Shown here: positions 1-64,000 of the stretch, in pieces
How the letters are laid out: the number at the start of each line of letters is the position of its first letter
How positions within the stretch are numbered: the first letter of the stretch is position 1
Program-made: the position numbers and the translations under genes
The notes under the pieces: model-generated
Database searches by the model: none
What the model saw: the letters and a program-made list of their open reading frames with translations, nothing else
Told to the model about the DNA's origin: nothing
Source: Parvibaculaceae bacterium
GTDB lineage: Bacteria > Pseudomonadota > Alphaproteobacteria > Parvibaculales > Parvibaculaceae
NCBI GenBank assembly: GCA_029209985.1
Contig: JARGNZ010000014.1
Coordinates: 1 to 64,000, forward strand
Reading direction: 5' to 3'
Length of the DNA: 64,000 bases

Positions 1-56
1 CTTGGTATTCCCCTTCAATGCGGGTAAAACGCTTCAAACATGAGAGGATGAAGGCA

Positions 57-566
57 ATGACGGTTGGACGGTTGACGTGGGGGCTTTATGCCATGGGGTT
101 GATTATGGTGGCGGCCTTTATTGGGGTGGCTGTTTTGGGACAGAACAATGTCTCGACCATTCATGCAAGCCTTGAGCAAGGGGTCAGCCCTCTCGATCTA
201 TCTAACTTTGATGAGACGCCGGATGTGGATGTGCAGCTTGTGTGCGTATTGCAACCGGGGACGGTGCCGCCAAGCTCTGGGCCGGGGCGCCTTAACGCTG
301 CGCAGATGGCGGCGGTGCAGGCAACCTATCCGTTTGACACTGCGACCGTGCCGGGGCTTGTGTGGCTGACGGAAACAGGCATTTATGAAATGTTTCCCTT
401 GCCCCCGCAGATGGCAGAAATTCAACCCTCAACAAGTACAGGGCCGTGCATTCCGTTGGCGCAAGAGCCAACCCTTGTGCAACAAGGGCGCTCGCAAGCT
501 GATGGGTTTTTCTATTTGATCCGCACGACGCAAATTCCACAAAAAGAAACATGCTGCGGGCCATAG
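57..566 (+). CDS. Unknown membrane-anchored protein
   Basis: I do not recognise this 169-residue protein. Residues 5-28 are a single hydrophobic segment, so it is probably an N-terminally anchored or exported protein with the remainder outside the cytoplasm. The rest is rich in Pro, Thr and Gln and has cysteines near the middle and a CC pair five residues from the end. In-frame ATGs occur at 18, 48 and 57. I chose 57 because GAGAGG at 42-47 is well spaced from it but abuts the ATG at 48. It converges on the MATE gene downstream, and what precedes it is outside the window. Confidence 0.6.
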   Translation: MTVGRLTWGLYAMGLIMVAAFIGVAVLGQNNVSTIHASLEQGVSPLDLSNFDETPDVDVQLVCVLQPGTVPPSSGPGRLNAAQMAAVQATYPFDTATVPGLVWLTETGIYEMFPLPPQMAEIQPSTSTGPCIPLAQEPTLVQQGRSQADGFFYLIRTTQIPQKETCCGP

Positions 567-627
567 GTTTTGGAAGCGCCCTGCAAGGGTGAGGCACACT
601 CTCTGGGTCTCAACACGATTTCTAAAG

Positions 628-2061
628 TTAGACACGTTTTGGCAATTTGCGCGATACGCGGGTGAAGCGTTCCAACAGAATACAGCCTGAGACAAAATAG
701 GCTGTGCCCAAACCTGCGATGAGGCCGGGCGGCCCCATTTCCATGAGATACGCATACGCCAAGCCAGACGGCAGGCCGATCACCCATAGGCTGCCAGTGG
801 CGATGTACATGACCGGCCACACATCGCCCGTGCCGCGCAACGCGCCCACGGTGCAGGCCGCAATACCATCTGCCACCACCACAAGGGCGACCACGCCAAA
901 GGCAACGGCCACCAAATTTGTGATGGCCACGTCTTTGACATAGACGCTTGCGACTTCGCCGGGGAAGCAGGCCAGCAAAATGGCGGCGGGGATCATGACG
1001 CTTGCGGTGAGGCCGATGCCCACAAACCCTGCGCGGCGCATGTTGGGCTGGTCTGCGCGGCCCACGGCATTGCCCACACGCACAGATGTTGCGGCCATGC
1101 AGCCAATGGCGATCATCACAATGAGAAACAGCAAGCTGGTGGCGACTTGATAGGCGGCGAGTTGTTCTTTGCCGAAGCTTGCGGCAATGAGCACGATGAT
1201 TTGTGTGCACAGGCCTTCCATGCCCAGCATGACGGCCATGGAGGTGCCAAGGCCGCGCAGGCGCTTGCCGTAGTCTCCGCCTAAGGTGCGGGCTTCTGCC
1301 CACCATTTGGCAAGGTTGATTTTAAGGCCGAACGGGTCTTCGCCCGTGCGCCACGGCATGGTGAGGATATACGCACCAATGGCGATGCCTGTTCCCCACC
1401 GCACAATGGAGGTGCCAATGGCGGCACCCAGTGCAGACATCGGCTCTACAAAACCGCCCCAGCCCCACACGAAGATGAGGTTGAGCAAAATATTGAGCAC
1501 GTTTGCGCCGATCATGACGATCATGCCCACAGAGGGGCGCTGGACAGCTTCTAGGAAATAGGACGAGCAAATATAGAACAGCATCGACGGCATGGAGAGG
1601 CCGAAGGCAATAGACACGGCCCCGGCATTGGCCGACATTTCTGCGTCAAAGCCTAAGAGCAGCAGGATTTCTTCCCCCAACAAACAAATCCAGCCAAAGC
1701 CCAGCCCTAGCGCAATGGCGTGATAAGAACCGATCCGCCATGCCTTGCCCGCGTCTTCATAATCTGCGGCACCATACGCCTGACTGGAAATAATCATCGT
1801 GCCTTGCAACATGCCAATGGACACGAGGAAGAAAATCGACTGAATGGAGAGGCCCAGCCCTAGATATGCCAAAGCCGCACCATCGACCTGCCCTACCATG
1901 ATGGTGTCTGCGGTGAAAATGGCGACCATGAGAAAACGCGAAAACACCACAGGGGTTGCAAGCTCCGCCGTGCGCTTGAGGTGGGTGCCAATCGAATCCA
2001 AAACTGGAATGGCAGAAGAGTGCTCCTCGGCAGAAACCGCATTTTCACCAGACGTGGGCAT
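628..2061 (-). CDS. MATE family multidrug/Na+ efflux protein
   Basis: This is a 477-residue integral membrane protein with about 12 hydrophobic segments in two similar halves, the usual size and layout of MATE (NorM/DinF-like) exporters, which expel cationic drugs or metabolites using a Na+ or H+ gradient. The family-typical stretch TIMVGQVDGAALAYLGLG lies near residues 53-70 and further Pro/Gly-rich helices follow. Its substrate cannot be read from the sequence. It is divergent from the HugZ-like gene, with about 155 bases between them, and has no regulator next to it. Confidence 0.9.
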   Translation of the reverse strand: MPTSGENAVSAEEHSSAIPVLDSIGTHLKRTAELATPVVFSRFLMVAIFTADTIMVGQVDGAALAYLGLGLSIQSIFFLVSIGMLQGTMIISSQAYGAADYEDAGKAWRIGSYHAIALGLGFGWICLLGEEILLLLGFDAEMSANAGAVSIAFGLSMPSMLFYICSSYFLEAVQRPSVGMIVMIGANVLNILLNLIFVWGWGGFVEPMSALGAAIGTSIVRWGTGIAIGAYILTMPWRTGEDPFGLKINLAKWWAEARTLGGDYGKRLRGLGTSMAVMLGMEGLCTQIIVLIAASFGKEQLAAYQVATSLLFLIVMIAIGCMAATSVRVGNAVGRADQPNMRRAGFVGIGLTASVMIPAAILLACFPGEVASVYVKDVAITNLVAVAFGVVALVVVADGIAACTVGALRGTGDVWPVMYIATGSLWVIGLPSGLAYAYLMEMGPPGLIAGLGTAYFVSGCILLERFTRVSRKLPKRV

Positions 2062-2216
2062 TGATAATGACTCTCGTTTTCAGGTAGGGTTGTTATCGTT
2101 GATGAGCGCCTTTGGAATGGTGCGATGTGGCTGGTTTGCTATTCTGGCGAAAGGCGTGCCACACGCGCTCGACTCAAGGTGCTCTTTGTTCTCCCTGCGT
2201 TCACTATAGGCCTGCA

Positions 2217-3023
2217 ATGCAAAATGCACAGTTAGAAAATGACGAATTATCACTTGATCGACTCGCCCGCCACACCTTGCGCAAAGCCCGCATTGCTGCG
2301 CTGGGCACGCTGGACTTAAAAACCGGCGCGCCAGTGGTGACGCAATTGGCGATCGCCTGCACATCTGAAGGCGACCCGATCTTGCTGTTGTCTGAGTTGG
2401 CGGCCCACACCCGCAACCTGATGGCGGACAATCGGATTTCATTGTTATTGGGGGGCGATGCGCGCTCTGACAGGTTAATGGACCGGGTGCGGCTGACCGT
2501 GCAAGCCACGGTGTCCCCTGCCGCGCCAGAAGATGTGGCCGCCCTTAAAGCCCGTTATGTGGCCCGCCACCCTGATACGGACACCTATGATACGGAGCTG
2601 AACTTTCAGTATTATGTTGCCAAAATAAACACGGGCAGATTGGTGCGCGGCTTTGGGGCGACACGCAATTTGAGCCGGGAGGCGCTGCTCATCACGGCCT
2701 CAGAAGCGCTGATTTCTGCGGAATCTGGCATTTTGGCGCATATGAATAGCGACCATCAAGACGCAATTGAAAACTACGCCACCCATCTATGTGGGCTCGC
2801 CCCTGCCGCTGCGCGCGCACCGGACACGAGGCCAGAAAAGGCACCCAACACCGGCTCGGCATTCACGGGCTGGCGGCTCACCGGTATTGACGCAGAGGGC
2901 GCAGATTTGGGCAGCATTAACCATGGTGCCCGGATTGAATTTGGCGCGACGGTGAGCGATGCGGTGAGCGCCCGCGAGGTGCTGGTGGCGTTGGCCAAGG
3001 AGGCGCGACAAAAGAACTCGTAA
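2217..3023 (+). CDS. HugZ-like pyridoxamine-phosphate-oxidase-fold protein (DUF2470)
   Basis: This 268-residue protein has an N-terminal split-barrel flavin/heme-binding domain of the pyridoxamine 5'-phosphate oxidase family (about residues 10-150, with ALGTLDLKTGAPVVTQLAIA) and a C-terminal DUF2470 domain beginning near ILAHMNSDHQDAIENYA. That order is typical of HugZ/HutZ-type heme-utilisation proteins, which degrade or handle heme in the cytoplasm. The frame is open back to 2112, but the family match begins at the ATG at 2217, so I start it there. Heme degradation is inferred from family; no heme uptake genes adjoin it. Confidence 0.8.
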   Translation: MQNAQLENDELSLDRLARHTLRKARIAALGTLDLKTGAPVVTQLAIACTSEGDPILLLSELAAHTRNLMADNRISLLLGGDARSDRLMDRVRLTVQATVSPAAPEDVAALKARYVARHPDTDTYDTELNFQYYVAKINTGRLVRGFGATRNLSREALLITASEALISAESGILAHMNSDHQDAIENYATHLCGLAPAAARAPDTRPEKAPNTGSAFTGWRLTGIDAEGADLGSINHGARIEFGATVSDAVSAREVLVALAKEARQKNS

Positions 3024-3350
3024 TTCTTAACTCACAGAACCCGAATCCTGTTGCACCTGACAGTCGCTATCACTATGGTGCGGCCCACTCATAGCTGGTT
3101 TGAGCACATCTCACCGCTATGGCAGGGGCTTCTTTCAGGAGCCTCTTTTAGCTCGGATCGATATTTAGGGTGGGCACGACTTAGTTGATGTCCCGCTTCA
3201 ACATTCCATCCGGCGGGTCATACGTTCGACAGAACGCCGGGTCTTGAAACGATGAGGGTATTGCAGCACTTATGCGCCGCCTTCTACACTGATAGACCGA
3301 CGCTGGTGGAACGGCCGATGCCGTTGGATCATTTTGAAAGGGAGAGTGGC
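3024..3350. other. Intergenic region between hugZ-like gene and pckA
   Basis: A 327-base stretch with no convincing gene. It contains a probable terminator for the upstream gene (3124-3150), and its distal part should carry the pckA promoter. I could not pick out a -35/-10 pair with confidence. Confidence 0.5.
3124..3150 (+). terminator. Probable intrinsic terminator of the HugZ-like gene
   Basis: A 7-bp stem (AGGGGCT paired with AGCCTCT, one G-U pair) with a short loop is followed at once by TTTT. It lies about 100 bases after the HugZ-like stop codon and before pckA. Confidence 0.5.
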
Positions 3351-4964
3351 ATGAAAAACACTGGGCCACACATCAGCAAGAACGGTATTGAAAACCAAGG
3401 TTTCAAAAATGTGAAGACGGTTTTTTGGAACCAACGTCCTGAGGCTTTGTACGAAGACGCCATCAAAAAGAATGGCGCTGAAATTGCCAAGCACGGCGCA
3501 TTGGTCGTTCGCACCGGCGAACATACTGGCCGTTCTGCACAAGACAAATTTGTTGTGCGCGACGAAAGCACAGAAAACACCGTTTGGTGGGACAACTCTA
3601 AAGGCATCACGACAGAGCAGTTCAACACTCTCCACAGTGATATGCTGAAACATGCTGAGGGGATGGACCTTTACGTTCAAGACCTCTTTGGTGGCGCAGA
3701 TCCAATCCACCGCCTTCCTACCCGTGTCGTTACCGAGCTAGCGTGGCACTCTCTTTTCATTCAGAACTTGTTGATCGAGCCTAAAACCGAAGAGCTTGAA
3801 ACCTTCGACCCTAAGTTCCAGATCATCAACCTTCCAAGTTTCAAAGCTGATCCAGCGCGTCACGGTTCGCGCGGTGAAACAATGATCGCGTGTAACTTCA
3901 AAGCACGGATCGTTTTGATCGCTGGTACGTCTTACGCTGGGGAAACTAAGAAATCTGTTTTCTCCATGCTCAACTACGAACTGCCTGCTAAACGCGTTAT
4001 GCCAATGCACTGTTCTATCAATGTGGGCGAAGACGACGATTCAGCCATCTTCTTTGGTCTTTCAGGCACGGGTAAAACAACTTTGTCTGCTGACCCTAAC
4101 CGGACCTTGGTGGGCGATGACGAGCATGGTTGGTACGAAGGCGGTGTGTTCAACTTCGAAGGCGGTTGCTATGCCAAGATGATTGATCTGTCTCCTGAAG
4201 CTGAGCCAGAAATTTACTCCACCACACAGCGTTTCGGCACCGTGCTTGAAAACGTCGTGATGGACGAAAACAGCCGCGTCATCGACTTCAAAGATCGCAC
4301 GCTGACCGAAAACACACGGGGCGCTTATCCTTTGTCTTTCATTCCAAATGCGAGTGAAACTGGACGCGCGGGCAACCCGAAAAACATCATCATGCTTACA
4401 GCTGATGCGTTTGGTGTTTTGCCTCCGATCTCAAAAATGACCCCTGCGCAAGCGATGTATCACTTCCTTTCTGGTTACACCGCGAAAGTGGCTGGCACTG
4501 AAAAAGGTGTGACAGAGCCAGAAGCAACCTTCTCAACCTGCTTTGGCGCACCGTTCATGGCGCGTCACCCTTCAGAGTACGGCAACTTGTTGCGCGACCT
4601 GATTGCTGAGCACAATGTGGATTGCTGGCTGGTGAATACTGGTTGGACCGGCGGGGCTTACGGTATTGGTAACCGCATGCCAATTAAAGAAACACGCGCT
4701 CTGCTTTCCGCAGCGCTCGACGGTTCTTTGGCCAATGTTGAATTCCGCACCGATGCCAACTTCGGCTTCCAAGTGCCTGTCGCTGTTCCAGGTGTCGACA
4801 CGTCCATTCTGGACCCACGCGGCACATGGGCTGACAAAGCTGGCTACGATGCTCAAGCGTCTAAATTGGTCAACATGTTCATCTCCAACTTCGTGAAGTT
4901 TGAAGAGCATGTCGGCCCTGAAGTCCGCGACGCGGCACCAGGTGCAGCCAAAGCTGCCCAGTAA
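3351..4964 (+). CDS. pckA: Phosphoenolpyruvate carboxykinase (ATP)
   Basis: PckA converts oxaloacetate and ATP to phosphoenolpyruvate, ADP and CO2, the first committed step of gluconeogenesis in the cytoplasm. The 537-residue product has the ATP-type hallmarks: the P-loop GLSGTGKTT at residues 236-244, the following kinase-2/metal motif VGDDEHGW, and the upstream stretch [18 protein letters not shown]. The frame is open to 3252, but GGGAGAG just before the ATG at 3351 and the family's normal length favour the later start. It is a single-gene unit ending in a strong terminator. Confidence 0.97.
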
Positions 4965-4987
4965 GCTTTTAAGCTTTCATGAGATTA

Positions 4988-5023
4988 AAAAGGCCGCGTC
5001 CCTCGGGAGGCGGCCTTTTGTTT
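4988..5023 (+). terminator. Strong intrinsic terminator after pckA
   Basis: AAAAGGCCGC pairs perfectly with GCGGCCTTTT, and an inner TCCC/GGGA extends the stem. The arm runs straight into TTTTGTTT, 23 bases after the pckA stop. The A-run on the other side means it may also work for the converging cupin gene. Confidence 0.9.
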
Positions 5024-5054
5024 AGGGGGAGGTCCCTCCGCGCACTCCGCGTCG

Positions 5055-5080
5055 TTGCCGGGACAAGCCCGAGGATGACA
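5055..5080 (+). repeat. Palindromic intergenic repeat, copy 1
   Basis: Core CCGGGACAAGCCCGAGGATGA, a short imperfect palindrome (GGGACAAGCCC). Related copies lie at 5906-5940, 6061-6092 (inverted) and 6171-6203, all between genes. Confidence 0.7.
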
Positions 5081-5098
5081 GGTTCGGGAGGGGGTGGC

Positions 5099-5788
5099 TC
5101 ACACGCTTAGGAGTGTAGGACGGTCTTCGGTGTGGGCTTCTAAGTGACCTTGCTTGACGAAGAGCACGGCCCCTTGGATGCTTGCCAACGTATGGGCCTC
5201 ACCGGGTGGGAAGCGTAACCAATCATGCGTAGTGTAGGTATCGCCTGCATGGCTCACCTCACCGGAGAGGACAAAGATCTCAACGCCGCCTGCGTGGGCA
5301 TTGTTCTCAACGCGCGCGCCCGACGCGAGACGCACCAACGCAACGTCTTCCGTTTGATAAGTGTGCAATGGCATCACCTCCACACCGGGATGGGCACCTG
5401 TATGCCAGTTTTGGATTTGAGTTTGCGTGCGCACGAAGGTTTGGTCAGCCGGGTCCATTTGCTGCAACTTCACAAGGATTGAGCATCCTTCCTCACTATG
5501 AGGCTTATGGGCTGAGCCAACCGGATTGCGCACATAGGTGCCTTGAGGGTAGTCGCCGTGCTCATCGGAAAACGTACCTTCAAGCACGAAGAACTCCTCA
5601 CCGCCTGAATGGGTGTGAGGGGAGAAATAACTTTTGGGAGCATAACGCACAATGGTTGTGGCTCGGGCAACCTCATCGCCAATACGGTCCAACATGCGCC
5701 GATCAACACCGGGCAAGGGGGAGGCTTGCCACGGCAAAGTGGCCGCATGCGTAAATGCAGGTTTCGACAAGTTGGCGTGCAAGTCCAT
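5099..5788 (-). CDS. Bicupin (ChrR-like cupin) protein
   Basis: A 229-residue soluble protein with two cupin folds. The first (about residues 45-105) has a metal-binding pattern SPHTHSGGEEFFVLEG; the second (about 140-215) is similar but retains fewer histidines (NAHAGGVEIFVLSGEV). The closest family is the cupin part of ChrR-type anti-sigma factors, but the zinc-binding N-terminal anti-sigma domain is absent and no ECF sigma gene adjoins it, so an enzymatic or sensory role is as likely. The start was chosen at 5788 because GGAGG lies seven bases upstream; the frame opens eight codons earlier. Confidence 0.75.
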   Translation of the reverse strand: MDLHANLSKPAFTHAATLPWQASPLPGVDRRMLDRIGDEVARATTIVRYAPKSYFSPHTHSGGEEFFVLEGTFSDEHGDYPQGTYVRNPVGSAHKPHSEEGCSILVKLQQMDPADQTFVRTQTQIQNWHTGAHPGVEVMPLHTYQTEDVALVRLASGARVENNAHAGGVEIFVLSGEVSHAGDTYTTHDWLRFPPGEAHTLASIQGAVLFVKQGHLEAHTEDRPTLLSV

Positions 5789-5905
5789 GGGACCCTCCTC
5801 ACATATCAGCAACTCAGTTTGAGATATATGGGTGGGTTTGCCAAGAGAGCAACAGCTAACACGAGCATGTGATGAAGGTGCGCACTTTTGAGATGCACCT
5901 AGAGG

Positions 5906-5940
5906 AGAGATGGATTACCGGAACAAGTCCGGTAATGACT
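5906..5940 (+). repeat. Palindromic intergenic repeat, copy 2
   Basis: GATGGATTACCGGAACAAGT followed by CCGGTAATGACT. ATTACCGGA and TCCGGTAAT form a near-perfect hairpin. It belongs to the same family as the copies at 5055, 6061 and 6171. Confidence 0.8.
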
Positions 5941-6047
5941 CCTTTGGGCTTGTGAGGACTCTTTGGTATGGGCGCTTGGGTGCAACGTGTTGATGTGGCG
6001 TGAAAGGGCGCGTTGGTATGATGCGAAAGGTGGGTGCATTGCCCCGT

Positions 6048-6127
6048 CCCACCCCGCAGCATCATCCTCGGGCTTGTCCCGGGGATCCATCTATCGGCAC
6101 GTGACGAATGGGATGCTGCGGGGTGGG
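6048..6127. repeat. Inverted repeat flanking repeat copy 3
   Basis: Arms CCCACCCCGCAGCAT (6048-6062) and ATGCTGCGGGGTGGG (6113-6127) are exact reverse complements, 15 bases each, enclosing the inverted palindromic repeat copy at 6061-6092. The whole could fold as one cruciform or long RNA hairpin. Confidence 0.8.
6061..6092 (-). repeat. Palindromic intergenic repeat, copy 3 (inverted)
   Basis: ATCATCCTCGGGCTTGTCCC followed by GGGGATCCATCT, the reverse complement form of the family seen at 5055, 5906 and 6171. Confidence 0.8.
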
Positions 6128-6170
6128 GTTTTGGGTTTGCGTTTTTATTGAGAGGTTTCCCCATGACGAG

Positions 6171-6203
6171 GGATGGATTGCCGGAACAAGTCCGGCAATG
6201 ACG
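6171..6203 (+). repeat. Palindromic intergenic repeat, copy 4
   Basis: GGATGGATTGCCGGAACAAG followed by TCCGGCAATGACG; ATTGCCGGA and TCCGGCAAT form a perfect hairpin around ACAAG. It differs from copy 2 by compensating changes in the stem (TTACC/GGTAA against TTGCC/GGCAA). It lies just downstream of polA. Confidence 0.85.
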
Positions 6204-6250
6204 TTGCTGGTTGGGGTGCCTTGGTCTGACGCTGAGTGTGTGGGAGAGGC

Positions 6251-9178
6251 CTAGTGGGCCTCGTCCCAATTATCGGCGGCGCAGGCTTCTACGTCTAGGG
6301 GGACGGAGAGGTGGACGGCGGGTTCGGCGGCACCGGACATAACGCGGGAGACCAACTTGCACGTTGCGTCGGCGTCTTCTGCGGGGACCTCAAAGATCAA
6401 TTCATCGTGGACCTGCAACAGCATCCGAGCTTGGGAGTTTGCTTCTTTCAACGCGCCCGGCATGGCGATCATGGCGCGGCGGATGATGTCGGCGGCGGCC
6501 CCTTGGATGGGGGCGTTGATGGCGGCGCGTTCTTGGAAAGAACGTCTCGCCCCATTTTTGGAATTGATTTCGTTTAGGTGAATGCGGCGGCCAAAGATGG
6601 TTTCCACATATCCGTTTTCATGGGCGAAGGCTTTGGTTTCGTCCATGTAAGTGCGGATGCCGGGAAAACGGCTGAAATAGAGGTCGATGTATTCGCCTGC
6701 TTCGGTGCGTGAAATGCCCAACTGATTGGCCAGTCCAAACGCGGAGATGCCGTAGATGATGCCGAAGTTGATGGCTTTGGCGCGGCGGCGCATGGCGGGG
6801 TCCATGCCGTCTACAGGCACGCCAAAAATTTCCGACGCAGTGAGCGCGTGAATGTCGATGCCATCGGCAAAGGCTTGTTTAAGCTCTGGCACATTGGCAA
6901 TATGGGCGAGCAGACGTAGTTCCACTTGGGAGTAATCGGCGGAAATCAATTTGTTGCCTTCGTCGGCCACAAAGGCGGTGCGAATGCGGCGACCGTCTTC
7001 GGTGCGCACGGGAATGTTTTGCAAATTTGGATCAGAAGACGCCAAACGACCTGTGGTTGTCCCTGCCATTGAATAGGAGGTGTGCACTCGGCCTGTTTGC
7101 TCATTGATGAACGTGGGCAATGCATCTGTATACGTACTTTTTAGTTTTGCAAGGCCGCGCCACTCCAAAATCGCGCTTGGCAACTCGTGACCTTGGCCTG
7201 CCAAATCTTCAAGCGTTGCGGCGTCTGTGCTCCACGCCCCGGTTTTGGTTTTTTTGCCGCCGGAGATGCCCATCTTATCAAAGAGGATTTCACCAAGCTG
7301 CTTAGGGGAGGCGATGTTAAATTCTTGGTCTGCCAGCTCATAGATGGTGACTTCGATGGATGCCATTTTTTGAGCAAATTCGCCGGACAAGCGCGAGAGC
7401 ACCGCACGATCTACTTTGATGCCATTGCGCTCCATGCCCACGAGGACCGGCACAAGCGGGCGCTCCATGGTTTCATAGAGCGTGGTTTTACGCTCTGAGA
7501 CCAAACGTGGTTTGAGCAAAGCATGGAGACGCCATGTGACGTCTGCGTCTTCTGCTGCATATTCCGTGGCTTTTGGAATCTCGATTTGGTCGAAAGTCTT
7601 TTGGGCCTTACCCGTGCCCGCCACTTCTTTGAACGGAATGGGGGTGTGGCCAAGGTGTTCTTTAGACAGGACATCCATGCCGTGACTATGTTTGCCCGCG
7701 TCTAAGGCGTAGGACAACAGCATGGTATCATCAATGCCCACAAGGTTGATGCCATGCTGGGCAAGTACGAGCATATCGTATTTCAAATTCTGGCCGATTT
7801 TAAGAATGGCCGGGTCTTCAAAAATTGGTTTGAGAAACGCCTTGGCCACGTCGGCGGGAATTTGATCCGGCGCGATCTCTGCGCCATCCCCGAAATCAAA
7901 CCCTTCAGGTGTTTGACCGTGTAATAACGGAATGTAACACGCATCCCCAGGTGCAAGAGCCAAGGAGACGCCGACTAAACGCGCAACCATGGCATCTAAG
8001 CTATCGGTTTCTGTGTCTACGGCGACCACGCCGCGCTCTTTGATACGGGCGACCCATTCTTCTAGCTCCCCCACCGTGCTGACGGTTTTATAGGCTGTGC
8101 AATCAATGGCTTTCGTAAGCCCATCGGGTATGGCCCCCAGCGCGCCGCCGGGTTCTGCGCTGCGGGCTTTGGCGGCAACGTCTTCAAGGGAGGGAATTGC
8201 CTCTTCTCCTGTGCCTTTTTCTGGCCCGCCATTGGCTGGCACGGCTTCAGGGTCTACGCCGTAATGCGCCCCCAACCGACGGGAGAGCGTGGCCAGTTCC
8301 ATGGCTTTGGTGAAGCCGATCAGTTTTACAGGATCGGGGTGGATCGCGCAGAAGCCATCCATGTCGTCCACTGTGGGCACATCCACCGCCAGACGCACGA
8401 GCTTTTGGGACACACGGGCAAGGTCTGCAAATTCAATCAGGTTTTCGCGCCGCTTCTTTTGTTTGATTTCTTCGGCACGGGTGAGCAATGTTTCTAAGTC
8501 ACCGTATTCGTTGATCAACAAGGCGGCGGTTTTGATGCCGATACCGGGCACGCCGGGCACATTATCGACGCTGTCGCCCGCAAGGGACTGCACGTCTATG
8601 ACCTTATCGGGGGTCACGCCAAACTTTTCAAACACACCTTCTGCATCAATGTGGCGATTTTTCATCGTATCCAGCATGTGCACATTCTCGGTGACAAGCT
8701 GCATCAAGTCTTTATCCGATGAGATGATCGTGACGCGCGCCCCTTGGGCGGCAGCGCGGGTGGCATAAGTGGCGATGAGGTCGTCTGCCTCATAGCCTGC
8801 CATTTCGATGGAGGGGACGCCGAAGGCTTCGACGGCTTCGCGGATGAGGGCAAATTGCGGCACCAAGTCTTCAGGTGCGGGGGGCCGGTGGGCCTTATAT
8901 TCAGGATAAATGTCTGAGCGGAAGGTTTTGCCTTTGGCGTCAAAGATAACGGCCAAATGGGTGGCTTCATCTTCCCCGCGCGTATCTTCAAGCAATTTAT
9001 ACAACATGTTGCAGAAACCGCTGACAGCACCAATGGGAAGGCCGTCGGACTTGCGTGTCAGAGGCGGGAGCGCATGATAGGCCCGAAAAATATACCCCGA
9101 ACCATCCACCAATACGACGTGATCGCCTGTACCGGGTTGTTTTTTCTGAGGCTGCGACGAGGTTGGTTCGCTGGTCAT
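6251..9178 (-). CDS. polA: DNA polymerase I
   Basis: A 975-residue, three-domain repair and Okazaki-fragment polymerase. Residues about 20-320 are the 5' nuclease (EADDLIATYA, GDSVDNVPGVPGIGIKTAA). Residues about 375-565 are the 3'-5' exonuclease, which looks active: DTET with D388 and E390, then NLKYDML and YAAEDADVTWRL. The C-terminal polymerase has motif A SADYSQVELRLLAH, motif B RRAKAINFGIIYG and motif C QVHDELIFEV. Many bacterial PolA proteins have lost proofreading, so the intact exonuclease residues are worth noting. It is divergent from the ABC ATPase gene. Confidence 0.98.
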   Translation of the reverse strand: MTSEPTSSQPQKKQPGTGDHVVLVDGSGYIFRAYHALPPLTRKSDGLPIGAVSGFCNMLYKLLEDTRGEDEATHLAVIFDAKGKTFRSDIYPEYKAHRPPAPEDLVPQFALIREAVEAFGVPSIEMAGYEADDLIATYATRAAAQGARVTIISSDKDLMQLVTENVHMLDTMKNRHIDAEGVFEKFGVTPDKVIDVQSLAGDSVDNVPGVPGIGIKTAALLINEYGDLETLLTRAEEIKQKKRRENLIEFADLARVSQKLVRLAVDVPTVDDMDGFCAIHPDPVKLIGFTKAMELATLSRRLGAHYGVDPEAVPANGGPEKGTGEEAIPSLEDVAAKARSAEPGGALGAIPDGLTKAIDCTAYKTVSTVGELEEWVARIKERGVVAVDTETDSLDAMVARLVGVSLALAPGDACYIPLLHGQTPEGFDFGDGAEIAPDQIPADVAKAFLKPIFEDPAILKIGQNLKYDMLVLAQHGINLVGIDDTMLLSYALDAGKHSHGMDVLSKEHLGHTPIPFKEVAGTGKAQKTFDQIEIPKATEYAAEDADVTWRLHALLKPRLVSERKTTLYETMERPLVPVLVGMERNGIKVDRAVLSRLSGEFAQKMASIEVTIYELADQEFNIASPKQLGEILFDKMGISGGKKTKTGAWSTDAATLEDLAGQGHELPSAILEWRGLAKLKSTYTDALPTFINEQTGRVHTSYSMAGTTTGRLASSDPNLQNIPVRTEDGRRIRTAFVADEGNKLISADYSQVELRLLAHIANVPELKQAFADGIDIHALTASEIFGVPVDGMDPAMRRRAKAINFGIIYGISAFGLANQLGISRTEAGEYIDLYFSRFPGIRTYMDETKAFAHENGYVETIFGRRIHLNEINSKNGARRSFQERAAINAPIQGAAADIIRRAMIAMPGALKEANSQARMLLQVHDELIFEVPAEDADATCKLVSRVMSGAAEPAVHLSVPLDVEACAADNWDEAH

Positions 9179-9415
9179 GAATGCTCCGTTTCTGCTCTGG
9201 GCTGCGCTTTATCGGTACGCGAATCCTTATCCCAAGCTGGTGCGCATCATGGCATTTTCCCCTAAGCGACAAAACCCTTTCAGACCCGGTTTGTGGCTGA
9301 TCTGATGGAATAGCGCCCTTGGGTCCCCGCAAGGGGGTTGGGCTTTGGCGCAAGCTTCCTATATAAGCATCAAAGAAATTGCGACCACATAGTGCGACAC
9401 ACAAGGAAATTCACA

Positions 9416-10426
9416 ATGGCGAGTTATGTAGATCAAGAAGGGGCGCTTGATATTGCGCCAGAAGCTGCCTCTGTGAGCGATGCTTCTACCCAAGATTTGC
9501 CTGAATACGCCATTGAGGCGCATCAATTGCGCAAAGTCTATAAAGCCAGCGGCGGGCAGCCTGCCAAAGAAGCGCTGAAAGGCATCGACCTGAAGATTAA
9601 ACGCGGGTCTGTTTTTGGGCTGCTGGGGCCAAATGGGGCGGGGAAATCCACCTTCATCAATATTTTGGCCGGGTTGGTCAATAAAACCTCCGGCAATGCC
9701 TCCATCTGGGGCTTTGATACAACGGTTAATCCGCGCCAAGCACGCGGGGCCATTGGGGTTGTGCCCCAAGAGCTGAATGTAGACCCGTTTTTCACCCCAG
9801 CCGAGGCGATGGAACTACAAGCCGGGCTTTACGGGGTGCGCAAAGCGGACCGACGCACCATGGAGATTTTGGAGGCGGTGGGGCTGGCTGATAAAGCAGA
9901 TGCGTATGCGCGCACCCTTTCTGGTGGAATGCGGCGACGGCTGCTGGTTGCCAAAGCATTGGTGCACACACCGCCGGTTTTGATTTTGGACGAGCCAACG
10001 GCGGGTGTTGACATTGAACTGCGTCGCCAGCTTTGGGACTATGTCAAAGAGCTGAACAAACGTGGCACAACCATTGTGCTGACGACTCACTATTTGGAAG
10101 AAGCCCAGTCGCTGTGCGATGAAATTGCGATTGTAAACCACGGAGAAGTGGTGTGCTGCGAGCCAACAGAGCAATTGCTTTCCCGCATCCATGAAAAACG
10201 TGTGCTGGTGCGCGGGGAAAACCCGATTACGCAGGTGCCAGAATCTTTGAATATGTTGCGCGCGGAAATTACCGACGACGGACAGCTTTCTGTCATGTTT
10301 AACCCGACGGAAATTAAGCTCGCAGACATTTTGGCGCGCATTAATGTGGCTGGCATTGTGGTGGCGGATCTTTCCACCCAAGAAGCAGATTTGGAAGATG
10401 TGTTTTTGAAACTGACCAGTGATTAA
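9416..10426 (+). CDS. ABC transporter ATP-binding protein (ABC-2 exporter type)
   Basis: A 336-residue ATPase subunit. It shows Walker A GPNGAGKST, signature LSGGMRRRLLVAKAL, Walker B VLILDEPTAGVD and the switch TTHYLEEA, in the pattern of ABC-2 type exporters (YadG/NodI-like). About 110 residues follow the nucleotide-binding domain, as in that group, and an acidic N-terminal extension of about 40 residues precedes it. The start at 9416 follows AAGGA; the frame is open to 9338. No permease gene adjoins it, so partner and substrate are unknown. Confidence 0.88.
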   Translation: MASYVDQEGALDIAPEAASVSDASTQDLPEYAIEAHQLRKVYKASGGQPAKEALKGIDLKIKRGSVFGLLGPNGAGKSTFINILAGLVNKTSGNASIWGFDTTVNPRQARGAIGVVPQELNVDPFFTPAEAMELQAGLYGVRKADRRTMEILEAVGLADKADAYARTLSGGMRRRLLVAKALVHTPPVLILDEPTAGVDIELRRQLWDYVKELNKRGTTIVLTTHYLEEAQSLCDEIAIVNHGEVVCCEPTEQLLSRIHEKRVLVRGENPITQVPESLNMLRAEITDDGQLSVMFNPTEIKLADILARINVAGIVVADLSTQEADLEDVFLKLTSD

Positions 10427-10570
10427 GGGCGGCTTGCTTCTTAACGCTGAGAAACGCAGGAAACTATTGCCGTTGAGGCTCTTTCACTGCTACTGAATGG
10501 GCAAGCTGACGCGCCGATGCAGAACTGATCTGCGTTTGGTGCCCCCTTACCACTCGTTTGGAGCAGAGCC

Positions 10571-10993
10571 ATGATCGGAAAAATCAACCACGTGGGCGTG
10601 GCAACGCCCTCCATTGAAGACAGCATCAAACTTTACCGCGATGTGCTTGGCGCAACAAAAATCGGTGAAAAATTCTCCATGCCCGAACAAGGTGTGTGGG
10701 TTTGTTTTGTTGACCTGCCAAATGCGCAAATTGAGTTGATCGAACCTTACGGCGACGACAGCCCAATCCACGGTTTTCTCAAACATAACCCCGCTGGTGG
10801 CCAACACCATATTTGCTTTGAGGTGGATGACATCATTGAAGCACGCGATGCCATGAAAGCCAAAGGCGCGCGCATTTTGGGCACGGGCGAACCTCGCATT
10901 GGCGCACACGGAGAGCCTATTATTTTTGTGCATCCCAAAGACATGGGCGGCGTGTTGGTTGAATTGATGAAAAAACCATCTGCCGATCACTAA
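10571..10993 (+). CDS. mce: Methylmalonyl-CoA epimerase
   Basis: This 140-residue vicinal-oxygen-chelate protein interconverts (2R)- and (2S)-methylmalonyl-CoA, linking propionyl-CoA carboxylation to methylmalonyl-CoA mutase and succinyl-CoA. The metal ligands expected of the family are visible: His in INHVGVATPS, Glu/Gln in AQIELIEP, His in GGQHHICFEV and Glu near the C-terminal GGVLVELM. Length is normal and GGAGCAGAG precedes the ATG. Propionyl-CoA carboxylase and mutase are not in the window, though mmsA at 61.8 kb also feeds this pathway. Confidence 0.93.
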   Translation: MIGKINHVGVATPSIEDSIKLYRDVLGATKIGEKFSMPEQGVWVCFVDLPNAQIELIEPYGDDSPIHGFLKHNPAGGQHHICFEVDDIIEARDAMKAKGARILGTGEPRIGAHGEPIIFVHPKDMGGVLVELMKKPSADH

Positions 10994-11005
10994 GCTTTAA
11001 GCTGC

Positions 11006-11668
11006 TCATCCTTGTGCAAGGTTTAGAATGCCTTGGGTGAGCAGTTTTTCGACCCTGCCCTTATGACGCCGCTCCAACGGCACGCGGATGCGCAACGTTC
11101 CTTCAATCAACGCCACAATTTGCACCGCCTTTTCCCGACGCAGCGCGGGGGTGAGGTCTGGATTAAGCGTGCGCAGTAAGGTGTCCACCGCGCTGTGGTA
11201 TGCTTCAAAATAAGCCTGCACCGCTGTGGCAATCCGCTCATCTTGCTTAGCAAGCGCCCCCATCTCCGACATGAAAAGCTCACACCCATCTAGGTAGGCG
11301 TCATCTGCCAAGAGGTTTTGCAAAGCCATGCGCAAGCGGGCTTCTGGGCCGCCACGTGCCTTCTCGAAATGGGTGAGAAACTCATCCGAGTCCTTTGCGA
11401 TGAAGCGTTCAAACAGGGCGGCTAATAAGTCCGTTGATTGGGGGAAATAATGTTGGATGTGGCTGAGCCGCAGCCCCATGCGGCCTGCCAACTTGCGCAA
11501 AGAAAAACCCGAAAAACGCTCTTCCTTTAATAAGGCATTGGCTTCTTCGAGAATACGTTCAATCGTTTGCGCCCGTTTTTTTGCTCGCACCCCCTGAGGG
11601 GTTGCCTTCTTTTCAAGTAGGTCGCCTGTTTGACCGCCTTTTGCGGGGGCGCGCTGTGTTTTTTTCAT
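11006..11668 (-). CDS. TetR family transcriptional regulator
   Basis: A 220-residue regulator. The N-terminal helix-turn-helix spans about residues 35-85 (FSLRKLAGRMGLRLSHIQHYFPQSTDLLAALF), preceded by a very basic leader rich in Lys and Arg. The C-terminal ligand domain is divergent, as usual for TetR proteins. It is divergent from the saccharopine-dehydrogenase-like gene, and two matching palindromes lie between them (11721-11757), so it very likely represses that gene and perhaps itself. Confidence 0.9.
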   Translation of the reverse strand: MKKTQRAPAKGGQTGDLLEKKATPQGVRAKKRAQTIERILEEANALLKEERFSGFSLRKLAGRMGLRLSHIQHYFPQSTDLLAALFERFIAKDSDEFLTHFEKARGGPEARLRMALQNLLADDAYLDGCELFMSEMGALAKQDERIATAVQAYFEAYHSAVDTLLRTLNPDLTPALRREKAVQIVALIEGTLRIRVPLERRHKGRVEKLLTQGILNLAQG

Positions 11669-11710
11669 GCCCCCAGTTTAGCCTAAATAGATGCCCGTGC
11701 AAGCACACCC

Positions 11711-11757
11711 TTGACATTACTTGGTCATAGACCAATATTTAACTGGTCGTTGACCAA
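11711..11757 (+). promoter_or_regulatory. Promoter with two TetR-type operators
   Basis: A -35 like TTGACA (11711-11716) is followed 17 bases later by AATATT (11734-11739). Two palindromes of the form TGGTC-N3-GACCA, TTGGTCATAGACCAA (11721-11735) and CTGGTCGTTGACCAA (11743-11757), have centres 22 bp apart, two helical turns. The first lies between -35 and -10, the usual position for repression, most likely by the divergent TetR protein. Confidence 0.75.
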
Positions 11758-11781
11758 TTTTATGAAACAGGGAGAATGCGA

Positions 11782-12870
11782 GTGGTGCAGAGAGTATTGA
11801 TTGCCGGCGGGTACGGTGTGGTCGGGAGTGACGTCGCGCGGATTTTACGCCGTCTTTACCCCTCGCTTGAGCTTATTCTTGCGGGCCGCTCGCCAGAAAA
11901 TGGCGACGCTCTAGCTAGAGAACTCGGCTTTTGTTCCGTCGCCAAATTGGACTTTGAGGCGGAGGGACCTTTGCTGGCTGACGGCCTGTCTCCCGATCTC
12001 ATCATTATGGCTGTGCATGACCATACAGACCGATTGCTCACCTACGCGCTGGAACATGACATTGGCTATGTTGATTTTGCCCGTGGCGGAGATGCGCAAA
12101 CGCGCGGCTTGCATGTGGTGGGGCAATTCCCCGGCCCTGTGCATCGCGGCATTGGCTTTGTCAGCAATTGGATGGCGGGCGTACCTGCGGTTCTGGCGAA
12201 ACGCGCCGCAGAGACGATGGCGACGGTTGAGGCGATTGACCTTTCCATTCTTTTTTATGGAGAGGATCGCGGCGGCCCCGATGCGGCGGGGTCTGTCGAG
12301 GGCTTTACCGCCACCTTTAAGGGGTGGGAAAAAGGGGCATGGCAGGACATGAAACCGTTCACAGACCCGTTGAAAGTTACATTCCCCAGCGGCCTCACCC
12401 GCACAACGTATCGCCTGAATATGCCTGACGTGGAAAGCCTTGCCTTTGCCACCCGTGCCCAATCCGTTCGCGTTCGCCTTGGGTTAGACAATGCGTTCAT
12501 GGGCTGGGCCTCCACTTTCATGGTGCGCTCAGGGCTATGGCATTTGTTCTCAAAGAAAACACAAGAAGGCATGTTGTATAATCCGGGGGACGGGGCCCCT
12601 CACGAAATTGTCGTACATGTGACCGGTAAAGACGCGCACGGGCACGAGATGCAGCAAACGCTCTCTCTGGCCGACCCTCAAGGACAAACACACCTTACCG
12701 CACTCGGCGCTGCACACATGGCGGAACGTATTTTGGGATTGGACGGGGCACCGGCTGCCCGTGGCGGTGTCATTTATGCCGAAGCCCTTGGCAACCCGGA
12801 ACGACTGGAAGAATTATTGGCGTTGGAAGGTGTGCATTTTGTGGACCGGGCCAACAGCCCGCTTGGTTAA
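11782..12870 (+). CDS. Saccharopine dehydrogenase-like NAD(P)-binding oxidoreductase
   Basis: A 362-residue protein with an N-terminal Rossmann fold (VLIAGGYGVVGSDVARIL) of the saccharopine dehydrogenase NADP-binding superfamily. The C-terminal half is typical of family members whose substrate is unknown; a lysine-pathway role is not implied. The ATG at 11776 is only one base from AGGGAG, so I favour the GTG at 11782, seven bases away (11785 is also possible). It sits behind a TetR-controlled promoter, which suggests an inducible catabolic or detoxifying role. Its end overlaps the converging YqaA-like gene by four bases. Confidence 0.75.
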   Translation: MVQRVLIAGGYGVVGSDVARILRRLYPSLELILAGRSPENGDALARELGFCSVAKLDFEAEGPLLADGLSPDLIIMAVHDHTDRLLTYALEHDIGYVDFARGGDAQTRGLHVVGQFPGPVHRGIGFVSNWMAGVPAVLAKRAAETMATVEAIDLSILFYGEDRGGPDAAGSVEGFTATFKGWEKGAWQDMKPFTDPLKVTFPSGLTRTTYRLNMPDVESLAFATRAQSVRVRLGLDNAFMGWASTFMVRSGLWHLFSKKTQEGMLYNPGDGAPHEIVVHVTGKDAHGHEMQQTLSLADPQGQTHLTALGAAHMAERILGLDGAPAARGGVIYAEALGNPERLEELLALEGVHFVDRANSPLG

Positions 12871-13313
12871 GTCCACTCCATAACCCCAAGGGCGATCAGC
12901 GCCACCACGGCATATCTGACGCCCTTGGCAAGGGTCACTAAGACTAAAAAACTGCCCAGCGGTTCACGCAACACGCCTGCAACCAACGTGAGAGGATCTC
13001 CGATGAGAGGTGCCCAACTCATCAACAAGCTCCACCGCCCATATCGATGATAGCGGCGCTTGGCCTTTGCCATTTGCGCTGGGGAGATGGGAAACCATTT
13101 TCGATTGGCAAACCGCTCTACCCCGCGCCCCATGAGCCAATTCACCACGCTGCCTAACACATTGCCCAGCGTAGCTATAATAATCAGTAGACTGATGGAA
13201 TAATCACCAGACATGATAAGTGTAGCAAGACCTACTTCTGATTGTGCGGGAAAAAGGGTGGCCGCAAGCAGGGCTGCTAAAAACAAACCTGTATAGGCTG
13301 TCAGGTCTGCCAT
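12867..13313 (-). CDS. YqaA/DedA-like SNARE-associated membrane protein
   Basis: A 148-residue membrane protein with four or five hydrophobic segments. It matches the YqaA branch of the DedA (SNARE-associated, VTT) superfamily: FPAQSEVGLATLIMSG near the N-terminus, then LGNVLGSVVNWLMGR and SWAPLIGDPLTLVAGVLR. DedA relatives act in lipid translocation and membrane-potential maintenance; the role of YqaA itself is not established. I start at the ATG at 13313; the frame opens six codons earlier with TTG. Confidence 0.85.
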   Translation of the reverse strand: MADLTAYTGLFLAALLAATLFPAQSEVGLATLIMSGDYSISLLIIIATLGNVLGSVVNWLMGRGVERFANRKWFPISPAQMAKAKRRYHRYGRWSLLMSWAPLIGDPLTLVAGVLREPLGSFLVLVTLAKGVRYAVVALIALGVMEWT

Positions 13314-13374
13314 AGGGCGTGTTGCCTTCAAAAAAAATAGACGGGAGTGCCCTCAATGCGGCCGGACTGTCTGA

Positions 13375-13929
13375 TTAAGCGCCCAAGGCTTGCTGCAAGT
13401 CGGCTGTCAGTTCTGGAAACGCATGTAGGTCCATTTGGCGAATCGTGATCACTTCACACAGCAACATATCAACCTGCTGGCCATCATGGGACAGCGGCAT
13501 CACCATGGCTTCCAAACATGCGCCCACTTCGCCGGGCACATCAATGCGGCCATAAAACCGAATGGGACACCGATGCAATCCCGCCACGGCCAATGCGCCT
13601 GCGGCCAGCTTCACCCATTGAGGCGAGACCAGCTCATCTAAACGCATGCCGGTGATGTCTTGGCCAAACAAATCATCAAGGGCTGTGCCACACAGACGCA
13701 CGGAAAAATCTTTAGGAAAACGCCCCTGCCCGCTCACATTGAGCAATAGAATGCTGGGCAGATGGGGCAACATTTCACGGGGGGTAATCTGGGCTCTGCT
13801 GGGCAATGTGCCCACGGCATCTGCCTTGCCGCGCCAATAGGCTTTAAGCGCATCCAAGCGGCGATCAACCGGCTTTGCCGACGGATCGATATACACCTGC
13901 AACGGCTCAAGACGAATTGTATTACCCAT
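13375..13929 (-). CDS. PAS_5 domain protein
   Basis: A 184-residue soluble protein consisting essentially of one PAS-like domain of the PAS_5 group, which is common in alphaproteobacteria. Recognisable parts are LKAYWRGKADAVGTLPSRAQI, PSILLLNVSGQ, VRLCGTALDDLFGQDITGM and a C-terminal strand with VMPLSHDGQQVDMLL. No output domain is attached, so it may be a stand-alone sensor acting through a partner. GGAGA stands before the ATG at 13929. Confidence 0.82.
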   Translation of the reverse strand: MGNTIRLEPLQVYIDPSAKPVDRRLDALKAYWRGKADAVGTLPSRAQITPREMLPHLPSILLLNVSGQGRFPKDFSVRLCGTALDDLFGQDITGMRLDELVSPQWVKLAAGALAVAGLHRCPIRFYGRIDVPGEVGACLEAMVMPLSHDGQQVDMLLCEVITIRQMDLHAFPELTADLQQALGA

Positions 13930-14295
13930 AACATCTCCGATACGCGAGACTTGTTCGACATAGAGGGGGCCCGGCCTGCCGTGCCCAGCCCCAAGATAAT
14001 CACAAAACCCCTATGTGGGCCAGCCCCATCGGCAAAAGCTTAGTGTTTCGGCGTGCTTTTGGCAATTAGACCGACAGGTCGGCAGATCAGCGCAAACCCA
14101 CCCCTCGCTTAGGCCCTTCACGCAGGCAACACAGGCACTTTTCCCACGGTTTCTAAGCCCGCCCCCACATGCCCCTGTTTTTCCCCAAAATTTGCGTCAA
14201 TTTCATCAAAATCCCTGGATCAGGAATTGCCAGCCCGCCACGAACCCCCTATGGTGCGCCCGGTCCCTTGAGGTTTCCCCTCACACAGCGACTCA
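13930..14295. other. Intergenic region upstream of tRNA-Arg
   Basis: A 366-base stretch with no convincing coding frame. It presumably contains the tRNA promoter and, on the other strand, that of the PAS_5 gene. A short inverted repeat (GACCGACAGGTCGG, about 14069-14082) is the only structure I noted. Confidence 0.45.
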
Positions 14296-14372
<77 letters not shown>

Positions 14373-14975
14373 ATAAAATCAATGGATTAGAAGAGTTTGG
14401 CTAGTGGTGACTTTTGAAAAGTAACCACATAGTAACCTCCGAGAGTCATCCGTAGGTTAAATCGACACCCAGCGGACCACATTGGCATCAGCGTAGCGCA
14501 TTGCCATACTGAAGTGCACATGACCGTCGCTTCCTCAGTCGACTCCCAAAAGCCCTGAACAACAACTTTACGGCTCTCCAGTTCGTCGAAGCATCTCAAC
14601 AAGATCACGGCTCATTCCGTCAAGCACGGCTTGATAGGTCTTTTCCAAACCCCTCTTGATCTTCGCACGCCCGCGTTTGTTAAGGTTGCAAGAGCATACG
14701 ATTAAAGAACTAGGAAAACTCACCACATATTGCTAGCTTTTCACTAGGAAACTTCTAGTTTTAGATGCGAAAAACGGATAGCTAGTATTTGCAGGCGCTC
14801 AGGGGTTCATTGCGCCACAGTATGTCAAACTCAATTGAAACCTTGTGCGCGGCTAGCTGGCTTCCATTTGAAGTCATAAACTCCAGACAGATGCAGCCGT
14901 CGAATTTTGATCGCTTTGATCGAACAGGGCGATTTTTATAGGTTAGCGGCGCAAGGGCCGGATTAAGGGTAAATA
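14373..14975. other. AT-rich region between tRNA-Arg and hsdM
   Basis: About 600 bases without a convincing gene. Base composition turns AT-rich at about 14690-14790, and the rare tetramer CTAG occurs five times between 14710 and 14785. Small minus-strand frames exist (14387-14608, 14568-14723, 14782-14982), but none resembles a known family. The stretch may be decayed integrase or island-boundary DNA and must also carry the hsd promoter. Confidence 0.5.
14709..14785. promoter_or_regulatory. CTAG-rich cluster, candidate hsd control region
   Basis: ACTAGGAAA occurs at 14709-14717 and again at 14743-14751, and CTAG recurs at 14710, 14733, 14744, 14755 and 14782. The middle three are 11 bp apart, one helical turn. 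Such phased repeats about 200 bases before hsdM could be an operator, but no regulator gene adjoins. Confidence 0.35.
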
Positions 14976-16655
14976 GTGACACAAGCAGAAGAACAACAAT
15001 TCCTATCCAGCCTCGAGAAAAAGCTCTGGAACGCCGCGGATAAACTCCGCTCTACTTTGGACGCTGCACAATACAAGCATACTGTACTCGGCCTCGTGTT
15101 CCTTAAATACGTCTCAGATTCTTTCCAAATTCGCCAAGACGCGCTGACCGAGCAACTCAAAAATGCCGAGCATGACTATTACCTCGATCCAAGTGATTAC
15201 GGCGGCGCGGGCTCTGAAGAATACGCCGCAGAAATTGCCGCCGAGCTTGAGCAGCGCGACTACTACGCTGAAGTCAACGTCTTTTGGGTGCCTGCCGCTG
15301 CCCGTTGGAAGTTCCTGCAAGACAACAACAAAACGGTCATTGGCGGTGCTGAACTCACACTCCCTGATGGCACCACAAAAAAGTTTAGCTCCGTTGGCCA
15401 CCTGATCGACAACGCGCTTGAGCAGATCGAAGCGGACAATGCAAAGCTAAAGGGTGTTCTCAACAAACTCTACACCCGTCTGCAAATTGACCAAGCCAAG
15501 CTGGGCGAGCTGATCGACCTTGTCGCCACAATTCCCTTCACACACGCCAGTCTGGATTCTCAAGACATCCTCGGGCACGTCTACGAATATATGCTGGGCC
15601 AATTCGCATTGGCCGAAGGGAAAAAGGGTGGTCAGTTTTACACGCCCAAATCCATCGTTAGCTTGATCGTACAGATGCTAGAGCCCTTCAAAGGCCGGGT
15701 TTACGATCCAGCCATGGGCTCAGGCGGTTTCTTTGTTCAGTCGGAGCGTTTCATCAATGCCCACCAAGGCCGCATCGGCGATGTGTCCATCTACGGGCAG
15801 GAATACAATCACACCACATGGCAATTGGCCGCCATGAACATGGCCATTCGCGGGATTGATTTTAACTTCGGTAAAGAGCCCGCCAGCACATACACCAACA
15901 ATCAGCATCCCGATCTGCGCGCGGATTACGTTATGGCCAACCCGCCATTCAATATGAAGGAATGGGACGTCGGTGTCAGCGAAAATGACCCCCGTTGGAA
16001 ATACGGCACGCCGCCCTCGGGCAATGCCAACTTTGCATGGCTGCAACATATGCTCTACCACCTTGCGCCCAATGGCTCGATGGGCTTGCTGCTTGCCAAT
16101 GGCTCGATGAGTTCCAACACCAATAATGAAGGGGCCATTCGTCAAAAGCTGATCGAAGAAGATCTCGTCGAATGCATGGTCGCCTTGCCGGGGCAGCTTT
16201 TTACCAACACGCAAATCCCCGCCTGTATTTGGTTTCTGACCAAAAACAAAGACACACGCACCACCGCCGCTGGCCGCAAATTGCGGGACCGTAAGGGCGA
16301 AGTTTTGTTCATCGATGCGCGTGGGCTTGGCTATATGAAAGACCGCGTTCTGCGTGACTTCACAGCCGATGATCTAAACCAAGTCACCGATGCCTTCCAT
16401 AATTGGCAGATGGGCGAAAATTACGCGGATGTCGCGGGCTTTGTGAAATCAGCAGAACTTGCGGAGATCCAAAAACACGACCACGTCCTCACTCCCGGTC
16501 GCTATGTCGGCGCAGCGAACGTCGAAGAAGACAGTGAACCTTTTGCTGAGAAAATGGCCCGGCTGACCGCGCAGCTGAAAGGGCAGTTCGAAGAGTCCGA
16601 CCGGTTGGAAGAAGAGATCAAAAAGAATTTGGCGGGGTTGGGTTATGAGTATTAA
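14976..16655 (+). CDS. hsdM: Type I restriction-modification DNA methyltransferase subunit
   Basis: HsdM methylates adenine N6 at the site chosen by HsdS, and two copies form the M2S core of the type I enzyme. The 559-residue product has an N-terminal helical HsdM domain (about 10-140), then SAM-binding motif I YDPAMGSGGFF from residue 243 and the catalytic motif NPPF at 322-325. The start is GTG at 14976 preceded by AAGGG; there is no upstream ATG in a sensible place. It overlaps hsdS by 11 bases. Confidence 0.97.
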   Translation: MTQAEEQQFLSSLEKKLWNAADKLRSTLDAAQYKHTVLGLVFLKYVSDSFQIRQDALTEQLKNAEHDYYLDPSDYGGAGSEEYAAEIAAELEQRDYYAEVNVFWVPAAARWKFLQDNNKTVIGGAELTLPDGTTKKFSSVGHLIDNALEQIEADNAKLKGVLNKLYTRLQIDQAKLGELIDLVATIPFTHASLDSQDILGHVYEYMLGQFALAEGKKGGQFYTPKSIVSLIVQMLEPFKGRVYDPAMGSGGFFVQSERFINAHQGRIGDVSIYGQEYNHTTWQLAAMNMAIRGIDFNFGKEPASTYTNNQHPDLRADYVMANPPFNMKEWDVGVSENDPRWKYGTPPSGNANFAWLQHMLYHLAPNGSMGLLLANGSMSSNTNNEGAIRQKLIEEDLVECMVALPGQLFTNTQIPACIWFLTKNKDTRTTAAGRKLRDRKGEVLFIDARGLGYMKDRVLRDFTADDLNQVTDAFHNWQMGENYADVAGFVKSAELAEIQKHDHVLTPGRYVGAANVEEDSEPFAEKMARLTAQLKGQFEESDRLEEEIKKNLAGLGYEY

Positions 16656-17943
16656 GTGGTCGGTCGTTAGGCTTGAAGAAGGTTCTATCTTTCAGGAAGG
16701 ATACGTAAACCCAACGCAAAAAAAACCGGAATATTTTGATGGTGATGTTAAGTGGCTTCGCGCCGTTGATCTAAATAATGGATACGTAAAGGAAACCTCA
16801 AGAACCTTGACACAGGCTGGTTTCGAAAGCGCTGGAAAAAGCGCTCTTCTTTTTGAGCCCGGAACTCTCGCGATTAGTAAGTCAGGAACAATTGGCCGAA
16901 TTGGTATCCTGCAGAACTATATGTGTGGAAATAGAGCAGTAATTAACATAAAGGTTGATGAGGCTAAGTGGAATGGTCGATTTATCTTCTATGTCTTGTT
17001 AGCAAACAGACCCACTATTGAAAATTTATCAATAGGGAGTGTTCAGAAAAACCTCTACACATCGGCGCTAGGGAGTTTGGAGTTTCAGCTTCCCGATCGG
17101 CAAAGCCAGAACACTATTGCGAACATATTGAGTAGCCTTGACGAAAAAATCGAGCTGAACCGTCAGACCAACCAAACGTTGGAGGAGATGGCGCAGGCGG
17201 TGTTTAAGAGCTGGTTTGTGGATTTTGAACCCACCCGTGCGAAGATCAAAGCCACCCAGAACGGCCAAGACCCCACCCGCGCCGCCATGGCCGCCCTCGC
17301 CGGAAAAACCGTCGACCAACTCGACACGCTCTCCCCCGAACAGATCAAAACCCTAACCGCCACCGCCGCTCTCTTTCCTGCCTCTCTGGTAACTTCCGAA
17401 CTTGGCGAGATACCGGAGGGGTGGATCGTGAAAAATATTGGTGAAATTGTAAGCAGATTAAAGCCCCCCAAAACGTATACGAAAAGGCAGTTGGAAAGTT
17501 TTGGGTCGGTGCCAGTTTATGAGCAGGGCGCCAATGTCTTATTGGGATACCATAGTGAGGAGGCCGGATTTATGGCCTCTCCGGAAAACCCTTTATTTAT
17601 TTTTGGCGATCACACTTGTGTAATCCATTTGTCGTGCCAGAAGTTTGATATTTCTCAAAACGTTATCCCATTGGCAGGCAAGGGATATCCAACGGCCTGG
17701 GTTTACTATGCTGTACAAGGCAAGCAAGAGTTCCAAGAATACAGGAGGCACTGGTCAGAACTTATTGTCAAAGCAGTTGTTGCACCCAAAGCTGAACTCG
17801 CAATCGCCTACTCAGTATTTGTTACCTCGCTATATAAGCAAAAAGAACATCTGGTGCGGGAAAGCAAATCACTAGAACAAATCCGAGACACACTCCTACC
17901 CAAACTCCTTTCTGGTGAAATCGATTTGAGTGAGGCGTCTTGA
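16645..17943 (+). CDS. hsdS: Type I restriction-modification specificity subunit
   Basis: HsdS recognises the bipartite target and tethers two HsdM and two HsdR subunits. The 432-residue product has the standard plan: target-recognition domain 1 (about 1-150), a central conserved helix region with SLDEKIELNRQTNQTLEEMA and FKSWFVDFEP, target-recognition domain 2 (about 245-385), and a C-terminal conserved helix ending RDTLLPKLLSGEIDLSEAS. The recognition sequence cannot be deduced. Base composition is lower in GC within both recognition domains than in the conserved spacers, as expected for modules that are exchanged. Confidence 0.96.
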   Translation: MSIKWSVVRLEEGSIFQEGYVNPTQKKPEYFDGDVKWLRAVDLNNGYVKETSRTLTQAGFESAGKSALLFEPGTLAISKSGTIGRIGILQNYMCGNRAVINIKVDEAKWNGRFIFYVLLANRPTIENLSIGSVQKNLYTSALGSLEFQLPDRQSQNTIANILSSLDEKIELNRQTNQTLEEMAQAVFKSWFVDFEPTRAKIKATQNGQDPTRAAMAALAGKTVDQLDTLSPEQIKTLTATAALFPASLVTSELGEIPEGWIVKNIGEIVSRLKPPKTYTKRQLESFGSVPVYEQGANVLLGYHSEEAGFMASPENPLFIFGDHTCVIHLSCQKFDISQNVIPLAGKGYPTAWVYYAVQGKQEFQEYRRHWSELIVKAVVAPKAELAIAYSVFVTSLYKQKEHLVRESKSLEQIRDTLLPKLLSGEIDLSEAS

Positions 17944-19223
17944 TGACGGAACAGGAAGAATATGTAGAACGAGATACTGTTCACTATAAAAACCTGCCCG
18001 CGTGGCCGGGTTTTGGAGTTTATGACAAACACGTTGACGGGCTGGTTCCTGCCTCTCGTTTAGATTCATGGGAGCAATTTCACGCGCTCGTTAAGAGTTA
18101 TCGATTTGGGCATCGTGAAGATGAATACGTTTTTCGCGGGCAGCACCGTTTCGATTGGCCTTTGCAGCCGTCTTTGGATCGGCTTTCATCTAGCGCTATT
18201 GAGGCGGAAATTGCTAAAAAGCAGCTACATAATTTTCGACTCTCTGTTCGTGGTCGTGTACCAGACAGTGCCTTTCATAATGTTGATGACGATGATATTT
18301 GGGCCATGGGGCAACATCACGGTTTGGCAACGCCTTTGCTTGACTGGACATCGGCACCTTACGTCGCGTTGTTTTTTGCTTTCTTAAATGAAGATCCATC
18401 AACTTGGGTGGACAAGGATGGCGAGCCAGAGAACCAGAGCCGAGTAATCTATGTTCTGAATAAATCATTTATTGAAGATCTGGTAAAGGATCCTGAAGAT
18501 GATCCTCTTGCACGCAATTACCCTAAAATAGTTGAGCCCTCGAAGGATGACCATGGGCGATTGGTCAATCAAGCGGGGTTGTTCACTATGGCCCCATATC
18601 GCGAAACAATTGAATCATCTTTATTGAAGGCACTGACGGATTCAGGCGTGGATATTGATGATCCGAATGAGCTCAGCAAATATCTTTGCAAGATTCACAT
18701 TCCCAATTCACCAGAAGATCGCCGAACGTGTTTGCAGCATCTAAGAAAGATGAACATTCATTATGGGAGCTTGTTCCCAGATGTAATTGGCGCATCTGGA
18801 TATTGTAATGAGCTTATCAGCGAAGCTATTGAAAATCGCAATAAACCTAAACCTGCTCCCACTGAGAACCAGGTTATGATGGCAGCTCCTGCCACTGTGA
18901 ACGACTTTGTGATTGCAGAAACTGATGCTGTAAAGCGTGAGTTGATCTTAGCTCTAATCGTTGACGACAGCGTAAAGAACAAAACTTCTGAAGCGACGAT
19001 GAAAGGCATCGTAACGACGGTGCTAGACTTTATTCGAAACAAAGCTGGGGTGGATTGGTATGTGCGGGACTCTCAGCTTTCTCGCTTGAAGAACATTGTT
19101 CGACGTCAACTAAAACAGGCCCAGTTCCCTGATGATTTTGTTTCCATCGCAGCAGAATCCATCCGTCAAAAAGCTGCGGAGATGAGTAAAGAAAAAGAAA
19201 GGACTAACGGGGCACCAGCATGA
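17943..19223 (+). CDS. FRG-domain protein with an HsdR-like C-terminus
   Basis: A 426-residue protein with an N-terminal FRG domain: VFRGQHRFDWPLQPSL from residue 63 (F64-R65-G66) and the second family motif GQHHGLATPLLDWTSAPYVALFFAF near residues 120-144. FRG domains are common beside phage-defence genes; their biochemistry is not something I can state with confidence. The last part (about residues 355-416) resembles the C-terminal end of HsdR in the next gene: VDWYVRDSQLSRLKNIVRR here, VDWQVRDSVRAKLRNLVRR there. The gene is coupled to both neighbours (TGATG with hsdS, ATGA with hsdR). I start at ATG 17943 rather than TTG 17940. Confidence 0.88.
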   Translation: MTEQEEYVERDTVHYKNLPAWPGFGVYDKHVDGLVPASRLDSWEQFHALVKSYRFGHREDEYVFRGQHRFDWPLQPSLDRLSSSAIEAEIAKKQLHNFRLSVRGRVPDSAFHNVDDDDIWAMGQHHGLATPLLDWTSAPYVALFFAFLNEDPSTWVDKDGEPENQSRVIYVLNKSFIEDLVKDPEDDPLARNYPKIVEPSKDDHGRLVNQAGLFTMAPYRETIESSLLKALTDSGVDIDDPNELSKYLCKIHIPNSPEDRRTCLQHLRKMNIHYGSLFPDVIGASGYCNELISEAIENRNKPKPAPTENQVMMAAPATVNDFVIAETDAVKRELILALIVDDSVKNKTSEATMKGIVTTVLDFIRNKAGVDWYVRDSQLSRLKNIVRRQLKQAQFPDDFVSIAAESIRQKAAEMSKEKERTNGAPA

Positions 19224-22200
19224 TAACAGAAGATCAACTCGAACAGCTCTGCCTCGATTGGTTTCAATCCATCGGATACGACTATATTTGCGGGTACGAT
19301 ATTGCCTCCGATGGGCCTGCGCCAGAGCGCGCCGACTATCGCCAAATTATCCTGCATGATCGGTTGGTAGATCGTCTCGGGGTGATTAACCCGCATGTAC
19401 CAGCGGAGACGTTGGAGCAGGTCGCGCTACAATTGGCAAAGCCAGAGACGCCCATTCTGATCAAAAACAACAAAGCGTTTCATCAGTTCTTGTTGGAAGG
19501 TGTGAAGGTCACGTTTAAGGATGCGTTCGGCGAGGAGAAAACGGACTATGTGCATCTGATTGATTTTGATGTTGTGGGGAATAATCAATTCCTTGTGGTT
19601 AATCAGTACACGATTACAGGCACCAAGGGGAACCGTCGCCCGGATGTGATTGTGTTTATCAATGGCTTGCCAATTTCGGTATTGGAGTTGAAAAACCCAG
19701 CCGATAATAACGCGGATATTTGGTCCGCCTACCAACAGCTGCGGACCTACAAAGAAGAGATTCCTGATCTATTCACTTTTAACGAGGCTTTGGTGATTAG
19801 TGATGGTTTGCATGCGCGTGTTGGGTCGCTGACGGCGAACAAAGAGCGTTTCATGGCGTGGCGCACGGTCGGGCATGAAAAAGATAGGCCACCGTTTGAG
19901 TATGCGTTGGAAACGCTTGTTAAGGGGTTCTTCCAGCCTGAGTTGCTGTTGGACTACATGCGTCACTTTGTTCTGTTTGAGCAAGACAATGGCGTTACGA
20001 TCAAAAAAATCGCCGGGTATCACCAATTCCACGCCGTCCGCGCGGCGGTTGATGCCACTATTTCGGCAACCAAGGCTCAGGGCGACAAGGCCGGTAAAGC
20101 CGGTGTTGTTTGGCATACTCAAGGATCGGGTAAATCGATCTCTATGGTGTGCTATGCGGGGAAATTACTGGCCCAGCCGGATATGAACAACCCGACGATT
20201 GTTGTGGTCACAGACCGCAATGATCTGGACGGACAGCTTCATGATACGTTTAGCATGGCGGCGGAAACGCTGAAGCAGACACCCGTGCAAGCTGGGGACC
20301 GCGACGCGTTACGCGAGATGCTTGCTTCGCGCCAATCTGGCGGGATCATTTTTACGACCATTCAGAAGTTTGCGTTGGAGAACAGCGAAACAACACATCC
20401 GATCTTAAGTGAGCGAAAGAACATTGTCGTTGTGAGTGATGAAGCTCACCGTAGCCAATACGGCGACAAGGCCAAGCTGAATCCAAAGACAGGCAAGTAT
20501 ACGTTTGGATATTCAAAGCATATGCGAGACGCATTGCCGGGCGCGTCTTTCATTGGGTTTACAGGGACGCCGGTTGACACGGGGGATAAAGATACGCGCG
20601 CGGTCTTTGGCGACTATGTCTCCATTTATGACATTCAGGATGCTGTCGATGATGGCGCAACGGTTCCTATCTTCTATGAATCCCGCTTGGCTAAGCTAAA
20701 TATTAATGAGGCAGAGATTGAAGCACTTAACGATGACGTAGACGAGGTCATCGAAGATGAGGAAGACGCTTCGACGCGTGAAAAGACAAAATCTCAATGG
20801 GCCACTCTGGAAAAACTTGTTGGTAGCGAACCAAGGGTTGCCGAAGTCGGAAAAGATCTCGTCCAACATTTCGAAGAACGCATAGCGAGCATGCCGGGAA
20901 AAGGTATGATTGTTTGTATGAGCCGCGATATTTGCGTGGAGATGTATGATGCCATCATTGCCCTGAGGCCAGATTGGCATGATGAGGACCCGACAAAGGG
21001 AGCCGTCAAAATTGTCATGACGGGGTCTGCATCTGACAAAGACAAACTGCGCCCTCATATTTACAGCAAAGAAACAAAGAAGTTATTTGAGAAGCGCTTT
21101 AAGGATGAGAACGATCCTCTGCAGTTAGTGATCGTGCGGGATATGTGGCTAACGGGCTTTGACGCGCCAAATTGCCATACGATGTATATTGATAAGCCTA
21201 TGAAGGGGCATAATTTGATGCAGGCGATTGCGCGCGTCAATCGGGTATTCAAAGATAAACCGGGCGGGCTCGTCGTTGATTACATAGGTATTGCTAACGA
21301 ACTCAAGCAGGCCCTAAAAACATACACTGGGTCAAATGGTAAGGGTAAGCCTACTCACGACACACATGAGGCCTATTCCATTTTGCTGGAGAAAATGGAT
21401 GTTGTTCGAGGCATTTTGCATGGCTTCGATTATAGCGGGTTTGAAGACAACGCCCTAGAATTACTACCCGGCGCAATGAACCACATATTAGGTGCGCAGG
21501 GAGCCGATAAGAAGCTAGACGGCAAGAAGCGTTTTCTCGATGTCATGGCTGCTATCAGCAAGGCATACACGCTGTGTAGCACTATGGATGAAGTTTCGCG
21601 GCTCAAGAAAGAAATAGCTTTTCTTGGCGCGGTGAAGAACGCGATTACTAAATTTACAACAGTCGACAAGCGTCGGACAGATGAAGAGAAAAATTCGGCC
21701 CTAAAGCAGATAATTGATAACGCAATTGTTGCTGATGGTGTCGATGATATTTTTAACTTGGTCGGGTTAGATAGGCCGAATATTGGACTGCTGTCCCCTG
21801 AGTTTATGGAAGATGTGGCAAATCTAGAGGAGAAGAACCTAGCTGTTGATTTGCTGGAGCGTTTACTACGTGATGAGGTGAAGGCATGTATGAAAACGGA
21901 TGTTGTGTCGGAGAAAAAATACTCTGATAGAATCTTGGAAACTCTACGCAAATATCACAACCGCGCCATTGAAACGGCTCAAGTGATTGAAGAGTTGATT
22001 CAGATGGCCAAAGACATGGCTGAGGATGCCGAAATTGCAGAAAAGTCCGGCCTAAATCCGGATGAAGTCGCCTTCTATCGTGCGTTAATTCAGAATGAAT
22101 CTGCTGTGAAAGAACTTGGAGATAATAACCTTCGAGAACTGGCGAAACATGTCACTGCACAACTGAGGAAAAGCACGACAGTAGATTGGCAAGTGCGCGA

Positions 22201-22336
22201 TAGCGTAAGAGCGAAACTTCGTAATCTTGTTCGTCGAGCATTGAGAAAGTGGCGTTACCCACCTGACCGGGCAGATGAAGCCGTTGAACTATGTTTGAAG
22301 CAGGCTGAAGCGTTAAGCGAAAGTTGGAGTAGTTAG
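19220..22336 (+). CDS. hsdR: Type I restriction endonuclease subunit (translocase/nuclease)
   Basis: HsdR translocates unmethylated DNA using ATP and cuts it when blocked. The 1038-residue protein has a PD-(D/E)xK nuclease with D142 (RPDVIVF) and E156-L-K158, then a superfamily 2 helicase motor: TQGSGKS at 300-306, DEAH at 407-410 and GFTGTP further on. The helical C-terminal region (residues about 870-1038) is the part that in studied enzymes contacts the methyltransferase core. It overlaps the FRG gene by four bases (ATGA), so the four genes form one translationally coupled operon. No terminator is evident downstream. Confidence 0.96.
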   Translation: MITEDQLEQLCLDWFQSIGYDYICGYDIASDGPAPERADYRQIILHDRLVDRLGVINPHVPAETLEQVALQLAKPETPILIKNNKAFHQFLLEGVKVTFKDAFGEEKTDYVHLIDFDVVGNNQFLVVNQYTITGTKGNRRPDVIVFINGLPISVLELKNPADNNADIWSAYQQLRTYKEEIPDLFTFNEALVISDGLHARVGSLTANKERFMAWRTVGHEKDRPPFEYALETLVKGFFQPELLLDYMRHFVLFEQDNGVTIKKIAGYHQFHAVRAAVDATISATKAQGDKAGKAGVVWHTQGSGKSISMVCYAGKLLAQPDMNNPTIVVVTDRNDLDGQLHDTFSMAAETLKQTPVQAGDRDALREMLASRQSGGIIFTTIQKFALENSETTHPILSERKNIVVVSDEAHRSQYGDKAKLNPKTGKYTFGYSKHMRDALPGASFIGFTGTPVDTGDKDTRAVFGDYVSIYDIQDAVDDGATVPIFYESRLAKLNINEAEIEALNDDVDEVIEDEEDASTREKTKSQWATLEKLVGSEPRVAEVGKDLVQHFEERIASMPGKGMIVCMSRDICVEMYDAIIALRPDWHDEDPTKGAVKIVMTGSASDKDKLRPHIYSKETKKLFEKRFKDENDPLQLVIVRDMWLTGFDAPNCHTMYIDKPMKGHNLMQAIARVNRVFKDKPGGLVVDYIGIANELKQALKTYTGSNGKGKPTHDTHEAYSILLEKMDVVRGILHGFDYSGFEDNALELLPGAMNHILGAQGADKKLDGKKRFLDVMAAISKAYTLCSTMDEVSRLKKEIAFLGAVKNAITKFTTVDKRRTDEEKNSALKQIIDNAIVADGVDDIFNLVGLDRPNIGLLSPEFMEDVANLEEKNLAVDLLERLLRDEVKACMKTDVVSEKKYSDRILETLRKYHNRAIETAQVIEELIQMAKDMAEDAEIAEKSGLNPDEVAFYRALIQNESAVKELGDNNLRELAKHVTAQLRKSTTVDWQVRDSVRAKLRNLVRRALRKWRYPPDRADEAVELCLKQAEALSESWSS

Positions 22337-22495
22337 GCGCCAAAGGGAGAGAAGCGTTTGATAGTTCGGAACCAAAGTGCAGACTCAGGACTTTGAACAG
22401 CAGAAAAATTAAACATATCAAACCCTTCAACCGCCTCGGCATCCAAAGTTGTGCGACGCCCCCCGCACTCTAGAAGAATGCGAGGGATGTCTGGA

Positions 22496-23506
22496 TTAGA
22501 CGGGATGCGGTGTGCCCAGCATTGCGTGTTCATCGAGGCAGCCTAGGCCGTCTAAAGCCGCGTGTAGGGCTTGGTCTAGAGGGGTGTGGGGTTCGGCACC
22601 GAGGAAGGCGACGAGTTTGGCGTTGTCCAGTTCAATGGTTTCGCGCCACAGATAACGCATTTCTAAAAGTCCTTTTAAGGTTGCACTAAAAGGCGAGGCG
22701 AGCTTGAGCAGTGTCCACGGGAGATTTTTGATGGGCATGTCTTGGTTGCCTGCTACGCGCGCAATGGCGTTGGCCATCTCAATGCCGCGCTCAAATGTAT
22801 GGCCGCGAAAGTGGAACAGGTCGTGGTCGGCCAACCGTGTTTCGGCCTCCATCAGCTTGCGAAATGTTTCGGCCAAATCGGGCAAATAGGCCCACGCATG
22901 GCCTTTATCATGCAGTCCCGGATAGACAACAGAGGTGATCGGCTGGCCCGGTTTCACCACGGCGTTTTGCAACCAAGACCCCGGTGCATGGGCGCCGAAA
23001 AAATCACCAGCGCGGACGATGAGAGAGGTGATGTTTGCCTTGGCGATCATCTGCTCCATCTCCACGCGAATAGCCCCCTTCTCCGTTTCTGGATATTGGG
23101 GGGAGGTTTCAGACAAGAGCGGCCAAGCGCCCGGCCCAAAATTGTAGATATTTCCGGGAAACAGCAAACGCGCGCCAGACGCTTGCGCGGCGGCAATAGA
23201 ATGCGCCAGCATGGGAATGGCCCGCTCACGCCACTTGGCGTAGCCCGGTGGATTGGCCCCATGAAAAATAGCGTCCACACCTTTGGCCGCCTTCGCCACG
23301 TCTTTGGCTTTCAGCGCGTCGCCTTTGCACCACTCAACGGGTCCTAAATGTGTGTAAGCCTTTTGGGCGGCTTTGGGCTTGCGCGTGAGGGCGCGGATTT
23401 TCCACCCTGCCCGTCCAAAAGCTTGCACAATTTCGCCGCCGATGCCGCCGGTCGCCCCAATAACCAAAAGGGTTTTAGGCTGTGTGGAGTGTAAGGTCTG
23501 GGTCAT
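22496..23506 (-). CDS. NAD(P)-dependent epimerase/SDR family protein
   Basis: A 336-residue extended short-chain dehydrogenase/NAD-dependent epimerase with nucleotide-binding motif VIGATGGIGGEIVQAF near residue 15 and a typical central region (FHGANPPGYAKW, LLFPGNIYNFGPG). The catalytic YxxxK is not clear, which is common among atypical extended SDRs. The start at 23506 follows AGGAGA; the frame extends 17 codons further. It is divergent from a LysR-type regulator with about 100 bases between starts, so it is probably that regulator's target. Its substrate is unknown. Confidence 0.85.
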   Translation of the reverse strand: MTQTLHSTQPKTLLVIGATGGIGGEIVQAFGRAGWKIRALTRKPKAAQKAYTHLGPVEWCKGDALKAKDVAKAAKGVDAIFHGANPPGYAKWRERAIPMLAHSIAAAQASGARLLFPGNIYNFGPGAWPLLSETSPQYPETEKGAIRVEMEQMIAKANITSLIVRAGDFFGAHAPGSWLQNAVVKPGQPITSVVYPGLHDKGHAWAYLPDLAETFRKLMEAETRLADHDLFHFRGHTFERGIEMANAIARVAGNQDMPIKNLPWTLLKLASPFSATLKGLLEMRYLWRETIELDNAKLVAFLGAEPHTPLDQALHAALDGLGCLDEHAMLGTPHPV

Positions 23507-23607
23507 TTTAGGCTCTCCTAATCTCTTTGATTGCGGGAGCCTTAGATGTAACGTCAATTAATTCGAATATAAATTTCCATTTTTCTCTAAAAGATATACA
23601 TTTATGT

Positions 23608-24522
23608 ATGGAAAAAAGAGATCTCGACTGGACATTTTATCGATCCTTTTTAGCCGTTATGCGCCATGGCAGCCTATCTGCGGCGGCGCACGCGCTGAAA
23701 CTGACCCAACCGACGCTTGGCCGCCATGTTGACGGTTTGGAGGCTGGCTTGGGCACGTCTCTTTTTACACGCTCCCGCATGGGACTGACCCCTACAGATG
23801 CGGCACTCGCCCTTATGCCCCACGCAGAAGCAATGGAAGCAGCCGTCGCCGCGTTCACTCGGGCGGCAAGCGGCGAGGCGCAAGATGCGCGTGGCACCGT
23901 GCGGCTGACCACCAGCCAAATTATGGGGGCCGAAGTGCTGCCGCCTTTCATTACTGAATTTAGGCAACGCCACCCCCACATCGACATTGAGCTTAATCTT
24001 GATGATCGCCAGCAAGACTTGCTGCGACGCGATGCCGACATTGCCCTGCGCATGGCGCGCCCAACCCAAACGGCCCTTATTGCCCGTAAGGTTGGTGTGC
24101 TGAAAGTGAAGCTATATGCGCATCAAGACTATCTGAAAAACCATACGCTGCCAGATACGGTTGAGGACCTTGCGCACCACACTGTCATTGGCTATGACGC
24201 GAACCCGCGCATTTTTGAACTGCTGGATCAGGATGGGTTGGGCATTTCGCGGAAAACATTTTCGCTGCGCTCGGATTCTGAGTTGGCACAATTGGCGTTG
24301 CTGCGTGCAGGCGCAGGCATTGGCGGGGCACAAATGGGCATTGCCGAACGCACTCGCGAACTGGTTCCTATTCTCCACAATCAATTTGGGTTCGACATGG
24401 AAATGTGGCTGGCCCACCATGAAGACCTGAAGTCGAGCTTGCGCGTGCGCTTATTATATAACTTCCTTGCGGAGAAGCTCATTGCCTATGGACGCACAAG
24501 CGGCACCACCCGGAGGGCGTAA
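23608..24522 (+). CDS. LysR family transcriptional regulator
   Basis: A 304-residue LysR-type regulator with an N-terminal winged helix (FLAVMRHGSLSAAAHALKLTQPTLGRHVDGLEAGLGTSLFTR) and a C-terminal periplasmic-binding-protein-like effector domain. It is divergent from the SDR gene and probably regulates it. The ATG at 23608 fits the family N-terminus; the frame is open further upstream. Confidence 0.92.
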   Translation: MEKRDLDWTFYRSFLAVMRHGSLSAAAHALKLTQPTLGRHVDGLEAGLGTSLFTRSRMGLTPTDAALALMPHAEAMEAAVAAFTRAASGEAQDARGTVRLTTSQIMGAEVLPPFITEFRQRHPHIDIELNLDDRQQDLLRRDADIALRMARPTQTALIARKVGVLKVKLYAHQDYLKNHTLPDTVEDLAHHTVIGYDANPRIFELLDQDGLGISRKTFSLRSDSELAQLALLRAGAGIGGAQMGIAERTRELVPILHNQFGFDMEMWLAHHEDLKSSLRVRLLYNFLAEKLIAYGRTSGTTRRA

Positions 24523-24524
24523 GG

Positions 24525-25160
24525 TCAGGCCAGTCCAGGCAGGATGGCCTTAATGCCGTCCAAAACCATTTCCACTGCAATCGCTGCCAAGATCATGCCC
24601 ATCAAGCGGGTCATGATGACGCGCATTTGGGTGGACAATAGGTGGCCAATGGTTGACGCAAAATAGAAGGCCACCAACAGTGCGGCTAAAATTGCGGCCA
24701 GCACTGCACCATACGCAAAGAGCTGGGCGGTGCCTTGCGTTTGGGCTGAATAGATGATGAGGGTGGCGATTGTGCCCGGCCCGACAATCAAAGGAAACGT
24801 CATCGGGTAGAAGCTGATGTTATCCTGTTCCCCGTCATGGACTTTTTCATGGGCGCCGCGCTCGTGGGCGGTGATCTCTTTACCGTTCAGCATTGAAAAG
24901 GCGATGCCCAATAAAACAAGCCCGCCGGCTACTCGGAAGTTATCAACGGAAATACCAAAGAAGCCGATGATTGCATTGCCCGCCACCGCAAAAACAACGC
25001 ACATGATTGCCGTGTAAAGTGTGACCTGCATTGCCATGCGGCGCTGCTCGGCAACTTTTTTCTCAGCGGTTAGAGCGAGGAAAAAGGGGAGGTTCACAAA
25101 CGGATTCATGATGGCAAAAAGCGCCCCGAAAAACTTTGTCGCAAATTCAATATCCACCAC
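24525..25160 (-). CDS. MarC family integral membrane protein
   Basis: A 211-residue protein with six hydrophobic segments. Family features are FFGALFAIMNPFVNLPFFLALT at the N-terminus and YPMTFPLIVGPGTIATLI in the middle. MarC-family proteins are conserved inner-membrane proteins of unknown function; an early link to multiple antibiotic resistance was not upheld. It starts with GTG after GGAGAG and ends two bases from the converging LysR gene. Confidence 0.92.
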   Translation of the reverse strand: MVDIEFATKFFGALFAIMNPFVNLPFFLALTAEKKVAEQRRMAMQVTLYTAIMCVVFAVAGNAIIGFFGISVDNFRVAGGLVLLGIAFSMLNGKEITAHERGAHEKVHDGEQDNISFYPMTFPLIVGPGTIATLIIYSAQTQGTAQLFAYGAVLAAILAALLVAFYFASTIGHLLSTQMRVIMTRLMGMILAAIAVEMVLDGIKAILPGLA

Positions 25161-25230
25161 GTCTCTCCTTCAAACGGCTTGAGGGCGAAGCCTAGACAAT
25201 TCATCCCTCTTGGACAACAGACCTTGTGCC

Positions 25231-26151
25231 CTATAGGGGGGCGTTTTGCGCCACAACCTCTTGTGCGATTTGGAGAAAATGTGCGACGGGGGGCGTGATG
25301 TTTTCGCCGTTCCATGCAAGGCCGGTTTCCAACACGGGCGCATCACCGGCCAAATCCATATAGCGCACACCGGTGCGGGCAAGGTTGCGCAAGGACGCAG
25401 GGACCAGCGCAATGCCCATGCCCGCAGACACAAGGCTGATGATGGTTTGCATTTGAACCGCCTCTTGCACAATCTGCGGCGTGCCATCATGAGCTGCGAT
25501 ATAGCCCGTGACCAAGTCATGAAACGCGGGGGCGCTGTGACGGGGGAATAGGATGAGTGGCGCATCCACCACACGCTCCGGCGACAACAACCCTTTAGGC
25601 ATTGGCAATGTTTGCGCGGCGACCCAGCTTTCTGGTACGGCAGCAATCAAGGGTTCGGTGAGCAAAGGCAGATAGGACAACGGCTTTGGGAAAACCCCAT
25701 TGGGGGGCGGGATGACAATGCCGATATCGACCTTTCCCCCCAACAGCTTTTCAATTTGCACATCACTTGTGGCTTCCGTCAGCGCCACGTCCACTTTGGG
25801 GAAAAGCTCTGTGTAGTTGCGTACCAGCTTAGGTAGAACGCTATAGTCGGCGGTGCTGACAAATGAAATTTGGAGGCGGCCTGATGTGCCTTCTTTGAGC
25901 TCATGGGCAATTTGGGGCAATGCCGCCATGCCCTCCAAAACCTGATGCACCGGCTCTAACCACGCGGCCCCAAACGGGGTGAGCGCGACACTGCGCTTCG
26001 TGCGCACAAAAAGCGGCGCGCCGATCTCTTGCTCCAAAGCCATGATCGATTGGCTCAAAGGCGGCTGCGTCATGCCTAACAAGTCTGCTGCCCGCCCAAA
26101 GTGCAGGGTTTGCGCCACTGTGGCGAAATGCTTTAACTGACGAATGCGCAT
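25231..26151 (-). CDS. LysR family transcriptional regulator
   Basis: A 306-residue LysR-type regulator. The N-terminal helix-turn-helix is IRQLKHFATVAQTLHFGRAADLLGMTQPPLSQSIMALEQEIGAPLFVR, followed by an effector-binding domain. The start is ATG at 26151; TTG lies four codons further out. It is divergent from ilvD with about 105 bases between starts, in an AT-rich gap with several TATTAATAT-like stretches, so it may regulate ilvD or respond to a branched-chain intermediate. Confidence 0.92.
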   Translation of the reverse strand: MRIRQLKHFATVAQTLHFGRAADLLGMTQPPLSQSIMALEQEIGAPLFVRTKRSVALTPFGAAWLEPVHQVLEGMAALPQIAHELKEGTSGRLQISFVSTADYSVLPKLVRNYTELFPKVDVALTEATSDVQIEKLLGGKVDIGIVIPPPNGVFPKPLSYLPLLTEPLIAAVPESWVAAQTLPMPKGLLSPERVVDAPLILFPRHSAPAFHDLVTGYIAAHDGTPQIVQEAVQMQTIISLVSAGMGIALVPASLRNLARTGVRYMDLAGDAPVLETGLAWNGENITPPVAHFLQIAQEVVAQNAPL

Positions 26152-26256
26152 ATAAATATCCAAAATATATTAGTTGGGTCATATTAATATATTTCACATA
26201 CATTTCAAAGTGCCCTATCTTTGAGCCAATATTACCGACCATTTAGAGAGGCCCTC

Positions 26257-28101
26257 ATGCCCCCATATCTTTCCAGAACTTCTACCCATGGCCGTAACAT
26301 GGCTGGTGCGCGTGGCCTTTGGCGCGCGACCGGCATGTCCGATGATGACTTCGGAAAGCCGATTATTGCGGTTGCCAATAGCTTCACTCAATTTGTGCCC
26401 GGCCATGTCCACCTGAAAGACTTGGGCCAATTGGTTGCCGGTGAAATTGAAAAAGCGGGCGGCGTTGCCAAAGAATTCAATACAATCGCGATTGATGACG
26501 GCATCGCGATGGGTCACGGGGGCATGCTCTACTCCCTGCCAAGCCGCGACCTGATTGCCGACAGTATTGAATATATGGTCAATGCGCACTGTGCTGATGC
26601 GCTGGTGTGCATTTCCAACTGTGACAAGATCACGCCGGGCATGTTGAATGCTTCTATGCGTTTGAACATTCCAACGATCTTTGTTTCCGGTGGCCCGATG
26701 GAAGCTGGCAAGGTGACGTTGAACGGCATTGAGCAGGCCATTGATTTGGTGGATGCCATGGTGATGGCCGCCGATGATAAATTTACCGATGAAGAAGTCG
26801 CTCATGTTGAACGCTCTGCGTGTCCGACGTGTGGGTCTTGCTCTGGCATGTTTACAGCCAACTCCATGAACTGCCTGACCGAAGCCATGGGGCTATCGTT
26901 GCCGGGCAACGGGTCGGTTTTGGCAACCCATGCGGACCGCGAACAATTGTTCCGGGATGCCGGGCGACGCATCGTTGATTTGGCCAAACGCTGGTACGTG
27001 AACGATGACGCCTCTGTTTTGCCGCGCAGCATTGCCAACTTTGCCTCGTTTGAAAACGCGATGACCCTCGACATTGCAATGGGCGGCTCGACCAACACAG
27101 TGTTGCACTTGTTGGCCGCTGCCTATGAAGGCGAAGTCCCCTTTACCATGGACGACATTGACCGCCTCTCGCGCAAAGTGCCGTGTCTCTGTAAAGCAGC
27201 GCCCGCGAAAGCAGACGTGCATATGGAAGACATTCACAGAGCTGGTGGCGTGTTGGGCATTGTGGGTGAATTGGACCGGGCAGGTTTAATTGACACCAAT
27301 ACGCCAACCGTACATGCCGCCACAATGGGCGAGGCGTTGGACAATTGGGACGTGATGCGGACCGATGATAAAGACGTGCATCACTTCTATAAAGCTGCAC
27401 CGGGTGGCGTTCCCACCCAAGTGGCCTTTAGCCAAGCGGCACGGTGGAAAGAACTGGACCTCGACCGTGAAAACGGCGTGATCCGCACAGCCGCCCATGC
27501 GTTTTCGCAAGATGGTGGTCTTGCGGTGTTGTCTGGCAACATGGCCACAGAAGGCTGCATCGTGAAAACAGCCGGTGTGGACGAAAGCATTTTGACGTTC
27601 AGTGGATCGGCCATTGTGTTTGAAAGTCAAGACGATGCGGTGTCCAGCATTTTAACCAACAAAGTGAAACCGGGCGACGTTGTTGTCATTCGCTACGAAG
27701 GGCCAAAAGGCGGGCCGGGCATGCAGGAAATGCTCTACCCAACCAGCTACCTCAAATCTAAAGGCTTGGGCAAGGATTGTGCCTTGGTAACAGATGGCCG
27801 GTTCTCTGGTGGGAGTTCTGGTCTTTCCATTGGCCACGTTTCACCTGAAGCTGGTGAGGGCGGCGTCATTGGTTTGGTGGAGACAGGCGACCCGATCGTC
27901 ATTGACATTCCCAACCGGAGCATCCGCCTTGACCTGCCTGACAATGTGATTGCAGAACGGCGCGCTGCCATGGAAGCAAAAGGCGCGGACGCGTGGAAGC
28001 CAGTTGGGCGCAAGCGTAAAGTTTCAGTTGCGCTGCAAGCTTATGCGGCTCTGACAACCAATGCGGCACGCGGCGCGGTACGCAGCTTGGATCAAAAATA
28101 G
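26257..28101 (+). CDS. ilvD: Dihydroxy-acid dehydratase
   Basis: IlvD dehydrates 2,3-dihydroxy-isovalerate and 2,3-dihydroxy-3-methylvalerate to the keto acids that precede valine, leucine and isoleucine. The 614-residue product begins with the family's [18 protein letters not shown] and has iron-sulfur cysteines in [12 protein letters not shown] and [11 protein letters not shown], with the C-terminal [19 protein letters not shown]. It matches the long E. coli-type enzyme. The start at 26257 follows GAGAGG. It is a single transcription unit ending in a terminator. Confidence 0.97.
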
Positions 28102-28127
28102 GTTAAGCCCATTGGCTTGATGCAAAG

Positions 28128-28162
28128 AGGCTTCCACCCTTCATGGGTCGGGAGCCTTTTTT
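28128..28162 (+). terminator. Intrinsic terminator after ilvD
   Basis: AGGCTTCC pairs with GGGAGCCT (one G-U) and inner ACCC with GGGT, followed by TTTTTT. It lies 27 bases after the ilvD stop. Confidence 0.85.
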
Positions 28163-28222
28163 GACTTGGGGTGCACGTCCGCCTTTTTCGGAGTACCCTT
28201 TTGCTTTGTTCCTGAAGGACCG

Positions 28223-28828
28223 ATGAAAGTAGACATGCGCCCGGACGCCCTTTCCACTCCCGCCCTATTGAAGGCGATTTCAGAGTGCACACTCTGCAAG
28301 GACTTGCCGCTGGGGCCAAAGCCGCTTTTGCAGGCCCATCCAAATGCCCGCATTCTTATTGCCGGGCAAGCGCCCGGACGCCGCACGCACGACAAGGGCA
28401 TTCCCTTTGATGATCCCTCCGGGGAACGATTGCGCGATTGGATGGGGATTTCGAGGGATGATTTCTATGATGCAGAAAAGATTGCCATTCTTCCGATGGG
28501 GTTTTGTTATCCGGGCACGGGCAAAAGTGGCGACCTGCCGCCGCGCGCAGAATGTGCGCCTGCGTGGCGACAATCGCTACTGGATCGCCTGCCACATATT
28601 GACCTCACCCTCATCATTGGGCGCTATGCGATGGACTGGCATATGGACGCGGACAGTAAAGAGACACTCACCCAGCATGTTGCCCGGTGGCAAGAGCACC
28701 TTCCCGCAACGCTGCCTCTTCCCCATCCCAGCCCCCGCAACAATAGATGGCTAAAACGAAACCCGTGGTTTGCACAGGATGTGGTGCCCGCTCTGAAAAA
28801 CCGGATCGAAGGGATTTTAAGAACGTAA
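28223..28828 (+). CDS. Uracil-DNA glycosylase family protein
   Basis: A 201-residue protein of the uracil-DNA glycosylase superfamily. Motif 1 is GQAPGRRTHDKGIPFDDPSG, and the DNA-intercalating motif 2 is LPHPSPRNNRW near the C-terminus. Cysteines in ECTLC (near the N-terminus) and a later pair (GFCYPG and AECAPA, 16 residues between) follow the pattern of [4Fe-4S] ligands in the family 4 branch. It may excise uracil from DNA, but which damaged base it acts on is not certain for this subgroup. The start follows GAAGGA. Confidence 0.85.
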   Translation: MKVDMRPDALSTPALLKAISECTLCKDLPLGPKPLLQAHPNARILIAGQAPGRRTHDKGIPFDDPSGERLRDWMGISRDDFYDAEKIAILPMGFCYPGTGKSGDLPPRAECAPAWRQSLLDRLPHIDLTLIIGRYAMDWHMDADSKETLTQHVARWQEHLPATLPLPHPSPRNNRWLKRNPWFAQDVVPALKNRIEGILRT

Positions 28829-28846
28829 GCTGAGAGACGGCATCGC

Positions 28847-29437
28847 TTACTGCTCCGGGGAGGAGGGAAGCGGCACTCTATGTTGCTGCACAAAGCTATT
28901 GATGTGTGTTGCCCCTTGCAAGATTTGGCCTTGAGCCAATAGCCCCATTGCCTCTGCTTGTACTTCTTCTTGGGCTACAACGAAGGCGAAGAATTCCTTG
29001 GTTTTGAGGTTTTCAAGCGGGTCAGCATCGGCGGGGGCCAGTGCCGCCAAGCGGTGCAGTTTTGGAATATAGGCCACTGTCGCTTGATGAATTTGGGTCA
29101 AAGCGGTTTGTGGGAACATGCTGCCAACCACGCCCCCTGCCCATCCGCGCACGCGGGTGGTCCACCGTGCTTCTGCTGGTACATGATACTTTTGCAAATA
29201 GGGTTTGTAACGCTCGCGATTGAGGACCTCAAGATCTGCATAGGCCTGCCAAAAGGGGGCGCTGTCCTCCTGCGTTGCACTCTGCGCCTTACGCGTAACA
29301 GATTGATATGCAAAGGCACGGTTTTGTGCTTCGTAGTCTAATAAGTCGAGAAACTCAGTATGAGGTGTTTTGGCGGAGGCGCATGCAGCGAGAATGAAAG
29401 CAGCCAAAACCAAGCACATGTTTTGGAGGATTTTCAT
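28847..29437 (-). CDS. Predicted lipoprotein of unknown function
   Basis: A 196-residue protein with a lipoprotein signal ending in the lipobox LAAC (residues about 15-18). The mature part is mostly helical and has no motif I recognise. AGGAGA precedes the ATG at 29437. It is the last gene of the minus-strand cluster that includes ApbE and an FMN-binding protein, so a role in that envelope redox or iron system is inferred from position only. Confidence 0.7.
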   Translation of the reverse strand: MKILQNMCLVLAAFILAACASAKTPHTEFLDLLDYEAQNRAFAYQSVTRKAQSATQEDSAPFWQAYADLEVLNRERYKPYLQKYHVPAEARWTTRVRGWAGGVVGSMFPQTALTQIHQATVAYIPKLHRLAALAPADADPLENLKTKEFFAFVVAQEEVQAEAMGLLAQGQILQGATHINSFVQQHRVPLPSSPEQ

Positions 29438-29477
29438 GTCAATATCTCCTTTCACCGTATTGCAGTCGCTTTAGTAA

Positions 29478-29915
29478 TCACTGGGGGCTTGAGCGCCGAC
29501 CATACAGGATATGGAAGAACAACAAGAGCGGGAGGAGAACTCCCGTGATCAAATGCACATATCCGATCACTTCGCGCGACATTTCATGTGCCAAATAATA
29601 AAGACAATAGGCTGTGATGACTTGCAGCGCGATGATGCTCACCAGGGCAATGCCCCACCCGCGTATTCGTTTTGAGCGCCAGCCTAGGGGAAAATGAGCC
29701 GCACAAAATGCCCCGAAGAGAAGCATCATCGCAAAACCTGCACCGCCGTGAATGGACAAAATAGAAAACTGCCAGGGGTGATGTTGGGGGCCAAAGGCAC
29801 CTTCGATGCGCACCCAGTTACGGAATACGAAAAAGGCAATGCCAGACACCCAACTTGTTGCGAGCGCCACATAAAGGATGATCCGATAGATGCGGGGTAC
29901 TTTCAATCGGATCAC
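29478..29915 (-). CDS. Four-helix membrane protein, possible b-type cytochrome
   Basis: A 145-residue protein with four hydrophobic segments (about 10-28, 48-70, 85-108, 118-138). Histidines lie in or near the helices (IHGGAGFAM, AAHFPLGW, YVHLITG, FFHILYG), an arrangement compatible with heme binding, as in small DUF4405/cytochrome b-like proteins. Its start overlaps the end of the ApbE gene by four bases. It could carry electrons across the membrane to the exported FMN protein; that is inference. Confidence 0.65.
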   Translation of the reverse strand: MIRLKVPRIYRIILYVALATSWVSGIAFFVFRNWVRIEGAFGPQHHPWQFSILSIHGGAGFAMMLLFGAFCAAHFPLGWRSKRIRGWGIALVSIIALQVITAYCLYYLAHEMSREVIGYVHLITGVLLPLLLFFHILYGRRSSPQ

Positions 29916-30748
29916 TTGTCAGCCTCCCCCATAATAACATGTCCTTGCTCATCAATGCTGACAGCGTGCGCATTCAGTTGTTTTAAGAGAGCGCCCCTGT
30001 GCTTATCGAGATACGCAACCTTTGTCAAAGCGTCTGCCAACATACACGTCGGGGCAAAAACCGACACGCTCTCTTTACGCTCAATTGGTGTACGGGTGAG
30101 CGGATCGATCATCACGCTTCCCGCTTCCTGAAAATAACAGCCTGACGTTGCAATCGCCGGGGCACTCATGGGAAGGGAAATACCTGTGCCTTTTGCTAAT
30201 GGATGGCGGATGCTGACCGGTGTTGTTTGCCACTGTGTGCACGCCAAGTCGCCCCCCGCATTCACCAAAGCACTGGTGGCTGAGGAGAGTTTGGCAAGTG
30301 CACAATCAACCGCATATCCTTTGGCAATGCCTCCCAGATCGAGCAGAAGCGGTTTCTTAAAAAAAACCGAGCCTTCCTCTAGGACGATATCTTTCCATGT
30401 GCCGGTTGAATGCTGTCGGGCAAGATGGTTGGGCAAAGCGCCTTGCGCGACCAACTCTTGCCCTACGGACACATCAAATAGGCCCTCTGTTAAAGCGCTC
30501 AACGCATATGCTTGGGACAAGACAACCCACATGTCATGGGAGAGCTTGTGGGGTTTGAGGTGGGCTGTTTTGTTGAGGCTACTCAGCTCACTGGCTTCAT
30601 CATGGAAACTCATCGCATGATGAATTCTGTTTACTTCATCGAATGCTTTGTTGGAGAGCTCAATCAGTTCTTTATCGCTGGCCTCTGCGGAAACGGACAC
30701 CTCCACAAAGGTCCCTAAGAGGGGACGGCACCGATTGAGCGTATTCAT
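29912..30748 (-). CDS. apbE: FAD:protein FMN transferase
   Basis: ApbE-family enzymes attach FMN from FAD to a threonine of target proteins. The 278-residue product shows the family stretches GTFVEVSV, LLDLGGIAKGYAVD, ALVNAGGDLAC and MIDPLTRTPI. Most proteobacterial ApbE proteins are exported lipoproteins, but this one begins MNTLNRCRPLLGTFVEV with no signal peptide, so it should act in the cytoplasm. That fits its neighbour, an FMN-binding protein with a twin-arginine signal. It lies 15 bases after that gene. Confidence 0.9.
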   Translation of the reverse strand: MNTLNRCRPLLGTFVEVSVSAEASDKELIELSNKAFDEVNRIHHAMSFHDEASELSSLNKTAHLKPHKLSHDMWVVLSQAYALSALTEGLFDVSVGQELVAQGALPNHLARQHSTGTWKDIVLEEGSVFFKKPLLLDLGGIAKGYAVDCALAKLSSATSALVNAGGDLACTQWQTTPVSIRHPLAKGTGISLPMSAPAIATSGCYFQEAGSVMIDPLTRTPIERKESVSVFAPTCMLADALTKVAYLDKHRGALLKQLNAHAVSIDEQGHVIMGEADK

Positions 30749-30763
30749 GGTTTTGCCGATTTC

Positions 30764-31309
30764 TTAGAGCGTTTTTAGAACGTGCAGCCACGTATGGGTC
30801 AAGCGATTGATGCCGTCGGTAATATGACTGCATGACAGGGTGGCGCCTGTAATATTTTGAATTTGCTCGTCGAGTTCCAAATGTTCTGATGCATCTTTAC
30901 CGTGAAACTGCGCCCGCCAGTCAGCGTTCTCAATTTCAAACCCATAGGTCTCTCGGTAGGTTAGGATCTCGATCCCTTTTACTTTGCCCTCAGCGGTCAA
31001 CGCGACGGCAATATCGATGTTCTCATGTTTGCCAATGACTTGGTCGACAATGAACCACCCGCCATCTTGGGTTTTCCAAACATTCAAGTTCTCGTTGCGT
31101 ACATTCGTATCAGAGCTGTCTTCAATGGCATCAACCTGATCTGATGTCAGCTTGACTGCGACCTGCTCCATTGTCATATCCCCCCATAAGACCTGCTTGG
31201 CTTGGTCTACGGTGAGATAGGTTTTGGCAGATAGCCTTGCACTCGAAAGTGCAAGGCCAGCCATAGCGAGAGCGATGGATTTACCAAATTCACGTCTATC
31301 CAATTTCAT
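30764..31309 (-). CDS. Tat-exported FMN-binding (flavinylated) protein
   Basis: A 181-residue protein with an FMN_bind domain like that of NqrC/RnfG. The flavinylation motif is ITGAT, with the acceptor threonine at residue 157, the substrate site of ApbE. The N-terminus has a twin-arginine signal (RREFGK from R5, then a hydrophobic stretch to about residue 28). It is therefore predicted to be flavinylated in the cytoplasm by the adjacent ApbE and exported folded. It probably shuttles electrons in the periplasm. Confidence 0.85.
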   Translation of the reverse strand: MKLDRREFGKSIALAMAGLALSSARLSAKTYLTVDQAKQVLWGDMTMEQVAVKLTSDQVDAIEDSSDTNVRNENLNVWKTQDGGWFIVDQVIGKHENIDIAVALTAEGKVKGIEILTYRETYGFEIENADWRAQFHGKDASEHLELDEQIQNITGATLSCSHITDGINRLTHTWLHVLKTL

Positions 31310-31325
31310 AATCCATCACCTAATT

Positions 31326-32273
31326 TTAGAAGTTGTAAGCTACTGTTACACCCGCATGGATGCGCTCATGCTCATCCCAGTTTTTCCCATTTTCTGAATA
31401 GGAATGCTGAGAACCGCCGCCCCAAATTTGGGCAAGTACACCAGCGGTCACCCACCAGTCTTTTTCAGCGTAGTGAACAGTTGGGCCGAAGTAGTTGCCG
31501 TTTTGGTGTTGGCTACCAATACGGATGTCATCCAAATCCCAGCTTGAACGGTGCAGACCGGGGTCTGTGACGCCAAACTCTTCTGGGCTCAAATAATCTG
31601 ACTGGTGACGATATTCCAAACCAACGAACCATTTTGGTGCGACCCGGTACGCAACGCCGGCAGATAGCTCCAAGGAAATTTCTTCTTCCAAAACGTCCGG
31701 TGATGTCCGGCGCTCTAGTTCGATTTTTGGATTGATCACAAAGATCAATGTATCGTCCATGAAGTTTTTCTGCAGGAATACAGTTGCTGATACAGAGTCT
31801 TGACTGATGTCTGCGCCATCGAGACGATATTTGTCGCGGTGGTCATACCCAAGACCTAAGGAAAGACCGACGTAGTCTTTGTAAGGGCTCAACACATTGT
31901 ATTTCAGACCAATTTCATAGCCACCGAACTGCGTTTTGTTGAAACGACCACCGGCACCACCTTGGGTGTCGTGCATCGGCTGCAAGTTTGGATCATTCAC
32001 AGAATAGTTGTGATTAAAAATCATGATCTCGGCTGTGATCGTCAAAGAATCAGTAATGCCGTATTCGATTTCAGGGCGGATGTCGTTGAAGACATAATCG
32101 CCAGAGCTTTTCCCAATCCGGGAAATATTGCTCAATTTCAACTCGAATGTGCCTTGTGGGCGTGTGTCTGTGCCTTTTGCGTAAAGCCACAAGCTTTCAT
32201 CTGCCGACGCAATGTTGCTGGCGAGCATACCGCCTGCAAATGCGATTACTGACAGTAATCCTTTGATTTTCAT
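31326..32273 (-). CDS. Outer-membrane beta-barrel protein of unknown function
   Basis: A 315-residue protein with a signal peptide (cleavage near ASA at about residue 24) followed by alternating amphipathic strands and a C-terminal phenylalanine (VTVAYNF), the signature of an outer-membrane barrel. I think it belongs to the DUF6662 group of barrels but cannot verify this. It is the first gene of the minus-strand cluster and is divergent from the TonB receptor, with a Fur-box-like site between them. Confidence 0.7.
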   Translation of the reverse strand: MKIKGLLSVIAFAGGMLASNIASADESLWLYAKGTDTRPQGTFELKLSNISRIGKSSGDYVFNDIRPEIEYGITDSLTITAEIMIFNHNYSVNDPNLQPMHDTQGGAGGRFNKTQFGGYEIGLKYNVLSPYKDYVGLSLGLGYDHRDKYRLDGADISQDSVSATVFLQKNFMDDTLIFVINPKIELERRTSPDVLEEEISLELSAGVAYRVAPKWFVGLEYRHQSDYLSPEEFGVTDPGLHRSSWDLDDIRIGSQHQNGNYFGPTVHYAEKDWWVTAGVLAQIWGGGSQHSYSENGKNWDEHERIHAGVTVAYNF

Positions 32274-32366
32274 GTGTGTGTCCCTGGTCTTAGAAGCGCA
32301 TCGATGGATACCGACGCCAATAATGGCCGTTAATACTGCAAGCCATTCTCATGTGATTTTTTTCAT

Positions 32367-32381
32367 TGATAACGATTCACA
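32367..32381. promoter_or_regulatory. Candidate Fur box
   Basis: TGATAACGATTCACA matches 11 of 14 positions of the 7-1-7 Fur consensus (TGATAAT-N-ATTATCA). It lies between the divergent barrel and TonB-receptor genes, where one repressor dimer could control both. Confidence 0.5.
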
Positions 32382-32433
32382 TGTTCAATATCAATACTCC
32401 GATCTAGGTCATGCGTATTTTTTGGGGTGTGTT

Positions 32434-34584
32434 GTGAAATATGTCACTATCGGGTGTAACCACTCTACTGCTTCGTATCTGACGACAATGCTCGCTGTAC
32501 TTAGTGTGAGTATCAGCCCTGCCCTTGCCACAGATGAGGCCACTGACACCACCGTTGCCGTGACGCGGTTGGCACCCATTGCCGTCTCCGCAATGCGCAA
32601 AGACGTGCTCACCAAAGATGCTCCCCATAGTGTATATGTGCAGGAGGCTGAGCAACTCTCCCACAAACAAGTCCGCACCCTTCCAGAAGCGCTGGCGCAA
32701 ACACCCGGCGTGATGGTGCAGAAGACGGCCAATGGGCACGGCTCCCCCTTCATTCGGGGATTTACAGGGTATCGCACGCTGACCCTCATAGACGGCATTC
32801 GATATAATAATTCAGTGTACCGCGACGGGCCGAATGAATATTTCTCGCTCATCGATCTCCATTCTATTGAGAGCCTAGCCCTGCTCTCTGGCCCTTCCTC
32901 AGTTCTCTACGGCAGTGACTCTATTGGGGGCACGGTTTATTTAGAGAGCAAGCAGAGTGGCTATCAAGATGAAGCTGCCGATACATTTTTCACGCATGGA
33001 CGCGCTGCCTATCGCTATGCTTCAGGTGAAGAGAGCCATATCGTGCGCACGGAAGGCAATGTCGGCGTGGGGGGCGCATGGGGTTTACACCTTGGGTATT
33101 CCCGCAAAGCCTTTGGCAATGTGCAAGCCGCCGAACTGGGGGAACTTCCGCATACGGGCTATGACGAAGAAAACATTGATGCGCGGGTGGATGTGGCACT
33201 CAGCCCCCAATGGACCTTTGCAGCGGCTCACCAAAGCACGGACCAAGACGATGTTTGGCGCACTCATTCCACACAATATTCCAAGAGCTTTGCGGGTACG
33301 GATGTCGGATCTGACTTAAAACGATTGAAAGATCAAAAACGTCATTTGAGCTATGTGTCGTTTACCGGGGTGAAGCTACACCCGGCTTTAGACGAGTTGA
33401 GCCTCACTCTTTCGCAACAGATGTGGGAAGAAGATGGGGACCGTATTAAAAGTGATGGAAGCCGGATTATGCAAGGCTTCCGTTCGACCATGAGCGGGTT
33501 TGACCTACAGCTCACCAGCGACACGCCATTTGCAGATTTTGTGTATGGCATCGATTACTACCGCGATGACCTTGATAGCCACCGCACAGACTACAACCCG
33601 GACGGCAGTCTTGACCGGGTGCGTATTCAAGGCCCCGTTGGGGATGATGCGGTCTATGAACAGCTTGGCCTCTTTGCGCAGGCGAGCCTACCTTTATCAG
33701 ATCGCTTGGTTTTGGATCTTGGCGGGCGCTACTCTTATGTGGCCGCAGACATTGGAAAGTATGAAGATCCTATCTCTGGCACGTCGGCTGCTTATGAGAA
33801 TAATTGGCGTAACTTTTCCAGCTCCCTACGTGTTCTCTATGACTTAACCGGAGAAGACACAGACAAGGTTTGGGCCGGGGTGAGCCAGTCTTTTCGCGCC
33901 CCCAACATTGCTGATCTAAGCCGGTATGGGAAAAGTCGCTCTACTGAAACAGAAGTGGCGGCCACCACGCTCGACCCGGAAACATTTCTGACCTATGAAA
34001 TTGGCTATAAGAAATTTTCATCCCAATACGATCTCGCCGCAACCTATTACTACACTGAAATTACGGACCACATTACCAGCACACCCACAGGGCGTATTGT
34101 TGGTGGGCTGACGGAAGTGAGCAAACAAAACAGTTCTGAGGGATATGTGCAGGGCGTTGAGGTGAGTGGGCACTATTATCTGAACGATACAATCGATCTG
34201 TTTGGAAATTTTACGTGGTTGGAGACCTCGCTTCAAAATCCAATCAGCGGTATTTTTGAACCGATCAGCCGCACCATGCCGTTCACCACCACCGCAGGAG
34301 TGAATTGGCATCCTAATGATCGCTACTGGTTTAGCGCGAGTGCGACCTATGTGGCAGAAGCCGATCAATTAAGCGAAGGTGACATGAGCGACGGGGAGCG
34401 CATTCCACCGGGGGGAACGCCGGGATATATGTTGCTGAATCTCTATGGCACTCAACAAATTACAGAGGATGTGCAGCTTAACCTCGCCCTCAATAATATT
34501 TTGGATGAAGCTTATCGCACCCATGGTTCTGGCAGCAATGAGCCGGGCTTTGGGGTGACAGTGGGGCTGGAATTTACCTTTTAA
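32434..34584 (+). CDS. TonB-dependent outer-membrane receptor
   Basis: A 716-residue siderophore- or heme-type receptor. After a signal peptide comes the plug (VRTLPEALAQTPGVMVQKTANGHGSPFIRGFTGYRTLTLIDG), then a 22-strand-type barrel ending with a C-terminal Phe (LEFTF). The plug resembles heme/hemoglobin and enterobactin-type receptors, but the ligand cannot be decided. The frame is open to 32212; I choose the GTG at 32434, which gives a clean signal peptide (about 32 residues, ending SPALA). Iron control is suggested by the Fur-like site upstream. Confidence 0.92.
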   Translation: MKYVTIGCNHSTASYLTTMLAVLSVSISPALATDEATDTTVAVTRLAPIAVSAMRKDVLTKDAPHSVYVQEAEQLSHKQVRTLPEALAQTPGVMVQKTANGHGSPFIRGFTGYRTLTLIDGIRYNNSVYRDGPNEYFSLIDLHSIESLALLSGPSSVLYGSDSIGGTVYLESKQSGYQDEAADTFFTHGRAAYRYASGEESHIVRTEGNVGVGGAWGLHLGYSRKAFGNVQAAELGELPHTGYDEENIDARVDVALSPQWTFAAAHQSTDQDDVWRTHSTQYSKSFAGTDVGSDLKRLKDQKRHLSYVSFTGVKLHPALDELSLTLSQQMWEEDGDRIKSDGSRIMQGFRSTMSGFDLQLTSDTPFADFVYGIDYYRDDLDSHRTDYNPDGSLDRVRIQGPVGDDAVYEQLGLFAQASLPLSDRLVLDLGGRYSYVAADIGKYEDPISGTSAAYENNWRNFSSSLRVLYDLTGEDTDKVWAGVSQSFRAPNIADLSRYGKSRSTETEVAATTLDPETFLTYEIGYKKFSSQYDLAATYYYTEITDHITSTPTGRIVGGLTEVSKQNSSEGYVQGVEVSGHYYLNDTIDLFGNFTWLETSLQNPISGIFEPISRTMPFTTTAGVNWHPNDRYWFSASATYVAEADQLSEGDMSDGERIPPGGTPGYMLLNLYGTQQITEDVQLNLALNNILDEAYRTHGSGSNEPGFGVTVGLEFTF

Positions 34585-34602
34585 CCTTATTGACTGCTAA
34601 TA

Positions 34603-35163
34603 CTATTGATTGGCTTGAGATGCTTTTGCCGCTTGGGCCGCTTTTGCCCGCTTGCGCATCTGCCGTTTTTTCACGATTGGGAAGAAGAACATATAAAGCC
34701 CGCTTAGAGACAACACGAAAAGCACGAGACTTGAAGGCAGAAAGATCCATAGCTTTGCGGCATCATGAAAATAAGTGCCGTCGTGAATGGCTTCAATGGT
34801 GCCTGACCGCCGAAACGCCACCTGCAAGATGGCCCCTGTTTGGTGGTCGATTTGAATTTCCCAATCATTCTGGGCGCGTATTTTAACAATGCCCTTTTCA
34901 GGCCGCACGTCTAAGCGATCTATGTCTTCCCATGAGGTGACCTTTGCTTGCGGCACCTTTTGGGCGGCCGCCAAAATATCGCTGAAGGCCACCTGAGGAA
35001 CAGTTCCCTGCCCCCGCATACTGGGCGGCTGAATCCAATCACTTTCCTTTTTCAGCAACAGCAGAACGCCTGTGCCGATGACAAGCAGGACGGGGATGGC
35101 GCATAGAATTGCCCCCCAATAATGGGTTTTTCGGTTCCAGTACGTCCATTTTAGATTTGTCAT
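34603..35163 (-). CDS. PepSY-type membrane protein
   Basis: A 186-residue protein with an N-terminal membrane helix (about 15-38), a periplasmic PepSY-like domain (about 50-130) and a second helix (about 140-165) followed by a basic, Ala/Lys-rich tail. It matches the short PepSY-associated TM proteins found beside TonB receptors, whose larger relatives are thought to act as ferric-siderophore reductases. It converges on the receptor gene with an 18-base gap. Confidence 0.82.
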   Translation of the reverse strand: MTNLKWTYWNRKTHYWGAILCAIPVLLVIGTGVLLLLKKESDWIQPPSMRGQGTVPQVAFSDILAAAQKVPQAKVTSWEDIDRLDVRPEKGIVKIRAQNDWEIQIDHQTGAILQVAFRRSGTIEAIHDGTYFHDAAKLWIFLPSSLVLFVLSLSGLYMFFFPIVKKRQMRKRAKAAQAAKASQANQ

Positions 35164-35277
35164 TAAAAACTCTATTGCTCATGTGCTGATGAGTTTCATA
35201 GCCACAAATCTAAAGCCCCGCAATGCCTTTAAGGTCCATTGAGACCCATTGGGGCCCATGGCACCGGTTTTCGCTCC

Positions 35278-36558
35278 CTATGCAGAAGCTGGAAACACCG
35301 GCCAAAAGCCGGTGATCTTGCCGTCTTCATACACAGCAATATCACCAAATTGGAGGAAAACAGCTTCGCTTTGGGTCGGACGCAAAAACACAAAGTCATC
35401 GGCTTTGATATCAAGTGCGGCACCACCATTCAGCATTTCTTGATTGCTGGAACGCCCAAAGGTTTTGTTTAACCGCAAGCCCGGTGGATCTTCTGGCTTG
35501 GCAAGCCAATGGCCCCCATGGATGAAAATGGTTTGATCCAAATTCCGGTCCATAAAGTTACGCATGCCGTCTGCAAATTCCAGCACCGCTGTTTCGGTTG
35601 TATCCAACGCCTTGATGACCGGAGTTGCAATGAAGGCGGCTGGTTGGAAACCTTGCAGCAACTCAGTGTCAAAGTCCGTTGGTTTGACGAGAGCAGACCC
35701 AGCTGAAATTTCATTGGCCACGTCGGTGTTTTTATACATTCGGTAGGTTGGGCTGCCCGCCGCATTGCGCGTGACGGTGTTGATTTCTGTTTCCCCAAAG
35801 ATGGCTGCGGCGGCTGCAAGGGCTTGCGTGTAAATCCCTAAAGCAGTTTCGCGCGCGCGCGTCTGCCAACCTAAAATACTTGGCACCTTCGCAAGGTGGG
35901 GTTCATAGCCCATGAAACCTGCAAAGCTTAATGAAGGGGCCTCATGGATGGTTGTCAACATCGTGGCCAGATCATCCCCGGGCTTTACACCGCCCCTGTG
36001 CAGCCCAACATCCAATTCGATGTTGATGGGCAAAACAGTGCCTTGGGCATCTGCAATGGCTTTGTACTCATTGAGGCGCTGGGGGGTATCCACAAGCCAT
36101 TGCACATTCTGGAGTGCGGCTTTGTCCTCAACAGTCAGACTGCTGAAATAGTTATGCGCGGCTTGTGCGGGCAAGGGCTTGCCTAGCAATTGGTTCGCGT
36201 CCGGCATTTCTTTGCTCAAGGTGGAGAGCATCGGTTGGTTGAAGGTCATCAAGCGATCGGACCCGCTGCGGGTGCGAATGTGGCGCAATAAGTCTACCGA
36301 CGGCAAAGATTTGGAAACGATACGGTAGCCCATATCAGCGGGCAGATCGCTGACCAAGAGATCAATATTCTCATTCAACCGCGCTTTATCAATCACAAGC
36401 GTTGGCTGAGCGATGCCTGCGTCTTTTAGGGCGCTTTGCATTTCCTTGAAATAGGGAGTACGCGGACCACTTTCATCTGCAGACCGGGCCAACGCAAGTC
36501 CTGCACCAGCCACCGCAACGCCGCCCACCAATAGGGTACGTCTGTTTACTTTAGGCAT
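35278..36558 (-). CDS. Tat-exported PLP enzyme, alanine racemase N-terminal fold
   Basis: A 426-residue protein with a twin-arginine signal (NRRTLL, R6-R7) and a fold-type III PLP barrel like D-threonine aldolase/D-serine dehydratase (DSD1 family). PTLVIDKARLNENID begins the barrel, YRIVSKSLPS holds the likely PLP lysine and INIELDVGLHRGG follows. A periplasmic PLP enzyme is unusual; Tat export would deliver it with cofactor bound. Its start overlaps the preceding gene (TAATG), so it is the third gene of an operon with an FAD oxidase and a cytochrome c. It could act on a D-amino or hydroxyamino acid; the substrate is not established. Confidence 0.82.
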   Translation of the reverse strand: MPKVNRRTLLVGGVAVAGAGLALARSADESGPRTPYFKEMQSALKDAGIAQPTLVIDKARLNENIDLLVSDLPADMGYRIVSKSLPSVDLLRHIRTRSGSDRLMTFNQPMLSTLSKEMPDANQLLGKPLPAQAAHNYFSSLTVEDKAALQNVQWLVDTPQRLNEYKAIADAQGTVLPINIELDVGLHRGGVKPGDDLATMLTTIHEAPSLSFAGFMGYEPHLAKVPSILGWQTRARETALGIYTQALAAAAAIFGETEINTVTRNAAGSPTYRMYKNTDVANEISAGSALVKPTDFDTELLQGFQPAAFIATPVIKALDTTETAVLEFADGMRNFMDRNLDQTIFIHGGHWLAKPEDPPGLRLNKTFGRSSNQEMLNGGAALDIKADDFVFLRPTQSEAVFLQFGDIAVYEDGKITGFWPVFPASA

Positions 36559-37970
36559 TACGCATCTCCCCATAGGTTAGCCATATAGGGGCTGACAAAT
36601 TTTCCCTCTGGGTCAAGTTCCCGCCGCACCTCATTGAAGCGTGCGAAATCGGGATATAGGGCTGCCAGTTCGGCAGCGGAGAGCGAGTGGTGCTTGCCCC
36701 AGTGGGGACGGCCCCCATTGCGACGCAACACGGGCTCAAACTCCTCAAAGAGATAATCGTAGCGCTCATTGGCTTTGGCGTGGAGCGCAATGGACATGCG
36801 CGGACCACCCTGAAATGGGCTGAGCCACGCGTCGTCCTGCTCGGTCACACGCACTTCTACGGGGAAGAAAATCTCATTCTTTCTCTCCACCATCGGCAGA
36901 ATTTCTCGCAAGGTCTTCATGCCGTTCTCAAGCGGGATATGGTATTCCATCTCGTTGAATTTTGTGACGCGGCTGGTGGACAGCAACTTACGAGCAGAAT
37001 CGCTGACGTCTTCCAATACGCCCTCAGGCAATTGGCTTAAAGCGACTTGCTTGCGCAACCATGGCCACCATCCAAAAATATCGCGCAATTGTTGAAGCGC
37101 CTCGACGATGTCTTCGTCTTCACTGGCTGCCCGGCCCGTGACATCGCCTTCATGGAGATCATGAGACAATGCGGCAGCAACGCCTGTACCGGGGATATAG
37201 AGAAGTTCAAAGTTGCGGTGTGTATTGATACGCTCTTCAAACTGATCCATGATTTCGTCCATCTGAACCGTCCAAACACGGCGATGCAGATTGAACAGTT
37301 TTTCGAGTTTAAGGTCGTACCGGGTGATCACACCCAACGCCCCTAAGGACACTTTACCCGCTTGCAGCAGATGTGGATTAGAGGTCGCGCTTACTTCTTT
37401 GATCTCGCCCCCTGCGGTCACCAATTGGAAGCCTTGCACATAATCGTGCATGGCAGGCAACTTCAACCCTGTGCCATGTGTGGCTGTGGAAAACGCGCCT
37501 GCCATTGTTTGCACGTCGATGTCGGGCATGTTGGCGAAGCCAAGGCCGACTCCTTCCAACAAACGGGCAGCCTGATTGAGCCGTGTGCCAGCTCCCAGAC
37601 TTGCGGTTTGGGCAGCGGTATCATGGGCCAATAAACCCGATACGCCGCTGATGTCGACAATGGTGCCTTCAGAGGGCACCAAGCCGGTGAAGCTGTGCCC
37701 CGTGCCAACCGGGCGAATGGGTGCTGGGGCTGTTGCGACAAGATCAGCAACGGCTTTGACATTCTGGGGCACACCGAATTGTTTCGGGGTGGCTTTTTGT
37801 GCACCCGACCAATTCATCCAAGCCTTCTCACCTGTGGGCGGGGTGGGGAGATTTGCATCAAAGCCGGGACGTTCAAAATCTTTCGCTGACCACATCCCTT
37901 GCGCAACGACTGGCACGGCAACAAGCGTTGCGGCCCCGCCTAACAGAATATTTCGACGTGAAAATTTCAT
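36558..37970 (-). CDS. Tat-exported FAD-linked sugar-lactone-oxidase-like protein
   Basis: A 470-residue flavoprotein of the D-arabinono-1,4-lactone oxidase family. It has a twin-arginine signal (SRRNILLGG, R5-R6), a PCMH-type FAD domain (APIRPVGTGHSFTGLVPSEG, then TMAGAFSTATHGTG) and the C-terminal RPHWGKHH characteristic of the family. Family members oxidise sugar lactones or polyols at C1/C2. Here electrons probably pass to the cytochrome encoded upstream rather than to oxygen; that is inference from the operon. It overlaps the cytochrome gene by four bases (ATGA). Confidence 0.88.
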   Translation of the reverse strand: MKFSRRNILLGGAATLVAVPVVAQGMWSAKDFERPGFDANLPTPPTGEKAWMNWSGAQKATPKQFGVPQNVKAVADLVATAPAPIRPVGTGHSFTGLVPSEGTIVDISGVSGLLAHDTAAQTASLGAGTRLNQAARLLEGVGLGFANMPDIDVQTMAGAFSTATHGTGLKLPAMHDYVQGFQLVTAGGEIKEVSATSNPHLLQAGKVSLGALGVITRYDLKLEKLFNLHRRVWTVQMDEIMDQFEERINTHRNFELLYIPGTGVAAALSHDLHEGDVTGRAASEDEDIVEALQQLRDIFGWWPWLRKQVALSQLPEGVLEDVSDSARKLLSTSRVTKFNEMEYHIPLENGMKTLREILPMVERKNEIFFPVEVRVTEQDDAWLSPFQGGPRMSIALHAKANERYDYLFEEFEPVLRRNGGRPHWGKHHSLSAAELAALYPDFARFNEVRRELDPEGKFVSPYMANLWGDA

Positions 37971-38350
37971 GGTTTTGTTTCCCCGGACATAAATTCGATC
38001 AGACCCACCATATCCGCATCACTGCAATCGTTGCAGTAGCCGTTGACGGGCATGGCGTTAAACCCATTGCGCGTGGAGCGCAGCAGACCGTCCCAGCCAC
38101 GTTCGGCGAGACGTACACGCCACACAGCCCCTTGGCCTGTAAGAGGGGCGGCAGCATCTACCAAGCTATGACAGCCGCGACAGGAGCGGTCATATTTTTC
38201 TGCCAAATTCGCATCGACCGGCATGGCCTCTTCGGCAAAGATGATTTGTGCGGGCGTGGGCGGCAAGAGGGCGGCGCGCTCGTCCTCGGACTGGGGCGCG
38301 TCACAGCCCCCCAGCACCCCCGCCATCATACAAAGTAGTAATTTCCGCAT
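37967..38350 (-). CDS. Cytochrome c5-like lipoprotein
   Basis: A 127-residue protein with a lipobox ending at C16 (LGGC) and one heme-binding site, C57-R-G-C60-H61. The expected axial Met is M100 in GFNAMPVNGYCNDCS, which also contains the two extra cysteines (C106, C109) typical of the c5 group. It is a membrane-tethered periplasmic electron carrier. It is the first gene of the operon and probably the electron acceptor of the flavoprotein that follows. Confidence 0.88.
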   Translation of the reverse strand: MRKLLLCMMAGVLGGCDAPQSEDERAALLPPTPAQIIFAEEAMPVDANLAEKYDRSCRGCHSLVDAAAPLTGQGAVWRVRLAERGWDGLLRSTRNGFNAMPVNGYCNDCSDADMVGLIEFMSGETKP

Positions 38351-38372
38351 ATCCTAGCCCCCTTATTTTTTC

Positions 38373-38388
38373 AGTAGCATATACTATT
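38373..38388. promoter_or_regulatory. Palindromic operator, copy A
   Basis: AGTAGCATATACTATT, an imperfect version of the perfect palindrome at 38531-38546. It lies just upstream of the cytochrome gene and is probably bound by the divergent TetR protein. Confidence 0.6.
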
Positions 38389-38530
38389 AGAAAATTTTCT
38401 GTCAATCGCAGAGAGGCAGCAACGTGCGAAACCATAGGGGGCACTTGAATTTTGACTGGAACTTTGCTGGAATTTTGATAGTCTATGAGAAGAAACTTGC
38501 TTGAGTATCCTGACAAGGATATCTATTTTC

Positions 38531-38546
38531 AGTAGTATTTACTACT
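38531..38546. promoter_or_regulatory. Palindromic operator, copy B
   Basis: AGTAGTATTTACTACT, a perfect 7-2-7 inverted repeat about 58 bases before the TetR start. Together with copy A it brackets the intergenic region, so one regulator probably controls both directions. Confidence 0.7.
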
Positions 38547-38603
38547 ATAAAAACATCTAATCCTAAAGGGCACCTGCGTCGGCAAGGTGATACAGCAAAG
38601 TTG

Positions 38604-39230
38604 ATGACAGACACTCTTTCCAGCTCGATGTTGAAGCGCCCTCGGCAAGAACGTGCCATGCGCACCTTCGACCTTGTGCTCACGTCTGCGGTCATCTTGC
38701 TGGAAAAAGATGGCTTTGACAAATTGACGACAAACGCCATTTGCAAACACGCGGGCCTAACCCCCCCTGCCCTCTATCGCTATTTCCCCAATAAATACGC
38801 TGTCTTGCGTGAATTGGGCGAGCGGCTTATGCAGGTTCAAAACTTAGATTATTTCAGGTGGCAGGATAAATACGCCGATGTTTTGCCCGATGCAGACAGC
38901 ATCGCTCAATTGATCCGTAGTCAATATGATGTCACCTGCGCCCAACGGGGAGCAAAGTGGATCATGCGCTCGCTGCACTCGGTGCCAGAGCTTGCAGAAG
39001 TGCGCACAACCTCGCATGCATATGTCGCCGATAAAATGACCGCGCCGTTTCGACACCAAAAAGTCGCGTGGGACGAAAAAACCCTGCAACGGCGCTGCCG
39101 GATTATGGTTGAAACAAGCTATGCGGTTTTGGAAATGCTTCTCGATGAACGTAGCGAAGATGTGGACGCCATTTGCCAAGACACAGGCCGCCTGATTGCA
39201 GGTTTCATGGACGACATTCGCCCAGATTAA
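38604..39230 (+). CDS. TetR family transcriptional regulator
   Basis: A 208-residue regulator with a TetR DNA-binding domain (about residues 20-70: FDKLTTNAICKHAGLTPPALYRYFPNKYAVLREL) and a C-terminal ligand domain. It is divergent from the cytochrome/flavoprotein/PLP-enzyme operon; two related palindromes separate them. The start is ATG at 38604, one codon after an in-frame TTG, with AAGGTGA upstream. Confidence 0.92.
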   Translation: MTDTLSSSMLKRPRQERAMRTFDLVLTSAVILLEKDGFDKLTTNAICKHAGLTPPALYRYFPNKYAVLRELGERLMQVQNLDYFRWQDKYADVLPDADSIAQLIRSQYDVTCAQRGAKWIMRSLHSVPELAEVRTTSHAYVADKMTAPFRHQKVAWDEKTLQRRCRIMVETSYAVLEMLLDERSEDVDAICQDTGRLIAGFMDDIRPD

Positions 39231-39284
39231 GCCCTCACGGCTTGCGACCGGCTCTACGCCTCCTCCTCTATCCTCAATAAAGCC

Positions 39285-39316
39285 CCAAAACCTGCCCTTT
39301 ATGGCGCGGGTTTTGG
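39285..39316. other. Stem-loop downstream of TetR gene
   Basis: CCAAAACCTGC pairs with GCGGGTTTTGG over 11 bp (one G-U). It has no T-run, so it is at best a weak terminator. Confidence 0.4.
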
Positions 39317-39344
39317 TAAGACGCGCGCTTGGTCCGGAATGCGA

Positions 39345-39402
39345 TTGACAAAAGGAACAGATCGGTACACTTTGCGCACATCAACAGTGTACCGATCGGT
39401 AC
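39345..39402 (+). promoter_or_regulatory. Promoter region with nested palindromes
   Basis: TTGACA (39345-39350) precedes a pair of exact 12-base inverted arms, GATCGGTACACT (39360-39371) and AGTGTACCGATC (39386-39397). The right arm is part of a perfect 14-bp palindrome, GTACCGATCGGTAC (39389-39402). This is the form of a TetR-family operator for the DUF1348 gene. The neighbouring TetR protein at 38604 has a different-looking operator, so the regulator is uncertain. Confidence 0.65.
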
Positions 39403-39432
39403 TTTTCGTCACATTCAAACGTAGGACCTGCT

Positions 39433-39897
39433 ATGACCCGCCCCCCTCTGCCGCCTTTTACACAAGCCACCGCTCTGCAAAAAGTCCAAGCTGCCGAAGA
39501 CGGCTGGAATTCGAGAAACCCCGCTCAAGTTGCCCTTGCCTATAGCGCGGACAGTATATGGCGCAACCGTGCTGACTTTTTACGTGGCCGCGCAGATATA
39601 GAAGCCTTTCTCACCGCAAAATGGGACAAGGAACATGAATACAGATTGATCAAAGAGCTGTGGGCCTATAGCGACAATCGCATTGCCGTCCGCTTTGCCT
39701 ATGAATGGCATGACGGTCACAACAATTGGACCCGGTCCTACGGCAATGAAAACTGGGAATTTGATGCGGACGGGCTGATGCGCCACCGCTTGGCCAGCAT
39801 CAACGACCTTCCCATCTCACCCTCTGAGCGAAAGTTCATGTGGGCCCTTGGGCCGCGCCCCCAAGACCACCCCAGCCTTTCCGATCTCAACCTCTAA
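39433..39897 (+). CDS. DUF1348 (SnoaL/NTF2-like) protein
   Basis: A 154-residue protein of the DUF1348 family, with an NTF2-like cone fold. [22 protein letters not shown] at the N-terminus and [21 protein letters not shown] in the middle are the family's conserved parts. No activity is established for this family. It stands alone behind a strongly palindromic promoter region, so it is probably induced by a specific signal. AGGACC lies upstream of the ATG. Confidence 0.88.
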
Positions 39898-40049
39898 CCC
39901 CTGACAACCTCCTGAAAGAGACAGGGCGCGGCGTGCTCTGTGCCCTGTCTCTCGTGCCGCTGAGGGACTTGGTACATCTGTAGGTATTGCTCTGGCGCCA
40001 ATATGGTCCCACGCTGTCCCCTCTAGCACCTTTAAGGGATTGGCACATC

Positions 40050-40493
40050 ATGGGCATTCGTATTCTAACTCGCATGACACATTGCACGGGCGCTTGCGCC
40101 GCAACGCTCTTGGTGGGCGTGTTCGTTTTGTTTTCTCAGCCCACGCTGGCAGCGGAGCGGAGCTGCGATGTACTCAATGTTATTTCCACTCAAAATGGAT
40201 ATGGCTTCGCACGCGGCCTGCTCGTGCAAGAAGATGTCATCACGGGCAAACGTGTTGGGGCCTATAAAGCCACCAAAGTTTCTGACCCCCAAACCTGCAC
40301 CCGGGTTTGCGAGGCGGATGCGAATTGCACTGCTGTGACATTTAGCGGCCTTAAAGATAGAAAGTGCCTTCATTTTGCGGGCTACGATTTTGAAACCAAA
40401 CGCCCGCTGCGTTTCAAAATTTATAATGGCGGCGGTACTGGTCGCTCGGCGGCCATTCGCGCCTATTACCACGGACCACTTTGTAAAAATTAA
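40050..40493 (+). CDS. Secreted PAN/apple-like cysteine-rich protein
   Basis: A 147-residue exported protein with a signal peptide (hydrophobic 12-32, ending TLAAE). The mature part resembles a single PAN/apple-type domain, with paired cysteines in QTCTRVCEADANCTAVTF and KCLHFAGYDFE and outer cysteines near each end. PAN domains bind proteins or sugars; the partner is unknown. The start at 40050 has AAGGGA upstream; the frame is open to 39987. Confidence 0.65.
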   Translation: MGIRILTRMTHCTGACAATLLVGVFVLFSQPTLAAERSCDVLNVISTQNGYGFARGLLVQEDVITGKRVGAYKATKVSDPQTCTRVCEADANCTAVTFSGLKDRKCLHFAGYDFETKRPLRFKIYNGGGTGRSAAIRAYYHGPLCKN

Positions 40494-40601
40494 TCACCGC
40501 TCAAGGCCCTCGATGGGCCTTATTCTCTTGGCGTTTAAGCCCGCCATTGCAAAGGCAGGTGAAAGTGACATAATTTTCCTTACACACTTGGGGAAATACA
40601 T

Positions 40602-42341
40602 ATGCATCCGGCTCTCTGGCAGCTCGAATATCTTTTTGACGTTGGGGCCAAAAGTTGGCTGGTTCACTTGGGCGTCGTGAGCTTTGCTTTTTATGCCCTT
40701 GGTACCCACACGACCGGGACCTATGTTTGGTTGGGGGGGATGCTTTTTCTCTCTGCGGCCCTCTTGCTTTTGTGCCGCACAGGCGCGTTGCTTGAGAGTA
40801 GCAATGAACAAGCGCTGGTGTTGTTTGGATGGGGTCATACAGTGCTCACCAGCTTTGTCGGCATTGGCTGGGGAGTTGGGGCCATTATTGCCGCTCAAAG
40901 CTCCTTTGAGGAATTGATGGTGTTTTCGCTGGCGTTGGGGGGCACGGCATTGGGGGCCATTTCTTCTCAAAGCTCCGTTATGCGGTCCTGCCTGACAAGC
41001 TTGTGGACATCCATTCCTCTGCTTGCCTTTGCCCATTACCTTTTTGACTCTGAAACATCTGCCGTGCCCAATGCCGCGCTTATGATCCTTTATGGATTGA
41101 TCATGTCTATTTTGGCCTACCGGGTGAACGGCTTTCTCACGGCAAATCATGATCTTGCTGCTGATCTTGATTTGCAAGTCGAAGCACTCAAAATTTCAAA
41201 CCAAGAATTGGCATTTGAGCGCGAACGGGCGGACAGCGCAAACACAAGTAAGTCTCGCTTCCTTGCACATGCCAGTCATGACCTTCGTCAACCTCTCCAT
41301 GCCATTGGTATGCTCACCAGTGGCTTACACCATGAAGACTTGCCAAAATCTGCCCGAGAAAGCGTTTGGAAAATTGAGCAATCTGTCACTGCCATGAGCG
41401 CGCTTTTTCGTTCTTTGCTGAACTTCTCCACGCTGGAGTTAGGGCAGGTTAAAATTTCTGCAGCACCCGTTGATCTCAATGCTTTGCTGCATCAGATTGT
41501 TGAGCTTAATACGAGCGCAGCGGAGCGTTCGGGATGTCGACTTAAAGCCTTCCCCACGCGGCATTGGGTTACAGCTGATCCGGCTCTGTTGACAAATATG
41601 GTTCAAAACCTTGTCTCCAATGCGATCAAATATTCACCCGGAGAGCGCATTTTGGTGGGCACCAAATTGCGCGGCGAGCACGTCAGCATATGTGTCATCG
41701 ATCAAGGCCCCGGCATTGAGCAGGCAGAGCAGCCTTTAGTTTTTCAAGAATTTTACCGCCCTACCCAGCTCCACGAAACCCACCAAGATGGCTTGGGTTT
41801 AGGGCTGTCGCTGGTTGCTCGGTTTGCCAAATTGATGCACTTGGAATGCCATTTGCGTTCAGTTGAGGGCCGGGGAACGTCGGTAGAAATTTCGGGCCTC
41901 ATCCCAACCGCCCAACAAGCCGTGCAACATGGCCCCAGCGCCTTGCCGCCGCACCGCCTGTCGGGTCTGCGTGTGCATGTGGTTGATGATGACCCTGCAA
42001 CCCTTGCTGCGACCGTCGCCGTGCTGGAACGATGGGGATGCCAAGCCAGCTCATCGCTCACCGTTCCCGACACGCTCGACGCATTGGATTTTCTAATTAC
42101 AGATTATGAATTGGCGTCTGGGGTGACAGGAAAAGACTGCATCGCACGTATGCGCCAAAACACGTCTGCCGCCCTGCCCGCGCTCATTGTCTCGGGCCGG
42201 GTTGATTTGCACTTAAACACGCTGGGTATTGAAGACCCGATCGCGCTTCTTGCCAAACCGGCGCACCCCGCACAATTGCGCGCCTTGATGTTGTCGCTTC
42301 TCATCCGTAGCGACGACATGAAAGATGTGAGTGTTTCATAA
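40602..42341 (+). CDS. Hybrid sensor histidine kinase
   Basis: A 579-residue membrane sensor kinase. Residues about 15-190 form six or so membrane segments, followed by a short coiled coil. The phosphoacceptor is H226 in SHDLRQPLH. The ATPase has the N box NMVQNLVSNAIKYSP and G boxes DQGPGIEQ and GLGLGLSLV. A C-terminal receiver domain keeps the phosphorylatable aspartate D501 (FLITDYELA). The signal is unknown. It faces a NarL-type regulator ending 33 bases away, its probable partner. Confidence 0.92.
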   Translation: MHPALWQLEYLFDVGAKSWLVHLGVVSFAFYALGTHTTGTYVWLGGMLFLSAALLLLCRTGALLESSNEQALVLFGWGHTVLTSFVGIGWGVGAIIAAQSSFEELMVFSLALGGTALGAISSQSSVMRSCLTSLWTSIPLLAFAHYLFDSETSAVPNAALMILYGLIMSILAYRVNGFLTANHDLAADLDLQVEALKISNQELAFERERADSANTSKSRFLAHASHDLRQPLHAIGMLTSGLHHEDLPKSARESVWKIEQSVTAMSALFRSLLNFSTLELGQVKISAAPVDLNALLHQIVELNTSAAERSGCRLKAFPTRHWVTADPALLTNMVQNLVSNAIKYSPGERILVGTKLRGEHVSICVIDQGPGIEQAEQPLVFQEFYRPTQLHETHQDGLGLGLSLVARFAKLMHLECHLRSVEGRGTSVEISGLIPTAQQAVQHGPSALPPHRLSGLRVHVVDDDPATLAATVAVLERWGCQASSSLTVPDTLDALDFLITDYELASGVTGKDCIARMRQNTSAALPALIVSGRVDLHLNTLGIEDPIALLAKPAHPAQLRALMLSLLIRSDDMKDVSVS

Positions 42342-42374
42342 CCGCCACGATCACGATCACGTGGGCGAACAGGC

Positions 42375-42989
42375 TTATAGTCCGATTTCACGGCCCATAG
42401 CCGCTGCCGCCGCCCGTGATGTCACCGCCAATGATTGCAACAAGGCAGATACATGTGAGCGCACGGTGTAGGGAGAAAGGTCGAGATCCCGCGCAATCTC
42501 CTTGTTGCTTTTTCCTTCTACAATCAGCCGCAGCACCTCTCGTTGGCGCGGGGGCAGATGGGAAATATCCGACTGCAAACCGGTGGCGGGCAATTGGGAG
42601 GCCCCTTCAGGTCCGCGCACAACAATATCTCCGTTCAATACATCCATGATGGCCGCGCCAATTTCGGAGGGATCGATCGCCTTGCTGATGAAACCATCCA
42701 CCCCATGCGCCAACACATCGGCAATGGTTTTTTGGTCATCTTTCATGGAAATGATCAGAATGGAAGAGGCTGGGTGGGATTTACGCAGGTGACGAATAGA
42801 AGTGGCGGGGTCAAAGCCCGGGAACCCTAAATCAAGCACAAACAGCGTGGGGTGGGTGTCTTGGGCCAAATTGAGCACCGCTTGGAATGTATCGGCCTCG
42901 AAGATACTGGCTTCGGGTAACGCCCGTTGGACCAACCGTCGCACGCCTTCTCGAAAAACCGGATGGTCATCTGCAATGATTATTTCCAT
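42375..42989 (-). CDS. NarL/LuxR-type response regulator
   Basis: A 204-residue two-domain regulator. The receiver (about 1-120) has acidic DD near residues 7-8, phosphorylation site D53 (VLDLGFPG) and a lysine in FISKAIDPSE. The C-terminal LuxR helix-turn-helix (about 140-200) contains LPPRQREVLRLIVEGKSNKEIARDLDLS. It is convergent with the hybrid kinase, which most likely phosphorylates it. Confidence 0.92.
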   Translation of the reverse strand: MEIIIADDHPVFREGVRRLVQRALPEASIFEADTFQAVLNLAQDTHPTLFVLDLGFPGFDPATSIRHLRKSHPASSILIISMKDDQKTIADVLAHGVDGFISKAIDPSEIGAAIMDVLNGDIVVRGPEGASQLPATGLQSDISHLPPRQREVLRLIVEGKSNKEIARDLDLSPYTVRSHVSALLQSLAVTSRAAAAAMGREIGL

Positions 42990-43040
42990 GTATGCATGCC
43001 CTTATATCTCTATGCCGTGATAATGGACCCTCTAGGCATT

Positions 43041-43553
43041 TTACAAAACATAATCTTTCACATAGCCGATTAACGCGGCGATCGCCAATATGCCAATGAT
43101 AGCCAAAATCGCAATGACAGGCATCAACAAAGCGCCAAATCGACTGAACACGCGCGACGTTGCTTGCGAGATATCAGAAGGGTTGGTCGTGTCGGTCTCA
43201 TCTAGGGAGGTTGCGGTTGGGATGAAGCCCGTGGCGCGATGCGACCGTAATTGCCATGCCTCTGGCAAGCAGCTAAAGGCCCCGATCAACCAAATAAAGA
43301 CGACGAATCCATAATCAAAAAAATCAGCAAACCTATTACCGATGACCCAAAACCAACTGAAAATGCTGCTCCCGAGAATCCAAACGAGTATTTGGAGGCC
43401 AACCAATCCGGGTTGGCTGAGGGCTACTTTATAGTGACACGATGGACACTCATAATCATCCTCATAGCCAAACCCGGTCCAACGCCTTTTGACTGCCACC
43501 ATATGTTCATCGCCGCAGGATGTGCAGCGGCGTGTGAGTGGTGAAGGCTTCAT
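43041..43553 (-). CDS. Zinc-ribbon membrane protein of unknown function
   Basis: A 170-residue protein with an N-terminal zinc ribbon (C10-TS-C13 and, about 25 residues later, CPSCH), then two closely spaced hydrophobic segments (about 48-92), a hydrophilic Thr/Ser-rich linker and a C-terminal hydrophobic segment (about 140-165). I do not recognise the family. Zinc-ribbon-plus-membrane proteins often have envelope quality-control roles, but nothing here shows that. Confidence 0.65.
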   Translation of the reverse strand: MKPSPLTRRCTSCGDEHMVAVKRRWTGFGYEDDYECPSCHYKVALSQPGLVGLQILVWILGSSIFSWFWVIGNRFADFFDYGFVVFIWLIGAFSCLPEAWQLRSHRATGFIPTATSLDETDTTNPSDISQATSRVFSRFGALLMPVIAILAIIGILAIAALIGYVKDYVL

Positions 43554-43740
43554 GCGGGGCGCTCCGTCATTTTAATTCTACTGATTTCAATATCCGCCGA
43601 TGTGCTCACTGGCAGAAAGCACCCCCGGTCATATGGCATAGAGGCTAATATGGGATGGTATATAGGGGAAATGCCTGTCGGCAATTGCTACATATGTACC
43701 GCTTTTAGGCAATGTAAAGCTAGAGGCTACCGGGACCGGT

Positions 43741-44631
43741 TTAGGAAATAGGTTTATGGGCGGCGTCTTGATGCAAGGCGGTCATTTTCTCTGGATTACG
43801 CATGATAAAAACATGGTTCACCTTACCCGCTTCATTAAAAGTGAAGGAAACAGAGGATTCGGCCAAACCATTGCGGCGCACGATCAATGTTTGAGCCGCG
43901 TTAAATTGTGCGACAGACAGTTCACTCTTTGGCCACGCCGAAGACAAAATATGCCGAGTAAAAGTCAAAACTTCCGATGCCCCTTCAAGGGTGCGTAAAA
44001 GGGCTGAGACTTTGCCGCCGCCGTCTGAGGTCATGCATACATCGTCCGCCAAATGTTCTGCCAACTCCTCGACGGACCCTGTTTCCAATGCAGACTGGAA
44101 GATCGCGAGCAGTTCATTTTGGCGCGCAAGAGGAGTTGAATAATGCGTACCGGTTTTGGCGATGTTTGCCCGCGCTCTCGAAATGAGTTTACGGCACCCC
44201 GCTTCGCTGCTCTCCAAACAAGCGGCAATGTCTTTGTAGCTCATGGCAAAAACATCGTGCAGCAAATAGGCCGCGCGTTCCTTAGGTGCTAAACGCTCTA
44301 ACACCAGCAGAAAAGCCGTCGTCACACTTTCCGCAAGCAAGAGAGAGCTTTCGGGCGTTTGCGTGTGCACGGGCTCAGGCAACCACGGACCAATGTATTC
44401 TTCGCGTCTACGCTGGGCTGATTTAAGCACATCAAGCGCCTTACGGGTGCAGACAGTTGTGAGCCACGCGGCGGGCACATCGATTGTTCTGTGATCCGCC
44501 TTCATCCATTGCACCGCCACATCTTGCACCACATCTTCTGCATCGCTGTAGGATCCCAACATACGGTAAGCCAGACCCATGAGCATGGGTCTGGCTGTTT
44601 CAAATGGTGCAGAAGCAAGATTTGTAGGCAT
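43741..44631 (-). CDS. ECF41-type RNA polymerase sigma factor
   Basis: A 296-residue extracytoplasmic-function sigma factor with sigma2 (about 10-75) and sigma4 (about 105-160) domains and a C-terminal SnoaL-like extension. The three motifs that define the ECF41 group are present: WLPEP in the linker (from W83), DGGGK (about 205) and NPEK (N279, for NPDK). In that group the extension modulates activity in place of an anti-sigma factor. It is the second gene after an AhpD-like protein, the usual ECF41 partner, 16 bases downstream. Confidence 0.93.
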   Translation of the reverse strand: MPTNLASAPFETARPMLMGLAYRMLGSYSDAEDVVQDVAVQWMKADHRTIDVPAAWLTTVCTRKALDVLKSAQRRREEYIGPWLPEPVHTQTPESSLLLAESVTTAFLLVLERLAPKERAAYLLHDVFAMSYKDIAACLESSEAGCRKLISRARANIAKTGTHYSTPLARQNELLAIFQSALETGSVEELAEHLADDVCMTSDGGGKVSALLRTLEGASEVLTFTRHILSSAWPKSELSVAQFNAAQTLIVRRNGLAESSVSFTFNEAGKVNHVFIMRNPEKMTALHQDAAHKPIS

Positions 44632-44647
44632 GGAGGATCGCTATGTA

Positions 44648-45079
44648 TTAGTGGTTTGAAATTTGTAACCGGTTCCACAGATTGATCATGCCTATCATGC
44701 TGGTCAAGGTGGAAATCTGCGCCTCAGAAAAATGGGCTTTCATTTGTTTGCGCAAAGGGGCCATGTCGGTCTCTTTGTGCAATTGGGTGAGCGCCTCTGT
44801 CCACGCGAACGCGGCTTTTTCCTGCTCGGTAAAGTCGCCAACGTGCTCCCAGACAATCAGATGATCTAAGCGTTGATTGCTTTCGCCTACCTTACGGGCA
44901 TCTCGGCTGTGCATTTCAACGCAAAATCCGCATTTATTGATTTGCGATGCCCGCAGCAAAACAAGGTGGTGCAAGCCGGGGTCTATATCGCTTGCGGCCA
45001 TAATTTCTTCGACCTTTTGCCACTCGGCCACAGCCTTAGCACTATGCTTATAATGATTGATTGTGTTTTCAGCAGTCAT
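44648..45079 (-). CDS. AhpD-like carboxymuconolactone decarboxylase family protein
   Basis: A 143-residue protein of the AhpD/CMD fold with the redox motif CGFCVEMHSRDA, seen in alkylhydroperoxidase-like proteins. Members linked to ECF41 sigma factors are thought to be peroxide- or thiol-related enzymes; the exact reaction is unknown. It is the first gene of an operon with the sigma factor, behind a candidate ECF41 promoter. Confidence 0.9.
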   Translation of the reverse strand: MTAENTINHYKHSAKAVAEWQKVEEIMAASDIDPGLHHLVLLRASQINKCGFCVEMHSRDARKVGESNQRLDHLIVWEHVGDFTEQEKAAFAWTEALTQLHKETDMAPLRKQMKAHFSEAQISTLTSMIGMINLWNRLQISNH

Positions 45080-45120
45080 TTGGATGTCCTCACGTTGTCA
45101 CTCAAGGGGTTCATTGATAT

Positions 45121-45146
45121 GACGATCGAGGACTGGGTTTTGTGAC
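45121..45146 (-). promoter_or_regulatory. Candidate ECF41-dependent promoter
   Basis: On the minus strand GTCACA (45141-45146) is followed after 16 bases by CGTC (45121-45124). This fits the ECF41 promoter described in the literature (TGTCACA and CGTC) except for C in place of the first T. The start codon of the AhpD-like gene lies 42 bases further on, so the operon is probably autoregulated. Confidence 0.65.
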
Positions 45147-45196
45147 GTGGGGCACAAAATAAATAACTGACAGGGTCGGATGTTGGATCCGGGGTG

Positions 45197-47911
45197 CTAG
45201 GAAGCCTTTGCCTTAGCGGTCTTATCGTGGCCCCCAATCAAGCTGCGCAGTTCGGGCAAGCAGGATCCACAATTGGTGCCAGCTTTGAGCTGCTCGCCTA
45301 AGGCTTGCGTTGTGATGAGACCTTTTTTGCAGATTGCATCGATCAACGTGTTCCGCCCCACCCCATAACAGGCACACACCGTGGGGCCGGGGTCTTGCGC
45401 CCCATCAATCGATCTGCCTGCCAAAATGTAACGACGGTCGAGGACTTCAAGTTTGTCCTTCGCAAAGAGCGTTTCTAGCCAGCTCCAGCTTGGGAGGTCG
45501 TTTTGAGGAGACAGATAGGCGACCGCTTGCAAGCGATCATCTATTAGATGAGCCGCACGGAACACCCCATTTGATTTGTCCGTGCTTTGTATCAACTCGG
45601 TGCCAGACACGCCCAGTAAATCAGACATCCATTTGTTTGCCCCTTTACCGTTGTACGATGTTAACGCAAACCGATAGCCAATTGTGTCTTGCAGTTGGAC
45701 CTTTGCCCAATACGCGCAGTTCGTCATATCAAGGGAGGCGGTCGACATGACGAACCCGTAGAAAGCCGCCTGAAACGGTTTCACCGAAACGGGGGCCGCC
45801 TTGGCTTCTGGTTGCCCGGAAAAGGGATCAACATGGCTCGCCAACAGTGCGCCAATGCGCCCGGCGCTTGCATTCTGTCCTGTCCAGTGGATGGGAGCAA
45901 ACACGTCGCCGGGTGTTTGTGCATCTGTTAAATTAACGCGCAAAACAGCTTGCCCATGAGGGCTTTCAACCGTGGCTAATTCTCCTTGCGTAAGATGGAA
46001 TTTACGCGCATCCGCTGTGTTGATGTCGAGAAAAGGCTCTTCCTTGTGGCGGCCAAGCCGAGGGCTTTTTCCAGACCGGGTCATGGTGTGCCATTGATCG
46101 CGAATGCGGCCTGTGTTGAGCAATAACGGGTAGGTCACACTTAGATCAACGCTTAGTTCTGGGCGCGCGGGGGCAATGAAGTTTGCCTTGCCTGAGGGCG
46201 TATAGAATTTTCCTTCTGCAAAGAAGCGATGTGTTTGGGTTGAGCACTCCCCGTGGGTACGGATAAGACCACCAGGGGCAGGCCATTGAAAGGGGTCCAA
46301 TGCTTCATAGGCTTGATCGGAACACGAGGCATAGGCTGAGATGTCAAAATCACGGGAACCTGCATTTTCAAAGCCGGAGAGTTCTGCATGTTCGCGAAAA
46401 ATTTCTGCCGGGGACGCGTAAGAAAAGGCTTCCGCATATCCCATGCGCTGGGCCACTTGTGACACAGCCCACCAATCTGGTTTGACACGGCCCGGCAACG
46501 ACAAAAACGACCGTTGACGACTAATGCGCCGTTCGGAATTGGTCACGGTTCCTGCCTTCTCGCCCCATGCGGCAGCAGGAAGGCGGATGTGTGCATTATC
46601 CATGCTGTCCGTCGATGCCATGTTTTCCGATACGATTAAAAGCTCCAGCTTTTTCATCGCCCGGCGCACACGGTCTGCATCAGGCAGGCTCACGGCCGGA
46701 TTTGTTCCCATCACCCAGAGCGCTTTAATCTCGCCGCGATCAATGGCATCAAAAAGGTCTATTGCTTTCAAGCCCGGTGTGGTGGCGATATGCGGCGCAT
46801 TCCAAAAACGGCGCACGCGGTCCACGCTTTCGGGTTGAAATTCCATATGAGCGGCCAGCTGATTGGCAAGCCCCCCCACTTCACGCCCTCCCATCGCATT
46901 GGGTTGACCGGTGAGTGAAAAAGGGCCCATGCCTTCGCGCCCAATGCGGTTTGTTGCAAGATGGCAATTTAAGATTGCATTGACCTTGTCCGTTCCTTGG
47001 GCCGATTGATTGACCCCTTGGCTGTAACAGGTCACCACTTTTTCAGTTTCAATAAACCACCGGATAAAGGTTTTTACGTCGGGCAGCCGCAACCGCGTTT
47101 CTTCGCATACCCGGTCCATGCTGGGTGCCAGCTCCACAGCACGGGCGAGAGCTGTGGCATATCCAAGAGTATGGGTTTCAACATATTGCTGATCGAGAGC
47201 CCCGCTTTGGCTCAAGGCTTTGAGCAACGCCGAGAAAAGCAGCGTGTCTTTGCCCGGCGCAATCGGTAAATGCAAGTCGGCTTCTTTGCTTGTTTCGGTT
47301 TCGCGCGGGTCAATGACCACCAATCGCATTCCGCGTTCTGCACGGGCCTTTTGAATGCGTTGGAACAAAACCGGATGGCACCATGCGGCATTCGATCCTG
47401 TCAAAATGACCAAATCTGCCCGGTCCAAATCTTCATAAGCGCCCGGCACGGTGTCTGCCCCAAAAGCCTTTTTATGGCCTGCAACAGAGGACGACATGCA
47501 CAACCGCGAATTGGTATCTACGTTGGCGGAGCCCACAAACCCTTTCATGAATTTATTGGCGACGTAATAGTCTTCAGTCAATAATTGGCCTGATAGGTAA
47601 ACGGCAATGGCGTCGGGACCATGTTCTTTTCGTATGGCACTCAGGCGGTCTGCTGCTGCATCCAGAGCAACCGGCCATTCCACATTTTTTCCGTCCAGAA
47701 CCGGGTCTAGCAGGCGGCCTTTTAAATCTAAGGTTTCGCCAAGTGCAGATCCTTTAGAACACAGTCTGCCAAAATTGGAGGGATGGTTTTCATCGCCATT
47801 TGCTTTCCAGCTCATGTCAGACTGCATGGCCATGCGGACACCGCACCCCACACCGCAATAGGGACATGCGGTTTTTACAGATTTTTCTGGTAAGCCCGAC
47901 CCGTCTGGCAT
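45197..47911 (-). CDS. nasA: Assimilatory nitrate reductase catalytic subunit
   Basis: NasA reduces nitrate to nitrite using a molybdenum bis-MGD cofactor. The 904-residue cytoplasmic protein has no signal peptide. Its N-terminal [4Fe-4S] ligands are C16, C19 and C23 (ACPYCGVGC) plus a later FGRLCSKG. Molybdopterin domains follow, and a C-terminal BFD-like [2Fe-2S] domain (VCACYGVG ... NCGSCLPEL) ends the protein, as in NasA/NasC enzymes with an extra electron-entry module. Its start overlaps the stop of the flavin reductase gene (TAATG). Confidence 0.95.
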   Translation of the reverse strand: MPDGSGLPEKSVKTACPYCGVGCGVRMAMQSDMSWKANGDENHPSNFGRLCSKGSALGETLDLKGRLLDPVLDGKNVEWPVALDAAADRLSAIRKEHGPDAIAVYLSGQLLTEDYYVANKFMKGFVGSANVDTNSRLCMSSSVAGHKKAFGADTVPGAYEDLDRADLVILTGSNAAWCHPVLFQRIQKARAERGMRLVVIDPRETETSKEADLHLPIAPGKDTLLFSALLKALSQSGALDQQYVETHTLGYATALARAVELAPSMDRVCEETRLRLPDVKTFIRWFIETEKVVTCYSQGVNQSAQGTDKVNAILNCHLATNRIGREGMGPFSLTGQPNAMGGREVGGLANQLAAHMEFQPESVDRVRRFWNAPHIATTPGLKAIDLFDAIDRGEIKALWVMGTNPAVSLPDADRVRRAMKKLELLIVSENMASTDSMDNAHIRLPAAAWGEKAGTVTNSERRISRQRSFLSLPGRVKPDWWAVSQVAQRMGYAEAFSYASPAEIFREHAELSGFENAGSRDFDISAYASCSDQAYEALDPFQWPAPGGLIRTHGECSTQTHRFFAEGKFYTPSGKANFIAPARPELSVDLSVTYPLLLNTGRIRDQWHTMTRSGKSPRLGRHKEEPFLDINTADARKFHLTQGELATVESPHGQAVLRVNLTDAQTPGDVFAPIHWTGQNASAGRIGALLASHVDPFSGQPEAKAAPVSVKPFQAAFYGFVMSTASLDMTNCAYWAKVQLQDTIGYRFALTSYNGKGANKWMSDLLGVSGTELIQSTDKSNGVFRAAHLIDDRLQAVAYLSPQNDLPSWSWLETLFAKDKLEVLDRRYILAGRSIDGAQDPGPTVCACYGVGRNTLIDAICKKGLITTQALGEQLKAGTNCGSCLPELRSLIGGHDKTAKAKAS

Positions 47912-49527
47912 TAATACACATCCTTCTGGTAACGCCCCGATTTAACCATCTCAGCTAAGTAGGCTTTCGCCTCCTGATCACTCACCTTGCCGTGTTCTGC
48001 GATAATGTCTTGCAACGCCTTATCCACATCGGTTGCCATGCGGCTTGCATCGCCGCAAATGTAAAAGTGGGCGCCTTTTTCAAACCATTCAAAAATATCA
48101 GCCCCTTGCGTGCGCATCACATCTTGCACATATGTTTTTGGCTGACCCTCATCACGAGACCACGCGGTACTGAGGCGGGTGAGTTGTTGCTGTTGCTGAT
48201 AGGCTTCCCATTCTTCTTTATAAAAGAAGTCACATGCTTCGCGTTGATGGCCGTAGAACAACCAACTTGCGCCCGAACACTGATCCGCAACCCGGTCTTG
48301 CATAAAGGAACGGAACGGCGCGATGCCTGTGCCCGGTCCACACATAATCACCGGGGTTTTTTCATCTGCTGGCAATGAAAAATCATGAGCCTTTTGAATG
48401 TAAGCTTTGATCTTGCTGCCCGGTGTGAGGTGATCGGCAAAATAAGTTGAGGCCACCCCGTGGCGGGCGCGCTCTTCAACTGTGTAGCGCACCACGTCAA
48501 CTGTGAGGGAGAGGTGGTCTTTCTTGGTTTTTGGACTAGAAGAGATGGAATAGAGGCGTGGTTGCAGCCCTTCTAAGCTTGCAAGAAGTTGCTCCGCGCT
48601 CATCATGAGGGTGGGGAATTTTTCAAATACACCCAACACATCAAGCGTTTCAAGGTCGCCGTCAGGGTCTTCTCCTTCTGCCATTGCACTCAGTTTTTTT
48701 CTGTCTTCTGGGTCATCGGCTAAGGCTGCAAGGGCTTCATAAAGTTCATCTGGTGCCTCACCCAAACATTTGTCTGTGCACAAAACGTCTTTGAGTGACT
48801 TGCCCGCTATTTCCTGAGCCGGATCAAGAGCCAACCGCTGCAAAAGGCTTGCAACCAACGTGGGCGCATTTTCTGCAAATATGCCCATGCTGTCGCCCGC
48901 CGCATAGTCGATGCCAGCCCCCTTTAAATCGAAATCAATATGTACGGTTTCTTTTTGCGATCCTTCTTTGTTCAACACCTCACTGCCCAGAAACGCAATC
49001 TCGACAGGATGCTCACGGGAATACCCGGGAGCCTCTGTTGGGGCGCTTGCGGAGGTTGTGTTGGGAGCAGCGTTCTCTTCCGTCATTTCCAACGCGAGCT
49101 TTTTCAACATGCGCGTTGTTGCCTTCCCCCCCGGCGCGCATAAATTCATACGCTCTTCTTCGCCTAAAAAGAGTTTATCTGCATACACTTCACACTCATA
49201 CCCGCATTGGCCGCAGTCTTGTTGCGCCATGGCTGCCATCATTCGGCGACGCAGCGGGCGGCCTTGGGCAAGTTCCATACGCTCATCCATGGGCATGGCC
49301 ATGTCGTGCCAAGGCGCTTCCCCATCATCTCCATCCGCTAAAGGATCGTCTGAGACCTGTTGGCCCAACGCTGTAGCGGCATCGACCGGTTGCAGCCCTT
49401 GCGCCTCTCCTTGCAAGGTGAGCAGTCCCGCAAAAAATCCGTTAAGCCATGAGCGTTGGTCAGGCGAAAACGGAGCGTTGTCGGGGATAAGCGGTGCGAT
49501 ATTGGGAGACACTTGTTGAATACTCAT
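47911..49527 (-). CDS. CysJ-like NADPH/FAD reductase with an Fe-S domain
   Basis: A 538-residue reductase. An N-terminal segment resembles that of the next gene's product (FSPDQRSWLNGFFAG from residue 20). A cysteine-rich Fes-type [4Fe-4S] domain follows (CGQCGYECEVYADKLFLGEE, then MNLCAPGG), then an FAD domain and a ferredoxin-NADP reductase module (RLYSISSSP, MCGPGTGIAPFRSF, YICGDASRMATDV). It lacks the flavodoxin domain of true CysJ. It probably passes NADPH electrons to nitrite reductase or NasA. It overlaps the neighbouring gene by four bases. Confidence 0.85.
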   Translation of the reverse strand: MSIQQVSPNIAPLIPDNAPFSPDQRSWLNGFFAGLLTLQGEAQGLQPVDAATALGQQVSDDPLADGDDGEAPWHDMAMPMDERMELAQGRPLRRRMMAAMAQQDCGQCGYECEVYADKLFLGEEERMNLCAPGGKATTRMLKKLALEMTEENAAPNTTSASAPTEAPGYSREHPVEIAFLGSEVLNKEGSQKETVHIDFDLKGAGIDYAAGDSMGIFAENAPTLVASLLQRLALDPAQEIAGKSLKDVLCTDKCLGEAPDELYEALAALADDPEDRKKLSAMAEGEDPDGDLETLDVLGVFEKFPTLMMSAEQLLASLEGLQPRLYSISSSPKTKKDHLSLTVDVVRYTVEERARHGVASTYFADHLTPGSKIKAYIQKAHDFSLPADEKTPVIMCGPGTGIAPFRSFMQDRVADQCSGASWLFYGHQREACDFFYKEEWEAYQQQQQLTRLSTAWSRDEGQPKTYVQDVMRTQGADIFEWFEKGAHFYICGDASRMATDVDKALQDIIAEHGKVSDQEAKAYLAEMVKSGRYQKDVY

Positions 49528-51344
49528 GCGTGGGCTCCTTCAACTTCAACAGCGGACATCATAGATTGCAGGTCGGAAATTTCGTGGCGGTTGGAAAATT
49601 GGAAAAAGCTTTCTTGCGCGTTTTCACGTTTATCCATATACGCCTTTAGAATTTTTTCGATGAGCACCGGGCACTCATCTGCTTTGGCCTCATGCACCAA
49701 TTCGCGACCAATTTTGGCGTTTTCACCAAAACCACCGCCGACAAAAATGTGATACCCATCAACCGTCTCTTCGCCGTCTTCGTCGATGGGCACCCGTGCA
49801 CCAATCAATCCTAGGTCGCCAATATAATGTTGGGCACATGTATGGTGACAGCCGGTGAGGTGGATGTTAATCGGCTGATCTAACGAGACCCGTGTTTCCA
49901 CATATTCGGCAATTTCAATGGCTTGGCGTTTTGTGTCAGCTCCGCCAAACTTACATCCATTGCTGCCCGTGCAAGCCACCAAACCCGCCCGAATGGAATT
50001 GGCTTGCCATTCCAACCCACAGGCTTCGATGCGCGCTTTAGCGGCGGCAAGATTGTGATCTTTCACCCCGGAGATGATTAGGTTCTGCCATACGGTCAGC
50101 CGTATGTCGCCGTCTCCCAACTCACCAGAAATGTCGGCCAACGCATGCATTTGCGCAGCGTCCAGTTTTCCCACGGGAACGACCACACCAATGTAGTTTT
50201 CGCCTTCTTGTTTTTGAGGGTGCACGCCAACATGCGCAAAACGGTCATGAGGCTTGCGCTCCACAAGTGCCTCAGCAGGCAACCGCATAAAAGCTTTTCC
50301 CCGCAGCTTTTCAACCGCTGCTAAAAACTTGTCGAAGCCCCACTCGTCTAAAACATATTTGAGGCGGGCCTTGTTGCGGTTGGTCCGGTCTCCTTCTGCA
50401 ATAAAAACTCGGATGATGGCATCGGCCACCTGCGTTGCTTCCTCTAAGGGCAGGATGACGCCTGTATCTCGGGCGAAGTCTTCGTGGCCTGTGATGCCTC
50501 CCAGGATCAACCGGAAATAAATACCAGCTTCAAGCTCTTGTCCGTCTCGCACTTCTACAGCTTGGAAGCCAATATCATTTGTATCTTCCAACACGGCCGA
50601 GGTGCCCCCGCCGTCAAAGGCAACGTTGAACTTTCTGGGTAAGCCATACATCGTCCGGGTGTTGAGCACATATTGGTGCCAGTCATCCGCGTATTTTCGG
50701 GTGCTCACCAACTCTTGTGGATCAATGCCAGCTAACGGCGATCCGGTGACATTGCGGATGTTGTCGCCTCCTGACCCTTTAGAGGTCAGGCCAACTTTCT
50801 CTAATCCCTCAATGAAGTCCATCCCGTCGGTAGCGGGAATTTCTCTGACTTGAAGGTTGCCGCGTGTGGTGACGTGGGCATAGCCGCCTCCATGTTTTTG
50901 GGCTAAGTCGGCCACGCCGCGAAATTGCCAATGTGACAGAATGCCATTTGAAATGCGCAAGCGGCACATAAAGGAATCTTGTGTGGGGGCCACATGAAAC
51001 AGGCCGTGGAATTTCCACCTAAAGGCATCTATGCCTTTGGGGAAAACGCCCTCATTTGCGGCGGCTTTCATGCGAGCGTAAATATCGAACGGATGTTCAT
51101 CTCGTTTGGCTTTTTCTTCTTTAACTAATTTTCCGCCAGCCGCTTCTGTGCGGGCCATGGCTTTATGATGCTCGGCATCTGGTCCGATAAATTCAGCGGG
51201 GGGTGTGGGTGCTGAGGGGGTTGCAGCCCCACGCCCACCCGCGCCAAATGGCACAAGCCCTTGTGCAGAGCGTGCCGCATTGGTTCCCGATACAAACCCT
51301 TCTAAATATTTTTTCTGATCGTCCGTAAACTCTGGATTGCTCAT
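49524..51344 (-). CDS. nirA: Siroheme nitrite reductase, NirA type
   Basis: A 606-residue siroheme/[4Fe-4S] enzyme reducing nitrite to ammonium with six electrons. Two ferredoxin-like and two siroheme domains alternate. The cluster ligands are C458 and C464 (ACTGSNGCKFGGAD) and C499 and C503 (TGCHHTC). Sulfite reductase has the same fold; the nitrate cluster decides for nitrite. An N-terminal extension of about 70 residues carries FTDDQKKYLEGFVSG, similar to the adjacent reductase. Overlaps on both sides are four bases. Confidence 0.9.
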   Translation of the reverse strand: MSNPEFTDDQKKYLEGFVSGTNAARSAQGLVPFGAGGRGAATPSAPTPPAEFIGPDAEHHKAMARTEAAGGKLVKEEKAKRDEHPFDIYARMKAAANEGVFPKGIDAFRWKFHGLFHVAPTQDSFMCRLRISNGILSHWQFRGVADLAQKHGGGYAHVTTRGNLQVREIPATDGMDFIEGLEKVGLTSKGSGGDNIRNVTGSPLAGIDPQELVSTRKYADDWHQYVLNTRTMYGLPRKFNVAFDGGGTSAVLEDTNDIGFQAVEVRDGQELEAGIYFRLILGGITGHEDFARDTGVILPLEEATQVADAIIRVFIAEGDRTNRNKARLKYVLDEWGFDKFLAAVEKLRGKAFMRLPAEALVERKPHDRFAHVGVHPQKQEGENYIGVVVPVGKLDAAQMHALADISGELGDGDIRLTVWQNLIISGVKDHNLAAAKARIEACGLEWQANSIRAGLVACTGSNGCKFGGADTKRQAIEIAEYVETRVSLDQPINIHLTGCHHTCAQHYIGDLGLIGARVPIDEDGEETVDGYHIFVGGGFGENAKIGRELVHEAKADECPVLIEKILKAYMDKRENAQESFFQFSNRHEISDLQSMMSAVEVEGAHA

Positions 51345-52585
51345 GCGTTTTGCTCCCCCCTATCGCCTTTCAGGTTGGCGAGCGTTTCGCCGAAAATTAA
51401 ATCAGTTCGCATCGAAGAAATTTTTTCACCGCTCTGAATAAGGTTGCGATACCAAATGCCGTCCTGCGTATCACCGATGAGAACGGCACCGACAAGGGCT
51501 TCGCGTTCAATCAATAATTTACGGTAGGTGCCAGCTTTTGGATCGGTGTAGGAAACCGCTTCTGTTTGAGCTGTTTCTTCAAATTGACCTGCGGAAAAAA
51601 CAGAGACACTGTTGACCTTGAGATTTGTGGCCAAATAAGTGCCCCCATAGCTGGCGGCTTTGTTTGTGAGATGTGCGGCCAGCACTTTGACCTGCTGGTA
51701 AGCGGGTTCTACCAACCCGTAACACGTGCCGCGATGTTGTGCGCATTCACCGACGGCATAAATGCCCGGCATGCTTGTTTGCATTTGATCATTGACCTCA
51801 ATACCCCGATCAACGGTGAGACCCGCAGCTTTTGCCAAATCGCAATTTGGCTGAATGCCCACGGCCATGATGACAAGAGCAGCAGGCAGTGCCCGGCCAT
51901 CTTTTAACACCAGCGCTTCCACCTTGTCCGTGCCGGGTGCTGCACGCAGATAATCGCTCTGGGCCAAAAGCTCTACGTTGATGTTCTTTTCTTCCAAAGA
52001 GGTTTTGAGGAGTTTGGCAGCGGGAGCATCTAGCTGGCGCTCCATCAGCTTATCCATAAGATGCACAACGGTTACATCTGCCCCGTGCCCCGCCAACCCG
52101 GCGGCGGCTTCAAGGCCCAACAATCCTCCGCCGATCACCACAACGGGAGCACCCGCTTTGACGGTATGGAGAACTGCAAGGTCTTTTAGATCGCGAAAAG
52201 TGACAACGCCCTCCAACTCGGCGCCGGGTAGCGGCAGACATATGGGGCGGGAGCCAGTGGCGATCACAAGTTGATCATAGGGAAGAGAGGCCCCGGATGC
52301 TAAGGTGAGGGTTCTGATTTCAGGATCGAAAGACGTAACTGTTTCGCCAGTTTTGAGGTCGATCTTTTGGGCGTGATACCATTCACGCCCGCGTAATTGC
52401 ATATCCTCTTTTTCAATATCACCTGCAAGGCACGAGGAAAGTAAAACCCTGTTATACGCTGGCTCCGGCTCTTGCCCGACCACGGTGATGTCATACCCAT
52501 GTGCGCGTGCCATTAGCTCTTCGAGAAAACGCACACTTGCCATGCCATTACCAACGACCACTAATTTGGGCTTGTCTTCCACCAT
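51341..52585 (-). CDS. FAD/NAD(P)H oxidoreductase of the nitrite reductase cluster
   Basis: A 414-residue flavoprotein of the pyridine nucleotide-disulfide family resembling the N-terminal part of NirB. FAD binding is seen in LVVVGNGMASVRFLEEL, NAD(P)H binding in VVIGGGLLGLEAAAGLAGHG, and GIYAVGECAQH is the second FAD motif. In NirB-type enzymes this domain is fused to the siroheme part; here it is a separate protein beside NirA, and probably feeds it electrons. ATGA overlap with nirA. Confidence 0.88.
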   Translation of the reverse strand: MVEDKPKLVVVGNGMASVRFLEELMARAHGYDITVVGQEPEPAYNRVLLSSCLAGDIEKEDMQLRGREWYHAQKIDLKTGETVTSFDPEIRTLTLASGASLPYDQLVIATGSRPICLPLPGAELEGVVTFRDLKDLAVLHTVKAGAPVVVIGGGLLGLEAAAGLAGHGADVTVVHLMDKLMERQLDAPAAKLLKTSLEEKNINVELLAQSDYLRAAPGTDKVEALVLKDGRALPAALVIMAVGIQPNCDLAKAAGLTVDRGIEVNDQMQTSMPGIYAVGECAQHRGTCYGLVEPAYQQVKVLAAHLTNKAASYGGTYLATNLKVNSVSVFSAGQFEETAQTEAVSYTDPKAGTYRKLLIEREALVGAVLIGDTQDGIWYRNLIQSGEKISSMRTDLIFGETLANLKGDRGEQNA

Positions 52586-52605
52586 GTTTACCTTACCTGC
52601 CTCAC

Positions 52606-54327
52606 TTAGGCCGCCTCCCCTGTGGAGTCGGACTGGGTTGTTTCTTCATTGGCATCGGGATCTGCACCGCCTTCATATTCCTCAAGGAACGTCAGAAGTT
52701 GTTCGCGGTATCTGTAATAATCTGGGTGTTGCAACAATTCTTTGCGTGAACGGGGACGTTCAAGGTCTACGTTCATAATGCGACCAATGCGGGCATTTGG
52801 CCCATTGCTCATCATCACAACCCGGTCGCCCAACAAAATCGCTTCATCCACATCATGGGTGACACAAATGGCCGTCACCTTTGTGCGTGCCCATACTTCC
52901 ATCAACACTTCTTGCAACTCCCAGCGGGTTAAGCTGTCGAGCATGCCGAAAGGCTCATCGAGGAGCAGAAGTTTGGGAGACAAGGCAAAGGCACGAGCAA
53001 TGCCAACCCGTTGTTTCATCCCATTAGAAAGATCAGCCGCTAATTTATGCATGCTGTCTCCAAGGCCGACACGTTCAAGATAATATTCAACAACATCTGT
53101 ACGCTCGCTGCCGCTGGCGTGCGGGTACACACGGTCCACGCCCATCGCTACGTTTTCTCGTGCGGTCAACCATGGCATCAACGAAGGAGCTTGAAAGACC
53201 ACCGCTCGGTCGGGCCCTGCGCCGGACACTTCTTTTTGGTCAAGCACAATGCCGCCGCCGGATATGTCGTTTAGGCCTGCTGCCATGGATAAAACTGTGG
53301 ATTTTCCGCATCCAGAGTGCCCAATCAAGGAAATAAATTCACCCTTTTTGATTTTCATATCAAAGCCATCCACAACGGTGAGCGGACCTTTTGGTGTTGG
53401 ATATATTTTTTTAACTTCGTAAAACTCTACATAACGCTCATCCCGTAAGGCGGTTGATTTCGCAGCAGATTGATAGGCTTCCGGTGGGGTTTCTTGTTGG
53501 GTGATTGGCACAACATTTGGCAACATGCGCGACGCCCCCCCTTCGGTGTGCCCTTCCGCACCGACTTTCAAAAGATACTCGGTGATGTCTCCGCGTAATT
53601 TTTTGAAAGTTTCATCATGGTTGACGCCTGTGCGATCGCGCGGGCGGGGAAGGTCTACTTTGAAGTCTGGGCCGAGGGTGGCATTGGGTCCTGGGTTTAA
53701 GGGAATGATCCGGTCTGCCAACAAAATGGCCTCGTCTACATCATTGGTGATGAGGATGACTGTTTTCTTTTCTTCACGCCAAATCTGTTCGATTTCATCT
53801 TGCAGGTTTGCACGGGTTAACGCATCGAGGGCAGAAAGCGGCTCATCCAACAATAAAATATCGGGGCTCATTGAAAGGGCGCGGGCCACGGCTACCCGCT
53901 GACACATGCCGCCCGACAGTTCTGTTGGATAGCGGTCAGCCGCATGAGACAGGCCCACCATGTCGATATATTTTTGAACGCGGGCCTCACGCTCTTCTGT
54001 CTTTTCTGAGGTGAAGACTTGATCCACCGCCAGCGCAATATTGCCCTGCACTGTCAACCAAGGCATCAGAGAATAGGACTGGAAAACAACACCCCGATCA
54101 GGGCCGGGGCCTTTAATCTCTTTGCCGTTCAAACTCACCGTGCCCGTATCAGGTTGGGTCAACCCGGCAATCGTGGAGATCAATGTGCTTTTGCCTGATC
54201 CAGAAAACCCGACAATGGCGACAAACTCAAACTCATCGACCGACAAGTTGATGTCAGAAAGAATTTGCGAGCGAGATTTCCCCTCGCCGTAAGCCTTGCA
54301 CACATTCTTTAATTCGAGAAATGACAC
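52606..54327 (-). CDS. Nitrate ABC transporter, fused double ATPase
   Basis: A 573-residue protein containing two complete ABC ATPase domains in one chain. Domain 1 (about 1-250) has [24 protein letters not shown] and [10 protein letters not shown]. Domain 2 (about 300-545) has [24 protein letters not shown] and LLDEPFGML. They correspond to the separate NrtC and NrtD ATPases of cyanobacteria, without the NrtA-like regulatory domain of NrtC. It energises nitrate uptake with NrtA and NrtB. The linker (about 250-300) is Glu/Pro-rich. Confidence 0.9.
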
Positions 54328-54335
54328 GATAAATC

Positions 54336-55418
54336 CTAACGCTGCGTGGTGTAGGTGAAGGCTGCCTGCAGGGCATACATCACACGGTCGAGCATGAAGC
54401 CAACCAAGCCGATGGTCAGAACAGCAACCATGATTTTGGCGAGAGATGAAGACGAACCGTTTTGAAACTCATCCCACACAAACTTTCCAAGCCCCGGATT
54501 CTGCGCCAACATTTCTGCCGCAATGAGCACCATCCAACCCACACCTAGGGACAGACGCAAACCAGTGAAGATCAACGGCAAGGCGGAGGGCAAAATTAAT
54601 TTAGTGACGCTTGTGTATGTGGACAGTTGCAAGACACGGCTCACATTGACCAAGTCTTTATCGATGTTAGACACGCCCAATGTGGTGTTGATCAACGTCG
54701 GCCATAAGGAACACAAGGTGACGGTGACAGCGGACACGACCAATGACTTGGGCATCATTTCGATTGGATTGCTATACACTGCAGAAACAATCATGGTCAC
54801 AATCGGCAACCACGCGAGGGGTGAAACGGGTTTGAAAATTTGCACCAGTGGATTAATGGCCCCGCTGACCGAACGCGATAGGCCGCTGACAATGCCTAGG
54901 GGAATGGCGAGTAGGGACGCAATGATGAAACCCAGAGCAACGGTGAATAGGCTGGTGAAGATTTGATCGATATAGGTTGGCTTGCCAGTATATTCCCGGT
55001 CTTTCACTTTATCGAGACGCCCTTGGGCTGTGTATTTAGCGTTACGAATATCTTGGCGTTCGTAAAAGGCCACTTCCTTTTCGCGTTCTTTAACGTGATC
55101 TTCCCACAGCACCTCTGCCTGTTCCCACACTTGTGCGGGGCCTGGAATGATGCCGAGAGAGGTTTTGACCGTGGGGGCCAACACGGCCCACACCGTTAGG
55201 AAGGCAACGATACCCAAGATGGGGATGCCTGCCTGCTGCCACAACTCTTTCAATTGGGTTTTAGGATTGTCACCCGCCAGAATTTTGAACAGAGGTACCA
55301 ACCAGCCCAGACCTACAACGCCCAGATATGACGCGGATTTATTGATCCCCTGAAATACCTTTTCGCGTAGGGGGCTTGGAGACGCGGCCTTTGTTTGGAT
55401 ATCCGTCGTCGTACTCAT
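54336..55418 (-). CDS. nrtB: Nitrate ABC transporter permease
   Basis: A 360-residue inner-membrane permease of the NrtB/SsuC type. The C-terminal half holds the BPD_transp_1 domain, with the ATPase-contact EAA-like loop around [24 protein letters not shown] hydrophilic segment (about residues 110-160, with [19 protein letters not shown]) separates the first helices from the core, as in other alphaproteobacterial NrtB. I start at 55418 after GAGG; an in-frame ATG lies four codons earlier. Confidence 0.9.
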
Positions 55419-55507
55419 TCGTAACCTCATTTAATAAACCTCAAAAGCGAGGTTAAATAGAAATTCTAGACAGCAGCAGCGGCCACCCTTTCGAGTGGCC
55501 TGCAAGC

Positions 55508-56902
55508 CTACTGAGCTTGCTCTCCTGCTTTCAGTCCAATATCGAACCCTGCGAGATAGGCATTCGGCGTGCGGCCATCAAATGTACGGTTGTCAATAAA
55601 GGCGCTTTGTGGGGCGCGGTATCCATCGGTGTCCCACGGAAACTCTTCTTGCGCGGCATTGCCGTCTGCAACCACAAGCTTGGCGGCTTCTAAATAGATG
55701 TCAGGGCGATAAACGCTTTTTGCGACGTGGGCATACCACTCATCAGATTTCTCTTCGGTGATTTGGCCCCAGCGACGCATTTGCGACAGATACCAGATCG
55801 CGTCTGAGTAGTAGGGGTAGGTTGCGAAATAGCGATAAAAGACATTGAAGTCTGGAACGTCGCGCACATCCCCTTTTTCATATTCAAAAGTGCCCGTCAT
55901 TGATGCGGCAATCACTTCGGCATCCGCGCCAACGTAAGCGGATTGCGCCAAGATCTCTACGGCCTCAGCCCGATTTGCATTGTCGTTCTCATCCAACCAT
56001 TTGGCTGCGCGGATAAGAGCTTTAGTCAGCGCCAATGTGGTCTTTGGATTTTCTTCTGCAAACTCGGCAGTGATCCCAAAAACTTTTTCAGGATTATTTT
56101 TCCAGATTTCATAATCTGTGATGACAGGCACCCCAATGCCCTTAAACACGGCTTGCTGGTTCCATGGCTCGCCTACGCAGTAGCCAGAAATTGTGCCAGC
56201 TTCCATTGTGCTGGGCATTTGGGGAGGCGGCGTGACGGACAACAAAGCGTCGGCTTGAATTTGTCCTGACACATCTGTTTTGGAATAATAGCCGGGGTGA
56301 ATGCCGCCCGCTGCCAACCAATACCGCAGTTCATAGTTGTGTGTAGAAACCGGGAACACCATGCCCATGTTGAACGACTTGCCTTCGTCCTTAAACTTTT
56401 CGATCACCGGTTTTAGAGCATCTGCTTTGATGGGGTGAACGGGCAAACCATTGTCTTGCTTGGGAACATATTCTTTCATCATTTTCCAGACTTCGTTGGA
56501 AACGGTGATGCCATTGCCATTTAAGTCCATAGAAAAGGGGGTGATGATGTGGGCCTTGGTGCCAAACCCAATGGTTGCGGCAAGCGGTTGGCCCGCCAGC
56601 ATGTGCGCCCCGTCCAATTCGCCCGTGATGACCCGATCCAGCAATACCTTCCAATTGGCTTGCGGCTCTAGGGTGACGAAAAGCCCTTCGTCTTCGAAGT
56701 AGCCTTTTTCATATGCGATGGCGAGCGGGGCCATATCTGTTAATTTGATAAAGCCAAACTTCAGATCGCTTTTCTCTACATCCAGCTCTTCAGCGTGGGC
56801 AGGACCGTGGGCAATGCCGACGGTCATAAAAGCGGCGGCTCCTAAGAGGCCTGCCTTTTTGGCGAGTGAAAAAAGGTTCTGTCTGATCCGGTTCGTATTC
56901 AA
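55508..56902 (-). CDS. nrtA: Nitrate ABC transporter substrate-binding protein
   Basis: A 464-residue periplasmic binding protein of the NrtA/CmpA family with a signal peptide (hydrophobic [15 protein letters not shown], cleavage after AHA). The mature protein starts [20 protein letters not shown], the family's N-terminus, and shares its order of blocks with NasS. TTG at 56902 is placed eight bases after AGGAG, which makes it the likely start; GTG at 56911 is inside the ribosome-binding site. It is the first gene after the leader at 56933-57044. Confidence 0.9.
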
Positions 56903-56932
56903 CGCTATCACTCCTAAATTAAAAACCATTGC

Positions 56933-57044
56933 GCCCTACAAATACGAAACGCCGCTTACCAACATCTCCGCCTAGACGGGGACTTGGTAAGCGACGTTGC
57001 TTAGGCCCATCTCGGGGCTATATTTGTAAGGGCCGGCGCCCTAC
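56933..57044 (-). promoter_or_regulatory. Multi-hairpin leader RNA, probable NasT target
   Basis: In the transcript (minus strand) come hairpin H1 (57044-57026, GTAGGGC-GCCG-GCCCTTAC), hairpin H2 (57020-57002, GCCC-CGAGAT-GGGC with a six-base loop) and a long hairpin H3 (56996-56950). H3 pairs CGTCGCTTACCAA with TTGGTAAGCGGCG over 13 bp and is followed by TTTCGTATTTG. This is the form of an attenuator terminator. The H1 3' strand and its following bases (GCCCTTACAAATA) can also pair with TATTTGTAGGGC after H3, giving an outer alternative. NasT's ANTAR domain acts on such leaders. The loops do not clearly show the expected A1/G4 bases. Confidence 0.6.
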
Positions 57045-57236
57045 GCACTCTCCTTTACAGGATCCGTGCCAAGTTTTGCCGCTGGCGTCTGGGAAGGGAA
57101 AATGTTGAAAAATAGCTTATTTCTGCCATGTATTTTTAGTCTGCGTTACGAACCGCGCTTGCGACACGCCCCCACCCCCACCGTTAATGGCTAGATATTA
57201 TGCAGCGCATCATTTCTGCTTAAAAATTGACCAGAC

Positions 57237-58433
57237 TCACACTGAATAGGCGCTAACTTCCAAAGAGCTGAGATATTGCTCAATTTCTGCTGGGTCAAAT
57301 GCGTGCCCGTCGTAGAAGCGACCGGAGAAAAAGTCGGTTTTTTCTGGCGTCATTTGATGCGCCAGATTTGGTGCTGATGCCGCCAACGCCCGCGCATATA
57401 TATCTGGGCGGTACACTTGCTTGACGACCTCCACCCCTTGCGGGCTGTGGGCTACGTGTCCCCACCGCACCATCTGGCTATAAAGCCACAAGCTCTGGGC
57501 CGTCCACGGTATATTGGCAGCGTTGGCGTGGAAACTCATGAAAGCTGTCTTTGCAGCAGACGTTTCTTTAATCACATTGCCGGAAAGAGAGCGCCCGATT
57601 GCCTCCGCAGAGGTTCCAACAAACTCTTCTTGAGACAAAATACCAGCCAACTCGTTATGGTTCTCCGGCGCTTCACACCAAGCACAGGCGGCATCTAAGC
57701 TCACAATAAGTGCATCCACAATGTCCGGGTGCGCCTCTGCCCAATCTGTCCGCATGCCCAACACTTTCTCTAAGCATCCGGGCCAAATGGCAGACTTGGA
57801 GAGCACCGCTTGCCCTACATTTTCTTGATCTGCAAGCGTAGACCAAGGCTCGCCCACGCAGAAACCATCAATGTGGCCCTCTTTCAAAGCGGCCACCATT
57901 TGGGACGGCGGCACGGCTGTGAAGCGCACATCGTAATCGGGCCGGATACCGGATGCGGCCAACCAATAGCGCAATTCGTAATTATGCGCTGAGAAGGGAT
58001 AGACCACGGCAAAGGTCAGTTGCTCGCGTGCTTGTTGCTTTCTGCGTGCCATACATTTTGCGAGGGCTCGACCCACACTGACCGGGTCGCCCAAGACCAA
58101 ATCTTTCTGCACAGAGCGCATAGATGCCAATAGATCATTGGAAACCGTGACAGCATTGCCCCCCATGCCCAGTGCCATGGGGGTGATGAGGTCAACCTTG
58201 AGGTGGCCCAATCCTAGACTGGCGGCAATCGGCATCGGCCCCAACATTTGCGCCGCATGGAAATGATGGTGGATTGTTCGATCGCGAATATTGGCCCATG
58301 AAACTTCTTTATGCAGCTCTACATCTAGACCATTGCGTGCAAAAAAACCTTTTTGGGCCGCAATCACCAGCGGCGCACTGTCAACCAACGGAATAAAGCC
58401 AAGATGGATTTTTGGGAAGTTTGAGGTCGTCAT
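57237..58433 (-). CDS. nasS: Nitrate/nitrite sensor of the NasT system
   Basis: NasS resembles the binding proteins NrtA/CmpA but has no signal peptide and is cytoplasmic; without nitrate it holds NasT inactive. The 398-residue product starts HLGFIPLVDSAPLVIAAQKGFF, and AAQMLGPMPIAASLGLGH and GFCVGEPW match NrtA. It overlaps nasT by four bases (ATGA) and is followed by the nas leader and nrtA. Confidence 0.92.
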   Translation of the reverse strand: MTTSNFPKIHLGFIPLVDSAPLVIAAQKGFFARNGLDVELHKEVSWANIRDRTIHHHFHAAQMLGPMPIAASLGLGHLKVDLITPMALGMGGNAVTVSNDLLASMRSVQKDLVLGDPVSVGRALAKCMARRKQQAREQLTFAVVYPFSAHNYELRYWLAASGIRPDYDVRFTAVPPSQMVAALKEGHIDGFCVGEPWSTLADQENVGQAVLSKSAIWPGCLEKVLGMRTDWAEAHPDIVDALIVSLDAACAWCEAPENHNELAGILSQEEFVGTSAEAIGRSLSGNVIKETSAAKTAFMSFHANAANIPWTAQSLWLYSQMVRWGHVAHSPQGVEVVKQVYRPDIYARALAASAPNLAHQMTPEKTDFFSGRFYDGHAFDPAEIEQYLSSLEVSAYSV

Positions 58434-59059
58434 GAAGTTGCCCCTCCAAGAAGTTCGGATGCGGTGATGACACTTTGAGCTATATCGGCAAGGCGTTTCT
58501 TCTGCGTCATGGCTGTACGCCGCAGGAGAGTGTAGGCCTCATCCTCGCTCATGCCACGCGACTGCATCATGATCCCTTTTGCCCGTTCAATAATTTTTCT
58601 ATCTGCCAGCTCGGACCGGGCTTCTTCTAGCTCAATGCGCAATTTTGAAAATGTATTGAACCGGGAAATGGCCATATCGACGATTGTCTTGATACGTTCC
58701 TTTTTCAATCCATCGACGACATAGGCAGACACGCCCGCATCCATGGCGGCATTTGTCCTTTCACTATCGGACTGATCCACGAACATGGCGACCGGGCGGG
58801 AGACGGACCGTGACACGAGAAACATCTGTTCCAACACATCGCGACTGGGGTTTTCCAGATCTATAATGATGACATCGGGGTCGAGCCTGACAAGCTGACG
58901 CATGAGATTTGTTGTATCCGACAGGCGGTGCACATTGACCAAACCCGCCTCCCGCAATCCATCTTCTAGAATCGCGGCGCGTACATCATTTTCATCGATG
59001 ACAACAACTATGGGCGACGCATTCACAGACGCGGGCCCCTTCATCTTCTCTCGTTTCAT
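58430..59059 (-). CDS. nasT: ANTAR-domain antitermination regulator
   Basis: A 209-residue response-regulator-like protein. The receiver-like part (about 15-130) contains DPDVIIIDLENPSRD, and the C-terminal ANTAR domain (about 145-200) has ERAKGIMMQSRGMSEDEAYTLLRRTAM. In nitrate clusters NasT binds leader RNA and prevents termination, under control of NasS. The target here is most likely the leader at 56933-57044. A second in-frame ATG at 59044 is possible. Confidence 0.93.
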   Translation of the reverse strand: MKREKMKGPASVNASPIVVVIDENDVRAAILEDGLREAGLVNVHRLSDTTNLMRQLVRLDPDVIIIDLENPSRDVLEQMFLVSRSVSRPVAMFVDQSDSERTNAAMDAGVSAYVVDGLKKERIKTIVDMAISRFNTFSKLRIELEEARSELADRKIIERAKGIMMQSRGMSEDEAYTLLRRTAMTQKKRLADIAQSVITASELLGGATS

Positions 59060-59129
59060 GCCTAAAGTTTTAAGCAGAGATTTTTGTGCAACGCAACATA
59101 ATCATGTGATCTGGTTAATGGATGCAACA

Positions 59130-59861
59130 TCACCCCTCACCAAACCCCGTCTCAATAAGGGTTTGTGCCTTCTGAAAATCTTGAGGTGAATTGATGTTCA
59201 GAAAATCATTTGGGCGGTTTTTGTCAAAAGTAACCTTCAAGGCGTCACACCGGCGCAATGCTTTATAGATCGCTCGCATTTCTTGACCCTCCACCCATTC
59301 CATTAATTGAGGGGCAAGAGAGACCGGCCATATGGCACATGTAGGATAGTCCCGGCCTGCGCAAAAGGCAAAGCGCGGTTGCTCGGGCGCATGAGGCGGG
59401 CTTGCTAAGTGCGCCACAAATGTGGGGGGTAAAAAGGGCATGTCGGCGGGGACCGTCACTATTTCCGTTCGCCCTTTTTCACCCTCTAAAGCGTGCGCAT
59501 ATTTTAGAGCGCTTGCAATCGCAACCAAGGGACCACCGGACTGACGGGCTGGGCGGCGTTCTGCACCCTGCTTGCTCACGGGATTAGTTTTGATATCCGG
59601 CACGGCCTTACAGCCCAACACGCTTGCTTCTTGAAAGCTTTCTGAAACGGAGAAGACCACATCATCTACTTGCGGGGCTAAGAGATCATAGCTGTGCTGC
59701 AGAAGCGTTTTGCCTCCCAGCATGGCCCATGGTTTTGGCACTGATACATGGTTAGACGGCACATCGTTAGGAGACACGCCGTTAAGAGATGTACCGTCAG
59801 GAGGCCCATCAGCCAATCGGGTTCCCAGACCCCCTGCCAGAATAACACCCAGCCTACGCAT
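59130..59861 (-). CDS. mobA: MobA-like molybdenum cofactor nucleotidyltransferase
   Basis: A 243-residue nucleotidyltransferase that attaches GMP to molybdopterin, giving the guanine dinucleotide cofactor NasA needs. The nucleotide loop LAGGLGTRL is at the N-terminus and VTVPADMPFLPP holds the metal aspartate. Between GTRLADG and the lysine motif VPKPWAMLGG lie about 20 extra residues made of five-residue repeats. The C-terminal FLNINSPQDFQKAQ is typical. Other sugar-nucleotidyltransferase roles are possible, but the neighbourhood supports MobA. Confidence 0.85.
   Translation of the reverse strand: MRRLGVILAGGLGTRLADGPPDGTSLNGVSPNDVPSNHVSVPKPWAMLGGKTLLQHSYDLLAPQVDDVVFSVSESFQEASVLGCKAVPDIKTNPVSKQGAERRPARQSGGPLVAIASALKYAHALEGEKGRTEIVTVPADMPFLPPTFVAHLASPPHAPEQPRFAFCAGRDYPTCAIWPVSLAPQLMEWVEGQEMRAIYKALRRCDALKVTFDKNRPNDFLNINSPQDFQKAQTLIETGFGEG
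59748..59807 (-). repeat. 15-bp tandem repeats inside mobA
   Basis: Three clear units read on the minus strand (ACATCTCTTAACGGC, GTGTCTCCTAACGAT, GTGCCGTCTAACCAT at 59792-59748) and a weaker fourth (59807-59793) encode the peptides TSLNG, VSPND, VPSNH and GPPDG. The length is a multiple of three, so unit loss or gain would stay in frame. Confidence 0.75.
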
Positions 59862-59908
59862 TCACTCTCCTTTGGTGCCGCGCTGTATCGCGACATTGGT
59901 CAATATTA

Positions 59909-59922
59909 TTGTTTTAGGTCAA
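59909..59922 (+). promoter_or_regulatory. Candidate FNR-type site upstream of hemN
   Basis: TTGTTTTAGGTCAA agrees with TTGAT-N4-ATCAA at 8 of 10 positions. It lies about 70 bases before the hemN start, a plausible place for oxygen-responsive activation. Confidence 0.4.
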
Positions 59923-59990
59923 TGCTCACAAGGGCGTTCTCCATGACACTCCCGCCACGCTCACTTCACCGACGCGCTAAAGGACTGACC

Positions 59991-61346
59991 ATGATTGACC
60001 CGACCCATATACTCTCCAAATATCCAGCGAGCGTGCCACGCTATACATCTTATCCCACAGCGCCCCATTTTCAGGTCGGACTTGGTGAGCCTTTGATGGA
60101 ACAGCTGTTGGATGGGTTAACACCTGAAAAGCGCATATCGGTTTACATCCATATTCCTTTTTGTGATCGGCTATGTTGGTTTTGTGGGTGCAACACAAAG
60201 CACACCAAAAAATATGCCCCTATCACCGATTACGTCACCGCTTTAATCGAAGAGATTTTTTTGGTCACCAGTAAGCTGACCTTCAAACCAACTTTAGACC
60301 ATCTTCACTTTGGGGGCGGCTCTCCCAGCTTGCTCTCTGCTTCCGATTTTACGCGGTTGCGCGGGGCTTTGGCTTGTGCCTTTGAGATTGATGCAGAAAC
60401 CGAAATCGGCATTGAGGTGGACCCCTCCGATGTAACAGGGGAGACCCTTGTCGGCTTGCAGGTGCTTGGGTTAACACGGGCCAGTATTGGCGTGCAAGAT
60501 TTTGACCCTGCGGTGCAGAAGGCGATCAACCGCCCCCAAACATTTGACCAAACGTCTCAAGTTGTTGGGGCGTTGCGGGCCACAGGCATTCGATCACTCA
60601 ACATTGATGCGCTCTATGGCTTGCCTTTGCAAACGCTTGCAAAAGTAAAACGCACGATGAAGAAGGTGGTTAAACTCCGCCCAGAACGCATTGCGCTTTT
60701 TGGGTATGCCCATGTGCCGTGGCTGAAGAAGCATCAACAGATGATCAATGAAGCCGACTTGCCCAGCATGTTGGACCGGTTTGCACAAGCCGAACTGGCC
60801 GCTCAGATTTTTCAGGCGGCAGGATATCAAAAGATTGGCATCGATCACTTTGCCCTGCCCTCTGATCCACTGGCCCAAGCGGCTCGCGCGGGCACGTTGC
60901 ACCGAAACTTCCAAGGATATACGACAGACCGATGCGATACGTTGCTGGGTCTTGGAGGGTCTTCTATTGGACAATTTGGAGGCGGTTACATCCAGAATAT
61001 TGTGCCAACGGGACAGTATCAAGACGCCATCCGCCGGGGGGAGCTGGCCGCACTCAAGGGCGTTGCCTTGACCCGTGACGACATCATACGCGGACATATT
61101 ATTGAGCGTTTGATGTGTGACTTCGGGTTTTCGTTTGATCAATTGCGCACGCAATTTGGCGAGGATGCCGCCCCTTACATTGAGCAGGCACATTCGATTG
61201 CCAGCGCTGAGGAGGATGGCCTGTGCGCTCTCAAAGAGGAACGCTTTTACGTGCCGGATGAGGCGCGACCCTTTGTGCGCCTTGTGGCGGCACGTTTTGA
61301 TGCCTATTTAACCCAAGCAAATGCGCGTTACTCGGCTGCGATTTAG
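59991..61346 (+). CDS. hemN: Oxygen-independent coproporphyrinogen III oxidase
   Basis: HemN is a radical-SAM enzyme converting coproporphyrinogen III to protoporphyrinogen IX without oxygen. The 451-residue product has the cluster motif CDRLCWFC with C58, C62 and C65, and an extra cysteine right after (GCN), as in true HemN. The N-terminal YPASVPRYTSYPTAPHF is also characteristic. AGGA stands six bases before the ATG at 59991; the frame is open to 59748 but that part overlaps mobA. Heme feeds the cytochrome seen elsewhere here and siroheme shares the early pathway. Confidence 0.95.
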   Translation: MIDPTHILSKYPASVPRYTSYPTAPHFQVGLGEPLMEQLLDGLTPEKRISVYIHIPFCDRLCWFCGCNTKHTKKYAPITDYVTALIEEIFLVTSKLTFKPTLDHLHFGGGSPSLLSASDFTRLRGALACAFEIDAETEIGIEVDPSDVTGETLVGLQVLGLTRASIGVQDFDPAVQKAINRPQTFDQTSQVVGALRATGIRSLNIDALYGLPLQTLAKVKRTMKKVVKLRPERIALFGYAHVPWLKKHQQMINEADLPSMLDRFAQAELAAQIFQAAGYQKIGIDHFALPSDPLAQAARAGTLHRNFQGYTTDRCDTLLGLGGSSIGQFGGGYIQNIVPTGQYQDAIRRGELAALKGVALTRDDIIRGHIIERLMCDFGFSFDQLRTQFGEDAAPYIEQAHSIASAEEDGLCALKEERFYVPDEARPFVRLVAARFDAYLTQANARYSAAI

Positions 61347-61783
61347 AGACGGCGCAGGCCGGATTGTGCGTTGATTGTTTGGGTGTATTCGCTCAACAAA
61401 GTCAGTTGGTTTTCGACTTCCCCTGACATGCGCTCCAATAGGCCGAGCTGGCTTTTGAACATGGAGTCGATGAACTCTAAGCACGCCACTCCATTATCTG
61501 GCTGTTTGGAAAGCTCAACAATTTTTGCAATATCGTTAAGGGCGCAGCCGTGGTTTCTAAAATGGAGAATGAGGGCCATACGGGCGCGATCTTTCTCAAA
61601 ATAAATGCGCCTATTGCCAACACGCTTGGGCGCGAGCAGCCCCTTCTCCTCATAGAACCGGATGGTGCGCGGGGTGAGATCAAATTGGGAGGCCATTTGG
61701 GTGATGGTAAAAGAGGGCGCTTTCTCGCCCTCTTCTCTCATCGTGTTCGCCTCATGCGCCAAACTCTGTCGCATATCAAACAT
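61343..61783 (-). CDS. MerR family regulator (LiuR-like)
   Basis: A 146-residue MerR-type regulator with FTITQMASQFDLTPRTIRFYEEKGLLAP as the DNA-binding domain and a C-terminal coiled coil. The short effector region without clustered cysteines argues against metal sensing. It lies just downstream of mmsA on the same strand; LiuR-like MerR regulators commonly control branched-chain amino acid catabolism, so that assignment is likely but unproved. AAGGAT precedes its ATG. Its end overlaps the converging hemN by four bases. Confidence 0.87.
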   Translation of the reverse strand: MFDMRQSLAHEANTMREEGEKAPSFTITQMASQFDLTPRTIRFYEEKGLLAPKRVGNRRIYFEKDRARMALILHFRNHGCALNDIAKIVELSKQPDNGVACLEFIDSMFKSQLGLLERMSGEVENQLTLLSEYTQTINAQSGLRRL

Positions 61784-61819
61784 GGTATATCCTTCATCCT
61801 ACCTGTTGATTGAGAAGCT

Positions 61820-63316
61820 CTATTCCATTGTTGGAATGACGAAGGCTTGGTCGCTCACCTCGCCGTCAGGCCAGCGTTGGGTGACCGTTTTTATCTTCGT
61901 CCAAAAGCGCACACCTTCAGGGCCGTGTTGATTGACATCACCAAAAGCGGAGCGTTTCCATCCGCCAAATGTGTGATAGGCGACTGGCACAGGGATGGGT
62001 ACATTGACCCCCACCATGCCCACTTCTACTTGGTCGGCAAATTCACGCGCGGCCTTGCCGCTGGAGGTGAAGATCGCCGCGCCGTTCCCATATTGGTGGG
62101 TGGTGGCAAGCTCTGCTGCTTCTTCAAGCGTGTTCACGCGCACCACTTGAAGGACCGGGCCAAAAATTTCTTCTTGATAGGAAACCATCTCTGGCTTCAC
62201 ATCATCGAACAAAGTGGGGCCAATGAAAAAGCCCTCTTCATTGCCTTGTAACTTGAAACCTCGGCCATCGAGTTTCAAAGTCGCTCCTTCATCAATTCCC
62301 ATTTGGATATAGGATTCAATTTTTTGACGGTGCGCGGCCGAGACAACCGGCCCATAGTGGGCATCACCATCTGTGGAAATGCCAACGCGCAAGTTTTGCG
62401 CTTCCACCAAAGCTTTTTCAACAAAGCGATCTGCTGTTTCTTTACCCACAGCCACCACAACAGGCAAAGCCATGCAGCGTTCACCAGCCGACCCGAAGGC
62501 AGCCCCGATGACATCGTTGACGGTTTGCTCCATGTTGCAATCTGGCAAGATAACGCCGTGGTTTTTTGCCCCGCCCATTGCTTGCACTCGTTTGCCGTGC
62601 GCTGTGCCGGTGGCGTAAACATATTGAGCAATGTCAGATGACCCCACAAAGCTCACCGCTTTGACATCTGGATGGGTGAGAAGGCGGTCCACCGCTACTT
62701 TGTCACCGTGCACACAATTCAGCACGCCGGGAGGGCCCCCTGCTTCTAAGAACAATTCCACCAAACGCACGGGAACGGTTGGATCTTTTTCGCTTGGCTT
62801 GAGCACAAAGGTGTTGCCGCACGCCACCGCCACAGAAAACATCCAACACGGGATCATGGCTGGAAAGTTAAATGGTGTAATACCCGCAACGACCCCGAGC
62901 GGTTTGCGCATGGAGTAAACATCAATGCCCGGACCTGCATCTTGGGTGTATTCGCCTTTCTGCAAATGGGGAATGCCGCAGGCAAACTCCACCACATCAA
63001 TGCCCCGTTGAATGTCGCCGATGGAGTCCGCAATGACTTTGCCGTGTTCCGCAGACAACAGTTGCGCCAGCTCTTGAATGTTAAGTTCCAATAGGCGCTT
63101 AAATTCAAACAGCACCCGAGCGCGCTTTTGCGGGTTGGTCTTGGACCAACTTGGGAAGGCATCCTTGGCCGCCTGAACGGCTTCATCAACACGAGCCTCA
63201 CCAGCCAAGGGAACACGGGCTTGAGTTGCCCCTGTATTTGGGTCCAAAACCTCCCCATATCGGTCGGCTTTCCCGCCCACAAGTTTACCCGCAATGACGT
63301 GTTCAATCTCGCGCAT
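61820..63316 (-). CDS. mmsA: Methylmalonate-semialdehyde dehydrogenase (acylating)
   Basis: MmsA oxidises methylmalonate semialdehyde to propionyl-CoA with CoA and NAD+, in valine and thymine breakdown. The 498-residue aldehyde dehydrogenase has GSSDIAQYVYATGTAHGKRVQAMGGAKNH around the cofactor site and the catalytic Cys in GSAGERCMALP. The ATG at 63316 has GGGAGAG upstream and gives the normal length; the frame is open to 63427. Propionyl-CoA formed here would be used with the epimerase at 10.6 kb. Confidence 0.95.
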   Translation of the reverse strand: MREIEHVIAGKLVGGKADRYGEVLDPNTGATQARVPLAGEARVDEAVQAAKDAFPSWSKTNPQKRARVLFEFKRLLELNIQELAQLLSAEHGKVIADSIGDIQRGIDVVEFACGIPHLQKGEYTQDAGPGIDVYSMRKPLGVVAGITPFNFPAMIPCWMFSVAVACGNTFVLKPSEKDPTVPVRLVELFLEAGGPPGVLNCVHGDKVAVDRLLTHPDVKAVSFVGSSDIAQYVYATGTAHGKRVQAMGGAKNHGVILPDCNMEQTVNDVIGAAFGSAGERCMALPVVVAVGKETADRFVEKALVEAQNLRVGISTDGDAHYGPVVSAAHRQKIESYIQMGIDEGATLKLDGRGFKLQGNEEGFFIGPTLFDDVKPEMVSYQEEIFGPVLQVVRVNTLEEAAELATTHQYGNGAAIFTSSGKAAREFADQVEVGMVGVNVPIPVPVAYHTFGGWKRSAFGDVNQHGPEGVRFWTKIKTVTQRWPDGEVSDQAFVIPTME

Positions 63317-63395
63317 GTCGCTCTCCCAGTGAATTTGGTGTTGCTTAGAGAATTGCATGTGTGTTTTTGCAGTTAAATATCCTTTTTTGCAGGAC

Positions 63396-63417
63396 TTACC
63401 TGTAAAAATGCAGGTAA
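63396..63417. promoter_or_regulatory. Inverted repeat between mmsA and a LysR gene
   Basis: TTACCTG and CAGGTAA are exact inverted arms separated by eight bases, ending eight bases before the LysR start and about 80 before mmsA. It could be an operator or a regulator autoregulation site. Confidence 0.5.
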
Positions 63418-63425
63418 TATGCAGC

Positions 63426-64000
63426 ATGAATTGGGATGACCTCAGATTGTTTTTGGAAGTTGCGCGGCGTCAAACCCTTGACGAAGCTGCAACGAGCCTG
63501 CGCCAAGATGCAACAACGGTGAGCCGTCGGCTGCGCCGGTTGGAAACACAGCTGGGGCAAACCTTGTTTGAGCGCACCCGGCGTGGGCACATTTTAAGCG
63601 CTGCGGGGGAGAGGCTTGTTGTGCATGTGGAAGCGATGGAAGCATCGGCGGCTGGCATCACCGGAGCCGGAGACGCGGCCAGCGATATGTCAGGCCATGT
63701 GCGTGTGGGCGTGCCCGAGGGTCTTGGGGTTTCCTTCATTGCCCCGGCGCTGAGTGAGCTTGCCACCCAATATCCCCAATTGCACATCGATCTAATTACA
63801 CTGTCGGGATTTGTGAGCGTGCCTAAGCGAGAGGCGGATATGTCAATCCTCTTGACCCGCCCACAGAAGGGGCGTCTTAAAGTGCTTAAACTGGGGGATC
63901 AATCGCTCTGCCTTTATGGGCACAAAAATTACCTTAGAAAGCACCGGCCTGTAAAAACCCTCCAAGATCTTCAAGACCATACGCTTATTGGATATGTGGA
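63426..64000 (+). CDS. LysR family transcriptional regulator (cut by window end)
   Basis: The first 191 or so codons of a LysR-type regulator: WDDLRLFLEVARRQTLDEAATSLRQDATTVSRRLRRLETQLGQTLFER is the helix-turn-helix domain, and the effector domain begins after about residue 90. The gene runs off the window, so the end is missing. It is divergent from mmsA and probably regulates it or itself. Confidence 0.9.
   Translation, partial: MNWDDLRLFLEVARRQTLDEAATSLRQDATTVSRRLRRLETQLGQTLFERTRRGHILSAAGERLVVHVEAMEASAAGITGAGDAASDMSGHVRVGVPEGLGVSFIAPALSELATQYPQLHIDLITLSGFVSVPKREADMSILLTRPQKGRLKVLKLGDQSLCLYGHKNYLRKHRPVKTLQDLQDHTLIGYV

Follow-up and report, generated by a model that had tools for sequence, protein, structure and literature searches.

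Which pathway is encoded by three adjacent genes for a cytochrome c, a flavoprotein, and a PLP protein in a bacterium of the Parvibaculaceae? The genes lie in a stretch of 64,000 nucleotides (contig JARGNZ010000014.1, positions 1 to 64,000), which is called the window here. A sequence-only reading had proposed that a PLP step on a D-threonine- or D-serine-like compound precedes an oxidation, and it knew no named pathway of this composition. The composition is, however, that of the sphBCD operon of Pseudomonas aeruginosa (PMC3900636, PMC11893366). Taken as a whole, the locus is probably explained by a sphBCD-type operon which oxidizes foreign sphingoid bases.

Gene layout and relation to known operons

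All three reading frames were confirmed at 35278-38350 on the minus strand. They are adjacent and co-directional in the order SphB-SphC-SphD, the same as in a sphBCD-type operon. The features of the locus are as follows.

37967..38350, minus strand: SphB-like c5-type cytochrome c lipoprotein (127 aa; Pfam Cytochrome_CBB3)
36558..37970, minus strand: SphC-like Tat-exported FAD oxidoreductase of the ALO/VAO family (export predicted from the motif)
35278..36558, minus strand: SphD-like Tat-exported PLP protein with the D-threonine-aldolase fold (export predicted from the motif)
38604..39230, plus strand: divergently transcribed regulator of the TetR family (Pfam TetR_N), which presumably represses the operon and its own gene
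38368..38394: putative operator 1 (TTTTCAGTAGCATATACTATTAGAAAA), 18 bp upstream of the SphB start
38526..38552: putative operator 2 (TTTTCAGTAGTATTTACTACTATAAAA), about 50 bp upstream of the TetR start

SphB and SphC overlap by ATGA and SphC and SphD by TAATG, so translation of the trio is probably coupled. SphD starts with the ATG at 36558, and an alternative in-frame ATG lies upstream at 36573. Coupling of the genes and export signals on all three proteins had been claimed before, and the motifs read from the sequence bear this out.

SphB: The N-terminus carries the lipobox-like signal MRKLLLCMMAGVLGGC. The protein has one CxxCH heme motif (CRGCH) and the CNDC pair typical of c5 cytochromes, and it matches Cytochrome_CBB3 with an E value of 3.6e-10. 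It is 43% identical to P. aeruginosa SphB over 83 aa (heme domain) and 52% identical to the Ruegeria pomeroyi homologue.

SphC: The twin-arginine motif is SRRNILLGG. Pfam finds FAD_binding_4 and ALO (E 5.3e-46), and the score against TIGR01679 (bacterial FAD-linked oxidoreductase) is 457.4 bits, above the cut-off of 292.25. Against TIGR01678 (sugar 1,4-lactone oxidase), the score is 157.7 bits and stays below the cut-off of 396.8. The former name of sugar-lactone oxidase therefore holds at the broad-family level only. A D-arabinono-lactone or ascorbate-type pathway was rejected because this cut-off is missed and no partner gene points to sugars. The protein shares 36.6% identity with SphC of P. 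aeruginosa and 51.6% with that of R. pomeroyi.

SphD: The twin-arginine motif is NRRTLLVGG, and the protein is 42% identical to P. aeruginosa SphD over 404 aa. In the P. aeruginosa record that was examined, SphD is annotated to start with MRPADRGG, and the frame continues upstream through (GTG)NRRKFMFAGLGAGALLAGAAAW. As judged from this extension, the annotated start misses the Tat signal in NRRKFMFAGLGAGALLAGAAAW; other pseudomonad-type SphD members have the same upstream Tat-signal extension.

By homology and gene order, the set is an alphaproteobacterial sphBCD-type operon, which matches sphBCD gene for gene, with SphC and SphD homologous along their length and SphB in its heme domain. P. 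aeruginosa sphBCD (PA5328-PA5326) has the same gene content and order with a c5 lipoprotein, a Tat flavoprotein, and an SphD-type PLP protein, lies beside sphR (tblastn, plasmid records), and shares its genome with a ceramidase, as does the trio of the window. The two loci differ in the regulator, which is an adjacent AraC-type SphR in P. aeruginosa and a TetR protein with paired putative operators in the window, where no AraC-type gene adjoins the operon. In addition, SphC belongs to another branch, and His221 of SphD is kept in the window whereas pseudomonads have Phe. Ruegeria pomeroyi DSS-3 carries the same trio on its megaplasmid (SPO_RS19885-19875; tblastn, plasmid records) with about 51/52/40% identity for SphC/SphB/SphD. 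A TetR gene just upstream of it is weakly similar to that of the window, SphD is without a Tat signal, and a gene for a DUF819 membrane protein follows.

Co-occurrence of the three genes

The trio was compared in 80 SphD loci from genome contigs, which are the best-scoring matches and hence biased to close relatives. SphC lies directly upstream of SphD on the same strand in 77/80 loci, and SphB is present in 34/80. In a second sample, 397 genomes drawn evenly from the phylum, 26 genomes have SphD, and SphC lies within 1.5 kb of it in 23. The expectation that the genes are conserved together is supported by both samples; the trio does not occur mostly apart.

The operon has three forms. SphB is found only where SphC and SphD both carry the twin-arginine motif (37/37, regular-expression test). 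In a second form of the SphC-SphD pair, SphD has no Tat motif and SphB is missing, and in a third form (mostly Hyphomonas), the Tat motifs are present with no SphB alongside. SphC without SphD is common in the window's family and is also known from P. fluorescens WCS365 (PMC11893366). When 84 loci were clustered all against all, no constant partner emerged in addition to SphB, SphC, SphD, and TetR. Larger clusters that came from the opposite strand or from shifted frames were rejected as shadow ORFs.

In a midpoint-rooted tree, the window's SphC groups with those of Sphingomonadaceae and Sphingorhabdus (support 100/99), and the SphC proteins of P. aeruginosa and the window stand on deeply separate branches.

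The flavoprotein and its probable electron acceptor

His92, Glu372, Arg374, and Lys426: His92 is the covalent-FAD residue, and the other three are catalytic. All four are retained in every intact trio member checked. The alditol/xylitol oxidase AldO and the aldonolactone oxidoreductases GULO, ALO, and GalDH belong to the same sequence family and share the catalytic Glu/Arg/Lys; the covalent-FAD His is common to SphC and AldO, GULO, and ALO. SphC differs from these enzymes in its predicted Tat export, the cytochrome partner gene, and Pro at the oxygen gatekeeper position.

Pro149: In GalDH, the gatekeeper position is Ala113, and a Gly there makes the enzyme reactive with oxygen (PMC11099136). 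The window's SphC has Pro and P. aeruginosa SphC has Ala. Gly at position 149 is seen only without SphB (19/19 such loci lack SphB), and in the 37 loci with SphB, the residue is Pro throughout except for one Ala. We take this as no more than a hint, since the tree offers just two independent contrasts and Hyphomonas loci that have no SphB can carry Pro as well.

That an FAD enzyme passes electrons to cytochrome c, beside an aldolase-fold PLP protein, had been suggested before and is probable.

The PLP protein

SphD has an alanine-racemase-type barrel (Ala_racemase_N, E 3.3e-14), and its best PDB relatives by sequence are D-threonine aldolases. Profile-profile comparison with a family of canonical HxD-type proteins gave 99.3% probability over 351 columns. 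The AlphaFold2 model (pLDDT 91.6) is closest to D-threonine and hydroxyaspartate aldolases with Z values of 34-35, compared with at most 27 for alanine racemases; VIA-align was applied to Foldseek's candidates, and a fold absent from that list carries no meaning. D-threonine aldolase, beta-hydroxyaspartate aldolase, and D-serine dehydratase (fold type III) have the predicted fold and the PLP lysine in common with SphD, and their C-terminal beta domain is alignable. They carry the metal motif HxD/HxC, whereas SphD has an invariant QxE, gives no match to PF14031 in the Pfam profile search, and is predicted to be exported.

Lys83: The PLP lysine is invariant in 49/49 SphD members.

Gln396 and Glu398: The metal motif P-H-C-D of the HxD-type family aligns on P-T-Q-S-E of SphD, so that Gln396-Ser-Glu398 (QSE) replaces it. 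Gln396 and Glu398 are invariant in 49/49 members. In AxDTA, the metal ligands are His347 and Asp349, and His193 is the proposed catalytic base (PMC4401734).

His193 position of AxDTA: SphD has Lys, Ala, or Ser here, and an invariant His is found three residues earlier.

The active-site residues of SphD are common to the whole family. The model suggests that SphD may work like a D-threonine-type aldolase, yet it should not be filed as one. Of the former assignment to the D-threonine-aldolase type, the fold is retained and the metal site is absent. The identification of SphD as BhcC of the beta-hydroxyaspartate cycle was rejected (42.6 bits, cut-off 690). Elsewhere in the window's genome, a separate HxD-type protein of the D-threonine-aldolase family is encoded.

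The trio might instead salvage D-beta-hydroxy amino acids (D-threonine, D-serine, hydroxyaspartate), with PLP-dependent cleavage in the periplasm, oxidation of the aldehyde by the FAD enzyme, and electron transfer to cytochrome c. The structural proximity to D-threonine and beta-hydroxyaspartate aldolases and the conserved Lys83 would fit. We consider salvage very unlikely, as Gln and Glu replace His347 and Asp349 in every SphD member, the His193 position is not His, the BhcC model is missed by far, and the genome has the separate HxD-type protein. Salvage would also leave the ceramidase association described below and the induction by sphingosine in Pseudomonas unexplained. A sphingoid base is the likelier substrate.

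Regulator and putative operators

The 250-bp region between the operon and the divergent TetR gene contains two 27-nt copies, which are 85% alike and lie one at each promoter. They are the only full matches to CAGTAGNATNTACTA in the whole genome, and two-mismatch operator matches in the genome are no more frequent than those of a reversed-pattern control. A search of 84 other loci (1.25 Mb) for TAGTANNTACTA, allowing one mismatch, gave six matches, 6/6 at the operon promoter, directly upstream of SphB or of a TetR gene preceding SphB. These belong to Yoonia (L044), a Sphingomonadaceae bacterium (L048), Hyphomonas jannaschiana (L070), Hellea (L075), an unclassified alphaproteobacterium (L081), and a Ruegeria (L082). 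Seventeen other loci have a TetR homologue of at least 75 bits near the trio.

The position of the paired putative operators, which overlap both promoters, makes TetR the probable local switch of the operon. It would act as a repressor and sense a sphingoid ligand, as we infer. The divergent TetR gene with its paired 27-nt putative operators, whose box is shared by six other lineages, is new here. No such operator was found upstream of the ceramidase gene when the whole genome was scanned.

Ceramidase and origin of the lipid

Outside the window, the same genome encodes a complete neutral ceramidase (G000:C7:4211-6244). PF04734 and PF17048 cover the whole protein, which is homologous from end to end to the solved neutral ceramidases of P. 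aeruginosa and humans; against the NCBIfam equivalog model, it scores 421.6, below the cut-off of 1200. Probing the genome with TIGR01825 for alpha-oxoamine synthases gave two matches only, ALA synthase and BioF, and no serine palmitoyltransferase. The sphingolipid is therefore probably foreign.

The ceramidase goes together with the operon in three comparisons, whose counts and p values ignore kinship between genomes. Among 61 relatives, it occurs in 8/12 genomes with SphD and 0/49 without (p 1.7e-7; 7/8 from one genus). In the phylum sample of 397 genomes, five have it and 3/5 carry SphD (p 0.002; 0.02 without the window's own genome), compared with 2/371 SphD-less genomes. Among 34 trio genomes, the 11 with ceramidase all have SphB (11/22 with SphB, 0/12 without; p 0.003), and they span several families of two classes. 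The ceramidase of the window's genome and its association with cytochrome-bearing trio genomes are new here. The bacterium probably breaks down the sphingolipids of other organisms outside the cytoplasm.

The same machinery could also serve another long-chain amino alcohol or amine, e.g., a bacterial or algal sphingoid analogue, with sphingosine as a side substrate at best. This would agree with the deep divergence of SphC, with the weak or null sphBC phenotypes of C. crescentus and P. fluorescens WCS365 (PMC11893366), and with the cytochrome-less SphC-SphD form, which is partly without Tat signals and has the ceramidase in 0/12 genomes. We regard another lipid as unlikely, given the ceramidase in the window's own genome, its enrichment with the exported, cytochrome-bearing form, and the SphD active-site residues common to the whole family.

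Proposed pathway

Sphingosine is an antimicrobial lipid of animals and plants. In P. aeruginosa, it induces sphBCD through SphR (PMC3900636). Mutants that have lost sphBCD or sphC grow more slowly with sphingosine, and in the sphBCD mutant this lipid accumulates. Its consumption requires SphB and SphC, and SphD is dispensable for growth. Little or no phenotype was seen for sphBC in C. crescentus and in P. fluorescens WCS365 (all PMC11893366).

For the window's bacterium, we propose that the ceramidase would free sphingoid bases from foreign sphingolipids and that these bases (sphingosine, sphinganine, phytosphingosine) would reach the periplasm. SphC would oxidize them to an aldehyde or acid, with the C1 CH2OH as the most likely site, and its electrons would pass through the SphB lipoprotein to the respiratory chain. 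SphD would then bind the oxidized product through its C2 amine as a PLP aldimine and cleave C2-C3, giving a long-chain aldehyde and a two-carbon amine (glycine or glycinal). The order is thus likely the reverse of the one read before, with oxidation first and the PLP step second. We infer the substrate in this organism, C1 as the oxidized carbon, and the retro-aldol step.

C1 is preferred since alditol and xylitol oxidases are the solved proteins closest to SphC in sequence, and alditol oxidases convert the primary alcohol at C1 to an aldehyde or acid (PMC10771423). It is also preferred because the C1 acid would be a D-allo-type substrate suited to the D-threonine-aldolase fold. D-erythro-sphingosine is (2S,3R). 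By our own CIP reasoning, done by hand, a C1 carboxylate swaps the priorities at C2 and gives a (2R,3R) D-allo beta-hydroxy-alpha-amino acid; D-beta-hydroxy-alpha-amino acids are the substrate class of this fold.

As a variant with the same substrate, whose probability overlaps with that of our best explanation, SphC might oxidize the C3 hydroxyl to a 3-keto-sphingoid base, and SphD might perform another step, e.g., C2 epimerization. GalDH of the ALO family oxidizes a secondary alcohol at the lactone C2 (PMC11099136), racemases share the SphD fold, and SphD is without the metal which activates the beta-hydroxyl in D-threonine aldolase (PMC4401734). The C1 chemistry of the SphC relatives and the clearly greater proximity of SphD to aldolases and dehydratases than to racemases make C3 oxidation rather improbable, yet it is a rival to be taken seriously. 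The exact sequence of C1 oxidation and retro-aldol cleavage is itself a tentative assignment.

Sphingoid-base oxidation as the function of the operon is quite probable, with the substrate deduced from homology and association. It is favored by the homology to sphBCD and the sphingosine response of sphBCD in P. aeruginosa, the co-conservation, the twin-arginine motifs that accompany SphB, the ceramidase association, the missing serine palmitoyltransferase, the predicted SphD fold, the C1 chemistry of alditol oxidases, and the operator box at the operon promoters. It is weakened by the deep SphC split at 36.6% identity, the C. crescentus and WCS365 phenotypes, the lack of an operator at the ceramidase, and the half of the sampled SphB-containing genomes that have no ceramidase. 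Likewise, no SphA homologue was found in the window's genome (search without positive control), and SphD is dispensable for growth in P. aeruginosa and lacks those ligands of the metal that are believed to be essential to D-threonine aldolase. Even in P. aeruginosa, it is a presumption that SphC acts on sphingosine directly.

A more far-reaching proposal is speculative. Bacteria which make no sphingolipids could feed on or disarm eukaryotic ones by a kinase-free periplasmic breakdown of sphingoid bases, which in alphaproteobacteria would be under a sphingoid-sensing TetR. SphC would oxidize C1 and hand the electrons to cytochrome c, SphD would follow with a metal-independent retro-aldol cleavage, and the route would parallel sphingosine-1-phosphate lyase in function.

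The locus holds a real, conserved enzyme set with predicted export, of a kind already described in Pseudomonas and here with a different regulator and in a genome whose other genes speak for sphingolipid breakdown. The data extend the sphBCD system far beyond Pseudomonas, tie its cytochrome-bearing form to a ceramidase, and offer a testable two-step chemistry. SphD emerges as a conserved partner, usually with predicted export, whose active site is rebuilt, and not as a plain threonine aldolase, and the compact TetR/operator pair could report the inducer. If the proposal is true, many aquatic bacteria would face eukaryotic sphingolipids with one exported oxidation module.

Genes around the operon and a second aldolase-family protein

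The sphBCD-like operon of the window is flanked by the following genes:

30764-35163: FMN-binding (RnfG-like) Tat protein, DUF6662 outer-membrane protein, haem-type TonB receptor and PepSY protein
40602-42989: NahK/ErcS-like hybrid histidine kinase and LuxR-type response regulator

The former block, beside the operon, has the appearance of a gene set for reducing and taking up haem/iron. The kinase/regulator pair is located past the divergent TetR gene and the DUF1348 and PAN-domain genes. The same genome also encodes a D-threonine-aldolase-family protein of the canonical HxD type (L187 670-1824, G000:C39), which is cytoplasmic as judged by its sequence.

Variant loci

On a plasmid of Yoonia sp. 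SS1-5 (L044/L047), the gene order is SphB-SphC-DUF819-GDSL hydrolase. The SphD gene lies about 4 kb from this group in convergent orientation and adjoins genes that encode an AMP-binding, acyl-CoA synthetase-like protein and a hydrolase, surroundings which fit a long-chain product. In Ruegeria sp. HKCCD8929, SphC is split into two ORFs at the usual operon position (L082 6531-8005); the split may mark a pseudogene or stem from faulty assembly. Arthrobacter sp. ERGS1:01 carries an alanine-racemase-fold protein before, not after, an ALO-type flavoprotein (L154 1697-4299); this pair is a possible distant actinobacterial counterpart.

SphD of P. aeruginosa

Upstream of the annotated SphD start of P. 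aeruginosa p1B17416 (NZ_CP070468.1, L046:6271-6358), an in-frame Tat signal, NRRKFMFAGLGAGALLAG, begins with GTG. As read from the sequence, the annotated start omits this signal. Because it precedes that start in frame, P. aeruginosa SphD is probably periplasmic, as in the window. His221 (motif GYEPH) is found in all 49 other SphD members of alignment A4 and is Phe in pseudomonad-type SphD (L046, L131-L136). This Phe is perhaps relevant to the dispensability of SphD in P. aeruginosa.
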